64,000 bases of DNA, from NCBI GenBank assembly GCA_947038515.1, contig CAMQWJ010000001.1, forward strand, positions 1 through 64,000. The letters run 5' to 3'. The position numbers and the translations under genes are program-made. Positions within the stretch are counted from its first letter, which is position 1, and every line of letters starts with the position of its first letter. The notes beneath the pieces are model-generated. The model did not search any database and was not told the DNA's origin. It saw only the letters and a program-made list of their open reading frames with translations. The stretch comes from an uncultured Fusobacteriaceae bacterium (GTDB lineage Bacteria > Fusobacteriota > Fusobacteriia > Fusobacteriales > Fusobacteriaceae). Shown here one piece after another: positions 1 to 64,000 of the stretch.

Positions 1-117
1 CTCTAACTTTTTAACAGTATTTTATCATTACAATAAATACTCTAACTTTTTAACAGTATTTTATCATTACAATAAATACTCTAACTTTTTAACAACATTT
101 TAACATCATAAATAAAT
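1..117. repeat. 39-bp tandem repeats upstream of lgt
   Basis: Three head-to-tail units of 39 bp, each starting CTCTAACTTTTTAACA, occupy 1-39, 40-78 and about 79-117. Units 1 and 2 are identical; unit 3 has diverged in its second half. The array starts at the window edge, so more units may lie upstream. The last unit ends about 16 bases before the lgt ribosome binding site. No spacers are present, so this is not CRISPR. Confidence 0.9.
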
Positions 118-145
118 ATTTTAATTTCTTTAAAAAGGAGAAACA

Positions 146-1018
146 ATGAATCCAATATTATTTGAAATAGGTAGTCTAAAAATACACTACTACGGTCTTA
201 TGTATGCAATAGCATTTTTTTTAGGAGCTGAATTAGGTAAAAAAATTGCTATAAAAAGGGGGATTTCACCAAAATTAATAGACAGTTATGCCATTGTAGT
301 AATGCTTTCAGGTTTATTAGGTGGTCGGCTTTATTACGTGTTATTTAACTATGAATACTATTTTACTCATTATTATGACATCTTAGCATTTTGGAAAGGT
401 GGAATGGCTATACATGGTGGAATTTTTGGTGGAATACTAGCAACTATTATTTTTGGAAAAGTTAACAAAATAAAACCTTTTCTTCTAGCTGATATTGCAG
501 TTGCTCCTCTTCTTTTAGGACAAGCTTTGGGAAGAATTGGAAATTTTATGAATGGAGAAGTTCATGGAGTTCCTACTTTTACTCCTTGGAATGTTATTTT
601 CACTGTAAAACCAAGTTTTTCTATTTGGTATGAAAAATATTTATCACTTTCTTTAGAGGCTCAATCTCAATTTAAAGAACTTGTTCCTTGGGGATTAGTT
701 TTCCCTAACTCATCACCAGCAGGATATGAATTTCCTTCATTACCATTACACCCTGCTATGCTTTATGAAAGTATTTTAAATTTAATTGGATTTTTTATTC
801 TTATCTATTTATTAAGAAAGAAATCTTATCCTGTAGGAATAGTATCTTGTGCCTATTTAATTATCTATAGCATTAATAGAATCATTATTAGCTTCTTTAG
901 AGCTGAAGACTTAATGTTATATTCAATTAGAGCTCCTCACTTTATTAGTTTAGTTTTAATCATTGTTTCTATCCTTACAATTTGTTTTCTTAATAGAAAA
1001 GCTAAACTTAATAAGTAA
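146..1018 (+). CDS. lgt: Phosphatidylglycerol:prolipoprotein diacylglyceryl transferase
   Basis: Lgt transfers diacylglycerol from phosphatidylglycerol to the lipobox cysteine of prolipoproteins in the inner membrane, the first step of lipoprotein maturation. The 290-aa protein is of usual length and strongly hydrophobic with several membrane segments. It carries the family motifs GGMAIHGG (about residues 85-92) and GRIGNFMNGE (about 129-138), and LPLHPAMLYES further on. AAAGGAG sits just before the ATG. The gene follows a 39-bp tandem repeat array that may contain its promoter. It is followed 36 bases later by an ABM-domain gene, possibly co-transcribed. Confidence 0.95.
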   Translation: MNPILFEIGSLKIHYYGLMYAIAFFLGAELGKKIAIKRGISPKLIDSYAIVVMLSGLLGGRLYYVLFNYEYYFTHYYDILAFWKGGMAIHGGIFGGILATIIFGKVNKIKPFLLADIAVAPLLLGQALGRIGNFMNGEVHGVPTFTPWNVIFTVKPSFSIWYEKYLSLSLEAQSQFKELVPWGLVFPNSSPAGYEFPSLPLHPAMLYESILNLIGFFILIYLLRKKSYPVGIVSCAYLIIYSINRIIISFFRAEDLMLYSIRAPHFISLVLIIVSILTICFLNRKAKLNK

Positions 1019-1054
1019 CTCAACTTGTGTAAAAAATAAAAAAGGAGAGATTAA

Positions 1055-1339
1055 ATGATAAGAGTTGTCGCAAGAAGTACTATAAAGGTAGACAGGGTAC
1101 AGGAATTTTTAAAGCTTGTAAAGGAGTTAGTGTTAGAGACAAATAAAGAAGATGGATGTGTTGAGTATATCCTTGCAAAGGATCTTAATATAGAGAATAC
1201 ATTTACCTTTATTGAGAAGTGGGAGACTATGAAACATTTAGAAGCTCACTTTGAAGCACCACACTTTAAGAGAATAGTGCCACAGTTTGGAGCTCTAGTA
1301 GAAACTGCATATGGGAGAGAGATATACGAAGAGGTATAG
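1055..1339 (+). CDS. ABM-domain (YgiN-like) monooxygenase family protein
   Basis: A 94-aa protein with the antibiotic biosynthesis monooxygenase fold: an initial strand (IRVVARSTIKVD), a helix, the EDGCVEY segment, FTFIEKWET, and HFEAPHFKRI. Members are small dimeric ferredoxin-like proteins, some acting as quinol monooxygenases or haem-degrading enzymes and many uncharacterised. The length matches single-domain members. AAAGGAGAG precedes the ATG. The substrate cannot be told from sequence. Confidence 0.8.
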   Translation: MIRVVARSTIKVDRVQEFLKLVKELVLETNKEDGCVEYILAKDLNIENTFTFIEKWETMKHLEAHFEAPHFKRIVPQFGALVETAYGREIYEEV

Positions 1340-1452
1340 AATTGTTTTAATGATGGAGATAACTATTTTATAGAAATGATTTTATTTTCATCATTTCTAC
1401 CATGAGATTTATGATACTTATAATTTACTCGACTTGTGCAATTTTTTTTAAA

Positions 1453-1485
1453 TCTAATTTTTTGTAACGATTACAAAAAATTAGA
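1453..1485. promoter_or_regulatory. Perfect 15-bp inverted repeat, possible operator or RNA hairpin
   Basis: Arms 1453-1467 and 1471-1485 are perfect reverse complements with a 3-base centre. There is no T-run after it, so it is not a standard terminator. It lies between the ABM gene and the flavodiiron fusion and could be an operator for the latter. No regulator is identified. Confidence 0.4.
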
Positions 1486-1511
1486 CATTTCAAAATAAAA
1501 AGAGTATAATT

Positions 1512-1546
1512 AATCTAATAGTATATTTTATGCTATTAGATTTTTT
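1512..1546 (+). terminator. Rho-independent terminator after the ABM gene
   Basis: Stem AATCTAATAG (1512-1521) pairs with CTATTAGATT (1533-1542), followed by a run of T. It probably ends the lgt-ABM transcript. Confidence 0.65.
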
Positions 1547-1665
1547 ATATACTTACTTATTTATTTATTTAAATACGTCTAACATTTTTTTATTTAAATT
1601 TACTTAAAACTTTATTTTTTGTTTCTATTTTTTATTTACTATATTTAATTTTACTGGAGGTAATA

Positions 1666-4260
1666 ATGAAAATTTTAGAATTAAAAAAAGATATTTATTG
1701 GTTAGGAAGTCTAGATCCAAACTTAAGAGTTTTTGATATTATAATGGAAACTGAATTTGGAACTACATATAATTCATATTTAGTTAAAGGAACAGAGAAA
1801 ACTGCTGTTTTTGAAACAGTAAAAGAAAAATGTTTTGATGAATATTTAGAAAAATTAAAAAAAATAACTGATGTTTCTAAAATTGATTATATTGTTGTAA
1901 GTCATACAGAACCAGACCATGCAGGATCAATTTCTAAACTATTAGAATATGCACCACAAGCTAAAATAGTGGCTTCAGAAAGAGCTATTGAATTTTTAAA
2001 AGATATTATCAATCATGAATTTGATTATATCATTGCTACCCCTGAAGAGGAAATTTCTTTAGGTGGAAAAACTTTACAATTTTATTCAGTCCCTTTTTTA
2101 CATTGGCCTGATACTATTTATACTTATATTAAAGAGGATAAAACATTAATCACTTGTGATTCTTTTGGTTCACATTTCAGTTTTGATCAAGTTCTTCACT
2201 CTTTAATCCCAGAAGAGAGACAATTTGACTATAAAAAAGCTCTTAGATACTATTACATGGCTATATTCGGTCCATTCAAACCTCATTTAATTGATGCAAT
2301 TGATACTATATCTCCTATTTTTAATGAAATTGAAATGGTACTCCCTGGTCATGGACCTGTTTTAGATAAAAATCCTCAAGAAATTATGTCTACTTATAAA
2401 GAGTGGTCATTGCCTGTGGAAAAAGATAATAAAAATAGAATTGTTATTCCTTATGTTGCAGCTTATGGATATACTGAAAAACTTGCTCTAGAAATAGAAA
2501 AAGGAATAAAAGAATATTCCTCTGAAATAGAAATCATTAAATTTAATATTGATATTGCAAACTTTAAAGATATCAAACATGATATTTTTAGAGCAATGTC
2601 TATTTCAACTGGAATTATACTTGGAACTTCTACTATAAATGGAGATGCTATTCCTTTTATCTCTGAACTGGCTATGACTATGGACCCTATTAGCTACGCA
2701 GGAAAATATGCTTCTGCTTTTGGTTCATATGGTTGGAGTGGAGAGGGTGTTGATAATATTATTGATAGACTTGATCAACTTAGAATGAATGTATTAGATG
2801 GATATAAGATAAAATTCAAACCTGATACTGTGAAATTAGATGGTGCCTTTAAGTTTGGATATCTATTTGCTAAACAAATGGTTGAAAAAATAGAACCAAC
2901 TAGAGTAAATCACAAATATGATGAATTTATTAATGATGAAGGATTTGAAAATTGGAAATGTACTGTATGTGGTGAAGTTTATGAAAGAACTACCCCACCA
3001 AATACTTGTCCAGCTTGTGGTGTAGGTAAAGAATATTTCTTAGGAGTTGAAAAAGAAAATTATGAAGTAAGCTCATCTAAAGAAAATATAATCATTATTG
3101 GTGGAGGAGTTGCAGGTTTAAATGCCGCTGAAAATGCAAGAAAAAGAGCTAAAGATGCTAAAATAACCATAATTGAATCTGAAAAATCATTACCATACTA
3201 CAGAACAATGCTCTCTGATTATCTATATAAATCCTTAACAGATACAGAATTATACTTAAAGCCACTAGATTGGTTTAAAGAAAATAATATCACTTTACTT
3301 ATAGGAAATAAAGTTTCAAATATAGATTTTGACAAAAAAATTATCCAAATGGAAGCTAATGATGAATATCGTTATGATAAATTAATTTTAGCTACTGGTG
3401 CAACTTGTAATACTCCTAAAGTTAAAAATTCTAATTTAAAAGGGATATTTACTTTAAGAAGTAAAAAAGATGCAGAAGAGATTACTCTATTAGCAAAGCA
3501 ATCTAAGAGAGCAGTCATTGTTGGTGGTGGAGTTTTAGGACTTGAAGCTGCTTGTGCAATGAAAGAACTTGGTTTAGAGGTTACTATTATAGAAATGATG
3601 GAAAGATTGTTACCAAGACAATTAGATAGCACTGGTTCTGAACTTCTTGAAGCTCAGATTACTTCAAAAGGATATGCTCTTCATAAAAACACTATTGTTT
3701 TATCTTATGAAGGGGATACTGCCGTTAATAAAGTTGTTCTTGAAAATGGAATAGAGATTAACTGTGATTTAGTAATTATAAGTGCTGGAATTACTTCAAA
3801 TATAGAACTTTTAGAAAATAAAGGTTTAGAAATAAATAGAGGAGTTCTAGTTAATTCAGAAATGAAAACTTCAATCCCTAATGTTTATGCTTGTGGAGAT
3901 CTTGCAGAGTTTTCAGGAAAAACAATAGGTCTTTGGGATGTTTCTATTGAGCAGGGAAAAGTAGCTGGAGCAAATGTTGTTGGAGACAGAATTTCATATG
4001 TTGAAAAGGTTCAACCACTACTATTTGAAGGGATGGGTACTAATATAGTTTCCCTTGGAGAAATTCATAATAATGCAGAAAATTTAGAATTACTTGAAGA
4101 TTTAAATACTGAAAACTGTAATTATAAAAAACTATACTTTAAAGGTGGAATTATAACTGGCGGAATCTTAATCGGTGATACTTCTAAAGGTGGAATTCTA
4201 ATTAAAGGAATCAGAACTGGTATGTTAAAAAAAGATATTTTACAAAAATTATATAACTAA
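1666..4260 (+). CDS. Flavodiiron protein-rubredoxin-NADH:rubredoxin reductase fusion
   Basis: One 864-aa polypeptide holds a whole electron chain from NAD(P)H to O2 or NO. Residues 1-250 form the metallo-beta-lactamase-like diiron domain with HTEPDHAGS (ligands at about H80, E82, D84, H85), CDSFGSHF and LPGHGPV. About 255-395 is a flavodoxin-like FMN domain. About 430-455 is a rubredoxin knuckle pair, CTVCG and CPACG, with short spacing. From about 475 comes a FAD/NAD pyridine-nucleotide disulfide oxidoreductase domain (IIIIGGGVAGLNAAENA, a second GGG motif near 620, and YACGDLAEF). Such multi-domain flavodiiron proteins reduce O2 to water or NO to N2O in anaerobes. The gene stands alone with GGAGG before its ATG and a terminator after it. 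Whether O2 or NO is preferred cannot be read from sequence. Confidence 0.92.
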   Translation: MKILELKKDIYWLGSLDPNLRVFDIIMETEFGTTYNSYLVKGTEKTAVFETVKEKCFDEYLEKLKKITDVSKIDYIVVSHTEPDHAGSISKLLEYAPQAKIVASERAIEFLKDIINHEFDYIIATPEEEISLGGKTLQFYSVPFLHWPDTIYTYIKEDKTLITCDSFGSHFSFDQVLHSLIPEERQFDYKKALRYYYMAIFGPFKPHLIDAIDTISPIFNEIEMVLPGHGPVLDKNPQEIMSTYKEWSLPVEKDNKNRIVIPYVAAYGYTEKLALEIEKGIKEYSSEIEIIKFNIDIANFKDIKHDIFRAMSISTGIILGTSTINGDAIPFISELAMTMDPISYAGKYASAFGSYGWSGEGVDNIIDRLDQLRMNVLDGYKIKFKPDTVKLDGAFKFGYLFAKQMVEKIEPTRVNHKYDEFINDEGFENWKCTVCGEVYERTTPPNTCPACGVGKEYFLGVEKENYEVSSSKENIIIIGGGVAGLNAAENARKRAKDAKITIIESEKSLPYYRTMLSDYLYKSLTDTELYLKPLDWFKENNITLLIGNKVSNIDFDKKIIQMEANDEYRYDKLILATGATCNTPKVKNSNLKGIFTLRSKKDAEEITLLAKQSKRAVIVGGGVLGLEAACAMKELGLEVTIIEMMERLLPRQLDSTGSELLEAQITSKGYALHKNTIVLSYEGDTAVNKVVLENGIEINCDLVIISAGITSNIELLENKGLEINRGVLVNSEMKTSIPNVYACGDLAEFSGKTIGLWDVSIEQGKVAGANVVGDRISYVEKVQPLLFEGMGTNIVSLGEIHNNAENLELLEDLNTENCNYKKLYFKGGIITGGILIGDTSKGGILIKGIRTGMLKKDILQKLYN

Positions 4261-4364
4261 ATTTTAAAGTTCTTTATTCTCAACTAAATACGATGCTAAA
4301 TACTGTATAAATAACACTTAATAATTAATAAAGGCTAAATGTTAAATACTGAACAAATAATACT

Positions 4365-4436
4365 AAACACATAGTTTTTCTCTTTAATATAACTTTAATT
4401 AGTCATATTAAATTATAAAAAACTATGTGTTTTTTA
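4365..4436 (+). terminator. Terminator after the flavodiiron fusion
   Basis: Arms AAACACATAGTTTTT (4365-4379) and AAAAACTATGTGTTT (4418-4432) are reverse complements and end in a T-run. The loop itself contains a smaller AT-rich inverted repeat. Confidence 0.65.
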
Positions 4437-4545
4437 TTCAACTTTAAGAATATCATTTAATTATATGAAATAAAAAAATAGACTTAAAAATTCTTTTATG
4501 ATAAAATACTCCCTATATATAATATTTATAATTAAGGGGGAAATA

Positions 4546-5160
4546 ATGTCAGAAGAAACACACGTAAAATTAGTTGTAGCAGATCCATCAGCCTTAGGTC
4601 TTTTTGGACTTGCAATGATAACATTGGTAGCATCGGCATATAAATTTGGAGCCTTATCAGGACTATCTTTAGTTATACCATGGGCTATTTTTTTAGGGGG
4701 ACTAGCACAAGTCGTTGCTTGCTTAAATGATATTAAGCATAACAATGTTTTTGGAGCTACAGCTTTTGGAGGTTTTGCTTTTTTTTGGTTAGCAATGGGA
4801 ATGAGTTGGATGTGTCAACTTGGAGTATTTGGTCCTGAACTTCAACTAGCTTCTGATCCTAAGGCTTTTGGTTTTGCATATTTAGGTTATCTTATCTTTT
4901 CATTAGTAATGACAATAGGAGCCGTTGAAACTAATAAAATGCTATTCATAATCTTTATATTTATTGACCTTTTATTCATAGGTCTAATGTTTTCAACTTT
5001 TGGAATATTAGAACATGAAATGCACTTATTAGCAGCTTATTCTGAAGCAAGCATCTCTATTATTGGATTTTATGGATTTGCAGGTAATGTTTTAAATAAA
5101 CATTTTGGTTATGAATTTTGTCCATTAGGAAAACCTTTTGGTATTTTCAAGAAAAAATAA
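4546..5160 (+). CDS. SatP/YaaH family acetate (succinate) transporter
   Basis: A 204-aa inner-membrane protein of the GPR1/FUN34/SatP family with about six membrane segments. The N-terminal motif DPSALGLFGLAM matches the family's NPAPLGLxGF signature, and the tail is short and basic. Known members take up acetate or succinate with protons. The start at 4546 is chosen because AAGGGGGAAATA precedes this ATG and the family motif follows shortly; an upstream in-frame ATG at 4498 has no ribosome binding site. asnA follows after about 30 bases. Confidence 0.85.
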   Translation: MSEETHVKLVVADPSALGLFGLAMITLVASAYKFGALSGLSLVIPWAIFLGGLAQVVACLNDIKHNNVFGATAFGGFAFFWLAMGMSWMCQLGVFGPELQLASDPKAFGFAYLGYLIFSLVMTIGAVETNKMLFIIFIFIDLLFIGLMFSTFGILEHEMHLLAAYSEASISIIGFYGFAGNVLNKHFGYEFCPLGKPFGIFKKK

Positions 5161-5191
5161 TAAACTATTATTCAAAAGGAGAGTAAAACCC

Positions 5192-6172
5192 ATGTATGAA
5201 ACAAAATTAAAACTTGTTGAAACAGAAAAAGCAATAAAAATAATTAAAGATAAATTTGAAAAGAATTTAGCTGAAAATTTAAATATTTTAAGAGTTTCAG
5301 CTCCTCTTTTTGTAAGTGCAGCCAGTGGATTAAACGATGATTTAAGTGGGATAGAAAGAGCAGTTTCTTTTGATTTAAAATCTGGAGAATTGTCTGTAAT
5401 CGTTCATTCCCTAGCAAAATGGAAAAGAATGGCTTTAGATACTTATGAGTTCAAACCAGGAACTGGATTATATACAGATATGAATGCTATTCGACGGGAT
5501 GAAGACCTTGATGAAATTCATTCTTACTATGTGGATCAGTGGGATTGGGAAAAAGTAATTTTAAAAGAAGATAGAACTCTCTTAACACTGGAAGCAACAG
5601 TTAAAAAAATATATTCTGCCATGAAAAAAGCAGAACATGAAATTACTTCTTTATATCCTGTTTTAACAAAAAAACTTCCAGAAGAAATAGTTTTTATAAG
5701 TTCTCAAAAATTAGAAGAGGAATTTCCAACTCTAACTCCAAAAGAGAGAGAACATGCTATTGCAAGAAAGCATGGTGCTGTTTTTATAACTGAAATAGGA
5801 CATTTTCTAAATTCTGGAAATAAACATGATGGAAGAGCCCCTGATTATGATGATTGGAATTTAAATGGAGATATCATTGTTTATTATGAACCACTTGATA
5901 TTGGTCTTGAACTGTCGTCAATGGGAATACGAGTTGATGAAAATTCTTTAAAATCACAACTTAAATCTGCAAATGCAGAAGACAGAGTTAAATATGATTA
6001 TCACCAAAGAATTTTAAATGGAACTCTTCCTTACACTATTGGTGGTGGAATCGGTCAATCAAGATTTTGTCTATTCTTACTTGACAAACTTCATATTGGA
6101 GAAGTTCAATGCTCAATTTGGCCTAAAGAAATGATTGAAGAGTATAAGAAAAAAAATATAAAGTTTCTATAA
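5192..6172 (+). CDS. asnA: Aspartate-ammonia ligase (asparagine synthetase A)
   Basis: AsnA makes asparagine from aspartate, ammonia and ATP. The 326-aa product is close to the E. coli length. It starts YETKLKLVETEKAIKIIK and contains APLFV, GLYTDMNAIRRDE, YYVDQWDWE and the C-terminal GGGIGQSRFCLFLL segment, related to class II aminoacyl-tRNA synthetases. The ATG at 5192 has AAAGGAGAG upstream. It may be read with satP (31-base gap). The transcript ends at a convergent terminator. Confidence 0.95.
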   Translation: MYETKLKLVETEKAIKIIKDKFEKNLAENLNILRVSAPLFVSAASGLNDDLSGIERAVSFDLKSGELSVIVHSLAKWKRMALDTYEFKPGTGLYTDMNAIRRDEDLDEIHSYYVDQWDWEKVILKEDRTLLTLEATVKKIYSAMKKAEHEITSLYPVLTKKLPEEIVFISSQKLEEEFPTLTPKEREHAIARKHGAVFITEIGHFLNSGNKHDGRAPDYDDWNLNGDIIVYYEPLDIGLELSSMGIRVDENSLKSQLKSANAEDRVKYDYHQRILNGTLPYTIGGGIGQSRFCLFLLDKLHIGEVQCSIWPKEMIEEYKKKNIKFL

Positions 6173-6259
6173 TTAAACAATAAATAACTAAATAAATAAT
6201 CGAAGAATATAAAAAATAAAATATAATTATTCTCTAATTAAAGAATAACAAATAATAAA

Positions 6260-6300
6260 AATGTCTAATCCTGAAATCTTCAGAGTTAGACATTTTTTTT
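6260..6300. terminator. Convergent terminator between asnA and the PHP gene
   Basis: Outer stem AATGTCTAA/TTAGACATT with inner CTGA/TCAG is followed by eight T on the plus strand. It terminates asnA and probably serves the minus-strand PHP gene as well. Confidence 0.8.
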
Positions 6301-6301
6301 A

Positions 6302-7051
6302 CTATTTTTTCTTTAAACTATATTGAGCATGTTTATATCCAATATCTCCAATTACTTTAACTTTATAAAAAAAATCAAAAATAGTTTTTAATCTATTATA
6401 TTTTTCATTAATATAGCGATAATAAGATAAAATTTCACGTTCTGAATGTGCATCACTTCCAAAAGTCATCTGTTTACTATTTTTTTCTTGAATTTTAAAT
6501 GCAACTAAATTTTTTTGTTTAGGTAAATGATGATTATATATTTCAATAGCGTCTGCTTTTTCAATAGCTTTTTGAATATATTTTTTATTTTTTAAGAAGT
6601 TTTTTTGAGCAAATCCACTAATATGAGGTATTGAAATAAAACACTCATACTTTTCTAAAATTTCAAAATAATACTCTGCATCTTTAGTTGTACGAGCCAT
6701 TCGTTTGGGATGTAAATGAGGGAATACATACAAATCATAAAATTCTATCAATGTCTCAAAATCATTAAAATAGACTAATAGTTCAAAACCATCATCACAC
6801 CCAAGTTCAATTCCAGGAATTACATTAATCCCCATTTTTTTTAGAGCTATTCCACCTTTAATTTGATTATGGTCAGTAATAGAGATTAAATAGGTTTTAT
6901 CTCTTAAAAAATCACTCATTTTTTCCACTGTAAGTCCACTATCTGAATAATTTGTATGGATATGTAAATCAAAATAAATTTGTGAATTTTCTTCTAAATT
7001 ATTAACAATAAATTTTTTAAAAAAATTAGGAACAAAACCTAAGAAATCCAT
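6302..7051 (-). CDS. PHP-domain metal-dependent phosphoesterase
   Basis: A 249-aa protein with PHP (polymerase and histidinol phosphatase) motifs in order: DLHIHTNYSDSG (about residues 28-39), SITDHN, GIELGCDDG, PHLHP, PHISG and GSDAH. These supply the metal-binding His and Asp residues of a trinuclear centre. Members hydrolyse phosphate esters such as nucleoside bisphosphates; the substrate here is unknown. GGAGGAAT precedes the ATG. The gene begins 8 bases after the cardiolipin synthase gene, so the two form an operon. Confidence 0.85.
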   Translation of the reverse strand: MDFLGFVPNFFKKFIVNNLEENSQIYFDLHIHTNYSDSGLTVEKMSDFLRDKTYLISITDHNQIKGGIALKKMGINVIPGIELGCDDGFELLVYFNDFETLIEFYDLYVFPHLHPKRMARTTKDAEYYFEILEKYECFISIPHISGFAQKNFLKNKKYIQKAIEKADAIEIYNHHLPKQKNLVAFKIQEKNSKQMTFGSDAHSEREILSYYRYINEKYNRLKTIFDFFYKVKVIGDIGYKHAQYSLKKK

Positions 7052-7059
7052 ATTCCTCC

Positions 7060-8490
7060 TTACATTAATGGGGCAAAAAGTCTAAAAATAGATTCTTTCA
7101 TTTTAATAACTATAGTTCTTTGCCCATAATCTCTTAAAGTCAAAGGTGTAGAGTCTTTTAAGTCCTCTAAAAAATCAATTTCTAATTCCTTAAGAAGCTC
7201 TCCACTATATATGTTTATATTTATTTCAAAATTTTGATAAAAACTTCTATAGTCTAAATTAGTACTCCCTAAAGTAGCAATTTTATTATCTACAATCATC
7301 ATTTTACTATGAATAAATCCAGTATTATATTTAGAAAACTTAACACCGTATTTAATCAAATCCCAAGCATATGCTTGATTAACCCAATAGATGAAAAGAT
7401 GATCTGGCTTATTTGGAATAATAATTTGAATATCCACACCTGATAGTGCTGCTATTTTTAAAGCATCAAGAATTGTGTCATCAGGAACAAAATATGGAGT
7501 TTCTAAATAAATTGTTTTCTTTGCATTTAATATTAAATTAAGAAAATTATCCCGTGCTGTTCTTGTTTCAAAATTAGGACCACTACTCACAAGTTGTGAG
7601 GCATTTTGAACTACAGATGGTGGATAGACTATTGGTTCTATTTCAGGAAAAAAAGTTTTCTTTTTTGATGATTTTCTAACAAAGTTCCAAGAAACTATAA
7701 ACTCTTTATAAAGTTCAGAAACAATATTACCTTGAAGTCTAACAGCTGTATCACGCCATTTTCCAAGTTTTCCATCTCCTAAATATTCATTTCCAATATT
7801 AAAACCACCTATATATCCAATTTTTCCATCAATAATAGTAATTTTTCTATGATCTCTATAATTAGCTCTCAAATTAACAATTTTTAACCATGGTAAAAGA
7901 GAAGGAAAGAAAAGTTTTATATTAATTCCAGCTTCTCGTAATGCTTTTTGTCTCCAATAAGTTGTTGAATTAACTCCATCAATAATTAATTTAATATCAA
8001 CACCTTGAGAAGCTTTTTTTAATAATAAAGAGTAAAAAGTTTTTCCTAGTTCATCCTCTTTAAATACAAAATATTCCATTTGTATGGACTTAGTGGCATT
8101 TTCAATATCTGTAAACAAATTATTGAAGAAAGTTTCACCATTATTAAAAAGTAGAGAATCTGTATATGAACTTGGCTCTCCTGCTCCAGAATATTTTAAA
8201 TAATCTATTATATTTTTATTATCCAATAACAATGAGTTTTCCTCTTTTTTATTTTTCGGATTTGTTAATGAAAATTTTCTCTCATAATACTTAGTAATAA
8301 TACGTGATTTTTTCATTTTTAACCCAAAAAATAGGAAGAGAAAAAATCCTAAATATGGAACAAAAACTAATAGAGATATCCAAAACAATGCTGAAACTGG
8401 ACGTTTTTTTTCTATAAATATTATAAGAAGTAAAAAGAATATATTAAATATAGTTACGTACATACCAAAATTTTCAAAAATTGAAGTCAT
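7060..8490 (-). CDS. cls: Cardiolipin synthase (phospholipase D family)
   Basis: A 476-aa membrane enzyme that joins two phosphatidylglycerols into cardiolipin. Two N-terminal membrane segments (residues about 5-55) are followed by two PLD catalytic motifs, HRKITIIDG and HSKMMIVDN, each with the HxKxxxxD pattern, plus GGFNIGNEYLG and GSTNLDYRSF after them. The length is typical of bacterial ClsA. The upstream 300 bp is a divergent promoter region shared with slyD. Confidence 0.93.
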   Translation of the reverse strand: MTSIFENFGMYVTIFNIFFLLLIIFIEKKRPVSALFWISLLVFVPYLGFFLFLFFGLKMKKSRIITKYYERKFSLTNPKNKKEENSLLLDNKNIIDYLKYSGAGEPSSYTDSLLFNNGETFFNNLFTDIENATKSIQMEYFVFKEDELGKTFYSLLLKKASQGVDIKLIIDGVNSTTYWRQKALREAGINIKLFFPSLLPWLKIVNLRANYRDHRKITIIDGKIGYIGGFNIGNEYLGDGKLGKWRDTAVRLQGNIVSELYKEFIVSWNFVRKSSKKKTFFPEIEPIVYPPSVVQNASQLVSSGPNFETRTARDNFLNLILNAKKTIYLETPYFVPDDTILDALKIAALSGVDIQIIIPNKPDHLFIYWVNQAYAWDLIKYGVKFSKYNTGFIHSKMMIVDNKIATLGSTNLDYRSFYQNFEININIYSGELLKELEIDFLEDLKDSTPLTLRDYGQRTIVIKMKESIFRLFAPLM

Positions 8491-8794
8491 AAATCACCCC
8501 GAGTATTTTTTATTTTAATTATACCTCTATTTCCATAAAATAAAAAGCTTTTCTTATATATTAAAAAATATTAGTCCCTTAAAATATTTTTTAAAAACAT
8601 ATATTTTATAATATTTCTTTTAACCTATATTTTCAAAATAGTAATTTATCAATTAGAATTACTATTAACTTATTAATTTTTTTTTAACATATAGTGTATT
8701 TTTTTCTCTAATTTTGAAATGATAATTGAATTTTTTATAATATTATGGTAAAATGACAGGATAACAAATAATTTAATTATAAAGGAGTTTTGAA
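8491..8794. other. Divergent AT-rich promoter region, cls / slyD
   Basis: About 300 bp without a gene between the divergent cls and slyD genes. A good plus-strand promoter lies at 8726-8754. The minus-strand promoter for cls is not clear in this nearly pure A/T sequence. Confidence 0.6.
8726..8754 (+). promoter_or_regulatory. Sigma70-type promoter for slyD
   Basis: -35 TTGAAT (8726-8731), a 17-base spacer, and -10 TAAAAT (8749-8754), 40 bases upstream of the slyD start codon. Confidence 0.6.
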
Positions 8795-9283
8795 ATGAAA
8801 ATTGAAGAAAACAAAGTGGTTACACTAGAATTTAATGTTTATGACAATGATACGAATGAATTATTAGAATCAACTTCGGACTTAGGTTCTTTTCTATATA
8901 TTCAAGGAATTGGAGCTTTTATGCCTAAAATAGAAGAAGAATTAGAAGGAAAAGAAAAAGGTTATTCAGCTACTATCCTAATTTCACCAGAAGAGGGATA
9001 TGGGGAATATGAAGAGGAACTTTTAGAAGTTATGGATCGTAGTGAATTTAATGATGAATTTGATGATGTTTTTGTTGGAATGGAATTTTTAGCTGATATG
9101 GATGATGGAACTGAACAAAATTATTCTGTTGTTAATATTGAAGATGATAAAGTTACAATAGATGGAAATCACCCTTTCTCAAGTAAAAATCTTAGATTTG
9201 AAGTTACTGTTGCTGATTTAAGAGAGGCAACTGATGAAGAACTTGAAAATGGTGATGTTCATTTTCATGGATTTGAAAACTAA
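8795..9283 (+). CDS. slyD: SlyD-like FKBP-type peptidyl-prolyl isomerase
   Basis: A 162-aa cytoplasmic FKBP-type prolyl isomerase and chaperone. The FKBP core (VTLEFNVYDN, ELLESTSDLGSF, ISPEEGYGEY) is interrupted by an IF-type insert near residues 75-125, as in SlyD. The protein is very acidic, and its end (DVHFHGFEN) has only two His, unlike the long metal-binding tail of E. coli SlyD. AAAGGAG precedes the ATG. rpiB starts 20 bases later. Confidence 0.88.
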   Translation: MKIEENKVVTLEFNVYDNDTNELLESTSDLGSFLYIQGIGAFMPKIEEELEGKEKGYSATILISPEEGYGEYEEELLEVMDRSEFNDEFDDVFVGMEFLADMDDGTEQNYSVVNIEDDKVTIDGNHPFSSKNLRFEVTVADLREATDEELENGDVHFHGFEN

Positions 9284-9302
9284 GTTTTTTCATGGAGGAA
9301 AA

Positions 9303-9731
9303 ATGAGAATAGCATTGGGAGCTGATCACGGTGGTTTTGAATTAAAAAATAAAATAGCAAACTATTTAAAAGAAAATAATTTTGAAGTTATAGATTTTGG
9401 AACAAATTCTACTGACTCTGTGAATTATCCTGTGTTTGCCAAACTTGTTGGAGATAGTGTTATTAAGAAAGAATCTGATTTTGGAATTTTAATTTGTGGT
9501 ACAGGTATAGGAATATCTATTGCTGCTAATAAAATCAAAGGAATAAGATGTGCTTTATCTACTAATACTACTATGGCAAGACTTTCAAGAGAACATAATA
9601 ATGCTAATATACTTGCATTAGGTAGTAGAATTATTGGTGACCTTTTAGCTTTAGAAATGGTAGAAACTTTTTTATCTACTTCTTTCCAAGATGAAAGACA
9701 TCTAGTAAGAATTAATATGTTAGAAGATTAA
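9303..9731 (+). CDS. rpiB: Ribose-5-phosphate isomerase B
   Basis: A 142-aa RpiB/LacAB-family isomerase that interconverts ribose 5-phosphate and ribulose 5-phosphate. Visible motifs are MRIALGADHGGFELK, CGTGIGISIAANK with the catalytic cysteine, and SREHNNANILALGSR. The start at 9303 has GGAGGAAAA immediately upstream and gives the standard N-terminus. It follows slyD closely. A terminator-like hairpin separates it from the HIT gene. Confidence 0.93.
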   Translation: MRIALGADHGGFELKNKIANYLKENNFEVIDFGTNSTDSVNYPVFAKLVGDSVIKKESDFGILICGTGIGISIAANKIKGIRCALSTNTTMARLSREHNNANILALGSRIIGDLLALEMVETFLSTSFQDERHLVRINMLED

Positions 9732-9743
9732 TTTTTTAACTTA

Positions 9744-9796
9744 ACTCTATCTAAAGATTATAAATCATTCCCTATAATCTTTAGGTAGAGTATTTT
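9744..9796 (+). terminator. Terminator after rpiB
   Basis: The arm beginning ACTCTATCTAAAGATTATA (9744-9762) pairs with 9773-9791, and ATTTTT follows. The strong stem implies that the HIT gene is at least partly separated from rpiB transcription. Confidence 0.7.
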
Positions 9797-9814
9797 TATA
9801 ATGAGGTGGTTCTA

Positions 9815-10156
9815 ATGGCTAGTTTATTTACTAAAATTATTAATCGTGAAATTCCTGCTACTATAGTAATGGAAAATGATAATATTATTATAATCAATGA
9901 TATTCAACCTGTTGCACCTATTCATTTATTAATTATTCCTAAAAAAGAGATACCAACTCTTAACGATATTTCTGAAGAAGATGGTAAACTCCTTTTAGAG
10001 ATTTTTTTAGGAATAGGTAAAATTACTAAAGAATTAGGAATTTCTGAACAGGGTTATAGAATAGTTGCCAATTGTAATGATTTTGGAGGGCAAGAAGTTT
10101 TTCATTTACATTTCCACTTAATAGCTGGGGAAAAAATGGGGCCTATAAGAGGCTAA
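9815..10156 (+). CDS. HIT family (HINT-like) nucleotide-binding protein
   Basis: A 113-aa histidine-triad protein of the Hint type, which hydrolyses nucleoside phosphoramidates and related substrates. It has the N-terminal FTKIINREIPATIVMEND segment, HLLIIPKKEIPTLNDI, and the active-site triad HLHFHLIAG near the C-terminus. The ATG at 9815, with GAGGTGGT upstream, is preferred over a GTG nine bases earlier, which overlaps that ribosome binding site. Confidence 0.9.
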   Translation: MASLFTKIINREIPATIVMENDNIIIINDIQPVAPIHLLIIPKKEIPTLNDISEEDGKLLLEIFLGIGKITKELGISEQGYRIVANCNDFGGQEVFHLHFHLIAGEKMGPIRG

Positions 10157-10391
10157 TTTTTTTATACAACTAAAAATTTTAAAATACTATTATCTAATAG
10201 CATTTATATTATAGCTAATTACTTAATATGACATTTTTAATTAAATATTTTAAATATATAATTTTTTTAACACTATATATCTAATGACATCTATTTACAG
10301 ATAATTACTTAATACTATTTTTTATAATAGGTTAACTATAGATAATTACTGTTACCGTATACTTAATATTATATTCAATAAAGGGGGAATA

Positions 10392-11723
10392 ATGAGTAAA
10401 GAACAAAGAGGAAATTGGGGGTCAAGTGTTGGCTTCATCTTAGCTGCATCTGGATCAGCTATTGGACTTGGAAATTTATGGAAATTTCCATATCAAGCTG
10501 GAAGAAACGGAGGGGGTGCCTTCGTTATTATCTATCTTGCATTCGTTATCCTATTAGGATTTTCTTTAATCCTAGGAGAAATGGCTATAGGACGAAATGG
10601 TAAGAAGGATGGCTATTCCTCTTATGAACACCTGAAAAAAGGTTGGGGGAAAGTAGGATTATTAGGAATTATTACTTCTTTTATTATCCTGTCATATTAC
10701 TTAGTTATTGGTGGTTGGATTATAAAATATTTAGTTGATTTCCTTACAAATCAAATGACTAATGATACTACTGTACATTTTAATTCTTTTATTTCAAGTG
10801 ATTATTCTCCTATTCTATATTTAGTTTTATTCTTGGTTACCACATCTGCAATTGTTCTAAAGGGAGTATCAGGAGGTATAGAAAAAGCTAGTAAAATTAT
10901 GATGCCATTTTTATTCATTTTTTTAATTATTATTGTAATAAGATCTGTTACTTTGCCTAATGCAATGGTTGGAATTAAATTTTTCCTACAACCTGATTTT
11001 TCAAAAATAACAGCAGAAGTAATTCTTTCAGCATTGGGACAAGTTTTCTTTTCTTTAAGCTTAGGAATGGCAATTATGGTTACTTACGGTAGCTATTTAC
11101 CTGCAAATACTAATATGGTCAAAAGTTCATTTATAATTGCTCTTTTAGATACTTTTGTAGCTCTTCTTGCTGGACTTGCTATTTTACCTGCTGTTTTTTC
11201 TTTTGGTTATGAACCCACTGCTGGTCCAAGTTTAATGTTTATTACTCTACCGAAAGTTTTTGAGCAATTACCATTTGGAAATTTTTTCGGATTTATTTTC
11301 TTTCTTTTAGTACTTTTTGCAGCTTTAACCTCTGCGGTGTCTCTGCTAGAAGTTTCAGTTGCCTACTTAGTAGATAAAAGAAAATTTGATAGAAAGAAAG
11401 CTGTTATTTTCCTATCAGTTGTTCTATTTATCTTAGCTCTTCCATCGTCTCTATCTTTTGGGCGTTTTCATCATAAGATATTTTTTGGACAAAATTTCTT
11501 TGATTTTTTAGGATATTTAACTGATAATATATTCCTACCATTGGGTGGTCTACTACTTTGTATCTTTATTGGATTTGTTTGGGACAAAAAAGAAGTGGAA
11601 GCTGAAGTTACTAATAATGGAAAAATTAAATTTGTACTATTAAAAACTTGGCTTTTCTTAATAAAATATATTATTCCTATTATAATATTCTGTATTCTTT
11701 TGAAATCTATTGGAATATTATAA
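10392..11723 (+). CDS. Sodium-dependent amino-acid symporter (NSS/SNF family)
   Basis: A 443-aa inner-membrane transporter of the LeuT fold with about eleven membrane segments. The signature GFILAASGSAIGLGNLWKFPY at the first membrane segment provides Na+ and substrate binding, and LGQVFFSLSLGMAIMVTYGSY matches the conserved TM6 region. The substrate is probably an amino acid, unidentified. AAAGGGGGAATA precedes the ATG. The spacer before it (10157-10391) is AT-rich with degenerate repeats of ATAATTACTTAATA. Confidence 0.92.
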   Translation: MSKEQRGNWGSSVGFILAASGSAIGLGNLWKFPYQAGRNGGGAFVIIYLAFVILLGFSLILGEMAIGRNGKKDGYSSYEHLKKGWGKVGLLGIITSFIILSYYLVIGGWIIKYLVDFLTNQMTNDTTVHFNSFISSDYSPILYLVLFLVTTSAIVLKGVSGGIEKASKIMMPFLFIFLIIIVIRSVTLPNAMVGIKFFLQPDFSKITAEVILSALGQVFFSLSLGMAIMVTYGSYLPANTNMVKSSFIIALLDTFVALLAGLAILPAVFSFGYEPTAGPSLMFITLPKVFEQLPFGNFFGFIFFLLVLFAALTSAVSLLEVSVAYLVDKRKFDRKKAVIFLSVVLFILALPSSLSFGRFHHKIFFGQNFFDFLGYLTDNIFLPLGGLLLCIFIGFVWDKKEVEAEVTNNGKIKFVLLKTWLFLIKYIIPIIIFCILLKSIGIL

Positions 11724-11735
11724 TATCAATTTAAT

Positions 11736-11778
11736 AAATATAAAAACTCTGTTAAAATTTAACAGAGTTTTTATATTT
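11736..11778. terminator. Bidirectional terminator, NSS symporter / yjjB
   Basis: AAATATAAAAACTCTGTT (11736-11753) and AACAGAGTTTTTATATTT (11761-11778) are perfect reverse complements with a 7-base loop, so the hairpin works for both convergent genes. It overlaps the 3' end of yjjB. Confidence 0.8.
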
Positions 11779-12240
11779 TAAATATTTTTTTAAATATAAC
11801 TCATAAAATATTTTACTTGTTATTTTTCGTAAAGATTCAGTAACCACAAGAGCAGTTGCAATTGCAAAAGCAATAAAAATAGCTTCAACACCCTTGGCAA
11901 TAGCTAGTTCATATTTCTCTGTAACAGTATATAGCATTGTATAGTACATTGTATAACCAGGAACTAAGGGAAGTGCAGCTGGTATTAAATAGACAATTAC
12001 AGGACGCCTAGTAATTTTTGAAAAAACATCTCCTAAAATTCCTATTGATACTGTTGCTAGAAAATATGGTAAAATCACTTCACCTGTACTCCATAATATT
12101 TTTATATATAATAACCAACTAATACCACCTATTAATCCTCCTATAAAAACATCTTTTTTAGGAACTGATAAAAAAACTCCAAATCCTGAAGAAGTGATAA
12201 AAGAAAATAAAAAATGTTCAAAAAGTGTTAAATTTTCCAT
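11752..12240 (-). CDS. yjjB: Threonine/serine exporter-like protein, C-terminal half (YjjB/ThrE_2 type)
   Basis: A 162-aa membrane protein with four to five segments, matching the C-terminal ThrE_2 half of the ThrE exporter family (SSGFGVFLSVPKKDVFIGGLIG, LIPAALPLVPGYTMY). It works with the YjjP half encoded just upstream. The ATG at 12240 is preferred: it follows the yjjP stop by one base (TAAaATG) and is 11 bases from AGGAGG, while a GTG at 12252 sits almost on the ribosome binding site. The exported substrate may be threonine, serine or, as reported for E. coli YjjPB, succinate. Confidence 0.85.
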   Translation of the reverse strand: MENLTLFEHFLFSFITSSGFGVFLSVPKKDVFIGGLIGGISWLLYIKILWSTGEVILPYFLATVSIGILGDVFSKITRRPVIVYLIPAALPLVPGYTMYYTMLYTVTEKYELAIAKGVEAIFIAFAIATALVVTESLRKITSKIFYELYLKKYLKYKNSVKF

Positions 12241-12241
12241 T

Positions 12242-13030
12242 TTAGAATACACCTCCTATTTTTAGCCATATCTTCATTCCTATTCCAACACCTATCCCTA
12301 TTGATAGAGCTGTCAAAAATGCTTCTGTAGCCCGAGCTGAACCTGAAATAAAATCTCCTGATACTAAGTCTGAAATACTTTTAGTAATTGCCATACCTGG
12401 CAAAAATGGAAGTATTGAACCGATTATCACTAAATTACTATTTTCTATAATATTATATTTTGTAAGAAAAAAACCTGCTGTACTTATAAGAAAAGTTGCT
12501 ATAACAGTTCCAAATATTGGGATTGAAACCATTTCAATGACTTTTTTATATAACCAAAGTGAGATCATAGAAACTAATACAACTAAAAAAGCTTCTAAAA
12601 AAGTTGAGTTAAAGACTAAAACAAAACTTCCAGATCCTATTCCTGCACCAATCAACTTGACAAAAGGTGAATAAATTTCCACTTGCTCTATTAATTTTAA
12701 TTTTTTAATGATTTCTACAAATGGTATCTCACTGTTTTTTATTACATCAATAGCAACCTGATTAGTTTGTGAAACTTTTTCCAAATTAATAGTTCTTTCT
12801 TTAATTTGCTTTATAAAAGTTATTCCATCAGCTCTATCATCTCCAATCATTATACAAGTGGGTGTAATAAATAAATTTAAATGTTTAAATCCTTTGGATG
12901 CACAAATTTCTGAACAAAGTCTTTCCACTCGAAACGTTTCCCCACCATTTTTCAAGAGTAGCTCCCCTATAAAAAGAACCAATCTATAAGTTTTTTCTTT
13001 TTCCTGACGTAACTCTTCCATATTTTTCAT
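12242..13030 (-). CDS. yjjP: Threonine/serine exporter-like protein, N-terminal half (YjjP/ThrE type)
   Basis: A 262-aa protein with the cytosolic N-terminal domain of the ThrE family (LFIGELLLKNGGETFRVERLC, FITPTCIMI) followed by about five membrane segments. In some bacteria the two halves are fused; here they are coupled adjacent genes. AGGAG lies upstream of the ATG. The pgeF gene ends 15 bases before it, so pgeF-yjjP-yjjB are likely one operon. Confidence 0.87.
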   Translation of the reverse strand: MKNMEELRQEKEKTYRLVLFIGELLLKNGGETFRVERLCSEICASKGFKHLNLFITPTCIMIGDDRADGITFIKQIKERTINLEKVSQTNQVAIDVIKNSEIPFVEIIKKLKLIEQVEIYSPFVKLIGAGIGSGSFVLVFNSTFLEAFLVVLVSMISLWLYKKVIEMVSIPIFGTVIATFLISTAGFFLTKYNIIENSNLVIIGSILPFLPGMAITKSISDLVSGDFISGSARATEAFLTALSIGIGVGIGMKIWLKIGGVF

Positions 13031-13045
13031 AGAAAACTCCTATTT

Positions 13046-13846
13046 CTATTTTATATACATATATGCTAAATTTCTTCCTGAACTTTTGCCTGTTTTTCTA
13101 TAAGAATTAAATTTTTCATCTTCATAGGTACAAAGATTACTTAAAATAATATTTTCTTTTTTTACTCCATAACTCCTAAATAGATGATAGTTAAACTTTT
13201 CATTATCAAAGTATATTTTTCCCTCTTTAAATTCAAAGGACTCTGCCATAAGAGTTTCTAAAATATTTTTTTTCTCCTTCAGATTTTTTTCATCTGTATC
13301 TGTATATTTTTCTATATCTTTTTGAGCTATATTCAGATTCTTTTCACATATATTTTTTTGAAATTTTTCTTTAAACATTTCATAGAATTTTTTATCTACT
13401 TCATAATTTTTCTTGGAAATCCCTATACCTATACCTATTATGATATCTTCTAAATTAGAGTTATACTCTATTTTCATTTTATCTATTAAGTTTTTACTTA
13501 TTTCATCAAATGAACCTTTCCAGCCACTGTGACATATTCCTATAACTTTATTTACTCTATCATAGAAAAATATTGCTAAACAATCAGCATGTTTCGTATA
13601 AAGGAGAAGGTCTTTTCTATTAGTAATCATACCATCACAATCTTGAAAAGGAATTTTTACTAAATCTATTCTCTCATCTACTATTGCTATATTGGAAGAG
13701 TGAGTTTGAACACCATGAATAAGTTTTTTTATTTTAGTTACTTTTTCAATCTCTTCAATCCCATGATTCTTATTTCCATATCTAGCTTCTATTCCTAGAT
13801 TTCTTAATTCTTCAATAAAATAATAATTATCTTCTTCTTTAAACAT
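13046..13846 (-). CDS. pgeF: Multicopper-type purine nucleoside phosphorylase family protein (PgeF/YfiH/LACC1)
   Basis: A 266-aa cytosolic protein of the DUF152 family, whose members act on purine nucleosides and have also been linked to peptidoglycan precursor editing. Metal-ligand motifs are GVQTHSSN, KHADCLAIFF and CHSGWKGSFDEI. A Lys/Glu/Asn-rich stretch at about 165-200 looks like a lineage insert in an otherwise normal-length protein. Its start region is duplicated: an identical start context 31 bases upstream encodes a 5-codon leader ORF. Confidence 0.85.
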   Translation of the reverse strand: MFKEEDNYYFIEELRNLGIEARYGNKNHGIEEIEKVTKIKKLIHGVQTHSSNIAIVDERIDLVKIPFQDCDGMITNRKDLLLYTKHADCLAIFFYDRVNKVIGICHSGWKGSFDEISKNLIDKMKIEYNSNLEDIIIGIGIGISKKNYEVDKKFYEMFKEKFQKNICEKNLNIAQKDIEKYTDTDEKNLKEKKNILETLMAESFEFKEGKIYFDNEKFNYHLFRSYGVKKENIILSNLCTYEDEKFNSYRKTGKSSGRNLAYMYIK

Positions 13847-13860
13847 ACTTTAACTCCTTT

Positions 13861-13878
13861 CTATAACTCTTTAAACAT
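13861..13878 (-). promoter_or_regulatory. Five-codon upstream ORF made by duplication of the pgeF start region
   Basis: On the minus strand, AAAGGAATCAAAGTATG initiates ATG TTT AAA GAG TTA TAG (MFKEL). Its stop codon abuts the real AAAGGAGTTAAAGT site of pgeF, whose first codons are also ATG TTT AAA GAA. The roughly 31-bp unit is a tandem duplication. The uORF could feed ribosomes to pgeF by reinitiation or reduce its expression. Confidence 0.45.
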
Positions 13879-13937
13879 ACTTTGATTCCTTTCTATAACT
13901 CCTTAAGTATACTTTTCTATAAATTTTATCTTATAAT

Positions 13938-14753
13938 CTAAAGAGTAGTTTTTAAGTTATGAACTTTTCTCGACTTTTCACAAGTAATTTTAAAAGTTTC
14001 AAAGTCTAATGTTTGCTCACTGTCACTAACTGCTTCCTCTGGAACTTCATGAATTTCTATCATTATTCCATTTGCACCTGCCATGATTCCTGCCAGTGTC
14101 ACAGGTTCTACAAGAGTTCTTATTCCTGTTCCATGACTTGCATCAATAATTATCGGTAAATGACTTTGCTGTCTAACAAATGGTATTACACTTATATCAA
14201 CAGTATTTCTAGTCATTGTTTCAAAAGTTCTAATTCCTCTCTCACACAATATAATTTCTTCATTACCATGTACCATTAAATATTCTGCTGCCATTAAAAA
14301 TTCTTTTATTGTAGCACTTAATCCTCTTTTTAAAAGAACAGGTTTTCCACAACTTCCCAATTCTTTAAGAAGTGCAAAATTCTGCATATTTCTTGCTCCA
14401 ACTTGGAGTATATCAACATATTTTTTAACCGTTTCAATATCTCTAGTATCCACTACTTCTGTAACTGTTAAAAGTCCATACATTTCACCAGCTTCTTTCA
14501 AAAAAACTAACCCTTCCTCTCCTAGACCTTGAAAATCATATGGTGAAGTTCGTGGTTTAAATGCTCCACCTCTTAAAATATGTCCACCTGCTTCTTTTAC
14601 TGCTTTAGCTATCTTAAAAATCATTTCACGATTCTCAATACTACAAGGACCAGCAATAATAACTAAATTATCTCCACCTATTTCAGTTTTTTTTATTTTT
14701 ATAATTGTATCATTATTTTTATATTTTCTGCTTATTTTAAACTCACCAAACAT
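13938..14753 (-). CDS. aroF: 3-deoxy-7-phosphoheptulonate synthase (DAHP synthase, short type)
   Basis: A 271-aa enzyme joining phosphoenolpyruvate and erythrose 4-phosphate at the head of the aromatic amino-acid pathway. Motifs: VIIAGPCSIEN, LRGGAFKPRTSPYDFQG, QVGARNMQNF, KPVLLKRGL, and DASHGTG near the end. The short length matches the type I-beta/KDO8P-synthase-like form without a large regulatory domain. The start ATG at 14753 is preceded by GGTGAAAG. It lies alone, downstream of the ferredoxin terminator. Confidence 0.93.
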   Translation of the reverse strand: MFGEFKISRKYKNNDTIIKIKKTEIGGDNLVIIAGPCSIENREMIFKIAKAVKEAGGHILRGGAFKPRTSPYDFQGLGEEGLVFLKEAGEMYGLLTVTEVVDTRDIETVKKYVDILQVGARNMQNFALLKELGSCGKPVLLKRGLSATIKEFLMAAEYLMVHGNEEIILCERGIRTFETMTRNTVDISVIPFVRQQSHLPIIIDASHGTGIRTLVEPVTLAGIMAGANGIMIEIHEVPEEAVSDSEQTLDFETFKITCEKSRKVHNLKTTL

Positions 14754-14817
14754 CTTTCACCAACCTTAAAAAGCCTTTTTTCTTATTATACCATAACATC
14801 AAAAAAAAGAATATAAT

Positions 14818-14848
14818 AAAAAAAGAAGATACTTGATCTTCTTTTTTT
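14818..14848 (-). terminator. Terminator after the ferredoxin gene
   Basis: AAAAAAAGAAGAT (14818-14830) and ATCTTCTTTTTTT (14836-14848) form a stem with a 5-base loop and a T-run in either direction. Confidence 0.75.
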
Positions 14849-14857
14849 ATTATATTC

Positions 14858-15025
14858 TTACGCTTTTATAGCTTCTACAGGACAAACTGAAGCACATGCT
14901 CCGCAGTCTACACAAGAATCAGCAATTTCATATTTTCCGTTTGCATCAGCAGATATAGCTCCTACTGGACAAGTTCCTTCACAAGCTCCACATCCAATAC
15001 AATCATCTTTAGTAATTATGTACAT
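14858..15025 (-). CDS. 2[4Fe-4S] ferredoxin, 55 aa
   Basis: A small clostridial-type ferredoxin. Two complete cluster motifs are seen: CIGCGACEGTCP near the N-terminus and CVDCGACASVCP near the C-terminus. It starts MYIITKDD and ends VEAIKA. It carries low-potential electrons in anaerobic metabolism. AGGAGG sits seven bases upstream of the ATG at 15025, and a terminator follows. It is monocistronic. Confidence 0.95.
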   Translation of the reverse strand: MYIITKDDCIGCGACEGTCPVGAISADANGKYEIADSCVDCGACASVCPVEAIKA

Positions 15026-15143
15026 TTAAAAACCTCCTATTCTTATTAAGTTAGTTTATTTTTACTTCAATAATAATATACCTTATTCTCAAATAATTGT
15101 CAAGAAAAAATCTATTTCTTTCTTTTATAATAAAGAGGTTCTA

Positions 15144-15512
15144 TTAATTTGAATATTTCACATCAGTAAATGCTAGTAGTGGTAAAAATACCATTGGTAA
15201 CAATACCATTCCAATAGCAAATTCATTTGTTTTTCCAAAAGATTTAGCCACATTAACTGATGCAAGATACATAAGATATATATTCACAAATGGAACTAAT
15301 ATTAATAATGCTCCTATTTTAATCCCATCTTTTTCATTTCCTAATTCTATATCACCTAATTTTGCTATTTTTCCTATTACTGTAATAAATATAAAAGCAT
15401 TATATATTGGAATCAACCCTTTTATTCCTTCTAAACCTGCCTTTTCAAAAATTTTGTACATAGATCCGAAAATTATAACTATTATTGCTAATTGTAATAC
15501 TAATGAAAACAT
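15144..15512 (-). CDS. Small membrane protein, DUF5684-like
   Basis: A 122-aa protein with about four hydrophobic segments. The motif FEKAGLEGIKGLIPIYNAF matches the DUF5684-type pattern in which a Gly/Pro-containing segment precedes an Asn, and YLMYLASVNVAKSFGKTNEFAIGM matches its later part. The function is unknown. A ribosome binding site (GGAG) lies upstream. Confidence 0.65.
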   Translation of the reverse strand: MFSLVLQLAIIVIIFGSMYKIFEKAGLEGIKGLIPIYNAFIFITVIGKIAKLGDIELGNEKDGIKIGALLILVPFVNIYLMYLASVNVAKSFGKTNEFAIGMVLLPMVFLPLLAFTDVKYSN

Positions 15513-15710
15513 TTTTCCCCTCCAATTTTTTAATTAAAACACTCCTCATAGAGTATCATTTTTACTATATTTTGTCAACTAATGAAATTTTATATTAATT
15601 ACTTCTATATCAATAATTCAGTTAATGATTAAAAAAAAGTAAAAAAACTCTATTTTATCAACTTTATAAATTTTTATCCCTTCCAAATCCCAATTTACTC
15701 CTCTATTTTC

Positions 15711-15739
15711 TTGACACACCTCCTTTTTCTTGATAAAAT
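15711..15739 (+). promoter_or_regulatory. Consensus sigma70 promoter for proS
   Basis: -35 TTGACA (15711-15716), a 17-base spacer, and -10 TAAAAT (15734-15739), 39 bases before the proS start codon. Confidence 0.8.
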
Positions 15740-15777
15740 ATATAAAGTGTATTATTTTTTTATAACGGAGGTTTTGA

Positions 15778-17487
15778 ATGAGATTTAGTAAGTATTACAT
15801 AAAAACATTAAAAGAAGTTCCAAAAGAAGCTGATGTGACTAGCCATATCCTAATGATGAGAGCTGGTATGATCAAAAAATTAGCTAGTGGTATTTATTCA
15901 TATCTCCCCCTAGGTTATAAAGTAATTAAAAAATTAGAGACTATCATAAGAGAAGAGATGGATAATGCAGGGGCTCACGAACTATTTATGCCTGTATTAC
16001 AACCAGCTGAATTATGGAAAGAAACAGGTCGTTGGGAAGCTATGGGACCTGAAATGATTAGATTAAAAGATAGACATAATAGGGATTTTATCCTTGGACC
16101 AACTCATGAAGAAGTTATTACTGATATTATAAGAAATGATATTAGTTCATATAAATCATTGCCTTTTAACTTGTATCAAATTCAAACTAAGTTTAGAGAT
16201 GAAAGAAGACCAAGATTTGGACTTATGAGAGGTAGAGAGTTTTCAATGACAGATGGATACTCATTCCATACTACTCAAGAATGTTTAGATAAAGAATTTA
16301 ATAATATGAAAGAGGCTTACGGAAAAGTTTTTGATAGATGTGGATTACATTATAGACCAGTAGAAGCTGATTCTGGAGCAATTGGTGGGAGTGGTTCTCA
16401 AGAGTTTCATGTTTTAGCAGACTCTGGTGAAGATGAAATTATTTTTTGTGATTCTTGCAACTATGCCTCAAATCTTGAAGCAGCTAGAAGTAAACTAGAA
16501 AATGCTCCTAAAGAGGAACTTAAAGAGGCTTCACTTCTTGATACTCCTAATATTTCAAAAATAGACGATGTTGTTAATTATTTAAAAGTCCCTGTAAATA
16601 AAACTGTTAAAGCTATGATGTATCGTGATGTTGTCAATGATGATATTTATATGGTTCTAATTAGAGGTGATTTTGAAGTTAATGAAGTTAAATTAAGAAA
16701 CCTTATTGATACTATTGATGTTATTATGTTAACTGATGAAGAACTTATCAATGCTGGACTAATTAAAGGATATATTGGACCTTATGGAATTGACCTTACA
16801 AATATAAAAGTTATAGCTGATAATTCTATTTTAGAAATCTCTAATCATACTGCAGGTGGAAATAAAATAGATACTCACTATATGGATGTAAATTATGGTA
16901 GAGATTATACAGCTAATCTTACTGGTGATGTAAGAAGTTCAAAACCAGGTGAAACTTGTTCTAAGTGTGATGGACAACTGCAATCTGCTAGAGGAATTGA
17001 AACAGGTCATATTTTTAAATTAGGAACTAAATACTCTATTAGTATGAAAGCTACATATTTAAATGAAAATGGTATTGCACAACCTATCATTATGGGTTGC
17101 TACGGACTTGGGGTTACAAGAACTGTTGCAGCAGCCATAGAGCAAAGTCATGATGAAAATGGTATTATTTGGCCTATTTCACTAGCGCCTTTCATTGTAG
17201 ATGTAATTCCAGCTAGTTTAAAAGATGAAGTTCAAATGAATTTAGCTGAAGAAATATATTCTTCTTTGAAAAAAGAGGGAATCGATACTATTATTGATGA
17301 TAGAGATGAAAGAGTTGGATTTAAATTTAAAGATGCTGATTTAATTGGAATTCCATTTAAAATTATTTCTGGTAAAAGAGCAAGTGAAGGAATTGTAGAA
17401 ATTAAAGTAAGAAAAACTGGCGAATCATTTGAAATTAATAAAAATGAAGTTTTAGATAAAATACAAGAATTAATAAAAAAATACTAA
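15778..17487 (+). CDS. proS: Prolyl-tRNA synthetase
   Basis: A 569-aa class II synthetase of the bacterial type. Motif 1/2 regions (GIYSYLPLGYKVIKKLE, ILGPTHEEVITDIIR, FRDERRPRFGLMRGREFSMTD) come first, then an INS editing domain at about 230-400, and the C-terminal anticodon-binding domain (DRDERVGFKFKDADLIGIP). The length is standard. A consensus promoter lies just upstream. gltX begins 12 bases after the stop, so the two synthetases are co-transcribed. Confidence 0.97.
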   Translation: MRFSKYYIKTLKEVPKEADVTSHILMMRAGMIKKLASGIYSYLPLGYKVIKKLETIIREEMDNAGAHELFMPVLQPAELWKETGRWEAMGPEMIRLKDRHNRDFILGPTHEEVITDIIRNDISSYKSLPFNLYQIQTKFRDERRPRFGLMRGREFSMTDGYSFHTTQECLDKEFNNMKEAYGKVFDRCGLHYRPVEADSGAIGGSGSQEFHVLADSGEDEIIFCDSCNYASNLEAARSKLENAPKEELKEASLLDTPNISKIDDVVNYLKVPVNKTVKAMMYRDVVNDDIYMVLIRGDFEVNEVKLRNLIDTIDVIMLTDEELINAGLIKGYIGPYGIDLTNIKVIADNSILEISNHTAGGNKIDTHYMDVNYGRDYTANLTGDVRSSKPGETCSKCDGQLQSARGIETGHIFKLGTKYSISMKATYLNENGIAQPIIMGCYGLGVTRTVAAAIEQSHDENGIIWPISLAPFIVDVIPASLKDEVQMNLAEEIYSSLKKEGIDTIIDDRDERVGFKFKDADLIGIPFKIISGKRASEGIVEIKVRKTGESFEINKNEVLDKIQELIKKY

Positions 17488-17499
17488 AGGAGTAAAAAA

Positions 17500-19014
17500 A
17501 TGAGTAAAGTAAGAACTAGAATTGCTCCCTCTCCAACTGGGGACCCCCATGTAGGTACTGCCTATGTTGCTCTTTTCAACATTGCTTTTTCACATGTAAA
17601 TAATGGTGATTTTCTTTTAAGAATAGAGGATACTGATCAAAATAGATATACTAAGGGTTCAGAGCAAACAATTTTTGATACTCTTAGTTGGCTAGAGCTT
17701 AACTGGGCTGAGGGTCCTGATATTGGTGGAGACTTTGGTCCATATCGACAATCAGAGCGATTCTCACTATATGGAGACTATGCAAAAAAATTAGTTGAAG
17801 ATACAGAAGCATATTACTGTTTTTGTACAAATGATAGATTAGAAAAGCTACGAGATCGTCAAAAGAGTATGGGAAATGCTCCTGGTTATGATGGACATTG
17901 TCGTTCTTTAACTAAAGAGGAAATTGAAAAAAAGATATCAGATGGTGAAGAGTATGTTATTCGTCTTAAAATGCCTTATGATGGTACAACAATTATAAAA
18001 GATAGATTACGTGGTGATATTACTTTTGACAATGATAAAATTGATGACCAAATCTTGCTTAAAGGAGATGGATTCCCTACTTATCATCTTGCAAATGTAG
18101 TTGATGACCACTTAATGGGAATTACCCATGTTATACGGGCTGAGGAATGGATTCCTTCAACACCTAAACATATTCAACTTTATAAAGCTTTTAAGTGGAC
18201 AGCACCTGAATTTATTCATATGCCACTTCTTAGAAATAGTGATAAAAGTAAAATCTCTAAAAGAAAAAATCCTGTTTCTCTAATTTGGTATAAAGAAGAG
18301 GGATATTTAAAAGAAGGACTTATTAATTTTCTAGGTCTTATGGGATATTCTCTACCTAATGGAAAAGAAATATTCACTTTAGATGAATTTAAAGAGTCCT
18401 TTGATATTAATCGTGTTTCTATTGGTGGTCCTGTTTTTGATTTAGTTAAACTTGGTTGGGTTAATAATCAACATATGAGATTAAAAGATTTAAAAGAGCT
18501 TACCGATCTCTCTATCCCTTTCTTTAGAGCTAAGGGGCTTATTGGAGATACTTTATCTGATAAAGAATATGATACCCTAGTAAAAATAGTGGCTCTACAA
18601 AGAGAGTCTTGTAATACATTAAAAGAGATGGCTGAAACTTCAGAAGTTTACTTCCAAGATTCTTATTCTTTCCCTAACATAGTAGAGGAGATGGATAAAA
18701 AAGAGATAGCTTCTATTGAAAGACTCCACACTCTTATGAAAGATGAAGAGGCTATAAAGGCTATAAATATCTTCCATGAAAAAATTAAAAATTATCCTAA
18801 TGAAGATATTTCCATAGAAGAAGGGAAAAAGATACTTGCTGATACCTTAACTCAAGCTGGAACTGGTCCTGGTAAAGTTTATATGCCACTTCGTGCAGTT
18901 TTAACTGGACTCCCAAAAGGAGTTGATCTCTACAATATTCTCTTTATCATTGGTAAGGAAAGAACACTTCTTAGAATTGCAAATATGATTAATAAATATC
19001 AAATTCAATTTTAA
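17500..19014 (+). CDS. gltX: Glutamyl-tRNA synthetase
   Basis: A 504-aa class I synthetase with the HIGH-type motif in RIAPSPTGDPHVGTAY and the KMSKS-type motif SKISKRKNP. LLRIEDTDQNRY and FLLRIEDTD-region residues are typical of GluRS. It is the second gene of a proS-gltX unit with AAAGGAG before its ATG. It ends at a strong terminator shared with the convergent surface-fibre operon. Confidence 0.97.
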   Translation: MSKVRTRIAPSPTGDPHVGTAYVALFNIAFSHVNNGDFLLRIEDTDQNRYTKGSEQTIFDTLSWLELNWAEGPDIGGDFGPYRQSERFSLYGDYAKKLVEDTEAYYCFCTNDRLEKLRDRQKSMGNAPGYDGHCRSLTKEEIEKKISDGEEYVIRLKMPYDGTTIIKDRLRGDITFDNDKIDDQILLKGDGFPTYHLANVVDDHLMGITHVIRAEEWIPSTPKHIQLYKAFKWTAPEFIHMPLLRNSDKSKISKRKNPVSLIWYKEEGYLKEGLINFLGLMGYSLPNGKEIFTLDEFKESFDINRVSIGGPVFDLVKLGWVNNQHMRLKDLKELTDLSIPFFRAKGLIGDTLSDKEYDTLVKIVALQRESCNTLKEMAETSEVYFQDSYSFPNIVEEMDKKEIASIERLHTLMKDEEAIKAINIFHEKIKNYPNEDISIEEGKKILADTLTQAGTGPGKVYMPLRAVLTGLPKGVDLYNILFIIGKERTLLRIANMINKYQIQF

Positions 19015-19021
19015 TAAATTG

Positions 19022-19071
19022 ATTTACAAACAAAAAAAGAGCTAAATTTAGCTCTTTTTTTATTTGTAAAT
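19022..19071. terminator. Bidirectional terminator at the left end of the fibre locus
   Basis: Core hairpin A7-GAGCTAAATTTAGCTC-T7 (19032-19061), with outer arms ATTTACAAA/TTTGTAAAT. It ends both gltX and the minus-strand fibre operon. The same core hairpin, with similar flanks, stands at 44243-44274 at the other end of the locus, so it belongs to the duplicated unit. Confidence 0.9.
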
Positions 19072-19132
19072 ATTTATTAAAATTATAAATTATCAATACT
19101 GAGTATGAATATAATAAAATAAACTCCTTATA

Positions 19133-19522
19133 CTATTTTATTGTATACTCTTGTTTTATTTTAATAATTTTATTTATATCAATACCAGATTTAATTTTTT
19201 CTTTATTTACTTCTTTTACTACTAAAAAGTATTTATATACTCCTACTTTTCCATTTCCTGTTACTTCTAAAGTAAACTCTCTACTATCTAAAGGTTTTAA
19301 ATTTAAAGCATTAGGTGATATTTTTATGTTCTTATCACCCTCAATAGACATAGCATATAATTTATTAACCTTATTATTATTTGTCAAAGTATAAGTTTTA
19401 CTTTTTTTTAGACCTTTTGGAACTGTTTCATTAAACTCTAATTCATTCATCTTAAATGAAAAAGAGAAAGTGAAAACTAACAGACACATTATTAAATTTA
19501 TTAATTTTCTAATTTTTATCAC
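19133..19522 (-). CDS. Short PapD-like protein with signal peptide, copy L (last operon gene)
   Basis: A 129-aa predicted periplasmic protein: N-terminal signal peptide, then one immunoglobulin-like domain. The pattern FNETVPKGLKKSKTYTLTNNNKVNKLYAMSIEG ... ISPNALNLKPLDSREFTLEV resembles the first half of a fimbrial chaperone, where subunit strands would be capped. It is too short to hold a second domain. It starts at a GTG that overlaps the adhesin stop (GTGA), so translation is coupled. Its partner at 43775-44164 is closely similar. A role as dedicated chaperone or cap for the adhesin is inferred from position. Confidence 0.65.
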   Translation of the reverse strand: MIKIRKLINLIMCLLVFTFSFSFKMNELEFNETVPKGLKKSKTYTLTNNNKVNKLYAMSIEGDKNIKISPNALNLKPLDSREFTLEVTGNGKVGVYKYFLVVKEVNKEKIKSGIDINKIIKIKQEYTIK

Positions 19523-22500
19523 TTCCTTCTACTTGGATCAATTATGACTATTACATTTAAACTCCCTTTATATTTTCCTGCTTTTGTACTTTGATTTGTT
19601 GTTGCTGTTGCCCCTATTTTAAACGAACTTATTCTATTACCTACAGTTTTTACATCCTTAACTATAGTGTTTGTTAAAGGAATAGTTTTGGTTGGATCAT
19701 TGTTCTTAGTTCCCCCTAGATATATATTCTCATCGTTATTAGGACGATCTAAATCTACTAATACTTCTAAATTGTATAAATTTTTAAATTCTATTAATCT
19801 TGATGCATTCTTTATATTTCCAGGGAAGAAATATCCAAAATTCAAACTGTCTTGTCCGTCTAGAATTTCAAATCCAGAATCATTTTTTACATCTAAATTG
19901 ACATCTCTTATTAAGTGACCACTCTTAGTCATAAATGTCAGTTTTAACTTATTATTATCATAATCTTTATATCCTACTTTCTTAAATAATAACTTACTAT
20001 TACCGGAATCAAATTTTATAGATACTCCAGATTTAGGGATTACAATTCCGTCATTTATTAGTTTATCCATGTCTCCAGAATATATCTTTGTACCATTCTC
20101 ATATAATATAAAGTTATTATCATACTCAACTAAAAATGAATCACTTTCAATTGTGTTATCCGGTCGCTCTTTAGATGTCAAATCATGGTTAGTAAAATCA
20201 ACTTCTTGGTTTAAGTTTGTAAATTGTGTCGTTATAGTCACCTTATCAATAATAGTTTTATCAAATTCACCATTATTCCCTATTCCTATTTGAAGGAATG
20301 GGGTATTCTGTGATTCTAACTTAATAATTTTTTTTATTTCTGCAGAACGTAAATTTCCCTCCAGTTCTAATTTAATATATCCAGATAATACTGAATTATC
20401 CCCCTCCACTCCCTGATTAGGAGGGAATAGATTAATGTAACCATCACTATTAAGCTTGTACTCTCCTGTAAAATCCACTACACTTACTCCTACATTATGT
20501 TCAGTAGTAACTAGAGTACCGTTTTCAGCCATACTTGTTACTTTAAACTTTGACTCCCTTGGAACTTTTAATGCTAACTTTGATGGTAAATTTATTATCT
20601 TACCTAAAATTCTTAAATCATAATTTTTAGTCATAATAGGTATCTTAAGAAGAGTTCCACTCATTTTCTCATCAACTATTGCTTCGAAATGTTTGTTCAG
20701 TGGACTTATAGGTGTAATTGGAACATTAGGATCCACTGTTCCTCCAGGAGGAACTGCATTATAGTCATAATATGGTAGTGGATCAAATCTAGGTATATTT
20801 AAATTAATTTTATTCTTAATTAATGGAAAATTTACTTCCAGTGTAGTGGAGATTGCATTTAAATCCCATTTAGTTAGTGCAATATCAATTCCATTATTTG
20901 AGTTAGGTCCTTGAAAATCTATTCCTATTTCTGATGCTCCTATATTTCCATAGACTGTTGACATAATACCATTCTCTGTATTAATATCACCCCAATTTAC
21001 AGGTTCTGTCTTTGTACTAGAACCAATGGTTATCTCTACCTGGTCTGATCCTGTTTGTTCCTTTGTTGCTATTGGGACAATAGTACTCCCTGCACTGATA
21101 GCAAATTCCCCATTCTTTTCAAACTGAGCTTTTTTATCTGGAGTAGCTGGTAATGCTACAGTGTTAGTATTGTTTAAAAGTCCTGCTACTGTGGTACCGA
21201 GAATAGTCAAATTTGATGGTGTATTACTCCAGAGTCTTATTCTTCCTAAAGATCCTTCTGCAGGATCTCCTTGTACTATAGGATTACTTAAATTAAGAGT
21301 TGTTTCTCCTTCTAACTTTTTAAAGTTTAGTACAGTTAAGGAAATACTCCTTAATAACATTCCTCCAGAATGTAAAAAATTAAGTTTTAAATTTGAGTTC
21401 GAATAATTTTTGTCTCCCGTTTTTGTAAAAATTAAATTATCAGTATTAAGATCATACTTTACTGAGACCCCTGCTTCTGGTATCTCTACTCCTCCTTGTA
21501 AAGTTAATATAGTTGTTCCAGAAGGAAATAGAGAAGTCGTTTCATCCCACAATTCTACTCTATGGTCATCTAAGGATGAAAATGGAGTATCTCCATTAAT
21601 TTTATCTCCATTTAAAGATTTTCTAAAGTCTACAGTTTGTTTTAAAATATTAACATTTCCTTTAAGTTCTATTCTATCAATAATAGTTTCATTGAAATTT
21701 GGTTTATCTTTTACACCTATTGTAACAAATTTCAAATTTTCTCCATATAATTCCTTAGGAATTGCAACATTAGAACGAGACTTGCCTTTTAAAACAATTG
21801 CTGCAGTCATACGAGTGAAATCTTCCATTTTTTTAGAATATAAAATGTAGTGAGTTAGGTTACTATTATCTACACTTGTATTTTCACCATGAGTCAGAAT
21901 TTCAACATTAAAGTCGATATCATACGGCACTATATTTTCACCTTTCGAGTTTTTTCCTTTGGCCTTTAGAGTCAGAACTTTTGGAATTCTTATTTCTAAA
22001 TTTGAATTAGTACCACCTCTTGATCCTAAAATTCTTAAATCATAGTTTTTGGTTTGAAGGTATATTCTAGCAATTTCATTTATTAATGGTACATTTGATA
22101 AGGAAGCAGAATAAGTTTTTGTATTTTTTTCAATATTACCCACACTATAATCATAGTAAACTAATCCATCAAAACGAGGTATCTTTATTTTAAAAGCATT
22201 TGTAACCAATTCATGTCTCATTTCAATATTAACATCTTGAGCTTCTAAATTCCAAGATTGTAGTGAAAAATCAGTTCCATATTTACTTTTGGCACCATTT
22301 TGGTAATCTGCTCCTATATCTAAACCTCCAACTCGATAATATACACTACCTATGAGACCATCAGGGTGTGTTATATCATTCCAAGATATTGTTTTATTAA
22401 CAACTTGATCATTTATAACAACATCTAACTTAGTTCCTGTACCTACTTCTTCTGTTGTTACAGGTGTTGTCTTACTATTACTTCCTATTGTGGCACCATA

Positions 22501-23889
22501 AACTGGATCAATAGGTATGTTATTACCACTTTTATCAAGTCTTCCTATTTTTACACTTGAACCCTCTAACCAAGTTCGAAGTCTTCCAAATGGTTTACCA
22601 TAAGTACCTGCAAAGATAGGATTACTTAAGGTTATAGTTGTCTCAGTTCTTGCTTTCGAACTATACCCCAGTACATTATGATAATAATCACCGGTAGTAC
22701 CACCATAAAATTTAACTTTTACATACCTTTTTGAAATTGCTTTATCAGTATTTTTTTTTAATCTAGCTTCTATATTCGTAGCAGTAGTAGTCATTTGGAA
22801 CGATCCACCATATTCAGGAGGAAGAATCATTTCATCCCAAACCTGATTTTTTGCAAATGGAGGTCTTATCGTAGAAAGGTGCTCCCACGGTGGACCTGCA
22901 GATTCACTATAGGTAGTAGCACAGTAAAACTCTATAGAAGCTTTTTCAGATAGTTGGTATCCATCCTTTAAAAAATTCATTGACAATTCTTTTCCAGTCA
23001 TATCTTCTTCTTCTTTGTAATACTTATCAAGATGAAGACGAGGAGCCCCATAAGACAATTTTTTTAAAATTCTTTTATTTTGATCAAAGGTATAAATTTC
23101 AATACCTTTTGGAACTTCACCATTATATTTATATATCATCTTATTATTTTTAAAGGTATAATTTTTTTTGGTTTTCATAGAATTTGTTACAGATGTTTTA
23201 GTTGTTCCAGGTCCTAAAGTTTCTACTATATAGAGAACACTGCTCTCATCTAATGTTACTTTATGTTTTTCTAATATTAGATTGGCATCAAATGTAATAG
23301 TCTTTTCAACCTTATTAATTGTACCTTCTATATCCATATTTTCTTCTCTTGCTTTTATTACTTTAATATCCCAAACGTTCTCAACTGAACCAGTTTTTTG
23401 ATCTAAAAGACCTAAATAAAGTTTTTTTTCTGTATAAGTATTTATTAGTGCAAAATCTTGTGTTTTATCAATACGGATTCCCATAGAACTATCTATACTT
23501 TTATTAGTAAATTTATTAAAATTTTTAAAGTATTTTTTCCCATTTACTGTTGATATATCTGGAAAATTATTCAATGAATCTGCAATATAATATATGTTAT
23601 TGTCTATCATTTTATTTTGTAGTTTTGTTTCTTTAGGTAAGTAAAGTAGCAATTCTCCTGTAGGCCAAAGAAATGCATCCATTGATTTTTGATTAATTTT
23701 ATTAACTGTTATACTCATTTCAGCGTGTTCTCTATTTTTATTAGCTTCCACTGTTGTTACTTCTCTCTTTGGATTTTCTGTTACTAGTTGGTTTGGTGCT
23801 TTTGGTGGCTCTGAAAATATCATGATTGAACTCACTAGCAATAATATAAAATAAATAAAATACTTTATTTTTTTATTTACTCCTTTCAT
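19519..23889 (-). CDS. Giant modular tip-adhesin-like surface protein, copy L
   Basis: A 1456-aa secreted protein. Residues 1-26 are a signal peptide. About 27-70 are nearly identical to the other copy. About 75-410 form a head unrelated by eye to the other copy's head. Two long repeats follow (about 416-860 and 861-1355), each opening with a TxxLSNPI...G.LRxW pattern and containing PRFDxLxYYDY and TKNYDLRILG. A C-terminal domain of about 100 aa starts with SLNFGYFFPG and ends AGKYKGSLNVIVII, like a pilus-subunit terminal strand. The product is probably a fibre tip or stalk adhesin presented by the usher. The receptor is unknown. It lies between the WG-repeat gene and a one-domain chaperone gene. 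Confidence 0.7.
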   Translation of the reverse strand: MKGVNKKIKYFIYFILLLVSSIMIFSEPPKAPNQLVTENPKREVTTVEANKNREHAEMSITVNKINQKSMDAFLWPTGELLLYLPKETKLQNKMIDNNIYYIADSLNNFPDISTVNGKKYFKNFNKFTNKSIDSSMGIRIDKTQDFALINTYTEKKLYLGLLDQKTGSVENVWDIKVIKAREENMDIEGTINKVEKTITFDANLILEKHKVTLDESSVLYIVETLGPGTTKTSVTNSMKTKKNYTFKNNKMIYKYNGEVPKGIEIYTFDQNKRILKKLSYGAPRLHLDKYYKEEEDMTGKELSMNFLKDGYQLSEKASIEFYCATTYSESAGPPWEHLSTIRPPFAKNQVWDEMILPPEYGGSFQMTTTATNIEARLKKNTDKAISKRYVKVKFYGGTTGDYYHNVLGYSSKARTETTITLSNPIFAGTYGKPFGRLRTWLEGSSVKIGRLDKSGNNIPIDPVYGATIGSNSKTTPVTTEEVGTGTKLDVVINDQVVNKTISWNDITHPDGLIGSVYYRVGGLDIGADYQNGAKSKYGTDFSLQSWNLEAQDVNIEMRHELVTNAFKIKIPRFDGLVYYDYSVGNIEKNTKTYSASLSNVPLINEIARIYLQTKNYDLRILGSRGGTNSNLEIRIPKVLTLKAKGKNSKGENIVPYDIDFNVEILTHGENTSVDNSNLTHYILYSKKMEDFTRMTAAIVLKGKSRSNVAIPKELYGENLKFVTIGVKDKPNFNETIIDRIELKGNVNILKQTVDFRKSLNGDKINGDTPFSSLDDHRVELWDETTSLFPSGTTILTLQGGVEIPEAGVSVKYDLNTDNLIFTKTGDKNYSNSNLKLNFLHSGGMLLRSISLTVLNFKKLEGETTLNLSNPIVQGDPAEGSLGRIRLWSNTPSNLTILGTTVAGLLNNTNTVALPATPDKKAQFEKNGEFAISAGSTIVPIATKEQTGSDQVEITIGSSTKTEPVNWGDINTENGIMSTVYGNIGASEIGIDFQGPNSNNGIDIALTKWDLNAISTTLEVNFPLIKNKINLNIPRFDPLPYYDYNAVPPGGTVDPNVPITPISPLNKHFEAIVDEKMSGTLLKIPIMTKNYDLRILGKIINLPSKLALKVPRESKFKVTSMAENGTLVTTEHNVGVSVVDFTGEYKLNSDGYINLFPPNQGVEGDNSVLSGYIKLELEGNLRSAEIKKIIKLESQNTPFLQIGIGNNGEFDKTIIDKVTITTQFTNLNQEVDFTNHDLTSKERPDNTIESDSFLVEYDNNFILYENGTKIYSGDMDKLINDGIVIPKSGVSIKFDSGNSKLLFKKVGYKDYDNNKLKLTFMTKSGHLIRDVNLDVKNDSGFEILDGQDSLNFGYFFPGNIKNASRLIEFKNLYNLEVLVDLDRPNNDENIYLGGTKNNDPTKTIPLTNTIVKDVKTVGNRISSFKIGATATTNQSTKAGKYKGSLNVIVIIDPSRRK

Positions 23890-23906
23890 AAATCATTCTC
23901 CTTTTT

Positions 23907-24800
23907 TTATAATCCTTCCAAATATTTCTTTACTTCATCTTTTTTCAAATCACTTTTTATTTTTCCCTTTTCATTAAAAAGATCTATATTTTCATTATTA
24001 AAATAATTACCAATATAATAATTATTATCTACTTTTATTATATTATCGTATTTTTCATCACTTGAGAAAGTGGGAGATACAAAAGCATATTTTCCTATTT
24101 CATTTGTTCCAGCTCTGTACACATTATTGTTAACTTGCTCAATATAGTCATAACCTTTAGAAACTTTCTCATTTTTTAAATTATAGATACTATATTTTGA
24201 ATTTTTTTCTCCTATGAAAACTTTATCTATAAAACTAGATATTTCATCATATTCATTTGGTACTATAACTTTTCCATTAAAGTCCATTAAGCCCATTTTT
24301 TTATCTTTATTAAATACAAATTTGTGATTATCTACTTGATAAATTGAGTCAACTTCTAATGTTTTCATTTTTTTCCCATTAAAAACTAGATAAGTATCAT
24401 CTTTTTTTAATATAGCTTTTTTATTTTCTCCGATATAAACCTCATCATATTTAATAGGAATAAGTATTTTTCCATTAAAATCAATTGTCCCATACTTCTC
24501 TTTTTGTACAGGAATTAATCCTTTATTAAATTTTCCAATCCTGTATAATCCATCAATAACTTTAACTCGATTATTAGGTTTTATAAAAATTAAACCATAT
24601 ATTTTTTCATTTTTATAAACGAAAATATTTTTTTCAGTTGTTTTCATTATTTCTTTATACTTAGGTGATGTTACAGTAATTTCATTACCAACTTTTGTTA
24701 CTATAAAATCTTTATTTGTTTTTATATTTTTAGAATAATAAATTACACTTAGTACTAGTAATAATAAAGTTATTAGTAGTATCAATTTACTTTTTTTCAT
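23907..24800 (-). CDS. WG-repeat protein with N-terminal membrane anchor, copy L
   Basis: A 297-aa protein with a single N-terminal hydrophobic segment (signal anchor or signal peptide) and then a chain of WG-type beta repeats, for example YGTIDFNGKILIPIKYDEVYIGENKKAI and MGLMDFNGKVIVPNEYDEISSFIDKVF. WG repeats occur in many bacterial surface and periplasmic proteins without a fixed function. Its start overlaps the end of the preceding chaperone gene by 14 bases, so the two are translationally coupled. The role in the fibre system is unknown; periplasmic or envelope scaffolding is possible. Confidence 0.7.
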   Translation of the reverse strand: MKKSKLILLITLLLLVLSVIYYSKNIKTNKDFIVTKVGNEITVTSPKYKEIMKTTEKNIFVYKNEKIYGLIFIKPNNRVKVIDGLYRIGKFNKGLIPVQKEKYGTIDFNGKILIPIKYDEVYIGENKKAILKKDDTYLVFNGKKMKTLEVDSIYQVDNHKFVFNKDKKMGLMDFNGKVIVPNEYDEISSFIDKVFIGEKNSKYSIYNLKNEKVSKGYDYIEQVNNNVYRAGTNEIGKYAFVSPTFSSDEKYDNIIKVDNNYYIGNYFNNENIDLFNEKGKIKSDLKKDEVKKYLEGL

Positions 24801-25215
24801 CTTTTACCTCTCTTATTTCTCCTGTCATATTGAATTTTAAAATTGTCATAAATTGCACTTTATCCACTTTCTTTTTTGATGGAACTCTAACCTCTTTTAT
24901 AATTAATCTAGCTCCATATTTACCAGGTTTCCACCCTAAAGGTTTATTTACTACTAATCTAATCTCTTTCTCTTCCAATGGAGCTAATGTTATACTACTT
25001 GGATAAAATTCTATCCATTTACTCATATCATTTTCTTTATTTGTAAAATCATCTAAATATATTCTATATTTAACAGTATCTTCTGACCTGTTATAGAGTT
25101 TAAAATTTTCTTCTGCTCCATTAGATATATCTTTTTCAAATTTAGTAGGATAAATATTTATATATGAAAATGTTATATTTGAAATAATTATTAATAATAT
25201 TAATATCTTTTTCAC
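24787..25215 (-). CDS. One-domain PapD-like chaperone, copy L
   Basis: A 142-aa secreted protein with a signal peptide (residues about 1-17) and one PapD-N-like domain: YPTKFEKDISNGAEENFKLYNRSEDTVKYRIYLDD..., then YPSSITLAPLEEKEIRLVV. This is the pattern of a fimbrial chaperone's first domain, ending with a short charged tail in place of a second domain. It differs from copy R at 10 of 142 residues by direct comparison. GTG start with AGGAGAT upstream. It probably acts on one of the nearby subunit-like proteins. Confidence 0.7.
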   Translation of the reverse strand: MKKILILLIIISNITFSYINIYPTKFEKDISNGAEENFKLYNRSEDTVKYRIYLDDFTNKENDMSKWIEFYPSSITLAPLEEKEIRLVVNKPLGWKPGKYGARLIIKEVRVPSKKKVDKVQFMTILKFNMTGEIREVKDEKK

Positions 25216-25225
25216 TTTTTATCTC

Positions 25226-25537
25226 CTAGTTGATTGTTAAAGTTTTCCCTTCAAAAATCAAATCAATATTTTTTATTTTATTATTTTTTATAATAGTACT
25301 AACTTTTTTATTATATTTTAATGCTATTCCAGCTAATGTTTCATTTCTTTTAACGATATGTGTCTTTACTTTTGTTGTAGAAGTTTCAATATTTTTATTC
25401 TCTTTAATTTTATCAGATTTAGAGATCTCTATTACTATACCATCATTTTTTTTTACTACTTCAGCCTTAAGCTTAATTAAGTCATTCGAATAAATTAATG
25501 TTGTTAGTGCCATAAAAACTAAACTTTTTTTTATCAT
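25226..25537 (-). CDS. Small LysM-domain periplasmic protein, copy L
   Basis: A 103-aa protein with a signal peptide and a C-terminal LysM motif (about residues 58-103): THIVKRNETLAGIALKYNKKVSTIIKNNKIKNIDLIFEGKTLTI. LysM binds peptidoglycan glycans. It overlaps the preceding subunit-like gene by four bases (ATGA). It may anchor fibre parts or the assembly machinery to the cell wall, which is not a usual part of chaperone-usher operons. Confidence 0.8.
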   Translation of the reverse strand: MIKKSLVFMALTTLIYSNDLIKLKAEVVKKNDGIVIEISKSDKIKENKNIETSTTKVKTHIVKRNETLAGIALKYNKKVSTIIKNNKIKNIDLIFEGKTLTIN

Positions 25538-25989
25538 TTTACTGTTCCCCTTCTATTTAATGGTTGTCCATATTGTTCTACTATTATTGGAACATATCCT
25601 ATGTATTCTCCCTCTAAATCTTCTGCATTTATAAATTGATCATTTAACTTTCTTCTTTCTATTACAGCATATATTTTTACAATTTTCTTTTCGCTAGTTA
25701 ACTTAAAAGTTTTTTCAGAATCTTCCATAATATACTTATCAATTTTAACCCAACGTTTTTTATTAGTTATTAATCCTTTTTTAGGAAATTTAAACACAAA
25801 TTTTTTATTTTGGTCAACTTCTAAATTATCTGAAAAAACTTCAATACTACCTTTTCCAACAACTACATCTCCAACTGCTTTAGTATTGATATTTTCAAAT
25901 CTTATTGGTTCATGAATTTTTAACCTTATTTCACTATACGTTGTCATTGTAATACTTAGAATACTTGTTAATAATAAAAATAATTTCAC
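25534..25989 (-). CDS. Pilus-subunit-like protein B, copy L
   Basis: A 151-aa secreted protein starting at GTG with AGGAGG upstream. After a signal peptide (about 1-19) it is an all-beta-type sequence ending GEYIGYVPIIVEQYGQPLNRRGTVK. The GxYxGxVPIxVxxY strand resembles the last strand of archaic-type fimbrial subunits. It is very similar to the protein at 37471-37926. It is probably a minor pilin, adaptor or anchor. No family name was recognised. Confidence 0.55.
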   Translation of the reverse strand: MKLFLLLTSILSITMTTYSEIRLKIHEPIRFENINTKAVGDVVVGKGSIEVFSDNLEVDQNKKFVFKFPKKGLITNKKRWVKIDKYIMEDSEKTFKLTSEKKIVKIYAVIERRKLNDQFINAEDLEGEYIGYVPIIVEQYGQPLNRRGTVK

Positions 25990-26019
25990 TTCAACCTCCT
26001 TAATTTCTACTAAAATACA

Positions 26020-26056
26020 AAAAAAGAAAGAAAAAAAAGGGGGACTTTCTCTTTCC
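26020..26056 (-). terminator. Intra-operon attenuator hairpin, copy L
   Basis: Read on the minus strand, GGAAAGAGAAAG, a C5 run and CTTTTTTTTCTTTC followed by T7 form a terminator-like hairpin between the two subunit-like genes. The matching position in copy R also has one, with a C8 run. It may reduce expression of the distal genes relative to chaperone, pilin and usher. Confidence 0.5.
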
Positions 26057-26190
26057 TAAAATATTAGTTGCATATTTCTATTCTAACACAACTAATTTTG
26101 TCATGTTTTCCCTCTTTAGAAAATTTTTTTTATAAATTTTCACTGTAATTATATTTAGTTATCTCTTTATTAATAAAAGTCAAAACTAGA
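26053..26190 (-). pseudogene. Decayed 3' copy of the subunit-A gene, copy L
   Basis: Minus-strand translation gives FINKEITKYNYSENL, stop, KKFSKEGKHDKISCVRIEICN, stop. It aligns with the end of the intact neighbour, FINEKITKDNYIKIYGEN.ISKEGKHNKIVYVTVEIGN. Two stop codons at the same places occur in the copy R remnant, so the decay predates duplication of the operon. Confidence 0.75.
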
Positions 26191-26252
26191 AATATCTCCA
26201 CTTAATTACCTTACATATATTAATTATATTTAAGGGACATTTTGAATTTTTT

Positions 26253-26828
26253 CTATTTAATATTCTTTTCTCGAAGAATAGAGTTTCCTATCTCCACTGT
26301 AACATAGACAATTTTATTATGTTTTCCTTCTTTAGAGATATTTTCTCCATAAATTTTAATATAATTATCTTTAGTTATTTTTTCATTAATAAATAGAGGA
26401 GAATGGATATATGTATCCATTTTTCCATCTTTATCAATATCAAATATACTTTCACTATATTTGATTGAATAATAATTTTCTTTTTCTGGTTTTCTATTTA
26501 ATTCAATTTCAAAAGGAATCTCCTTTATTTGATCACCAATTACTGTAGTTTCTATATTTATATCTGAAATAACTTCCAGTGGTATAAATACATTCACCTT
26601 TGCTTCCATCATAACCGTATAGGTCTTCTCTAGATATCTTAAGTCCTCTTCATCTAAATCCACTCCTGAAGTTGGTATTTCTGGTATAGCAAAATCTGGA
26701 TCTTCAGGGCTTACTATATTAGGAGGTATTGGAAATGTAGGTTTTATTATACCTATATTTTCTTTACTTGAACTAATTTTAAAAGATACTATTAAGATCA
26801 AGAGAAAAAGTAATTTAAAATTTTTCAT
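26253..26828 (-). CDS. Pilus-subunit-like protein A, copy L
   Basis: A 191-aa secreted protein with a signal peptide (about 1-20), a Pro-rich linker (PTFPIPPNIVSPEDPDFAIPEIPTSG) and a beta-rich domain ending NKIVYVTVEIGNSILREKNIK. It begins 14 bases after the usher stop. It resembles no family that I can name. Position directly after the usher suggests an initiator or minor subunit. Copy R (36632-37207) is closely similar. A truncated, decayed copy of its own 3' end lies just downstream. Confidence 0.55.
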   Translation of the reverse strand: MKNFKLLFLLILIVSFKISSSKENIGIIKPTFPIPPNIVSPEDPDFAIPEIPTSGVDLDEEDLRYLEKTYTVMMEAKVNVFIPLEVISDINIETTVIGDQIKEIPFEIELNRKPEKENYYSIKYSESIFDIDKDGKMDTYIHSPLFINEKITKDNYIKIYGENISKEGKHNKIVYVTVEIGNSILREKNIK

Positions 26829-26842
26829 TATTTTCTCCTTTT

Positions 26843-29524
26843 TTAATTTAATCTAACCATATTTTTTTTATCTTTCGGTAAATTAATTGCAATATTATTA
26901 TTACTAATTTTTAATAATACCACATTTGTAGAATTTTTTTTAAAATATTGCAATTCTATTTCTTCTTTTATTGTTTTTAAATCATATTTTGTTCCTATAT
27001 AAGTAACTTCAATATAATAGTCTTTTGGTAATAACCCACTAATATCAAATTTTCCTGTATCGTCAGCAATAGTTGTTTCAAGAACATTTCCTTTTAAATC
27101 TTTTAACTCAATTATTAATTCATTATAGAAAGCAGTTTTTTCATCTCCTACAAGTTTCAATTCTTGGTCTAAAAGTACACTTCCTTTTAAGCTTAACATT
27201 GGTTTTATTGGAATATAAGCTTCAACAGTTGAAGAGAAGTTACTCTTAACTTTAATATTATTTTTTCCTAATGTAAATGATGGCTTTTTTATTGTTGCTT
27301 TTAAGTCATAAAGTACATTATTTCCTATTCCATAGAACATTCCTGTTCCATTTTTATCGGTTGTTATAGTCTTATCTCCTATTTTAACTTCTATTCCTGA
27401 AGCTAACTCTTCATCTTTATCATAAATATTATTGTTGTTTGAGTCAACAAAAGCAATTACTTTAACTCTTGAATTATCCATACCATCTATATCTATTTTT
27501 GGATTTTTTAAATCAATAACTTTATCAATACCAATTCTATGACTTCTTGCTCCATCATCACTAAATTCATTATCAATTGTCAACCAGTCATCTAGTTTTA
27601 ATGATACATTAAAAGATACTCTTTCTTTATCTATATTAGAATACGTTACTTCTGTTGAGAAATCTAAGAATCCTTGATAATTATTATTATAAATACTTAA
27701 TGTTACTTCATGTTCTTTTCCATAGTTACTAATCACATTCTCTAATCTTGCTGTAAGACTTGTCCAACCACTATAATAAACACTTGCTCTATACTCGGTA
27801 TTCTTACTTTCTTTTATATCAATTGCACTCCCTGCGCTAAATAAAAACTTATTCCAAGTATAATCAGCATCTATAGTGACTTGCTCTTCTACCTCTTTTT
27901 CTTGACCATAACTATATTTTCTTACTTCATACTCATAACCAATATCTACATTTTTAAAAATATCATATTCTAAATCAAATTTGTTTCTATTTTTTTCATC
28001 ATGGAAACTTCCAAAGCCTTCATGTTCATAGATAAATTTCCAGTTTTGGTAATTAAATTGGTTTAAATATTTATATGAATATCTTTTGCTTAATGAGATC
28101 TCTTTCGCAGTTCTTCCAGAGCCAACATAGGTATCAAGAGTATCTAATGTTTTTTCTCCTGAAAGATTAAATGTATAAGATAAACCGTTATATGTTCCAC
28201 CATAGACTAGTTCTAATCTTGCATTATTCAAATATTTAGCTTTTTGGATTAAACTACTCGAACTTCCATTTCTAAATGATAACTCTTCTATATCTCCAGA
28301 ATAACCCAATCCAATTGTAAGATCATTTGTAATACCATAAAAAATTTCAAATTCTGTTGAGTATTTGTCATACTGACTATTTTCATTTATTCCTATGCTA
28401 TACTCAATTTGACCTTTTTGCTGAAGGTTATAATCTTCAACTGTTACTATTTCTTTTTCTGTTATTTTTCCATCTGGTTGATATATTCTTAATACATAAG
28501 TTCTATCAGTTCTTATTAATGGGTTATCAAATTCAACGATACCGTTATAATCATCTTTTATCTCTATACTTGTTCCCATATATAAAAGTTCCACTCTACT
28601 TCCTATTGGTACATTTTCTCTAATAATAACTTGTCCACCTGAAGTTTCATAATAACCTATTTCTTTATAGAATGAAAGTCCCCACTCTCTATCTTCTCCT
28701 GCATTTCTATTTTCTATATCTAAAGTATGTTCTTTCCAAATATCAACATACTCTAATCGAACTGTACCAAGTTCTCCCTCTCGTAAATCAAAATCTGTAG
28801 TTATTTCTCCATATAGTAGTCCACCTTGATACCCTATATTTCCATCCCACTCATTTTTATAACTTTTTTCACCTGCAGTTTTATCATAACTTAATCCTAA
28901 TTCAACTCTTGTGTATCCTAAGTCAAAAAGTTTTCTTTTAGAAGAGTATACAAGTTCTGTTTCAACATTTTTTCTTTTTAATTTATCTTTTTCTATATCC
29001 AACAATTGAACAATTTCATTAGGGGTGTCAAATGATAATGACATTCTTAATTTTAATTCTTTTGAATTAATTTCACAGCTATTTAAAAATAGTTCTGAAA
29101 ACTTTTGTGATTCAAGATATATTTCTTTTCCTTCCAGAAAAATATCTTGATTGTCTTTTAAGTTAATATTAACTTCTCTTAAAGCACTTCCTAAAGATAT
29201 TTTTAAGTTCTTTTTACTTTCTGTATAATTAGAAAAACCAATTGTTTTAAAAAATTCTTTTATTGGAAGATAATATTTTTTTTCTCTTTCAATAACTTTA
29301 TATGTTCTTGAAACTAATCTTGAATTGATCTTTAGATCATACATTTCTTTTTCTAAAATTTTCTCATTATTTATTTCAGCTTCAAAGACTTTAAAATCTT
29401 CTTCTGATATCAAACCTTGCTTCTTCATTTTAAGTAATTCTTCTATGGTTGCAATTTCTGAATACATATTAATTGAATTCAAAAATAATATAATCAGCAA
29501 TAGTAGATGTTTTATATTCACCAC
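26843..29524 (-). CDS. Outer-membrane usher protein, copy L
   Basis: An 893-aa secreted beta-barrel protein. A signal peptide (1-22) is followed by a helical hairpin TIEELLKMKKQGLISEEDF that looks like a SHOCT motif, an usher N-terminal domain (about 60-175; YYLPIKEFFKTIGFSNY, EIYLESQKFSELFL), and a Tyr/Asp-rich barrel with a plug-like section (GGQVIIRENVPIGSRVELLY, GIVEFDNPLI, VLRIYQPDGKITEKEI). The C-terminal domain from about 690 has AFVDSNNNNIYDKDEELASGIEV, like ushers of the alternate/archaic groups. The 800-900 aa length is typical. Ushers secrete and assemble chaperone-bound subunits. Start is GTG after a G-rich ribosome binding site. Confidence 0.82.
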   Translation of the reverse strand: MVNIKHLLLLIILFLNSINMYSEIATIEELLKMKKQGLISEEDFKVFEAEINNEKILEKEMYDLKINSRLVSRTYKVIEREKKYYLPIKEFFKTIGFSNYTESKKNLKISLGSALREVNINLKDNQDIFLEGKEIYLESQKFSELFLNSCEINSKELKLRMSLSFDTPNEIVQLLDIEKDKLKRKNVETELVYSSKRKLFDLGYTRVELGLSYDKTAGEKSYKNEWDGNIGYQGGLLYGEITTDFDLREGELGTVRLEYVDIWKEHTLDIENRNAGEDREWGLSFYKEIGYYETSGGQVIIRENVPIGSRVELLYMGTSIEIKDDYNGIVEFDNPLIRTDRTYVLRIYQPDGKITEKEIVTVEDYNLQQKGQIEYSIGINENSQYDKYSTEFEIFYGITNDLTIGLGYSGDIEELSFRNGSSSSLIQKAKYLNNARLELVYGGTYNGLSYTFNLSGEKTLDTLDTYVGSGRTAKEISLSKRYSYKYLNQFNYQNWKFIYEHEGFGSFHDEKNRNKFDLEYDIFKNVDIGYEYEVRKYSYGQEKEVEEQVTIDADYTWNKFLFSAGSAIDIKESKNTEYRASVYYSGWTSLTARLENVISNYGKEHEVTLSIYNNNYQGFLDFSTEVTYSNIDKERVSFNVSLKLDDWLTIDNEFSDDGARSHRIGIDKVIDLKNPKIDIDGMDNSRVKVIAFVDSNNNNIYDKDEELASGIEVKIGDKTITTDKNGTGMFYGIGNNVLYDLKATIKKPSFTLGKNNIKVKSNFSSTVEAYIPIKPMLSLKGSVLLDQELKLVGDEKTAFYNELIIELKDLKGNVLETTIADDTGKFDISGLLPKDYYIEVTYIGTKYDLKTIKEEIELQYFKKNSTNVVLLKISNNNIAINLPKDKKNMVRLN

Positions 29525-29550
29525 ATCATCCCCCCTACTTCTTTAAAATT

Positions 29551-29596
29551 TAAATATATATAAAAGTACATAAATATATACTTTTATATATATTTA
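29551..29596 (-). promoter_or_regulatory. AT-rich stem-loop between pilin and usher, copy L
   Basis: An 18-bp perfect inverted repeat: TAAATATATATAAAAGTA (29551-29568) pairs with 29579-29596 around a 10-base loop. It follows a separate GC-richer hairpin. Copy R has the same two-hairpin layout with different sequence. Confidence 0.6.
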
Positions 29597-29597
29597 T

Positions 29598-29623
29598 TAA
29601 GAGGAGATTCAAATCTCCTCTTA
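29598..29623 (-). terminator. Attenuator or RNA-stabilising hairpin after the pilin, copy L
   Basis: An 11-bp stem TAAGAGGAGAT/ATCTCCTCTTA with a TCAA loop lies 10 bases past the pilin stop. No T-run follows. Such a hairpin may protect pilin mRNA and lower usher expression, as in other fimbrial operons. Confidence 0.6.
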
Positions 29624-29633
29624 TATTTTAAAA

Positions 29634-30215
29634 CTATAGTATCCCTTGACCAGTTAATTCAATCTTTACATCCACTGAAGAATCTGAATAAGTTCCAGCA
29701 GTAGGAGTAGTACCAGGATGTGCTGTAACAGTTAAAGTTCCAACATGCTTATTAAGAGTACCAACTGAACTTCCCGTTAGAACATAGTCTAATGTTGTAC
29801 CTGTAGTTCCTGATGCTAAAACACCCATCCCTAATGATCCGCTTGGATCTAATAAGTCTACAAGCAGACCACCTGTCATTGCTACCGGTACACCATTCTT
29901 TTGAAGTTCAACATCAAAATTTGCTGGTAACGCTACAGATGTTGGAGGTGTTGTAATAAACAAATCCGGCATATCAAATGCAAAACCTGTTCCTGTTGGT
30001 CCAGGTGCTGAATGGATTGTAACTACCATTGATAATTCTGCTAAGTCAAATACTTCTCCAGATACTTCTACTGGTAGAAGTGTTAATGCAGTTCCATCAT
30101 TTGCAGGTCCTACTGTACCAGCAGCACTCAATACTGGAGTTATAGTCTGGTTTGCTTGTCCATAAGCTATTGATCCTAATACAAGTATTGCTCCTAATAA
30201 TAAATTTTTCTTCAT
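29634..30215 (-). CDS. Major-pilin-like subunit, copy L
   Basis: A 193-aa secreted protein: signal peptide MKKNLLLGAILVLGSIAYG, then a Thr/Gly/Pro/Val-rich all-beta mature region without cysteine. TLTLLPVEVSGEV-like N-terminal strands and the end AGTYSDSSVDVKIEL match the layout of archaic or alternate chaperone-usher subunits. Base composition is richer in GC than neighbouring genes, as often in highly expressed surface proteins. The signal peptide matches copy R but the mature protein is strongly diverged. A strong GGAGG and hairpins on both sides of the gene suggest high, separately tuned expression. Confidence 0.72.
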   Translation of the reverse strand: MKKNLLLGAILVLGSIAYGQANQTITPVLSAAGTVGPANDGTALTLLPVEVSGEVFDLAELSMVVTIHSAPGPTGTGFAFDMPDLFITTPPTSVALPANFDVELQKNGVPVAMTGGLLVDLLDPSGSLGMGVLASGTTGTTLDYVLTGSSVGTLNKHVGTLTVTAHPGTTPTAGTYSDSSVDVKIELTGQGIL

Positions 30216-30253
30216 AATTTTTCCTCCGTTTTTTCTATTTTATTTTATATTAA

Positions 30254-30273
30254 TATAGATAATATTATCTATA
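30254..30273 (-). promoter_or_regulatory. Stem-loop between chaperone and pilin, copy L
   Basis: A perfect 20-bp palindrome, TATAGATAATATTATCTATA. A hairpin with similar arm sequence (ATTATCTATAAG) lies at the same junction of copy R (33174-33203). It is either an mRNA processing site or a regulator site. Confidence 0.5.
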
Positions 30274-30295
30274 AATAATAACCTCATATTTCCCC

Positions 30296-31045
30296 TTATA
30301 ATTTGATCGTTTTTATGACTTCTCGTGTCCTTGATGGGGTTCTATAAAAAAGAATTTTCTTCAATGCTTTCTCATCTTTAATTTGTGGAAAATTAAGAGT
30401 AATTTTCTTATTTTTTCCATTTCCACCTAATTCACCCACATATTTTGCACCATAAAAATAACCATTCTTTCCATATGCTTCTGCTCCAAATTCAATTCCA
30501 ATATAGCTATCATTTGATAAAATTCCAGTAACAACAACCCCTTTTTCTTTATGCTTTGTCACCTTTATATCTTCGAACCTTATATTTTTTTCAAAATTTG
30601 CTTCCCCTACATAACCTTTCAATTGAATTACAGGAGAAAGAGATACATTACTTGTACCAGATATTTTTCCTTTTTTAGCTTGAACCAAGGTAGGAATATT
30701 AATTGATTGAAATTGTAATTTGAAATTGTATTCACGTTTCTCCAAGCCTTTAGGTGCTTTTACAAATACTTTTAGAATTCCTACACTTTTAGGTTCAATA
30801 GTTAGTATTTTAGGATAAACCTCTACACTGTCTGAAATATCAGCCACACTTCCTTTCAGTACATTTACTCTATACCTTTGTTTCCCAAGTGATTGGTTTT
30901 CCACATAAAACTCTCTATAACCACCTTCTTCTGTATCTATCCGTTGATTAAAAACTGTGTTAGACAATTTAAATGAATAACTTAATATAGAACTTAATAA
31001 AAATATCCCTATTAAAATTAATTTTTTCCTTTTCAAACTACCCAC
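30296..31045 (-). CDS. Periplasmic fimbrial chaperone (PapD-like, two-domain), copy L
   Basis: A 249-aa secreted protein. After a signal peptide (about 1-24) the first immunoglobulin-like domain (FNQRIDTEEGGYREFYVENQS ... VYPKILTIEPKSVGILKVFV) and a second domain (about 140-249, ending RTPSRTREVIKTIKL) give the size and layout of CfaA/EcpB-type chaperones. It is the first gene of the minus-strand operon, in the order chaperone-pilin-usher seen in class 5 (alpha) fimbriae. The GTG start is supported by AAAGGAG ten bases upstream. It ferries subunits to the usher. Confidence 0.8.
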   Translation of the reverse strand: MGSLKRKKLILIGIFLLSSILSYSFKLSNTVFNQRIDTEEGGYREFYVENQSLGKQRYRVNVLKGSVADISDSVEVYPKILTIEPKSVGILKVFVKAPKGLEKREYNFKLQFQSINIPTLVQAKKGKISGTSNVSLSPVIQLKGYVGEANFEKNIRFEDIKVTKHKEKGVVVTGILSNDSYIGIEFGAEAYGKNGYFYGAKYVGELGGNGKNKKITLNFPQIKDEKALKKILFYRTPSRTREVIKTIKL

Positions 31046-31113
31046 TGTTTCACCACTCCTTTTCTTAACAATTTCACCTTATATCCATTTAAATTAAAAC
31101 GATTTTTTCGACC

Positions 31114-31161
31114 ACTTTATAGTATAACATTTTCTTTTGTCTATTTCTTACCACTAGTGAA
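31114..31161 (-). promoter_or_regulatory. Promoter and palindromic operator of fibre operon L
   Basis: On the minus strand TTCACTAGTGG (31161-31151; CACTAGTG core) is centred at 31155.5. A -10 TATACT (31126-31121) puts the likely start near 31114, so the palindrome sits near -41.5, the usual class II activator position for Crp/Fnr-type regulators. No good -35 is present, as expected for an activated promoter. The same TTCACTAGTGG occurs upstream of operon R. Confidence 0.55.
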
Positions 31162-31268
31162 CTATTATTGCCTTGTTTAAACAAATAATCTATATAAACC
31201 CTATTTTTATACAGTTTCTTTACAATAAAATAAAATTTGGTTTGATTACAATTTGTAAAAGCTTATAA

Positions 31269-31847
31269 TTATACTTCTATTAATTCTTTTAATAAGTATT
31301 CTTCAAGTTTCGGTAAATTCAAATGAAGTTTCTTTCCTTTTTCTATTATATAAGACTCTTCTTTTAATATTTTATAGATTTTATAGAATTGTGTTTTTCC
31401 AATATTAAAATTATCTAATTGAACTCCTTTTTTAGTTATAATCCCTTCTGAATTTGCATAAAGCTTTAACATCATTAATATATATCCTTTCCCTGAATAA
31501 ACTTGAGAAAATAGATTTATCATTGCTTTTTTTATTAGCTGCCATAACATTTTTTGATATATTTCATTTATCACCATTTCTTCTTTAGGAAAATCAACCT
31601 CTACTATAATACTATCTTCTAAGGCCTCGATCTCTACTTCAATTTTTGGCAATGTTTTTTCTTCTTTTTTTTCTAAAAAATTAAAACAATTAAATACCAG
31701 TTCTTCTTTTCTCAAACAATTATCATTTGAAATTACTCTCCCGTTTTCTAAAATATTTCTTGTCACAACTGCTCCTTTTTTTACTATAAAAAGTGTATTA
31801 TCTTTTAAAAAAAATCCTTCCTGTGCCTTTAATACTATTGTCTTCAA
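31269..31847 (-). CDS. Crp/Fnr-like transcriptional regulator of the fibre locus
   Basis: A 192-aa protein starting at TTG with GGGAGG upstream. The N-terminal part (about 1-110) has the short-strand pattern of a cyclic-nucleotide-binding-like jelly roll (GFFLKDNTLFIVKKGAVVTRNILENGRVI). It is followed by a long dimer helix and a C-terminal winged helix (SEGIITKKGVQLDNFNIGKTQFYKIYKILKEESYIIEKGKKLHL). It is much diverged, so the effector is unknown; cAMP-binding residues are not evident. It is the only gene not duplicated in the locus, sits between the two operons and is the natural candidate to control both. Confidence 0.65.
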   Translation of the reverse strand: MKTIVLKAQEGFFLKDNTLFIVKKGAVVTRNILENGRVISNDNCLRKEELVFNCFNFLEKKEEKTLPKIEVEIEALEDSIIVEVDFPKEEMVINEIYQKMLWQLIKKAMINLFSQVYSGKGYILMMLKLYANSEGIITKKGVQLDNFNIGKTQFYKIYKILKEESYIIEKGKKLHLNLPKLEEYLLKELIEV

Positions 31848-32184
31848 ATTATAACCTCCCTTTTTTATGAAAAGTCTAAATCGTATTATTTATAGATATT
31901 AATATTTTCATAAAATCAGGTATCTTGTGAGAAAACTCTTATTATAAATATAGCCGTTTAATTGCAATTTTTTAGTCAATTTCTGCTAATAAATTTAATA
32001 ATTCTATCCCTATAGTTCATCCCTCCTTCAAATTAACTATGTATAATTCCATCCTCTATTAAATCTCATTGAATATTATGTAAATGTATTCTCATAAGAT
32101 TTATTTCAAGAAAATTTTAATTCATAAGACTATTAGACTTTTTAACTACTATATTAATAATACCAAATAACTTTAAAAATTCAT

Positions 32185-32196
32185 TTCACTAATGAA
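32185..32196. promoter_or_regulatory. Distal operator-like near-palindrome
   Basis: TTCACTAATGAA, a one-step variant of the CACTAGTG-centred palindrome found next to both operon promoters. Confidence 0.4.
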
Positions 32197-32290
32197 CTTT
32201 TTTTTATTTTTTTTTATTTTAAGGCACATAAAAATCTAGTGTTTTACTTGTTTTTTTATATGCCTAAAATAAAATTAAACAAAATTTTTG

Positions 32291-32354
32291 TTCGTTAGTG
32301 GAAAAAAAGTTTGCAATAAAAACTTTTTCGAGTTATAATGAGTTCACTAGTGGA
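32291..32354 (+). promoter_or_regulatory. Promoter of fibre operon R with two flanking operators
   Basis: -35 TTGCAA (32311-32316), a 17-base spacer and -10 TATAAT (32334-32339) form a near-consensus promoter. TTCGTTAGTGGA lies just upstream of the -35 and TTCACTAGTGGA (32343-32354) covers the predicted start near 32346. The second site is also at about -40.5 for a weaker -10 (TAATAT, 32377-32382), mirroring operon L. The sites could thus repress the first promoter and activate the second. Confidence 0.55.
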
Positions 32355-32405
32355 AAATTGATATTGGTTCTACAGTTAATATATGAAGAAAGGAGTTGTC
32401 AAACC

Positions 32406-33152
32406 ATGAGAAAAAGTAAAAAACTAATTTTAATAGGAATGTTTCTATTTAGTTCTATATTGAGTTATTCTTTCCAGTTGAATAACACAATATTTAATCA
32501 ACGAATGGATACGCCCGAAGGTGGCTATAGAGAGTTTTATTTAGAAAACACTGAACTTACTAAGGTTAGATATAGAGTAAGTGTTTTAAAAGGGGATGTA
32601 GCAGATATTTCATCTAATGTAGAAGTTTATCCTAAAGTGTTAACCGTAGAACCTAAAAGTGTTGGAGTTTTAAAGGTATTTGCAAAAGCATCTGAAGGAA
32701 TGGAAAAACGCCAGTATGATTTTAAATTGCAATTTACACCAATCAATATACCAACTTTATCTAAGGCTAAAGAAGGAAATAAAATAACTGGGTCAACTCA
32801 AATATCTATATCCCCTGTAATAGGAATGAAAGGATATGTAGGAGAAGCAAATTTTGAGAAAAATATAAGATTTGAAGATATAAAAGTAACAAAGCATGAA
32901 AAAGAGGGGATTGTTGTTACTGGACTTTTATCAAATGATAGTTATATAGGGATTGATTTTGGAATCGAAGCATATGGAGAAGGAGACTATTTGTATGGTG
33001 TAGCACATTTGTCTGAGTTGGTTAGGGATGAAAAAAATAGAAAAATCAAGCTTTATTTCCCGAAAATAAAAAGAGAAAACTTATTGAAAAAACTTGTGTT
33101 TTATAGAACACCATCAAGGGTGTATGAAGTTATAAAAACTATTGAATTATAA
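32406..33152 (+). CDS. Periplasmic fimbrial chaperone (PapD-like, two-domain), copy R
   Basis: A 248-aa counterpart of the copy L chaperone with the same two-domain layout, signal peptide (MRKSKKLILIGMFLFSSILSYS) and C-terminal end (RTPSRVYEVIKTIEL). The ATG at 32406 with AGGAG ten bases upstream is chosen; an open frame extends back to a GTG at 32298 but runs through the promoter and lacks similarity to copy L. It is the first gene of the plus-strand operon. The second domain differs more from copy L than the first, perhaps following the different pilins. Confidence 0.8.
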   Translation: MRKSKKLILIGMFLFSSILSYSFQLNNTIFNQRMDTPEGGYREFYLENTELTKVRYRVSVLKGDVADISSNVEVYPKVLTVEPKSVGVLKVFAKASEGMEKRQYDFKLQFTPINIPTLSKAKEGNKITGSTQISISPVIGMKGYVGEANFEKNIRFEDIKVTKHEKEGIVVTGLLSNDSYIGIDFGIEAYGEGDYLYGVAHLSELVRDEKNRKIKLYFPKIKRENLLKKLVFYRTPSRVYEVIKTIEL

Positions 33153-33173
33153 TGGGGAAAGAGTAGTTATTAT

Positions 33174-33203
33174 CTTATGGATAATTTTCATATTATCTAT
33201 AAG
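33174..33203 (+). promoter_or_regulatory. Stem-loop between chaperone and pilin, copy R
   Basis: CTTATGGATAAT (33174-33185) pairs with ATTATCTATAAG (33192-33203) with one G-U pair and a 6-base loop. It is in the same place as the copy L palindrome. Confidence 0.5.
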
Positions 33204-33235
33204 TTGATATAAAAAAAAAAAAACGGAGGAAAATT

Positions 33236-33805
33236 ATGAAAAAAGTTTTATTATTAGGAGCAATACTTGTATTAGGAACAGTAGCAAATGGGGCTTCAGC
33301 TTCTGGGAACACGATTTTAGAAAACCTAGATGCTACAGGTAACGGAACAGCAGTACTAGAAGTAGAAGTAAGAGGAAAGGTTGTTTCAGATACAGGATTA
33401 ACATTAGCAGTACAAATTGACTCAGAAGCTTCAACAAATGGAAAAGGAATGGTGCTTCAAATGCCAGATATGTTTGTAAACGCTACTGCTAGTCAGACAG
33501 GAACATTTACTACTGCTTTATTGAAAAATAAAGCAGAGGTTGCAATGTTGACTGGTACCCTTTCTACAGAGATAAAGGCAGTAGGAGCAACTGGTACTCC
33601 TAACGCAGTTACTGGTGCAGTTGTAGATGCTAATTCTGTAGCTAACGATGTTACGATGGACTACTCTCTAACAACGGCAGGTGTAGTTAACCTATCTCAG
33701 CAAACTCATACATTAACAGCAATAGCTAAATCAAAGGGAACTGTGGGTACTTTTACACATACTTCAACAAAAGTTATAATTAAATTAGCAGGAGCAACAG
33801 CATAG
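33236..33805 (+). CDS. Major-pilin-like subunit, copy R
   Basis: A 189-aa secreted protein with a signal peptide almost the same as copy L (MKKVLLLGAILVLGTVANG). The mature part is a Thr/Ala/Val-rich, cysteine-free beta protein. Only a few landmarks are shared with copy L: LEVEVRGKV, LQMPDMFV, MDYSLT, and an end VGTFTHTSTKVIIKL. The AAACGGAGGAAAAT ribosome site is strong. It probably forms the fibre shaft, with variant surface residues. Confidence 0.72.
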   Translation: MKKVLLLGAILVLGTVANGASASGNTILENLDATGNGTAVLEVEVRGKVVSDTGLTLAVQIDSEASTNGKGMVLQMPDMFVNATASQTGTFTTALLKNKAEVAMLTGTLSTEIKAVGATGTPNAVTGAVVDANSVANDVTMDYSLTTAGVVNLSQQTHTLTAIAKSKGTVGTFTHTSTKVIIKLAGATA

Positions 33806-33826
33806 TTTTAAAGTTTTTATTTATTG

Positions 33827-33854
33827 AAGAGGGATTTTATTTAGAATCCCTCTT
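33827..33854 (+). terminator. Attenuator or RNA-stabilising hairpin after the pilin, copy R
   Basis: AAGAGGGATT (33827-33836) pairs with AATCCCTCTT (33845-33854), 8-base loop, no long T-run. It matches copy L in place and partly in sequence. Confidence 0.6.
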
Positions 33855-33856
33855 TA

Positions 33857-33916
33857 TATAAATATAGAAAAAAGTATAAACTTTATAGAAAAAGTATACT
33901 TTTTTCTATATTTATA
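33857..33916 (+). promoter_or_regulatory. AT-rich stem-loop between pilin and usher, copy R
   Basis: A 22-bp perfect inverted repeat (arms 33857-33878 and 33895-33916) with a 16-base loop. The arms hold A6/T6 runs not present in copy L, yet the pairing is preserved. Confidence 0.65.
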
Positions 33917-33942
33917 TTTTTCAAGAGGTATAGGGGGAAAAA

Positions 33943-36645
33943 ATGAAGAAAAAGAGATATTTTAAACTATTATTTGTCACCTTGCTGTTGTTGAATTCTG
34001 TTAGTATGTATTCAGAAGTACCAACTATGGAAGAACTAATTGAATTTAAAAAGCGAGGGTTGATTTCAGAAGAGGATTTCAAAGTACTTAAAGCTGAAAT
34101 AAACAATGAACAAACAGAAGAAAAAAACATGTATGATTTAAATATCAATTCAAGATTAACTTCAAGAGCGTACAAAGTTATTGGAAGAGATAACAAAAAT
34201 TATCTTCCCGTAAAGGAATTTTTTAAAAATGTTGGTTTTTCTAATTACACAGAAAGTAAAGGGGAATTAACGGCGCATTTGGGATCTGCTTTAAGAGAAG
34301 TTAGTATTAAGTTAAAGGATAATCCAGATGTTATTATTGAAGGTCAAGATGTATATCTTGAATCTCAAAAATTTACTGAGTTGTTCTTAAAAAATTATAA
34401 TATTGACTCAAAGGAATTAAAGTTGAGAATGTATTTAGCATTTGATACTCCTAATGAGATTGTTCAATTGCTAGATATAGAAAGTGATAAGCTAAAAAGA
34501 AAAAAAGATGAAGAAGAACTTGTATATTCTTCTAAAAGGAAACTTTTCGACTTAGGATATGTAGAAATTGACTTTGGGTTAAGCTATGATAAAGCAGCAG
34601 GTGAGAAAAGTTATAAAAGTGATTGGGACGGAAATATAGCGTATCAAGGTGGTCTACTATATGGAGAGTTCTCTGCTGATTTTGATGTACGAGAGGGAGA
34701 ACTTGGAACAGTTCGATTGGAATATGCTGATATTTGGAAAGAACATAATTTTGAGATAGAAAATAGAAATGCAGGAGATAGTAGAGAATGGGGACTGGTT
34801 TTCTACAAGGATAAAGGTTACTATGAAACTTCAGGTGGACAAGTTGTTATTAGAGAAAATGTACCATTGGGAAGTAGAGCAGAACTTATTTATATGGGAA
34901 CTAGTATAGAGATAAAAGATGATGATAATGGAGTTGTTGAATTTGATAATCCACTAATCAGAACGGATAAAACTTATGTGTTAAAAATATATCAACCAGA
35001 TGGAAAGATAACAGAAAAAGAAATTCAAACAGCTGAAGATTATAATCTTCAAGGAAAAGGTCAATTTGAGTATAGAATGGCTATTAATGAAAATAGTGAA
35101 TATGATAAGTATTCAACAAATTTAGAAGTATTTTATGGTGTTACAAAAGATTTTACAATTGGATTTGGTTATTCTGGAGATTTAGAAGAATTATCAATTG
35201 GAAAAGGAAAGGAACAAAAAGTTAAATATTTAAATAACATAAATTTAGATTTAGTTTATGGTGGAACATATAATGGACTGTCTTACACATTTAATCTTTC
35301 AGGAGAAAAAACATTAGATAGTCTAGATGCTTATGTTGGAACTGGTGGAACAGAAAAAGAAATTTCATTAAGTAAGAGATATTCATATAGATATTTAAAT
35401 CAATTTAACTATAAAAAATGGAAATTTATTTATGAATATGAAGGATTTGGAAGTTTCCACGATGAAAAGAATAGAAATAAATTTGATTTAGAATATGATC
35501 TTTTTAAAAATGTAGATATCGGTTATGAATATGAAATGACCAAATATAGATATGGTCAAGAAAAAGAAGTAGAACAACAAGTAACCATTGATGCTGATTA
35601 TAGTTGGAACAAATTCTTATTTAGTGCAGGTGCTGCAATTGATATTGAAGAAAGTTCAAACACAGAGTATAGAGCCAGTGTGTATTATAGTGGTTGGGAA
35701 AGACTTACAGCAAGATTAGAAAATGTTATCAGTGATCATGGGAAAGAGTATGAAGCAACATTAGAACTTTATAATAATAATTATAAAGGATTCCTAGATT
35801 TCTCAACAGAAGTAACTTATTCTAATATAGATAAAGATAAATTTACTTTTAATGTGTCATTGAAACTAGATGACTGGTTGACAATTGATAACGACTTCAG
35901 TGATGATGGAGCAAGAAGCCATAGAGTAGGTATTGACAAAGTAATCGATTTGAAAAATCCAAGAGTTGATATAAACGGTATGGATAATTCAAGAGTTAAA
36001 GTAATTGCCTTTGTGGACTCAAATAATAATAATCTTTATGATAAAAATGAAGAATTAGCTTCTGGAATCGAAGTGAAAATAGGAAATGATAAAATAATAA
36101 CAGATGAAAAAGGAACAGGAATGTTCTATGGAATAGGTAATGGTTCAGTTTATGACATGGATGTAAAGATAAAAAAACCATCTTTTACACTAGGAAAGAA
36201 TATACTGAAAATTAAGAGTGATTTCTCTTCAACTGTTGAAGCATATATCCCAATAAAACCAATGTTGACTCTGAAAGGAAGTGTCCTTTTAGACCAAGAA
36301 TTAAAACTTGTTGGAGATGAAAAAGCAGCTTTCTATAATGATTTGATAATTGAGTTAAAAGATTTAAAGGGTAATGTAGTTGAAACAGCTATTGCAGATG
36401 ATACAGGAATGTTTGATATTAGTGGATTACTACCCAAAGATTACTATATTGAAGTTACTTATATTGGAACAAAATATGATTTAGAAACTATAAAAGAAGA
36501 AATTGAACTTCAATATTCTAAAGAAAATTCTACCAATGTAGTGTTACTGAAAATTAGTAATGATCATATTGCAATTAATTTACCGAAAGATAGCAATAAT
36601 ATGGCTAAATTAGATCAAAAAGGAGAAAATAATGAAAAAATTTAA
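33943..36645 (+). CDS. Outer-membrane usher protein, copy R
   Basis: A 900-aa partner of the copy L usher with the same order: signal peptide, SHOCT-like hairpin (TMEELIEFKKRGLISEEDF), usher N-terminal domain (YLPVKEFFKNVGFSNY, DVYLESQKFTELFL), plug-like segment (GGQVVIRENVPLGSRAELIY), beta barrel, and the C-terminal AFVDSNNNNLYDKNEELASGIEV domain from about residue 688. The final eight to ten residues extend beyond copy L, and its end overlaps the start of the next gene by 14 bases. ATG start with GGGGGAAAAA upstream. High similarity suggests recent duplication. Confidence 0.82.
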   Translation: MKKKRYFKLLFVTLLLLNSVSMYSEVPTMEELIEFKKRGLISEEDFKVLKAEINNEQTEEKNMYDLNINSRLTSRAYKVIGRDNKNYLPVKEFFKNVGFSNYTESKGELTAHLGSALREVSIKLKDNPDVIIEGQDVYLESQKFTELFLKNYNIDSKELKLRMYLAFDTPNEIVQLLDIESDKLKRKKDEEELVYSSKRKLFDLGYVEIDFGLSYDKAAGEKSYKSDWDGNIAYQGGLLYGEFSADFDVREGELGTVRLEYADIWKEHNFEIENRNAGDSREWGLVFYKDKGYYETSGGQVVIRENVPLGSRAELIYMGTSIEIKDDDNGVVEFDNPLIRTDKTYVLKIYQPDGKITEKEIQTAEDYNLQGKGQFEYRMAINENSEYDKYSTNLEVFYGVTKDFTIGFGYSGDLEELSIGKGKEQKVKYLNNINLDLVYGGTYNGLSYTFNLSGEKTLDSLDAYVGTGGTEKEISLSKRYSYRYLNQFNYKKWKFIYEYEGFGSFHDEKNRNKFDLEYDLFKNVDIGYEYEMTKYRYGQEKEVEQQVTIDADYSWNKFLFSAGAAIDIEESSNTEYRASVYYSGWERLTARLENVISDHGKEYEATLELYNNNYKGFLDFSTEVTYSNIDKDKFTFNVSLKLDDWLTIDNDFSDDGARSHRVGIDKVIDLKNPRVDINGMDNSRVKVIAFVDSNNNNLYDKNEELASGIEVKIGNDKIITDEKGTGMFYGIGNGSVYDMDVKIKKPSFTLGKNILKIKSDFSSTVEAYIPIKPMLTLKGSVLLDQELKLVGDEKAAFYNDLIIELKDLKGNVVETAIADDTGMFDISGLLPKDYYIEVTYIGTKYDLETIKEEIELQYSKENSTNVVLLKISNDHIAINLPKDSNNMAKLDQKGENNEKI

Positions 36646-37207
36646 AATACTTTTTCTCTTGATATTAATAGTATCATTTAAAGTTAGTCCAAGTAAAGAA
36701 AATGTAGGCAATACTAAGCCTACACTTCCTTTACCACCAAGTATAATAAGTCCTGAAAATCCAGATTATGCAGTACCAGAAATTCCAACTTCAGGAATAG
36801 ATGTAGACGAGGAAGACTTAAGATATCTAGAGACAACATATACAGTTATGATGGAAGCAAAGGTTAATGTATTTATACCACTAGAAGTTATTTCAGATAT
36901 AAATATAGAAACTACAGTAATAGGTAATCAGATAAAAGAGATTCCTTTTGAAATTGAATTAAATAGAAAGCCAGAAAAAGAAAATTATTATTCAATAAAA
37001 TATAGTGAAAGTATGATTGATATTGATCAAGATGGGAAAATGGATACGTATATTCACTCACCAGCCTTTATTAATGAAAAAATAACTAAAGATAACTATG
37101 TTAAGATTTATGGTGAGAATATTTCTAAAGAGGGAAAACATAATAAAGTTGTTTATGTTACAGTGGAAATAGGAAACTCTATTCTTCGGGAAAACAAAGT
37201 GAAATAG
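36632..37207 (+). CDS. Pilus-subunit-like protein A, copy R
   Basis: A 191-aa counterpart of the copy L protein: signal peptide, Pro-rich linker (PTLPLPPSIISPENPDYAVPEIPTSG) and the beta-rich domain ending NKVVYVTVEIGNSILRENKVK. The start overlaps the usher stop (AAGGAGAAAATAATG inside the usher end), coupling expression. Probably a minor subunit. No named family was recognised. Confidence 0.55.
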   Translation: MKKFKILFLLILIVSFKVSPSKENVGNTKPTLPLPPSIISPENPDYAVPEIPTSGIDVDEEDLRYLETTYTVMMEAKVNVFIPLEVISDINIETTVIGNQIKEIPFEIELNRKPEKENYYSIKYSESMIDIDQDGKMDTYIHSPAFINEKITKDNYVKIYGENISKEGKHNKVVYVTVEIGNSILRENKVK

Positions 37208-37220
37208 AAAAGATTCAAAA

Positions 37221-37255
37221 ATTACCTTAAATATAATTAATACATTTAAGGTAAT
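37221..37255 (+). promoter_or_regulatory. Stem-loop after subunit A, copy R
   Basis: ATTACCTTAAAT (37221-37232) pairs perfectly with ATTTAAGGTAAT (37244-37255). A less perfect version lies at the same place in copy L (about 26209-26236). Confidence 0.5.
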
Positions 37256-37275
37256 GAAGTGGAGATATTTCTAGG

Positions 37276-37410
37276 TCTGACTTTTATTAATGAAGAGCTC
37301 ACTAAATAGAATTATATTACAAATTTATGAAAAAATATTTCTAAAGAGGGGAAACATAACAAAATTAGTTGTGTTAAAGTAGAAATATGTAACTAATATT
37401 TTAGGAAAGA
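37276..37410 (+). pseudogene. Decayed 3' copy of the subunit-A gene, copy R
   Basis: Plus-strand translation gives FINEELTK, stop, NYITNL, stop, KNISKEGKHNKISCVKVEICN, stop, matching the end of subunit A (FINEKITKDNYVKIYGENISKEGKHNKVVYVTVEIGN). The stops after NL and after EICN are shared with the copy L remnant; the one after TK is private. Confidence 0.75.
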
Positions 37411-37440
37411 GAAAGCCCCCCCCTTTTTTCTTTCCTTTTT
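37404..37440 (+). terminator. Intra-operon attenuator hairpin, copy R
   Basis: GGAAAGAGAAAG, C8, T6 and CTTTCC followed by T5 form a hairpin with a U-run. It sits between subunits A and B. The copy L version has C5 instead of C8. Confidence 0.5.
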
Positions 37441-37470
37441 TATATTTTAAGTAGAAATTAGGAGGTTTAA

Positions 37471-37926
37471 GTGAAATTATTTTTATTGTTAGCAAGTCTT
37501 TTAAATATTACAGTAACAAGCTATAGTGAAATAAGTTTAAAAATTCATGAACCAATAAGATTTAAAAATATTAATACAAAAGCAGTGGGAGATTTAGTTG
37601 TAGGGGAAGGTAGTATTGAAGTTTTTTCTGACGATTTAGAAGTTGATAAAAATAAGAAATTTGTATTTAAATTCCCTAAAAAGGGATTAATCACTAATAG
37701 AAAACGTTGGGTTAAAATTGATAAGTATATTATGGAAGATTCAGATAAATCATTTAAAATGTATAGAGAAAAGAAAATTGTAAAAATATACGCTGTAATA
37801 GAGAGAACAAAATTAAATGACCAACTAATAAATGCAGAAGATTTAGAGGGTGAATATATCGGATATGTCCCAATAATAGTAGAGCAATATGGACAGCCAT
37901 TAAATAGAAGGGGAACAGCAAAATGA
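37471..37926 (+). CDS. Pilus-subunit-like protein B, copy R
   Basis: A 151-aa secreted protein nearly the same as the copy L protein (GTG start, AGGAGG upstream). The signal peptide is followed by SLKIHEPIRFKNINTKAVGDLVVGEG, a central FKFPKKGLITNRKRWVKIDKYIMED and a terminal GEYIGYVPIIVEQY strand as in fimbrial subunits. It overlaps the LysM gene by four bases. Confidence 0.55.
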   Translation: MKLFLLLASLLNITVTSYSEISLKIHEPIRFKNINTKAVGDLVVGEGSIEVFSDDLEVDKNKKFVFKFPKKGLITNRKRWVKIDKYIMEDSDKSFKMYREKKIVKIYAVIERTKLNDQLINAEDLEGEYIGYVPIIVEQYGQPLNRRGTAK

Positions 37927-38225
37927 TAAAAAAAAGTTTAATTTTTATGACACTCACAACATTAATTTATTCTAATGAGTTAATTAAGCTTAAGGCTGAA
38001 GTAACAAAAGAAAATGATGGTATAGTAATAGAAATCTCTAAATCAAATAAATTTAAAAATACTAAAGCACCAAAAAAAAATTCAAAGAAACATCTAATCA
38101 AAAAAGATGAAACACTAAATAGAATTGCATCAAAATATAAGAAAAAAGTTACTACTATTGCAAAAGATAATAAAATTAAAAATATTGATTTGATTTTTGA
38201 AGGAAAAACTTTAACAATCAACTAG
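37923..38225 (+). CDS. Small LysM-domain periplasmic protein, copy R
   Basis: A 100-aa protein with a signal peptide (about 1-17) and a C-terminal LysM motif (HLIKKDETLNRIASKYKKKVTTIAKDNKIKNIDLIFEGKTLTI). The middle linker is Lys-rich and varies from copy L, while both ends are conserved. Start overlaps the previous stop as ATGA. Likely peptidoglycan-binding. Confidence 0.8.
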   Translation: MIKKSLIFMTLTTLIYSNELIKLKAEVTKENDGIVIEISKSNKFKNTKAPKKNSKKHLIKKDETLNRIASKYKKKVTTIAKDNKIKNIDLIFEGKTLTIN

Positions 38226-38235
38226 GAGATAAAAA

Positions 38236-38664
38236 GTGAAAAAAATATTGATACTATTAATAATTATTTCAAATATAGCATTTTCATATATAAATATTTA
38301 TCCTACTAAATTTGAAAAAGATATTTCTAATGGAGCAGAAGAAAATTTTAAACTCTATAACAGGTCAAAAGACACTGTTAAATATAGAATATATTTAGAT
38401 GATTTTACAAATAAAGAAAATGATATGAGTAAATGGATAGAATTATATCCCAGTAGCATATCTCTAACACCTTTAGAAGAGAAAGAGATTAGATTAGTAG
38501 TAAACAAACCTTTGGGAGCTAAACCAGGTAAATATGGTGCTAGGTTAATTATTAAAGAGGTTAGAGTTGCCTCAAAAAAGAAACAGGATAAAGTACAATT
38601 TATGACAATTTTGAAATTCAATATGATAGGAGAAATAAAAGAGGTGAAAGATGAAAAAAAATAA
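38236..38664 (+). CDS. One-domain PapD-like chaperone, copy R
   Basis: A 142-aa counterpart of the copy L protein, 132 of 142 residues identical by direct count. Signal peptide, then a single chaperone-like Ig domain with YPTKFEKDISNGAEENFKLYNRS and LEEKEIRLVVNKPLG. GTG start with AGGAGAT upstream. It overlaps the WG-repeat gene by 14 bases. Confidence 0.7.
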   Translation: MKKILILLIIISNIAFSYINIYPTKFEKDISNGAEENFKLYNRSKDTVKYRIYLDDFTNKENDMSKWIELYPSSISLTPLEEKEIRLVVNKPLGAKPGKYGARLIIKEVRVASKKKQDKVQFMTILKFNMIGEIKEVKDEKK

Positions 38665-39583
38665 ATTATTAGTATTAATAGCTTTATTATTAGTAGTATT
38701 AAGTGGATTTTATTATTTTAAAAAGAGCAAACCTAATAAAGATTTTATAGTGACAAAAGTTGCTAATGAAATCACTGTAACTTCACCTAAGTATAAAAAT
38801 ATAATAAGGACAGCAGAAAAGAATATTTTTGCTTACAAAGGTGAAAAAACATATGGTTTAATTTTTGTAAATCCTGATAATACATTTAAAGTCGTAGGTG
38901 AACTAGATATGATTGGACACTTGACCCAAGGTCTAATTTTAATAAAGAAAGGGAAGTATGGGGCAATTGATTTTAATGGAAAATCATTTATTCCAACTAC
39001 ATATGATGAGATTTATCTGGGAGAAAACAAAAAAGCTATATTAAAAAAAGATGATATCTTTCTAATTTTCAATAGTGAAAATGATAAAAAATTGAAACCA
39101 TTAGAAGTAGATTCAGTTTATAAAGTAAATAATTTAAAACTTATATTTATTAAAAATAAAAAAATGGGATTAATGGACTTTAATGGAGATGTTATAGTTC
39201 AAAATGAGTATGACGGAATCTCTAGTTTCATAGATAAAGTTTTTATAGGAGAAAAAAACTCAAAGTATAGTATATATAACTTGAAAAATGAAAAACTTTC
39301 TAAAGATTATGATTATATTGAACAAGTTAGTAATAATGTATATAAAGCTGGAACAAATGAAATAGGAAAATATGCTTTTATATCTTCTACATTTTCAAGT
39401 GATGAAAAATATGAAGATATAATAAAAATTGATAATACCTACTATACTGGTAGCTATCTTAATGAAGAAAATGTGGATCTTTTTAATGAAAATGGAAAAA
39501 TAAAAAGGGACTTAAAAAAAGATGAAGTAAAAAAATACCTTGAAAAATTATTAAAAAAAAGTGACTTGAAAAAGATGAAGTAA
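38651..39583 (+). CDS. WG-repeat protein with N-terminal membrane anchor, copy R
   Basis: A 310-aa protein with a single hydrophobic N-terminal segment followed by WG-type repeats (YGAIDFNGKSFIPTTYDEIYLGENKKAI, MGLMDFNGDVIVQNEYDGISSFIDKVF). It is 13 residues longer than copy L because a short 3' tandem duplication (GACTTAAAAAAAGATGAAG repeated with changes) shifted the stop. Function in the system is unknown. Confidence 0.7.
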   Translation: MKKNKLLVLIALLLVVLSGFYYFKKSKPNKDFIVTKVANEITVTSPKYKNIIRTAEKNIFAYKGEKTYGLIFVNPDNTFKVVGELDMIGHLTQGLILIKKGKYGAIDFNGKSFIPTTYDEIYLGENKKAILKKDDIFLIFNSENDKKLKPLEVDSVYKVNNLKLIFIKNKKMGLMDFNGDVIVQNEYDGISSFIDKVFIGEKNSKYSIYNLKNEKLSKDYDYIEQVSNNVYKAGTNEIGKYAFISSTFSSDEKYEDIIKIDNTYYTGSYLNEENVDLFNENGKIKRDLKKDEVKKYLEKLLKKSDLKKMK

Positions 39584-39622
39584 AAAAAAACTTTGAAGAT
39601 TAAAAAAAAAGGAGAATGATTT

Positions 39623-42600
39623 ATGAAAGGGTTTAATAAACAAATAAAACATTTTATTTATTTTATATTACTATTAGTAAGTTCAATTATGATATTTTCA
39701 AAACCGCCTCAAGCACCAAATAAATTGGTAACTGAAAATCCAAAGAGAGAAGTAACAACAGTGGAAGCTAATAAAAATAGAGAACATGCTGAAATGGATA
39801 TAACTGTAAAAAAATTAAATCTTAAATCGCTAATTTCATACAAATTAAGCGATCTAGAATTTTATATACAGCTTCCAAAGAATGAAACTTTAAATCAAGA
39901 TGAAGTATATTTTGTTTCAAAAACTGTAGATGATATCCCTAATATCTCAACAGTTAACGGAAAAAAAGTATTTTCAAATTTAGAAAAATTTAAAAATTAT
40001 AATATTAAAACAAAAGATTTTATCTATACACACAAAGATAACTTCATATTAATTGACAGAGCTCCTTTAGGAATCAACGAGTTTGTCGTTTCAAAACTAA
40101 ATAAAACTACTGGTGAAATAAAACAAGTATATTCTTCAAAAGATTTTAAAGAAACACCTATTGAAACAATTTCTGGAGTAATTGAACCAGGAAACACTCA
40201 TGTAATTTTTAATTTAAGTGAAGAAATATTAAAAGAATTAACAACTAAAGGAAATAGAATAGAAGTAGGAACTACTTTTAATAAAATTTTAACTACAAAT
40301 AAATTAGAAAGAAAAATAGATAAGGAAGCCTTAACTTATACCATTGAAGCAGAGACTTCAAGGTTATTAGTAGAAGATAAAGAAAAATTAAATGAAATAA
40401 AAATATTAGTATTTAATAAAGATGGAATAAAAAAAATATATAAAGGAGATATCTTTTTACCCAGTATTGATAAAGCTACTAACAAGGCATGGTTGAAATA
40501 TTCTCCTTTTAGATTTCCTAAATTAGTACCTCAAAGTGATGGAAACTTTTTAGTCAAGCTAGGACACTTTGTTAGAGGGAACAGAGCAAAGAATATTAAT
40601 GATTTTAGCTACACAGATGATGGACTTTATTCTTGGAATTTTAATCTTACGAGTGACTACAGTATGAATGCAGGGAATAAAGATCCTCGAATATTATATG
40701 GAACTGATGTTCATTATATTGTCTCTAGCAATCTAAATCCAACTGGAATAGAGCTGCCAAAGAAACATCTCTATAGAGATGATCAGCCTCTTTTTGGGAA
40801 CTTCTTCAGTGGTGATTTTTCTTCTACTGATTCTCCTTCTGGGAAAACTCTTAATATGTGGGATAACACACTTACACAAGGTCATTATAGTAGTTCTACC
40901 ACAGTCGTGGGATGGTTTTTATCTTTTGAACTCCAATTCCGGCTAAGTAGAGAAGAATATTATAATATGAGAAGACTAGGGCTTAATAAAATTAAAAATA
41001 AATCAAGAATATCTGGAAAAATAAGATCTTTTTCCTCACATAATCCACCTACATATGTTCACATTTCTATTCCTCTTATAGAAGCCAATGCCATCGATAC
41101 AGAGTTTGATGAATCAACAATACCAACAATACCCCTGGATCCTCTAATCTCAGAAGGAACAGTTACATTAAAAAATCCAATCTATAAAAAATCTGGTGAA
41201 AAGGGAGGAGTCTTACTCTTTTTCGGTGAGCCAACATTAAATGCTGAAACTCAAGGATATGAGCAAAATATTGGATTAACAGAAGGGGAAATTGGATTAT
41301 TCAAACCACAATTAGGGTATTTAGGTGGTCCAGATGTTAAAATAACTGGAAAAGTTACAGCTGGAGTTGGGACTCCTGTACCAACCACTACTAAAATGCT
41401 AAACCTTGGCTCTGGAGAACATTTAGAGGAACAAGTCTTTATTTCCGGGCTAGAAAACAACCTAACTGTTTCTTATCCTAACGCTACTAGTAATAAAAAT
41501 GGTACTCTAATAGGAATAAACACTTGGAATTTAGACGCTGGAGAATATCAAGTAAAAATGGATCATAGATTTTTAAAAAATACAATTAATATAAAATTAC
41601 CTAAATTTGATTCAAGTGTATATTATACCGCTCTTCCTGATAAAGAGGTAAAATTATCTATTCATGATAGACCGGACAATATTTTAGGAACTTTTAAGCT
41701 AACAACAAAGGACTATGATGTAGAAATATTGGGAAAAACTGGATCAATATCAAAATTCCGTTATAAAATAAAGAAAACACTTCCTGTTACTGTAGATGGT
41801 GTTCTTGGTTCTAATATTAAATTAGATATTAAAGTGGACACTCTAAAGGGGACGCTTGTAAATGGACCAGATTCTAACTATTGGTATATACATTCACCAG
41901 TAGCCGGTTCTATGAATGTTGATGTTATTGTTTCAACAGAGGATATTGTGGGTAAGAAAAATAGAACAATAACAACTACTATCCCCTCTACTGAAAATAT
42001 TATTCAATTAGGTGTAGAAGGTTCACCTATTGGAGTAAGTGGTGTTGTCGATAAAATAGAGATAACTGAAACTTATAGTATAATTCAAGAAACTGCTACT
42101 ATAAGTCTAACAAATCCTATCTTTGCAGGTACTCACAAAGGATCATTTGGGGGACTTAGAATTTGGTCAGATGGTACAACTGCAAAAATAGGAATGCTTA
42201 ATGAAAATGGTATAGTAGAAAATAACTCTTTGTATCTACCAACAGTAACAGGAAAAACTACTTCTATACAACAAGCAATAGTTGGGGATGGAACTCAAAT
42301 GGATGTTGTCATAAATAGTGAAACTCATTCAACACCGGTAAATTGGGGAAATGCTACTACCAGTACAGGTATCATAGATCCTGTATATAACACTTCTAGC
42401 AGTAAAGTATTAGTAGGAGCAGATTATTCAGGTTTCAGTACAAATAATGTAAAGGGAACTGATATTTCCTTAGAAAAATGGAATTTAGAACAACAAAATG
42501 TTAATATTCAAATGAAACATGATTTGGCTATAAATACTTTCATATTAAAAATCCCTAAGTTTGATGGATTAGTTTACTATGATTATGAATCGGGTAGCAT

Positions 42601-43765
42601 TAATTCAACTACAAAACTTTATGAGGGAGTTTTATCAAATGTATCTTTAGTTGGTGAAGTTGCTAGAATAAAACTTCACACAAAAAATTATGATTTAAGA
42701 ATTCTAGGTTCAAGAAATGATGATAGCTCAAATTTAGAATTAAAAATCCCAAAAACTGTAATTCTAAAAGTAAAAGGAAAAAATTCTGCAGATGAAGAGG
42801 TTGATTATAATATGAGCTTTAAAGTAGAAATAGATGAGGCAACTATTTCTGGTAATATGGCCACTACTGCAAGTACTGCAAGGCATCATATTTTACATCC
42901 TAAAAGTATGACTGGTTACACTAATATGTCTGCTGACATTATTTTAATAGGTGAAGAGCGTTCTCTTTCCAGTGTTGGAGCTACTATTGAATTATCTGGA
43001 GATAAATTAAACTTTGTTACTATAGGAGTAAAAGATAAACCAGACTTTAATAAAACTATTCTTAATAAGATAGTGCTTAAAGGAAATGTTGCTACATCGA
43101 CACAAGTTGTGGACCTTGGTGATGCTTCTAAAGGGGATACAATTAATGGAACTACTGAATTTGAAGCTCTTGATAACGATAAAGTTGAATTATGGAATGG
43201 AACAGCTTCTCTATTTCCTCCAACAACAACTATCTCCACTTTAATATCAGGAATAGAAATACAAGATTCGCAAGTTTCTGTAAAATATGATGTAAGTTCT
43301 AAAAAATTAATTTTTACAAAAATTGGATTTAAAGATTATTCAAACTCAAATTTAAAACTTAATTTTTTAAGAGCTAACGGACTCTTAACAAGAACTATTT
43401 CCTTAACAGTTAAAAATAAAGTTGGATTTGAAATTTTACCAGGAAAAGGAAGCTTAAATTTTGGAGATTTCTTCCCTGGAGATACTAAATTTGCAGAAAA
43501 CTTGATAGAGTTTAAAAATCCAAATAATCATAATATAAAAGTGGAATTAGATACAAATAATAAAGAAGAAATATATAAAGTAGGTGTTCCTGCTACAGAA
43601 ACAACAACTATTAATTTAAAAGAATTACAAGTTAAAGATTTAAAAGCTACATCTACAACAAAGAGAAATTCTTTTAAAATATCAGGTAAAGCAGTAACAA
43701 AAGCGACTACAGAGCCAGGAGAATATAGAGGAAGTCTTGATGTTCTCATAACAATTATTCCATAA
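39623..43765 (+). CDS. Giant modular tip-adhesin-like surface protein, copy R
   Basis: A 1380-aa secreted protein. The signal peptide and residues up to about 70 match copy L, then a head of about 440 aa (about 70-510) is unrelated by eye to copy L and larger. Module 1 (about 511-824; VTLKNPIYKKSGEKGG) is a divergent version. Module 2 (about 825-1265; ISLTNPIFAGTHKGSFGGLRIW, PKFDGLVYYDY, TKNYDLRILGSR) is closest to the first module of copy L. The C-terminal domain (SLNFGDFFPG to PGEYRGSLDVLITI) resembles a pilus subunit terminus. It probably displays receptor binding at the fibre tip; the ligand is unknown. Confidence 0.7.
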   Translation: MKGFNKQIKHFIYFILLLVSSIMIFSKPPQAPNKLVTENPKREVTTVEANKNREHAEMDITVKKLNLKSLISYKLSDLEFYIQLPKNETLNQDEVYFVSKTVDDIPNISTVNGKKVFSNLEKFKNYNIKTKDFIYTHKDNFILIDRAPLGINEFVVSKLNKTTGEIKQVYSSKDFKETPIETISGVIEPGNTHVIFNLSEEILKELTTKGNRIEVGTTFNKILTTNKLERKIDKEALTYTIEAETSRLLVEDKEKLNEIKILVFNKDGIKKIYKGDIFLPSIDKATNKAWLKYSPFRFPKLVPQSDGNFLVKLGHFVRGNRAKNINDFSYTDDGLYSWNFNLTSDYSMNAGNKDPRILYGTDVHYIVSSNLNPTGIELPKKHLYRDDQPLFGNFFSGDFSSTDSPSGKTLNMWDNTLTQGHYSSSTTVVGWFLSFELQFRLSREEYYNMRRLGLNKIKNKSRISGKIRSFSSHNPPTYVHISIPLIEANAIDTEFDESTIPTIPLDPLISEGTVTLKNPIYKKSGEKGGVLLFFGEPTLNAETQGYEQNIGLTEGEIGLFKPQLGYLGGPDVKITGKVTAGVGTPVPTTTKMLNLGSGEHLEEQVFISGLENNLTVSYPNATSNKNGTLIGINTWNLDAGEYQVKMDHRFLKNTINIKLPKFDSSVYYTALPDKEVKLSIHDRPDNILGTFKLTTKDYDVEILGKTGSISKFRYKIKKTLPVTVDGVLGSNIKLDIKVDTLKGTLVNGPDSNYWYIHSPVAGSMNVDVIVSTEDIVGKKNRTITTTIPSTENIIQLGVEGSPIGVSGVVDKIEITETYSIIQETATISLTNPIFAGTHKGSFGGLRIWSDGTTAKIGMLNENGIVENNSLYLPTVTGKTTSIQQAIVGDGTQMDVVINSETHSTPVNWGNATTSTGIIDPVYNTSSSKVLVGADYSGFSTNNVKGTDISLEKWNLEQQNVNIQMKHDLAINTFILKIPKFDGLVYYDYESGSINSTTKLYEGVLSNVSLVGEVARIKLHTKNYDLRILGSRNDDSSNLELKIPKTVILKVKGKNSADEEVDYNMSFKVEIDEATISGNMATTASTARHHILHPKSMTGYTNMSADIILIGEERSLSSVGATIELSGDKLNFVTIGVKDKPDFNKTILNKIVLKGNVATSTQVVDLGDASKGDTINGTTEFEALDNDKVELWNGTASLFPPTTTISTLISGIEIQDSQVSVKYDVSSKKLIFTKIGFKDYSNSNLKLNFLRANGLLTRTISLTVKNKVGFEILPGKGSLNFGDFFPGDTKFAENLIEFKNPNNHNIKVELDTNNKEEIYKVGVPATETTTINLKELQVKDLKATSTTKRNSFKISGKAVTKATTEPGEYRGSLDVLITIIP

Positions 43766-43774
43766 AAAAAGGAA

Positions 43775-44164
43775 GTGAGAAAAATTAGAAAACTAATAAA
43801 TTTAATAATATGTCTATTAGTTTTCACTTTCTCTTTTTCATTTAAACTAAGTGAATTAGAGTTTGGTGAAACAGTCCAAAAGGGCTTAAAAAAAAGTAAG
43901 AGTTATACTTTAACAAATAATAGCAAGGTTAATAAATTATATACTATATCTGCTCAGGGTGATAAAAATATAAAAATATCTCCCAATGCTCTAAATTTAA
44001 AACCCTTAGATAGTAGAAAGTTTACTATAGAAGTAACAGGAAAAGGAAAAGTGGGAGAGCATGAGTACTTTTTAATAGTAAAAGATGTAAATAAAGAAAA
44101 ATCTAAAGAAGGTGTTGATTTAAATAAAATTGTTAGAATCAAACAGAAGTATACAATAAAGTAA
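43775..44164 (+). CDS. Short PapD-like protein with signal peptide, copy R (last operon gene)
   Basis: A 129-aa protein, close counterpart of the last gene of operon L: GTG start within AAGGAAGTGAG, signal peptide, then FKLSELEFGETVQKGLKKSKSYTLTNNSKVNKLYTISAQG and SPNALNLKPLDSRKFTIEV. One chaperone-like domain. Here the adhesin stop lies ten bases upstream instead of overlapping, so coupling is weaker than in copy L. Confidence 0.65.
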   Translation: MRKIRKLINLIICLLVFTFSFSFKLSELEFGETVQKGLKKSKSYTLTNNSKVNKLYTISAQGDKNIKISPNALNLKPLDSRKFTIEVTGKGKVGEHEYFLIVKDVNKEKSKEGVDLNKIVRIKQKYTIK

Positions 44165-44242
44165 GATAAAAAATCTATTTATCCTATTTTATTTATACTC
44201 ACTATTGTTAACTTATAATTTTAATGAATATTTTTCAAATAA

Positions 44243-44274
44243 AAAAAGAGCTAAATTTAGCTCTTTTTTTTTTT
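44243..44274. terminator. Bidirectional terminator at the right end of the fibre locus
   Basis: A7-GAGCTAAATTTAGCTC-T9, the same hairpin as at 19032-19061, with similar flanking sequence on the operon side. It serves operon R and the convergent argH, whose stop codon (44273-44275) lies in the T-run. Confidence 0.9.
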
Positions 44275-45688
44275 AAAGAATATCATTTATTCTATAACTA
44301 ATCAATTCTTCCCTTGCACTTTTCAAAAATATTTCTAAAATATTTAAATGATTCTGCAAGCTTACTTTACTCGGTCCACCAAAACTATCTCTTTTTTCCA
44401 CACAATTTTTTATTGTAATTGCCTCATAGATATCTTTCTCAAACAGTTCTGAAAATTCTATATATTTCCCAAAAGGCATAGTTTCTAAATTAAAGTTATT
44501 ATCCATACAATAACTTACAATACTTCCAGTTATTTTATAGGCATCTCTAAAACTAATTCCTTTTATTGTTAAATAATCTGCCACATCTGTAGCATTTATA
44601 AATCCATCATTACATGCTAGTAATAAAATATCTTTCTTAACTTTTAATGTTCTAATCATTCCTATAAACACCTGTAAACATCCTTTTACTGTGTCGATAC
44701 AATCAAAAAATACTTCTTTATCTTCTTGCATGTCCTTATTATATGCTAAAGGGATTCCTTTCATAGTTGTTAATAGGGAGATTAAATCTCCATAAACTCT
44801 TCCAGTTTTTCCTCTTACTAATTCTGCAGCATCAGGATTCTTTTTTTGGGGCATAATACTACTCCCTGTTGAAAAAGCATCACTCAATTCAATATATCCA
44901 AAATCATTTGAACTATAGATTATGATTTCTTCTGAAAATCTTGAAAGGTGCATCATTGTAATAGAGAGAGAACTCATAATCTCAATTAAATAATCTCTAT
45001 CACTAACTGAATCTAGAGTATTTAGTGTTGCTCCTTTAAATCCTAAAATTTTAGCAGTATATTCTCTATCTATGGGATATGATGTTCCTGCTAGGGCAGC
45101 AGAACCCAGTGGAGAATAATCTGCTAGTTCAAAAGCATTTAAAAGACGAGTATAATCTCTCTTAAACATTTCTACGTATGCTAATAAATAATGTCCAAAT
45201 GATATAGGTTGGGCTTTTTGAAGATGTGTAAAACCAGGCATATATGTCTCTAAATTTTCATTTGATAATTTTATTAAAACTTCTATAAGTTCTATTAAAT
45301 ATGATTGAATTTTTTTCACTTCATCTTTACTAAAAAGTCTTATGTCTAAAGCAACTTGATCATTTCGACTTCTTCCAGTATGAAGCTTTTTTCCAATATC
45401 TCCTATTTTATCAATAAGTATTTTTTCTATATTCATATGAATATCTTCATAAGTTATAGAAAACTCTATTTTCCCCTCTTCTATTTCATTCAAAATCTCC
45501 AACAAAGTTTTTTCTATAATTTCACCCTCTTTTTCAGAGATTATTTTTTGCTTAGCTAGTCCCCTTACATGGGCGATACTCCCCATAATATCATACCTAT
45601 ATAATCTTTGATCAAACTTTATAGAAGAATGAAAATCTAATATTAAATCACTTGCTTTTTCTTTAAACCTTCCTGAAAAATATTGCAT
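44273..45688 (-). CDS. argH: Argininosuccinate lyase
   Basis: A 471-aa fumarase/aspartase-superfamily lyase that splits argininosuccinate into arginine and fumarate. The signature GSSIMPQKKNPDAAELVRGKTGR lies at about residues 270-292; LHTGRSRNDQVALD and GFTHLQKAQPISFGHY are also typical. AGGAGGAAAT precedes the ATG. It is the second gene after nhaC. No other arginine biosynthesis gene is in the window, so a catabolic or salvage role is possible. Confidence 0.95.
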   Translation of the reverse strand: MQYFSGRFKEKASDLILDFHSSIKFDQRLYRYDIMGSIAHVRGLAKQKIISEKEGEIIEKTLLEILNEIEEGKIEFSITYEDIHMNIEKILIDKIGDIGKKLHTGRSRNDQVALDIRLFSKDEVKKIQSYLIELIEVLIKLSNENLETYMPGFTHLQKAQPISFGHYLLAYVEMFKRDYTRLLNAFELADYSPLGSAALAGTSYPIDREYTAKILGFKGATLNTLDSVSDRDYLIEIMSSLSITMMHLSRFSEEIIIYSSNDFGYIELSDAFSTGSSIMPQKKNPDAAELVRGKTGRVYGDLISLLTTMKGIPLAYNKDMQEDKEVFFDCIDTVKGCLQVFIGMIRTLKVKKDILLLACNDGFINATDVADYLTIKGISFRDAYKITGSIVSYCMDNNFNLETMPFGKYIEFSELFEKDIYEAITIKNCVEKRDSFGGPSKVSLQNHLNILEIFLKSAREELISYRINDIL

Positions 45689-45698
45689 ATTTCCTCCT

Positions 45699-47177
45699 TT
45701 ACAAACTTTTTTTCATAAATAATTTTATCGAAGTTAAAATCGTTATTTGAGCTATCACTGCTGCTATTATTAAATATGGATTTTGATAGAAGCCTCCAAT
45801 TAAAAATATCACAACTGATAGTCCAGCATTGATTAGAGCATATGGTGTCTGACTCTTAACATGATTTATATGATCGCACCCTGCTCCTGCTGATGACAAT
45901 ATTGTAGTATCTGAAATTGGTGATACATGATCTCCAAATAACCCCCCAGATAAAATTGCACCTACTGTAACATAAAGTGGTGTCCCAAATGCTATAGCCA
46001 TTGGAACCACAAGAGGTATCATTATACTATATGTTCCCCATGAACTCCCTGTTGAAAATGAAATTATTGCACCCATAACAAAAGCTAATACTGGTATAAG
46101 ACCTGCATTTATATCTATACTCTTTAAGAAACTTATTAAAAATTGATCTGTTCCTAAATCTTTATTTATAACTCCTAAAGACCAAGCTAAAACTAATATT
46201 ATCACTATTTCACTCATTTTTTTCATTCCATTTAGGTAAATAGAAAATATCTCTGTAAAACTTTTACTCTTATAAAAAAGCATAAGTCCAATTAGGACAA
46301 TTGCAGCATTTAAATATCCACTTGTTAAAGCAACTCTAAAAGATGAACCTGAAATTTTTGACGTTAAAAAAGAGGTTCCAAGTATAGAAAAAAGTGTACC
46401 TAATAAAATTAAAATTGGCAACCAAACAAATGATCCTTTTGCATTTTTTACTTGATATTTAGAAACATCTTCCTCTGACTCTTCTTCATCAATAAGATTA
46501 TTTTCAAAAAATACCATTGGTCCAAAGTCTAATTTTAAAAAAGTTAAACTTGGAACTATTACTAAGGCTAAAATTGGATATATATTAAAAGGTATCGCCT
46601 TTACAAAAGTTTCATAATCAGATAGTGGTAATTTTAATAGTTCAAACTCTTTTTGTAAAAGTCCAATTATAAAAACTCCCCACCCTATAAAAGGTACTAA
46701 TACTGCCACTGGTGAAGAAGTTGTATCCAATATAAATGCTAATTTTTCTTTAGAAATTTTAAGTCTTTTAAAAAAAGGATTAAAAATTGGACCAACAATT
46801 AATGGCGTTCCTAAATCTGAAAAAAATATCATTATTCCTGTTAGGTATGCTAAAATTTGTGCCTTAACTTTTGAATTTACAAATCTTTTAAATCCTTCAG
46901 CAAAAGCATACGCTCCTCCAGAGAACATCATCAATTCTATAAAACCACCAATAAAAATCATTAAAATTATAACACCTGCATTATAACTATCTGTGATTTG
47001 ATTAACAAAATATTTTCCTATTAAAAGCTTTGTTGCTTCTAAAGGATTATACCCATTTAAAATTAAAACACCAGAAAATACACTTAAAAAAAGAGATAAT
47101 ACAACATTTTTTGTTTTAATAGACAAAAATATTGCAACCAAAATTGGAATAATTGAAAAAAAACCGTAAGATAACAT
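45699..47177 (-). CDS. NhaC-family Na+/H+ antiporter or related ion/amino-acid transporter
   Basis: A 492-aa inner-membrane protein of the NhaC type with about twelve membrane segments. The typical sequence FGDHVSPISDTTILSSAGAGCDHINHV lies at about residues 405-430, with STGSSWGTYSIMIPL before it. NhaC proteins exchange Na+ for H+, and some relatives carry amino or dicarboxylic acids. It is linked to argH (10-base gap) and both follow a structured leader RNA. The substrate could be sodium or an arginine-related compound. Confidence 0.85.
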   Translation of the reverse strand: MLSYGFFSIIPILVAIFLSIKTKNVVLSLFLSVFSGVLILNGYNPLEATKLLIGKYFVNQITDSYNAGVIILMIFIGGFIELMMFSGGAYAFAEGFKRFVNSKVKAQILAYLTGIMIFFSDLGTPLIVGPIFNPFFKRLKISKEKLAFILDTTSSPVAVLVPFIGWGVFIIGLLQKEFELLKLPLSDYETFVKAIPFNIYPILALVIVPSLTFLKLDFGPMVFFENNLIDEEESEEDVSKYQVKNAKGSFVWLPILILLGTLFSILGTSFLTSKISGSSFRVALTSGYLNAAIVLIGLMLFYKSKSFTEIFSIYLNGMKKMSEIVIILVLAWSLGVINKDLGTDQFLISFLKSIDINAGLIPVLAFVMGAIISFSTGSSWGTYSIMIPLVVPMAIAFGTPLYVTVGAILSGGLFGDHVSPISDTTILSSAGAGCDHINHVKSQTPYALINAGLSVVIFLIGGFYQNPYLIIAAVIAQITILTSIKLFMKKSL

Positions 47178-47414
47178 TTTTATATCCTCCCCCTTTATTA
47201 TAAATAATAATAAATAAAAAAGGCATACCTTAAAGGTATACCTTAGAGAACTTAATAAACTAATAAGTGTATTGTTATGGCAGCTTCACAATACTTAATT
47301 CACAGGATCATAACATCATAGCTATCGGCCTTAGGCTCCGTATATGAAAGTGAATTAAACTCTTTTCTATTCTTATTTTTAATAAGTATATCATGTAATT
47401 GTTATTTTTGTCAA
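47178..47414 (-). promoter_or_regulatory. Promoter and structured leader RNA of nhaC-argH
   Basis: On the minus strand: -35 TTGACA (47414-47409), 18-base spacer, -10 TATACT (47390-47385), start near 47377. The roughly 200-nt leader has a perfect 9-bp stem (47350-47358 with 47295-47303) enclosing a GC-richer core of about 46 nt (GGAGCC, GGCCGATAGCTATGATG), a second 7-bp stem (47288-47294 with 47269-47275), and a terminator hairpin (47216-47244) just before GGGGGAGG and the nhaC ATG. This is the architecture of a riboswitch or other attenuator. A Na+-sensing class would suit nhaC but is not shown. Confidence 0.6.
47216..47244 (-). terminator. Leader terminator of nhaC-argH
   Basis: On the minus strand AAGGTATACC, a short loop and GGTATGCCTT are followed by T6. 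It lies 39 bases before the nhaC start, the expected place for a switching terminator. Confidence 0.7.
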
Positions 47415-47432
47415 TTTTTTGTTTTGAATCTC

Positions 47433-48509
47433 TTAATGAGCTCCACCATATTTAATAGGATTTTCTAAAACATAATCAACTCCTGGACTCATATGTTGAC
47501 TCATAGGTTTAACATTTATATTTGCTCTATACTCTGTTTCTGCCCATTGAATTCTCTGAGCAACTAAAGCTTCAGGATTTAATGTAACACCATCAAGTAT
47601 TAATTCTTTAAACTTTTGGAATCCTGCTCTATCTATTAAATGACCACCATGTAAATATTCTGGTCTATGGTGTAATACATTAGATGAGAATTTCTGCCAG
47701 TTTCCAATAACTCCTAGTATAACATCTTCTGTTATCCAATTTAAAAATATTTTTCCCATTCTTGGATATTGTTTTCCTGTTCTTCCACCAATTAATATTC
47801 TATATAATTTTTCTTCTGGTCTTGTCCAAGCTGATGATGGGCATGCCTCAACACATTCACCACAACCTACACAACAACAAGAATCTTTTTCGACTCTATT
47901 ATTTTCAAGTGAAAGAACTCGTGTTGCACCATGTGCACAAACTTTAACACATCTTCCACACCCTATACATCTTTCTGGATGATAAGTTGGTTTTGTTACT
48001 CCTACTATTCCAAAATCATTAAAATGACCTTTTCCACAATCATTAGGACAACCTGATAAAGCAGTTTTTATATGATAATGACTTGGAAATATTAATTTTT
48101 CTATTTTTTTAGCTAACTCATGTGTATTATAATTTCCTTTTACACAATGTGAATTTCCTATACATGCCATAATATTTCTTGCACCTATTGTTGGATAACC
48201 TGCTTTAGGAGATGCTCCTTTCATATCTACATTGCAAGCTTCTATATCTGTTTTCTTTATATAGTCTGCTATATATTCATTTACAGCTTCGATTTTTTCA
48301 AATTTTATCCCTGGTGCATTAAGAGTTTGTCTCATTCCCATATGAAATGTTCCATCTCCCCAAGTTTCTGCAATATACTGAATATCTTTAAGATATTTCG
48401 CCTCTATAAATCCTCCTGGAACACGTAACTGTAACATAAATTCTCCAGGAACTTTAGATTGTCTAAAACAATTTAGTTTTAATTTTGTTATATTAATATC
48501 GTAATTCAT
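47433..48509 (-). CDS. asrC: Anaerobic sulfite reductase subunit C
   Basis: A 358-aa siroheme sulfite reductase subunit. It has the sulfite/nitrite reductase ferredoxin-like half-domain at the start, siroheme/[4Fe-4S] ligands CIGNSHCVKG and SGCPNDCGKG (about 115-165), and two inserted ferredoxin clusters CIGCGRCVKVC and CVGCGECVEACP (about 180-225). It reduces sulfite to sulfide with AsrA and AsrB. Third gene of asrABC. Siroheme would come from the synthase encoded at 61.9 kb. Confidence 0.95.
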   Translation of the reverse strand: MNYDINITKLKLNCFRQSKVPGEFMLQLRVPGGFIEAKYLKDIQYIAETWGDGTFHMGMRQTLNAPGIKFEKIEAVNEYIADYIKKTDIEACNVDMKGASPKAGYPTIGARNIMACIGNSHCVKGNYNTHELAKKIEKLIFPSHYHIKTALSGCPNDCGKGHFNDFGIVGVTKPTYHPERCIGCGRCVKVCAHGATRVLSLENNRVEKDSCCCVGCGECVEACPSSAWTRPEEKLYRILIGGRTGKQYPRMGKIFLNWITEDVILGVIGNWQKFSSNVLHHRPEYLHGGHLIDRAGFQKFKELILDGVTLNPEALVAQRIQWAETEYRANINVKPMSQHMSPGVDYVLENPIKYGGAH

Positions 48510-48524
48510 CTTTTCACCCCTTTA

Positions 48525-49334
48525 TTAGTCAACTAAATATTTACCTTCTACATAACTGAACACAGGCCCTTCTAAACATACATATGTTTCATCTATTCTA
48601 CAGTGTCCACATTTCCCTACTGCACATGACATTTTTCTTTCAAATGATAGCCATATAGCTTTTTCTGGAACTCCTAATTTTACAAATTCAAGAGCTGTAA
48701 ATTTCATCATCATTGGTGGCCCAACTATAATTACTTCCAAATCTTCAAATTTTTCTTTTGCCATCTTAAGACCAGGAATATGCTCTGTTACTAACCCTAC
48801 ACATTCTCCATCTAATCCACACCCTTTATCTACAGTTAAAGTCATTTGAAATTTTTCTCTCCATTTTTGAACTTCATCTTTAAATAAAACTGATGTAGCA
48901 TCTTTGAATCCAAATAATAGCTCCATAGACTTTACTTCTTTTGGATTATTGTATATATGATTTATTAAAGATCTAATTGGAGCAAGGCCTGAGCCTCCTG
49001 TTGCTATCACTAATTTTTTATCTTTATACTTTTCCAAATCAAAACCTTTTCCATATGGTCCTCTCATTGGCATAATATCTCCAGCTTCAAGTTTAAATAT
49101 TTCATCAGTTACTATTCCAACTTTTCTTATTAGAAATTCTGCCCATCCTTCCTCTTTTGAAAAATCTGTTACTGATATTGGACATTCTCCTACTTTCGGA
49201 AGAGAAAGTTGCATAAATTGACCAAACTGAATATTCTTAGCTTCTGGATATTCCACTCTAAAAAGATACTCAATTTCTGTCATTTTAATAACACTTAATA
49301 CTTTATATGGTTTTGGCATAATTATATTTTGCAT
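48525..49334 (-). CDS. asrB: Anaerobic sulfite reductase subunit B
   Basis: A 269-aa FAD/NAD(P)H-binding subunit of the ferredoxin-NADP reductase type: RGPYGKGFDLEKY, IATGGSGLAPIRSLINH for the nucleotide site, and a C-terminal [2Fe-2S] knot (CAVGKCGHCRI ... CLEGPVFSY). It passes electrons to AsrA/AsrC. Its ATG overlaps the asrA stop by one base (TAATG). Confidence 0.95.
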   Translation of the reverse strand: MQNIIMPKPYKVLSVIKMTEIEYLFRVEYPEAKNIQFGQFMQLSLPKVGECPISVTDFSKEEGWAEFLIRKVGIVTDEIFKLEAGDIMPMRGPYGKGFDLEKYKDKKLVIATGGSGLAPIRSLINHIYNNPKEVKSMELLFGFKDATSVLFKDEVQKWREKFQMTLTVDKGCGLDGECVGLVTEHIPGLKMAKEKFEDLEVIIVGPPMMMKFTALEFVKLGVPEKAIWLSFERKMSCAVGKCGHCRIDETYVCLEGPVFSYVEGKYLVD

Positions 49335-50371
49335 TATTTTACACCTCCATTCATTTTATCAACCTCATCAGCTAATTTGTTTACTGTTGTTGAGAAAGAT
49401 ATAAATACTGGACATTTATCATCACATCTTCCACACCCTACACACATGTTTTCTTTTCCAAATCTCTTTTTATAGTCATGAATTTTATGCATTACTTTGA
49501 ATCTCATTCTTTCTCCACCTGTTTTTCTAAAAGAGTGATCTCCAGCCATATCTGTATATCCATTTACATGACACGAAGCATTAATTCTTCTTCTTTCTCC
49601 TGCATTAGTATCTTTTGAATAGTTTAGGTCATATGTTGTAAAACAAGTACATGTTGAACATGATACAGTACAACTTCCACACATTAGACATCTTTTATCA
49701 AATTCTTTCCACATCTCTAGACTTTTTATTGCTAACTGTGTTTCTTTATCTCTAATATCAGGAATTCTTACTACTCTATTATTTTCAGTTACTGGAGTAA
49801 CTTTAAAAGTAACTTCTTCATTTCCTGTAAAGTATTTATTAAATTCTTCATCTTTATTTTCTATTAGAACATTCTCTTCAGAAATTTTTACTCCAAAAGC
49901 ATATTCAGAAGTTTCATTTGTCCCCATTGATGTACAAAAACAAGTATCCCAACCATTTGTTGGACATTCCATTAAAATAAATTTTGTTCTTTCTCTCATT
50001 CTTTTATAATAAGAATCTTCAAATCCGCCATTTTTCAAGTATATGTCATCATATCTTTTTAAAGAATGAATATCACATGCTCTTACAAATACAAGTAATG
50101 GTCTTTCATCTACTATTCTGCTCTCTTTGTAGTCACCATCAGTAAAATATAATACTGTTTCTGTTATTGGACTCAATACTTCTTTTGCTGCATAATCAGA
50201 TTTTTCTTTATGCTCTATTTCTTGAGCAGTGTTTATTCTATCATACTTGATAATATCTGTATCTGAATATCTTCCTGCCTTCAAAAATCTTTTTGGAGCA
50301 TAAATCTTATAAGATTTACTTAATTCTTTCACTAAGAGATCAAAATTCTCCGTACTCATTTTATAGCTCAT
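49334..50371 (-). CDS. asrA: Anaerobic sulfite reductase subunit A
   Basis: A 345-aa iron-sulfur subunit with two [4Fe-4S] motifs near the C-terminus (CLMCGSCTVSCSTCTC at about 230, CVGCGRCDDKCP at about 315) and DTCFCTSMG in the middle. First gene of asrABC with GGGAGG upstream. The promoter lies in the AT-rich 124-bp spacer after yeiH but is not clear-cut. Confidence 0.93.
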   Translation of the reverse strand: MSYKMSTENFDLLVKELSKSYKIYAPKRFLKAGRYSDTDIIKYDRINTAQEIEHKEKSDYAAKEVLSPITETVLYFTDGDYKESRIVDERPLLVFVRACDIHSLKRYDDIYLKNGGFEDSYYKRMRERTKFILMECPTNGWDTCFCTSMGTNETSEYAFGVKISEENVLIENKDEEFNKYFTGNEEVTFKVTPVTENNRVVRIPDIRDKETQLAIKSLEMWKEFDKRCLMCGSCTVSCSTCTCFTTYDLNYSKDTNAGERRRINASCHVNGYTDMAGDHSFRKTGGERMRFKVMHKIHDYKKRFGKENMCVGCGRCDDKCPVFISFSTTVNKLADEVDKMNGGVK

Positions 50372-50495
50372 TATTTTCCTCCCTATTTTTTAAATCACTT
50401 TTTTTATATCAAATTCTCTTTTTATTAGATAAATTGATAAAAAAATGAAATTTTTCTTATTTAAATTCTATATTTAAAATTAAAAAAATAATTTT

Positions 50496-51488
50496 TTAAA
50501 TATAGAATAGTAAGTAACTTCCAACAAAACCTAACACTTGGATAATTATAGCTCCTAAAAGTCCTACAACAAAAGGCTTGATTCCTGCCTTGATCATATC
50601 TTTTATATTTGTTTTTAGTCCTAAAGAAGCCATAGCAACTGTTAATATTAAATTTCCAAAATCTTTAACTCGGACTAAAACATCTTTTGGCAACAAATCA
50701 AATGAATTAAAAATAACTACTCCTACAAATGCAATTACATACCAAGGAATTTCTACTTTACTCTCTTTTTTTTCAGAATTCCATAGAGTAAACCCAATAC
50801 TTACCGGAACCAAAAATAACACTCTTGTCAATTTCGTAAGAATAGCCATTGATTCTGCAACAGTTGAGCCTACAGCTCCACCTGCTGCTACAACTTCTGC
50901 TACTTCTGGGAGACTCGATCCCACCCAAGCACCATAAAAATTTGCATTAGCATCTAATCCAAAAGCTCTAAATATAGCTGGAAATGCAAACATTGCAATT
51001 GTTCCAAAAAATGTAATTGCACCTATTCCAAAAGCAACATCCTTTTCATCAGCATCAACTATTGGACCAACTGCTGCAATTGCAGAAGCTCCACATATTG
51101 AAGTTCCTGCTGCTAAACAAATACTCATACCACGACTCAATCCAATTTTTTTCCCAAACCACAATGTAACAAACAAAGTTATAGGAACCAATATTGCTAT
51201 AAAAATTATACCTTTATACCCTAATTTAGATAATTCTGTTAAAGTAAGTTTAAATCCTATTAAAATAATACCCAATCTTAGAATTTTTTTACTTGAAAAT
51301 TTTATTCCTGCTTGAACATCATCACGTTGAGCAATTTTTGTGAAATTTGCAACCAACATTCCAATGAGAATTGCAAAAAGCAATGAACTAATGTGTAATT
51401 TTGAGTTCAATTCTGTTTTGTATAAATATAAAGAAACTATAGCTATAACAAAATTTAAAGCAACACCTTTTAATATTTTTGAATTCAT
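50496..51488 (-). CDS. YeiH/UPF0324 family putative sulfate/sulfite exporter
   Basis: A 330-aa protein with about ten membrane segments. The motif LAAGTSICGASAIAAVGPIVDADEKDVAFGIGAITFFGT at about 125-165 is the family hallmark. The family is annotated as putative sulfate exporter. Its place directly upstream of asrABC, on the same strand, suggests handling of sulfite, sulfide or a sulfonate breakdown product. An AT-rich inverted repeat (50465-50508) overlaps its stop codon. Confidence 0.85.
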   Translation of the reverse strand: MNSKILKGVALNFVIAIVSLYLYKTELNSKLHISSLLFAILIGMLVANFTKIAQRDDVQAGIKFSSKKILRLGIILIGFKLTLTELSKLGYKGIIFIAILVPITLFVTLWFGKKIGLSRGMSICLAAGTSICGASAIAAVGPIVDADEKDVAFGIGAITFFGTIAMFAFPAIFRAFGLDANANFYGAWVGSSLPEVAEVVAAGGAVGSTVAESMAILTKLTRVLFLVPVSIGFTLWNSEKKESKVEIPWYVIAFVGVVIFNSFDLLPKDVLVRVKDFGNLILTVAMASLGLKTNIKDMIKAGIKPFVVGLLGAIIIQVLGFVGSYLLFYI

Positions 51489-51949
51489 ACTTCCCCCTTT
51501 TTACCAAACAAAGTTTCTTTGAATTTTTACACACTTAAATTAAGTTAAAATATATCAACTACTATACCCATAATTTATATTCAATATTTAATTTTATATT
51601 TCTTTGAAAACTTTCTTTTCATTATATAATAAGGCTATTTTCAAAAAAAAAAAACATTTTATTTCGTTTTTTCATAATTAGATTAAAATTTAATCATTTT
51701 TTTGTTTTTTATTTCTTTTATTTCTTTTTTTAGCCATAATTCCTATTTTTATGCCTTTTCTTATTTTTTTACTCAAGTTTTTTTTTGATTGTTTTTTATC
51801 CATTTTCATTTTATTTATTCCCCCACTTTAAAAATAATATAAAGGATATCTTTTTTGTTTAGTGTATAAATTTTTAGTAATTGATTTAATTACTTAATTT
51901 TATTTACCTAGATTTCTTTATATAAAATACAGGATTTTAAGGAGGGTTT
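51489..51949. other. AT-rich divergent region between yeiH and the APC antiporter
   Basis: About 460 bp. The minus strand holds a possible 39-codon Lys-rich ORF (51690-51809). The rest is nearly pure A/T and must contain the divergent promoters. No clear operator was seen. Confidence 0.5.
51690..51809 (-). CDS. Possible small Lys-rich protein, 39 aa
   Basis: ATG at 51809 follows GTGGGGGAATAAATAAA, similar to ribosome binding sites used by other genes in this window. The product (MKMDKKQSKKNLSKKIRKGI...) is extremely basic with many Lys, Asn and Arg and ends in a TAA at 51690. The A-rich strand favours Lys codons by chance, so this may be spurious. Confidence 0.25.
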   Translation of the reverse strand: MKMDKKQSKKNLSKKIRKGIKIGIMAKKRNKRNKKQKND

Positions 51950-53410
51950 ATGGAAAACAATAGTAAAAAAATGGGAATCGTTGCACTTTCTGGACTAGTA
52001 ATAAGTGCTATGATTGGTGGTGGAGTCTTTAATCTACCTCAAAGTATGGCAGCCAATGCTTCTGCTGGAGCAATCCTTATTGCTTGGGTCATAACAGGAG
52101 TTGGAATGTGGTTTGTTGCTAATACTTTTAGAATTTTATCTTTAGCTAGACCAGATGCAAAAGCAGGTATTTATAGTTATGGAGAACTTGGTTTTGGTAA
52201 ATTTACAGGCTTTTTAATGGCTTGGGGATATTGGATTTGTAATTGCTTTGCTAATATTGGGTATGCAATTTTATTAATGGATTCATTAAATTATTTTTTT
52301 CCAGGTTATTTTACTGGTGGAAATAATTTCTATTCTATAATAGGTGGTTCTATTATAATTTGGGTTATGTATTTTTTAGTTATGGCTGGTGTGAAAAATG
52401 CAGCTTCTCTTAATGTAATAAGTACTATTGGAAAACTTGTTCCTCTAATTTTATTTCTATTCATTGTAATTTTTTCTATAAAACTTTCAATGTTATTTAC
52501 TAATTTTTGGGGAACGGAAACTTTAATTTCACTTCAAGACAAGCCTTTAGGTTCACTTTTAAATCAAGTTAAAGGTACCATGCTTGTAACTTTATGGGTA
52601 TTTATTGGAATTGAAGGTGCTGTTGTTATTTCAGACAGGGCTAAAGATCAGGCAACAGTTGGAAAAGCTACACTTTTAGGATTTCTTACTTGTCTAATCA
52701 TGTATATTCTTTTATCATTAGCACCTTTTGGTTCATATTCTCAAGGTCAATTAGCAGCTATGGCTCTACCTAGTACTGCTACTGCTCTGGCTGGAATTGT
52801 TGGAAAATGGGGCGATTGGATTATGAACGCTGGAGTAATTGTAGCTATTTTAGGATCATGGCTTGTTTGGACAATTATGTTAGCTGAAATGCCTTTAGCT
52901 GCAGCAAAATCTGGAAGTTTTCCTAAAATTTTTGCTAAAGAAAATAAAAATGGATCTGCTTCTTTTTCACTAATAGTTTCTACAATTATCATGCAAATTA
53001 TTATGATTTTAGTCTATTTTTCTCATAATGCTTGGAGTTTAATGCTTAATATTACTGGTGTTATGATTCTTCCTTGCTATATCATCTGCACTATCTATCT
53101 TTTTAAAATTACAACAAAAAATGAAGAGTATCCAGAAGATATTTTTTCAAGTAGAAAAAATTCAGCAATTACTGGAATTTTAGGATCAGCATATGGTTTT
53201 TGGCTTATATATGCAGCTGGTTTAAATTTTATGCTTGTTGCAAGTATCGTTTATGCAATTGGAATTCCACTATTTATAAAAGCTCGAAAAGAATCAGATC
53301 TTTCTAAACCTGTTTTTACACCTTATGAAAGACATTTTTCTGTAATATTAGTTATTTTAGGAGTAATTGGATTTATTTATCTTATCATGAACTATAAGAC
53401 ATTAATGTAG
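51950..53410 (+). CDS. APC-family basic amino-acid antiporter
   Basis: A 486-aa inner-membrane transporter with about twelve to thirteen segments. The first segment contains SAMIGGGVFNLPQSMAANAS, the glycine-rich substrate loop of the amino acid-polyamine-organocation family, and the length resembles ArcD-type arginine:ornithine antiporters. It is followed 36 bases later by an Orn/Lys/Arg decarboxylase, so it probably exchanges the substrate amino acid for the amine product, consuming cytoplasmic protons. GGAGGG precedes the ATG. Confidence 0.88.
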   Translation: MENNSKKMGIVALSGLVISAMIGGGVFNLPQSMAANASAGAILIAWVITGVGMWFVANTFRILSLARPDAKAGIYSYGELGFGKFTGFLMAWGYWICNCFANIGYAILLMDSLNYFFPGYFTGGNNFYSIIGGSIIIWVMYFLVMAGVKNAASLNVISTIGKLVPLILFLFIVIFSIKLSMLFTNFWGTETLISLQDKPLGSLLNQVKGTMLVTLWVFIGIEGAVVISDRAKDQATVGKATLLGFLTCLIMYILLSLAPFGSYSQGQLAAMALPSTATALAGIVGKWGDWIMNAGVIVAILGSWLVWTIMLAEMPLAAAKSGSFPKIFAKENKNGSASFSLIVSTIIMQIIMILVYFSHNAWSLMLNITGVMILPCYIICTIYLFKITTKNEEYPEDIFSSRKNSAITGILGSAYGFWLIYAAGLNFMLVASIVYAIGIPLFIKARKESDLSKPVFTPYERHFSVILVILGVIGFIYLIMNYKTLM

Positions 53411-53446
53411 TAATTCTTATCACTTTATATAATTCAAGGAGGAAGT

Positions 53447-55759
53447 ATGAAAAAAAGTATTGAAAATCAAAGTTATAAATTTCTTCTTTTACGAGAAGAG
53501 GCTCTAACCACTCAAACTGAAATTGGAAAAAGATTTCTTGAACTAACAACTGAATTGCAAAATAGAGGTTTTAATTTTATATTATCTACTTCTTATTATG
53601 ATTCTGAAAATGTTGTAACAGTAGAAAAAGATATCGATGTTTTATTAATAGATTGGTCTCCTAGTTCAAATGAAGAGACTGAAAAAAATTTAATTTCTCT
53701 TATAAAAAAACTTCATAAAACTCAAAAAAATGTCCCTGTATTCCTATTCAGTGAAAAACTAGGTATTGATTCTATCTTAAGTGGTGAAACTCTTGAAAAT
53801 ATTGATGAAAATGTTTTAATTCTTCAAGAAGAGATTGCATTTATTTCTGAAAGAATATCAAGAGCAGTTATTAAATACAGAGATAATTTACTACCACCTT
53901 TGGCAAAAGCTATCTTCAATTATAATAAAGTTGCTGAATATTCTTGGGCTGCTCCTGGTCATCAAAGTGGTGTAGGTTTCTCTAAAAATGCTATTGGAAG
54001 AAAATTTTTCGATTTTTATGGTGAAAATCTTTTTAGAACAGACACTGGAATTGAAAGAACTAGTTTGGGCTCACTTTTGGACCATACAGGTGCATTTTTA
54101 GAAAGTGAAAAAAATATAGCTAGAATATTTGGAGCAGACCGTTCTTATAATGTCTTAGTTGGAACCTCTGCTTCTAATAGAACTATTATGCAGGCTTGTC
54201 TCACTGATGTTGATATAGCTCTTACTGATAGAAATTGTCACAAATCTATTGAACAAGGTCTTATCCTCACAGGGGCTAAACCAGTATATATGATTCCTAC
54301 TAGAAATAGATACGGGATTATTGGACCAATCTTACCTAAAGAAATGACACAAGAAGCTGTTCTACAAAAAATACTTGTGAGTCCTTTAATTGAAGAACAA
54401 TTTAAAAAGAATAACCCTGAATACACAGTAGTAACTAACTGTACTTATGATGGTATTGTATATAATGCAGCAAAGGTTGAAGAAAATTTTGAACCTTTTA
54501 TTAACAGAATACACTTTGATGAAGCTTGGTATGGATATGCAAGATTTTCTCCACTATATGAAAATCATTTTGCAATGAGAGGAAATCCTAGTGATTATAA
54601 AGGTAGTACAGTTTTTGCTACTCATTCCACTCATAAACTCTTAAATGCACTTTCTCAAGCTTCATTTATTCATATGAGATATGGAAAAAAACCTATTAGC
54701 GAAGAGCGATTTAATCAATCATATATGATTCAAGCTACTACTTCTCCACTCTATGCAATTGCTGTTTCTAATGATATAGGGGCTGCTATGATGGATGGAG
54801 AAAGTGGACCTTTATTAATGGAAGAAGTTATACATGAATCTATTGCTTTCCGTAAAAAAATAGCACAATTACATAGAGAATTCAAAGAGAAAGGTGAATG
54901 GTTCTTTAAACCATGGAATCCTGAAACTGTTATAGATCCAGTTACAAAAAAAGAATATTCTTTTGAAGAAGCCCCAATGGAACTTCTTATGAAAGAGCAA
55001 TCTTGCTGGAAATTAAATCCTGGTGATATTTGGCATGGATTTGAAAACATTCCAGAAAATTGGGCAATGCTTGATCCCATAAAAGTAAGTATTTTAGCTC
55101 CTGGAATGGGTGATGATGGTAAAATGATTGAAAAGGGAGTTCCTGCTGACTTAATTTCATATTATTTCTCTAAATATGGAATTGTTCCTACACGAACTAC
55201 AGATTTTCAAGTTATGTTCCTATTCTCAATGGGGATTAATGAAGGGAAATGGGCAACTTTAGTAGATATGCTCTTATCCTTTAAAAAACATTATGATAAT
55301 AATGTACTTTTAAAAACTGTACTTCCTGACCTTGTTGCAGGAAGAGAAGAAACTTATGATGGAAAAGGATTAAAAGATTTAGGGGAAGAAATGTTTGAAT
55401 ATTTAAAAGAAAACAACCCTTCTGAATCTCTTAATTTAGCATATTCAACACTACCTACTCCAGTTTTAACTCCTAGAGAGGCATTTAATAAAATTGTAAA
55501 AAATGAAGTTGAATTAATACCAGCGGATAAATTAATTAATAGAATAACTGCTAATTCTGTTATTCCTTATCCACCTGGAATTCCTATGTTAATGTCTGGA
55601 GAAAATTTTGGTGACATTAATAGTCCACAAATAAATTATTTAAAATCTTTATCTACTTGGGATAAAAATTTCCCAGGTTTTGAACATGAAACAGAGGGAA
55701 CTGTTGTAAAAGATGGAATTTATCATGTTTTATGTGTTAAAGACAATATCGACAACTAA
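53447..55759 (+). CDS. Inducible-type Orn/Lys/Arg decarboxylase
   Basis: A 770-aa PLP enzyme. The N-terminal flavodoxin-like wing domain (about 1-130) is followed by the fold-type I core. HFDEAWYGYARFSPLY carries the Asp that binds PLP, and FATHSTHKLLNALSQ carries the Schiff-base Lys. The C-terminal domain contains PYPPGIPMLMSGE. Length is in the AdiA/CadA/SpeF range; the exact amino acid cannot be settled. With the preceding antiporter it forms an acid-resistance or amine-producing module. Confidence 0.92.
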   Translation: MKKSIENQSYKFLLLREEALTTQTEIGKRFLELTTELQNRGFNFILSTSYYDSENVVTVEKDIDVLLIDWSPSSNEETEKNLISLIKKLHKTQKNVPVFLFSEKLGIDSILSGETLENIDENVLILQEEIAFISERISRAVIKYRDNLLPPLAKAIFNYNKVAEYSWAAPGHQSGVGFSKNAIGRKFFDFYGENLFRTDTGIERTSLGSLLDHTGAFLESEKNIARIFGADRSYNVLVGTSASNRTIMQACLTDVDIALTDRNCHKSIEQGLILTGAKPVYMIPTRNRYGIIGPILPKEMTQEAVLQKILVSPLIEEQFKKNNPEYTVVTNCTYDGIVYNAAKVEENFEPFINRIHFDEAWYGYARFSPLYENHFAMRGNPSDYKGSTVFATHSTHKLLNALSQASFIHMRYGKKPISEERFNQSYMIQATTSPLYAIAVSNDIGAAMMDGESGPLLMEEVIHESIAFRKKIAQLHREFKEKGEWFFKPWNPETVIDPVTKKEYSFEEAPMELLMKEQSCWKLNPGDIWHGFENIPENWAMLDPIKVSILAPGMGDDGKMIEKGVPADLISYYFSKYGIVPTRTTDFQVMFLFSMGINEGKWATLVDMLLSFKKHYDNNVLLKTVLPDLVAGREETYDGKGLKDLGEEMFEYLKENNPSESLNLAYSTLPTPVLTPREAFNKIVKNEVELIPADKLINRITANSVIPYPPGIPMLMSGENFGDINSPQINYLKSLSTWDKNFPGFEHETEGTVVKDGIYHVLCVKDNIDN

Positions 55760-55787
55760 TTTTATTTTTAAATTCTTTTAATAATAT

Positions 55788-55858
55788 AATCCCTTTTAAG
55801 TAAATAGAAAACTAAAATATCATTATAATGGTATTGAGTTTACTTAAAAGGGATTTTT
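55788..55858 (+). terminator. Terminator after the decarboxylase
   Basis: AATCCCTTTTAAGTAAA (55788-55804) pairs perfectly with 55839-55855, followed by T-rich sequence. The loop is about 34 bases. Confidence 0.75.
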
Positions 55859-56027
55859 ATATTTACATATATGTTTATTTAATTATTCTTTTACTTAAAT
55901 ATAATTTTTATTTTCTGTTATTAGTTGAGCTTCTTAGTTTGTTTTTAGTTTCTTTCTTGGCTGATTTTAACTATTCTTACACTTAGTTTCTCCTTGCTCT
56001 TCTTAATATTTTTAACATCAAAAAAAT

Positions 56028-56067
56028 AAACAGTTTTTCCCTATAAAATATAGGATAAAAACTGTTT
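56028..56067 (-). terminator. Terminator after the rubredoxin gene
   Basis: AAACAGTTTTT and AAAAACTGTTT arms with an inner CTATA/TATAG pairing; a T-run follows on the minus strand. Confidence 0.65.
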
Positions 56068-56163
56068 AATTTTTTCAATTAATAAATTTTTAGTTAAAAA
56101 AGAATAGTTCTTATTCTTCTTGTTTCACTATAAGATATTTACAATTTTGAATATTTTTATAAA

Positions 56164-56325
56164 TTATTCCATTTTCTTAAAATCCTCTTTACCTACAAAG
56201 CATACTGGACATACCCATTCTTTAGGTAAATCTTCAAAACTTGTTCCAGGTTTAATTCCATTTTTTTCATCTCCAACGTTTGGATCATAAACATATCCAC
56301 AAACTTCACAAATCCATTTTTCCAT
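56164..56325 (-). CDS. Rubredoxin, 53 aa, with altered second knuckle
   Basis: A small FeS4 electron carrier: [35 protein letters not shown] and [11 protein letters not shown]. All four cysteines are present. The residue after the last cysteine is Phe instead of the almost universal Gly (CPVCF for CPxCG). AGGAGG precedes the ATG at 56325. It may serve peroxide or superoxide reduction, with the flavodiiron fusion carrying its own rubredoxin domain. Confidence 0.93.
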
Positions 56326-56469
56326 TTGTTCCTCCTCTTTTCTTTTTAATATAAAACCGATATATATATTATATGTTTTTTTTACTTAATTTCCTTTTAT
56401 TATTTTAAAAAATAAGTTATACTTTAACAAAGGGATTCTAATCATAAAAATAGGAGGTAATATAATTTG

Positions 56470-57648
56470 ATGAAATTTTTTTATTTTGATAATTCAGCTA
56501 CATCTAGTCCTAAACCTCAAACAGTCTATGAAAGTGTAGATTATACTTTAAAAAATCTTAATACTAATCCTGGTAGAGGTGGACACCAGCTAGGCATAAG
56601 TTGTGCTACTGCTATTTATAAAGTTAGAAAAAAAATTCAAAAATTCTTTAATGTTGATAATGAACTTAATATTGCTTTTACTAATAATAGTACTACAGCC
56701 CTAAATTTTGCAATTAAAGGCTCTCTAGCCTCTAATGACGTAGTTATTACTTCTAATATAGAACATAACTCTGTTCTAAGACCTCTATTTACACTAAAAG
56801 AGGAAATTAATTTAGAAGTAGAAGTTCTTCCATATAAAGATTTTATAGAAAATTTTATACTTAGAATTGAAAATCCATCTTTAAAAAAACCTAAGATGCT
56901 TATTCTTAATCATATGTCTAATGTTAATGGAGTTTCATTTGATTTGGAAAAAATTGGACTTATTTGTAATCGTCATAAAATAATGTTTATTGTGGATGGT
57001 TCTCAAAGTGCTGGACTTATCCCTATTGATATGAAAGCAATGAATATTGATATTTTATGTTTTACAGGGCATAAATCTCTTTTTGGAATACAGGGAACAG
57101 GAGGGATTTGTATACAAAACGGTATTTCTCTTAAAAATATTATTTCTGGTGGAACAGGAAGCCATTCAACTATGCTTTCACAACCTCAAGAAATGCCTGA
57201 TCTTTTAGAAGCTGGAACTTTAAATGCTCCTGGTATTCTTGCTTTAGGGTGTGGGATTGATTTTATAGACTCTATTGGATTAGCAGAAATTAAAAGTCAT
57301 GAAAAATTTTTAAAAGAAGAATTTATTAAAGGAATTAAAAAAATTAATGAGAATAGTATAAATAGTGGTAATGAAGCTAGAATTATTCTCTATACTTCTT
57401 TTGGAGAAAATGATGGTCCTATTATTTCACTCAATATCAAAGGAATTAGTTCTTCTGATTTATCCACTTATCTTGATGAGGAATATAATATTATAACTCG
57501 TTCTGGACTCCACTGTGCTCCACTTCTCCACCAAGAATTAAAAACAGATCTTACAGGAGCAACAAGATTTTCTTTTGGATATTTCAATACTATTGATGAA
57601 ATACTATACGCCATTGATGCTTTACAAAAAATAGTTATTCAATCTTAA
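56470..57648 (+). CDS. Cysteine-desulfurase-like class V aminotransferase
   Basis: A 392-aa PLP enzyme. YFDNSATSSPKPQTVYES opens the protein, NPGRGGHQLGISC follows, FTGHKSLFGIQGTGG has the PLP Lys, and RSGLHCAPLLHQ contains the probable persulfide Cys at about residue 350. It matches the subfamily of cysteine desulfurase-like proteins separate from NifS/IscS. An in-frame TTG three bases upstream (56467) is a less likely start. AGGAGGT is 12 bases upstream. The product may donate sulfur or act as selenocysteine lyase. Confidence 0.85.
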   Translation: MKFFYFDNSATSSPKPQTVYESVDYTLKNLNTNPGRGGHQLGISCATAIYKVRKKIQKFFNVDNELNIAFTNNSTTALNFAIKGSLASNDVVITSNIEHNSVLRPLFTLKEEINLEVEVLPYKDFIENFILRIENPSLKKPKMLILNHMSNVNGVSFDLEKIGLICNRHKIMFIVDGSQSAGLIPIDMKAMNIDILCFTGHKSLFGIQGTGGICIQNGISLKNIISGGTGSHSTMLSQPQEMPDLLEAGTLNAPGILALGCGIDFIDSIGLAEIKSHEKFLKEEFIKGIKKINENSINSGNEARIILYTSFGENDGPIISLNIKGISSSDLSTYLDEEYNIITRSGLHCAPLLHQELKTDLTGATRFSFGYFNTIDEILYAIDALQKIVIQS

Positions 57649-57685
57649 TTTTTATACATAAAATTTAATCAAAGGAGATGAATTA

Positions 57686-59026
57686 ATGAAAAAACAATTA
57701 TTAGAACAGTTTGAAAGCCTTCGTCCTGCCCTTATTAATGCAATTAAAGAAACAGTAGCATTTCCAAGTGTTTTAGATGAAAATGCCACTGATACTCCAT
57801 TTGGAAAAGAAATAGATGATTGCCTTAAACATACTCTTAAAATGTGTGACTCTCTTGGTTTTAATACTTTCTATAATGAAGAAGGATATTATGGATATGC
57901 AGAGATAGGTTCAGGTAAAGAAATGTTAGCTATTCTTGGGCATCTTGATGTTGTTCCTGCTGGAGACTTGAATAAATGGAATTCCAATCCTTTTGAAGTA
58001 TTAGAAAAAGATAACAAATTATTTGGGCGTGGTACTCAAGATGATAAAGGACCTACTTTAATCGCTCTCTATGCAGTAAAAGCTCTTATGGACACTGGTG
58101 TTACTTTTAATCGAAGAATAAGATTTATTTTTGGTACTGATGAGGAAAATTTATGGAGAGGCATCAATAAATACATGGAAAATGAAGAAATTCCTACTAT
58201 GGGCTTTACACCAGATTCTAAATTTCCATTAATCTATGCTGAAAAAGGATTATTACAATTTACTTTTGTAGGAGAGGGAGAACCTCTTATTTTAAAAGGG
58301 GGAGATTCATATAATGCTGTCCCTGATCTTATAACTTATACTTCAAAAGATATTCCTGTAATTGAAAAAGAATTAAAAAAAATAAATGGAACTTTTGATA
58401 CAAAAGATAATATTATTACTGTTTTTGGAAAATCAGTTCATGCAGCGTCGGGAGAAGATGGAATTAATGCGATTAAAAAACTTATGATAGCTATTTCTAA
58501 TACTGGTCTTTCTACTCCTTCTCTTAACTTTGTTTCAGAGTACCTTGGAGATGATCCATATGCTGAAAAAATATTTGGACAATTAGAAGATGAAATGTCT
58601 GGTAAATTAAAGTTTAATTTAGGAAAAGTTGATATAAATAATGAAAAATCAATTTTACACTTTGATGTTAGAATTCCTGTTTCTTTTTCAAAAGAGGAAA
58701 TTGTTGAAAAACTTGAAATAATAGCTAGTAAACTTGGCTTTAAATATGATGAAAGAGATTTTTTAAAATCTCTCTATGTCCCTCTTGATAATTTACTTAT
58801 AAAAAGTTTAATCAAAGTTTATGAAGAGGAAACTGATTTTGATTCTACCCCTTTATCTTCTGGTGGAGCAACATATGCACGTTCTATGGAGAATTGTGTG
58901 GCTTTTGGTCCTGTTTTCCCAGATAGTAAAAAAACAGAACATCAGCCTAATGAAAATTTATCACTAGAAGACTTAGATCGAGCATTTATTATTTATGGTA
59001 AAGCAGTCTATGAGTTAACTCGTTAA
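57686..59026 (+). CDS. M20 family dipeptidase (PepV/Sapep type)
   Basis: A 446-aa metallopeptidase. GHLDVVPAG, GRGTQDDKGPT and GTDEENLWRG supply the two-metal ligands and catalytic Glu, and GGATYARSMENCVAFGPVFP near the C-terminus matches PepV. It cleaves dipeptides in the cytoplasm. AAAGGAGAT precedes the ATG. It lies 37 bases after the desulfurase-like gene and may be co-transcribed. Confidence 0.9.
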   Translation: MKKQLLEQFESLRPALINAIKETVAFPSVLDENATDTPFGKEIDDCLKHTLKMCDSLGFNTFYNEEGYYGYAEIGSGKEMLAILGHLDVVPAGDLNKWNSNPFEVLEKDNKLFGRGTQDDKGPTLIALYAVKALMDTGVTFNRRIRFIFGTDEENLWRGINKYMENEEIPTMGFTPDSKFPLIYAEKGLLQFTFVGEGEPLILKGGDSYNAVPDLITYTSKDIPVIEKELKKINGTFDTKDNIITVFGKSVHAASGEDGINAIKKLMIAISNTGLSTPSLNFVSEYLGDDPYAEKIFGQLEDEMSGKLKFNLGKVDINNEKSILHFDVRIPVSFSKEEIVEKLEIIASKLGFKYDERDFLKSLYVPLDNLLIKSLIKVYEEETDFDSTPLSSGGATYARSMENCVAFGPVFPDSKKTEHQPNENLSLEDLDRAFIIYGKAVYELTR

Positions 59027-59029
59027 TAT

Positions 59030-59069
59030 AAAAAAAGCCTTACCAGTAAATTCTGGCAAGGCTTTTTTT
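59030..59069. terminator. Bidirectional terminator, dipeptidase / ffh
   Basis: AAAAAAGCCTTaCCAG, loop TAAATT, CTGGcAAGGCTTTTTT. It serves both convergent genes. Confidence 0.88.
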
Positions 59070-59080
59070 ATTACTATTTT

Positions 59081-60427
59081 TTAAAAATGAAATTTTCCTT
59101 TTGGACCTTTCATACCTGCAAGTGCTGACATATTAGGCATTTTTCCTCCTGAAAACATTTTCATCATGGCTTTCATTTGGTCAAACTGTTTTAAAAGTTT
59201 ATTAATATCAGAAACTTCTACACCACTACCCTTAGCTACTCTTATTTTTCTATTTGCTTTCAGTATTTCAGGCTTTTTTCTTTCCTCTTTAGTCATGGAT
59301 TGTATCATAACTACAACTTTTTTCATTTCTTTTTCTGCTGGTGAAATATCTCCAATATCACTCATACCTGGTATCATTTTCATAATATTTTTCAATGGTC
59401 CCATTTTCTTTACCATATTCAGCATTTTTAAATAATCCTCTAAATCAAACTTTTGACTTTTAATCTTATCTTCCAATGATTTAGCATCATCTTCATTTAT
59501 ATTTTCTTGAGCTCTCTCTACAAGAGATATTACATCTCCCATTCCAAGTATTCTAGAAGCCAGTCTTTCTGGGTGAAATAGTTCAATATCATTAATAGTT
59601 TCACCTGTTCCAATAAATTTTATTGGTTTTCCTACAACAGATTTTATAGATAGAGCAGAACCTCCACGAGCGTCACCATCTAGTTTAGTAAGAACAACCC
59701 CGTCAATACTTATGGCTTCATTAAAAGATTGAGCTAAATTGACTGCATCTTGCCCTATCATTGCATCTACCACTAACATTATTTCATGAGGTTTAGCTAC
59801 TTTCTTTATCTCTTTCAATTCATCCATTAATTTTTCATCAATATGTAATCGACCAGCAGTATCTAAAATTATATATGTAGCATTCTCTAATTTCCCAGCT
59901 TCTATAGAGTTTTTACAAATTTCTACTGGATCATTACTATTTTCCTCGGCATATACAGAAACTCCTATATTTTTTCCAAGTACTTGTAATTGTTTAATTG
60001 CAGCTGGTCTATATACATCTGCTGCTACTAAATATGGAACTTCACCTTGTTTCTTTAAATAATTTGCCAATTTACCTGCAAAAGTTGTTTTTCCAGCTCC
60101 TTGTAGTCCAGTCAGCATAATAACAGTAGGATTTCTAGGAGATTTTGTTAATCTTGAGTTTGTACCACCTAGCAACTCTACTAGCTCATCATTTACTATT
60201 TTTATAAACTGTTGACCTGGATTTACTCCTGTTAAAACATTCTCACCAAGGGAATTCTCCAAAATCTTATTTGTAAAATCACGAACAACTTTATAATTTA
60301 CATCTGCTTCAAGAAGAGACATTTTTACTTCTTTTAGTGCTTCTTTTACATTTTCTTCACTTAATTTTCCATGTCCTCTTACTTTCTTCATTATATTTTG
60401 AAATCTACTTCCTAAATTTTCTAGCAT
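59081..60427 (-). CDS. ffh: Signal recognition particle protein Ffh
   Basis: A 448-aa SRP54-type GTPase. The N and G domains carry GLQGAGKTTFAGKLA (P-loop), DTAGRLHID and TKLDGDARGG. The methionine-rich M domain (from about 300) binds 4.5S RNA and signal peptides. It is read after ylxM with a 10-base gap. Confidence 0.97.
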   Translation of the reverse strand: MLENLGSRFQNIMKKVRGHGKLSEENVKEALKEVKMSLLEADVNYKVVRDFTNKILENSLGENVLTGVNPGQQFIKIVNDELVELLGGTNSRLTKSPRNPTVIMLTGLQGAGKTTFAGKLANYLKKQGEVPYLVAADVYRPAAIKQLQVLGKNIGVSVYAEENSNDPVEICKNSIEAGKLENATYIILDTAGRLHIDEKLMDELKEIKKVAKPHEIMLVVDAMIGQDAVNLAQSFNEAISIDGVVLTKLDGDARGGSALSIKSVVGKPIKFIGTGETINDIELFHPERLASRILGMGDVISLVERAQENINEDDAKSLEDKIKSQKFDLEDYLKMLNMVKKMGPLKNIMKMIPGMSDIGDISPAEKEMKKVVVMIQSMTKEERKKPEILKANRKIRVAKGSGVEVSDINKLLKQFDQMKAMMKMFSGGKMPNMSALAGMKGPKGKFHF

Positions 60428-60437
60428 TTTTCACCTC

Positions 60438-60749
60438 TTAGAACATTTTTTCTATAATTTTATCAATATTTTCCACTGTTATATTCTTTTTTAAAATTTG
60501 AAGTTCTTTTTCTATCAAACATTCTTTTTGATAAAAACCTATTTTTTCTTCATATTCATAAAGTATTTTTGTTCCTCTCTTTATATTATCATGTACTGCC
60601 TGTCTTGTTACATTATATTTTTTAGCTATTTCAGAAAGACTCATATCATCTTCCAAATGCTCTATCAAGTAATCACGTTGTTTATCACTAAGTAATTTTT
60701 TATAATAATTGAGAAGAGTAGAAACTTCTGTTAATTCTGTTAACTCCAT
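60438..60749 (-). CDS. ylxM: YlxM/UPF0122 SRP-associated helix-turn-helix protein
   Basis: A 103-aa sigma-70-region-4-like helix-turn-helix protein (LNYYKKLLSDKQRDYLIEHLEDDMSLSEIAKKYNVTRQAVHDNIKRG). It is commonly encoded next to ffh and thought to act with the SRP. AAAGGAG lies upstream. Confidence 0.9.
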   Translation of the reverse strand: MELTELTEVSTLLNYYKKLLSDKQRDYLIEHLEDDMSLSEIAKKYNVTRQAVHDNIKRGTKILYEYEEKIGFYQKECLIEKELQILKKNITVENIDKIIEKMF

Positions 60750-60779
60750 AATTTTACTATTCTCCTTTCAAATTTTTAT

Positions 60780-60806
60780 AAAAAAAGACAACCATTGCTA
60801 GTTGTC
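60780..60806 (-). terminator. Terminator between rpsP and ylxM
   Basis: On the minus strand GACAACTAG, short loop and GGTTGTC stem followed by T7, just after rpsP. It probably reduces read-through into ylxM-ffh. Confidence 0.7.
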
Positions 60807-60817
60807 CTAAATTTCGA

Positions 60818-61081
60818 CTATTTCTTTTTTGCAGCTTCGAATTTAGCCCATACTCCAGCTTTATCTAATAATGATTTTACCGTTCTAGTTGGTTGTGCTC
60901 CATTCATTAAGTGCTTGATAATTTCCTCTTCTTTTAAAACTACTCTTGAATCCTCTAATGGAAAGTAGTTTCCTAAGTAAGATATTGCTTTTCCATCTCT
61001 TTTTGATAAAGCTTCCATAGCAACTATTCTATATGAAGGTCTTTTTGTACTTCCTAATCTTGTTAATCTTAATTTCAACAT
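60818..61081 (-). CDS. rpsP: 30S ribosomal protein S16
   Basis: An 87-aa ribosomal protein with MLKLRLTRLGSTKRPSYRIV at the start, YLGNYFP, and NGAQPTRTVKSLLDKAG near the end. Standard length. It lies upstream of ylxM-ffh. The usual KH-protein, rimM and trmD are not next to it. Confidence 0.97.
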   Translation of the reverse strand: MLKLRLTRLGSTKRPSYRIVAMEALSKRDGKAISYLGNYFPLEDSRVVLKEEEIIKHLMNGAQPTRTVKSLLDKAGVWAKFEAAKKK

Positions 61082-61178
61082 TGTTAAATCACTCCTATTT
61101 CTTTATTTTTAATTACTATATTAGTATATAATATATTCTTTTTTATGTCAAGTGTTTTTTCTTTACATGTTTTAAAAA

Positions 61179-61874
61179 CTAATCTCTTTTTCCACCAACA
61201 ATTCTCAATACATATACAAATAAATTTATGAAATCTAAATAAAGCATTAATGCTCCCATAATTCCATATTTTTCCATTGTGTCACCATTTTCATCTTCAT
61301 CTTCTGAAATACTTAATGCTAATTTTTTTATTCTATTAACATCATATGCAATTAGAACGGAAAATAATACTACACCAAAAACTGAAATCATCCAATATAG
61401 TGCTGGAACTCCTAAAAACATATTAAGTAAGCTCAATATAATCATTGTGATTAATGCACCTTTTAATATATTTCCATATTTACTTAAATCTTCATGTGTT
61501 GTATATCCATAAAGTGCCATTACTAAAAATAATGTTGAGGTTATTGCTAAAGCATATAGTAATATCCCTATTGGAAAAATCATAGTAAATAGTGAAAATA
61601 CAAATCCATTTAAAAGAGCATAACCAAAAAATAATATTTTACAAGTTCCGATAGATAGTTTTTCTAATCTTGCACTTAAATATATTACTACTACTAATTC
61701 AGCTATTAGTAATGGTAAATAAGCTGTTTGGATCATTTGTAGCATCTTATCATTATTTGTTGCTAGAATAAAAGCTGGAACTGAAATAGTTACCAATAAT
61801 CCTATAAACATATTTAAAAACGACTTTCTAAGTAATCCATTTGTTGCTACAATATCTACATCCTCTCTGTACAT
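61179..61874 (-). CDS. BI-1/YccA family membrane protein
   Basis: A 231-aa protein with seven membrane segments of the Bax inhibitor-1 family. LLNGFVFSLF, YGYTTHEDLSKYG and the C-terminal ALMLYLDFINLFVYVLRIVGG are family features. Members act as pH-sensitive Ca2+ leak channels or interact with FtsH. GGAGG precedes the ATG. Confidence 0.88.
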   Translation of the reverse strand: MYREDVDIVATNGLLRKSFLNMFIGLLVTISVPAFILATNNDKMLQMIQTAYLPLLIAELVVVIYLSARLEKLSIGTCKILFFGYALLNGFVFSLFTMIFPIGILLYALAITSTLFLVMALYGYTTHEDLSKYGNILKGALITMIILSLLNMFLGVPALYWMISVFGVVLFSVLIAYDVNRIKKLALSISEDEDENGDTMEKYGIMGALMLYLDFINLFVYVLRIVGGKRD

Positions 61875-61901
61875 TTTTTCCTCCTAATAATTTCTTTTTG
61901 T

Positions 61902-62354
61902 TTAAATTTTTTTTATTTTTTCCTTAATTTCAAGTGCTTTAGTAGGATTTCCTTTTCCTGAAATTCCAACAACACCTCCATCTATTTCTAAAACTGTACA
62001 AAATCTTGCATTCATTTCTTCTTTAGAAGTAATATTATTTACTAAAACATTCAATTTTTCTGCTATCTCCACTATTTGTAAATTAGTTTCTTTAGAACTT
62101 GTGGCAGCAACAATAAAAAAGTATTTTGTTGTTGCTGGACTTAATAAAATATCACTCTTCTCAAACTCTTTCTCTACATAATTTGAACAAATACTTTTGA
62201 TTTCATCACTTATAACTTTGCTTACAACAGTTATATTTGCTCCATATTCAATTAGTGTTTGAATTTTTCTTTTTGCAATTTTTCCACCACCAATAACTAA
62301 GCACTCTTTTCCATTTAAATTTAGAAATATTGGAAGGTATTTTTTTTCTACCAC
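61902..62354 (-). CDS. Precorrin-2 dehydrogenase / sirohydrochlorin ferrochelatase-like (CysG-N/Met8 type)
   Basis: A 150-aa protein with a Rossmann NAD site (CLVIGGGKIAKRKIQTLIEYGANITVVSK) and the NARFCTVLEIDGG segment of Met8/CysG-N. It is short, without the C-terminal dimerisation part of the full-length version. It oxidises precorrin-2 and may insert iron to make siroheme, the cofactor of AsrC. GTG start with AAGGAGAAA upstream. It follows hemL. Confidence 0.88.
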   Translation of the reverse strand: MVEKKYLPIFLNLNGKECLVIGGGKIAKRKIQTLIEYGANITVVSKVISDEIKSICSNYVEKEFEKSDILLSPATTKYFFIVAATSSKETNLQIVEIAEKLNVLVNNITSKEEMNARFCTVLEIDGGVVGISGKGNPTKALEIKEKIKKI

Positions 62355-62404
62355 AATTTCTCCTTTTTTAAAATCAATATTTTTCTATATTTCCCCTAAT
62401 CTTT

Positions 62405-64000
<1,596 letters not shown>

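Follow-up and report, generated by a model that had tools for sequence, protein, structure and literature searches.

The nhaC-argH operon of an uncultured Fusobacteriaceae bacterium raises a double question: what kind of RNA leads into these genes, and what might it sense? In the window, that is, the whole stretch of 64 000 nt that was analysed, a structured RNA of approximately 100 nt lies between a promoter and a terminator (region 47414-47178, minus strand), ahead of the nhaC start codon (ATG at 47177, minus strand). The first-pass annotation had described here a promoter, a perfect 9-bp closing stem, a GC-richer core, a second stem and a terminator hairpin just before the nhaC ribosome site, and all five are indeed present (table 1), terminator-like sites being expected by chance 0.1 times in the whole stretch.

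Table 1. Elements of the window leader and of the operon behind it.
Feature	Position	Strand	Remarks
Sigma-70-type promoter TTGACA-18-TATACT	47385..47414	-	11/12 consensus; TTGACA 47414-47409, spacer 18 nt, TATACT 47390-47385
P0, 5' strand GAG	47360..47362	-	partner CTC 47248-47246; weak in window copy
P1, 5' strand TTAATTCAC	47350..47358	-	half of perfect 9-bp stem
P2, 5' strand CATATAC	47340..47346	-	one bulged base
Conserved core GGAGCCTAAGGCCGATAGC	47321..47339	-	includes P3
P3, GCC with AGC	47336-47334 with 47323-47321	-	10-nt loop TAAGGCCGAT
P2, 3' strand GTTATG	47309..47314	-	
P1, 3' strand GTGAATTAA	47295..47303	-	other half of 9-bp stem
P4 hairpin GTATTGT-GAAGCTGCCATA-ACAATAC	47269..47294	-	arms 47294-47288 and 47275-47269
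P4-loop GCC	47281-47279	-	possible partner: P3-loop GGC 47330-47328
P5 hairpin CTTA...TAAG	47251..47267	-	joins P4 to P0; short, weak stem
Intrinsic terminator hairpin	47220..47244	-	11 bp, then T run
nhaC ribosome-binding site GGGGGAGG	47186..47193	-	sequence
nhaC-family transporter gene	45699..47177	-	first controlled gene; PF03553, 184 bits
argH, argininosuccinate lyase	44273..45688	-	second operon gene; TIGR00838, 603.6 bits versus cut-off 279.5

Folded as a single sequence, the window leader is unremarkable (z = -1.67), so that the case for the RNA rests on comparison. BLASTN against 61 genomes yielded 20 genuine homologues, 17 of which were used to build a covariance model; scanned across 98 Fusobacteriota genomes with a match threshold of E<=0.001, this model retrieved 46 matches in 18 genomes. 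One of these (L039, in G054) was regarded as a chance match despite its 33.8 bits, the core being missing. Its removal leaves 45 copies in 17 genomes and four genera, all Fusobacteriaceae: Cetobacterium, the genus of the window and two others. The window genome holds a single copy according to the same scan, the RNA is absent from the other examined species of that genus, and in C. somerae it is located on the 705-kb plasmid. When a collection of genome contigs was searched with a core motif pattern, the named records were all Cetobacterium; pattern matches outside Fusobacteriaceae (L070-L072, L079, L080, L083, L086, L088, L218) had no model match or no core and were attributed to chance, as were the remaining ones among genome and viral contigs. 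The RNA is narrow in range, and this one motif pattern, applied across genome contigs, did not find it outside Fusobacteriota.

The alignment of all copies comprises 32 rows and 31 distinct sequences. Over the latter, 97.2% of the cells in the 28 scored pairs (P1, P2, P3, P4 and a proposed loop-loop contact) are paired, and 16 of these pairs display two-sided changes. The covariation score reaches 0.334 versus 0.144 after shuffling, none of 500 shuffles attaining 0.334, and does not exceed 0.086 for slid partners. Two-sided changes affect five of the nine pairs of P1 and all six of P2 (31 sequences), as well as four of the seven pairs of P4, in which GU/AC is exchanged for AC/GU. Comparison of the copies thus shows support for P1, P2, P4, the conserved core and the P4 loop; P3 is weakly supported, its pair 27-42 being GC, with AU in one sequence and GU in one. 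The core, GAGCCUAAGGC(C/U)GA, is near-invariant: its conservation in related genomes was one of the tests on which the first-pass annotation had staked its reading, and it was found conserved. The pair formed by the P3-loop GGC and the P4-loop GCC is invariant across the alignment, which gives covariation nothing to judge, and the loop-loop contact is therefore a proposal only. On these comparative grounds, conservation and covariation are decisive for the reality of the structured leader, which is a real conserved RNA family.

Several features outside the scored stems recur as well. Most homologous leaders have a TATACT-like -10 box at the equivalent place, and P5 is seen again in the predicted folds of most homologues. 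P0, which has 4-8 bp in GAG-type homologues, closes the element beside the terminator in most copies, with a pairing of its own at -2.55 kcal/mol versus -1.48 for shuffled 3' segments (0/200); YjiH2-type leaders have neither of its strands. When transcripts are cut just before the 3' arm of the terminator, the predicted fold of most of them gives the family architecture, L003, L004, L006 and L020 being among those that differ. In the YfcC copies (L020, L021, L053), which start within the promoter, the usual P1 is missing because the -10 box overlaps its place, and the aptamer seems to begin near P2. Two other pairings were rejected: the pseudoknot AUGGC:GCCAU loses its middle pair in 13 of the 32 rows, and a P3 hairpin GCC-UAA-GGC is contradicted by L006, in which the GC pair formed with the other partner is replaced by AU.

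The window copy keeps the core, P1, P2, P4 and the terminator, whereas its P0 is weak and its P3 is mismatched (the third pair is C.A in this copy only); its function may be looser than that of the Cetobacterium copies. A second AT-rich hairpin lies between the terminator and the ribosome-binding site (47213-47195 in the window, and likewise in L002-L016); its base is often GGCAG or GGGUAG, the complement of P4-loop CUGCC.

Is this family already known? Rfam 15 gave no match in the window for this leader at gathering thresholds, weak chance matches only at E<=10, and no match for eight homologous loci at E<=0.5. In our literature search, which covered the main texts of mostly open-access papers, so that an earlier description is possible, no arginine riboswitch surfaced beyond one passing mention, Cetobacterium yielded no riboswitch paper, and the core sequence appeared in none. 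The RNA is real and new to the catalogues searched, and strong covariation outside any Rfam 15 family bears out the initial suggestion that the leader is structured and might be a riboswitch not yet described. A riboswitch is recognized by a covariation-supported, aptamer-like structure conserved in 5' UTRs, and such a structure was found here; the RNA is probably a riboswitch and constitutes a candidate for a new class.

The nhaC-family product scores under the NCBIfam cut-offs for both NhaC and ArcD. The argH gene is the sole TIGR00838 match above cut-off in the window genome and, judged by this profile, codes for a genuine argininosuccinate lyase; argG is present in the same five of eight tested genomes as argH. 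Among 42 distinct RNA-plus-downstream sequences, one ends before its gene; in the other 41, the gene is on the RNA's own strand and belongs to YjiH1 (14), YjiH2 (8), an AstE-like hydrolase (8), nhaC (7), YfcC (3) or argH alone (1, L005). YfcC is a basic-amino-acid antiporter family (NF008611), and C. somerae (G066) displays the order RNA-yfcC-RNA-nhaC-argH. YjiH-like permeases form the largest group, 22/42, and are the part of the context that an arginine reading leaves unexplained: one YjiH group adjoins, by eye, genes for ketoacid:ferredoxin oxidoreductase and a methionine gamma-lyase-like gene rather than arginine genes. Association with the RNA gives function leads for these permeases. Other YjiH-like genes (L173-L177, L179-L181) have neither the RNA nor a clear leader. 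Just upstream of those in L179-L181 lies a gene that resembles the ATPase of an amino-acid ABC transporter, a hint that amino acids are what such YjiH-like proteins handle.

A further indication of the ligand comes from the sister genera, where seven nhaC orthologues (64-68% identity) stand without the RNA. Six of them follow a short leader ORF that has its own ribosome-binding site and is rich in Arg codons (MLLRRES..., MKLRQRH..., MLNIRTRR...), the seventh (L141) having only 163 nt upstream before the contig end, and similar Arg-codon ORFs precede SBP-argG in Fusobacteriaceae. Arg accounts for 28 of 157 codons (18%; codons 2-15) in 12 leaders, themselves related to each other, versus a background of 2.9%. 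The nhaC operon is thus probably arginine-regulated in the sister genera, and the RNA occupies the place that the Arg-codon leader holds there. As controlled argH, this exchange of leaders and the YfcC context all favour arginine, it is our best guess for the ligand, a guess about as apt to be right as wrong; it is also the better of the two ligands initially put forward, the other being Na+. That the RNA is a natural arginine riboswitch with a new aptamer fold, holding the place of the Arg-codon leader peptide found ahead of the orthologous operon in sister genera, is a reading to which we give slightly less than an even chance.

The Arg-codon leader-peptide attenuators were observed before SBP-argG (L102, L103, L104, L105, L106), nhaC (L136-L140, L107/L142) and argH (L104, minus strand); they use AGG/AGA codons, the SBP gene encodes a lysine/arginine/ornithine-type binding protein, and the hosts lack ArgR. 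This regulator is absent from all RNA-bearing genomes, and its absence is not specific to them since nearly the whole phylum is without it. We found no paper combining arginine, riboswitch, Fusobacterium and leader peptide.

How could such an RNA act on the genes behind it? Each of the 31 distinct copies runs into a terminator whose 5' arm is complementary to its P4 loop, with a mean of -6.8 versus -3.6 kcal/mol for shuffled arms (0/200), the arms being of few related types and not independent. The complementarity persists in leaders whose arm became AGCGU, whereas an antiterminator formed by the core and the terminator arm, also considered, fails in YjiH2-type leaders. The alternative pairing of the P4 loop is suggestive of an OFF switch. 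In such a model, an aptamer of approximately 100 nt would consist of P1-P2-P3 and the P4 hairpin, closed by P0 in most copies. Ligand binding would lock the P3-loop GGC to the P4-loop GCC and leave the terminator free to form, switching the genes off. Without ligand, the P4 loop would instead pair with the terminator 5' arm (UGCC with GGCA, or ACGCU with AGCGU where the arm differs), allowing read-through and leaving the genes on. That the leader is a cis-acting transcription-attenuation RNA and a new candidate riboswitch class, through which an ample supply of the ligand (most likely L-arginine) lowers the expression of nhaC-argH, appears to us evenly poised between true and false.

Among the competing explanations, the one that survives best, unlikely as we hold it to be, is a riboswitch for lysine, ornithine, citrulline or the cargo of the YjiH-like permeases. 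It is favoured by the predominance of these permeases behind the RNA and by two facts about lysine: in G073 and G078 a YfcC orthologue of about 75% identity has a lysine riboswitch approximately 190 nt upstream, and NhaC-like and YfcC genes of C. difficile are listed under lysine riboswitches (PMC11477304). However, ordinary lysine riboswitches are already carried by all RNA-bearing genomes but that of the window (17 of the 18 matched genomes, G054 counted), and argH and the swap with the Arg leader point to arginine. It is rather improbable that the structured leader is bound by a protein or a tRNA, for instance as a minimal tRNA-Arg sensor, instead of a small metabolite. In its favour, the leader peptides of the sister genera suggest that Arg is sensed there at the tRNA level for the orthologous operon. 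Against it, the invariant, pocket-like core and loop resemble those of a riboswitch, the window leader fails to match the Rfam T-box model at a threshold as loose as E<=10, the conserved T-box sequence is absent, and the UGGN-like stretch of P3 varies (U to C, G).

The first gene in the window being nhaC, the first-pass annotation had proposed a Na+ sensor (DUF1646), and a Na+ or Li+ riboswitch controlling Na+/H+ antiport now appears very improbable: no Rfam Na+/Li+ class matches the window leader at E<=10 or the eight homologues at E<=0.5, the RNA also precedes argH alone, the AstE-like hydrolase and the basic-amino-acid antiporter YfcC, and the NhaC family includes amino-acid carriers, as members sit under Tyr T-boxes and lysine riboswitches. 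Lastly, an Arg-codon leader peptide as in the sister genera, with the structure incidental, is next to impossible and refuted by the sequence, for even though several copies carry the core frame CGG AGC CTA AGG (Arg-Ser-Leu-Arg), the window leader lacks any ORF equipped with a ribosome-binding site, the RNA itself offers neither a start nor such a site, the core frame is thrown out of register by indels in P2, and the stems undergo compensatory changes.

Arginine has a strong record in artificial aptamers. An arginine-binding class, if true, would add to the few natural riboswitches for proteinogenic amino acids, of which glycine, lysine and glutamine are named (PMC5584792), and the gene pair, attenuated by a leader peptide in sister genera, would allow the replacement of one sensing mechanism by another to be studied. 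In this lineage, the lysine riboswitch (RF00168) has similar targets, NhaC-type and YfcC transporters and basic-amino-acid genes, and regulates them with the help of a transcription terminator; unlike the RNA described here, it has about 175-180 nt and another sequence and structure. There is no cross-match, the RF00168 model matching neither the window leader (E<=10) nor the eight homologues (E<=0.5) and giving clear matches elsewhere in those genomes. The Arg-codon attenuators of Fusobacteriaceae also precede nhaC and end in an intrinsic terminator, and are found before SBP-argG as well, but they would sense the translation of Arg codons and the model picked up no conserved RNA structure in them, whereas the RNA family has no leader ORF. 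Na+-I (DUF1646) and Li+ (nhaA-I, nhaA-II) riboswitches are likewise leader RNAs before cation-transporter genes (PMC9337991, PMC9646797); they differ in giving no covariance-model match, and the genes of the present family concern amino acids. Finally, the manA-II and fhsA motifs of Leptotrichia are narrow-range riboswitch candidates with terminators in Fusobacteriota; as described in the main text of that report, which is without nhaC, argH or arginine, they are set apart by their genes, manA/pflA and fhs (PMC11109978).

Two neighbouring regions of the window were also noted. Directly upstream of the promoter, 47433-51488 (minus strand) holds matches to the sulfite reductase components AsrA and AsrC. 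Between these lies a gene judged asrB-like from its position, and next comes a YeiH-family gene just under cut-off. Some 4.5 kb from the RNA, 51950-55759 (plus strand) is by its predicted products an arginine neighbourhood, with a basic amino acid/polyamine antiporter above the TIGR00905 cut-off and an arginine-decarboxylase-like gene (NF011603, 1166.7 bits versus a cut-off of 1167).
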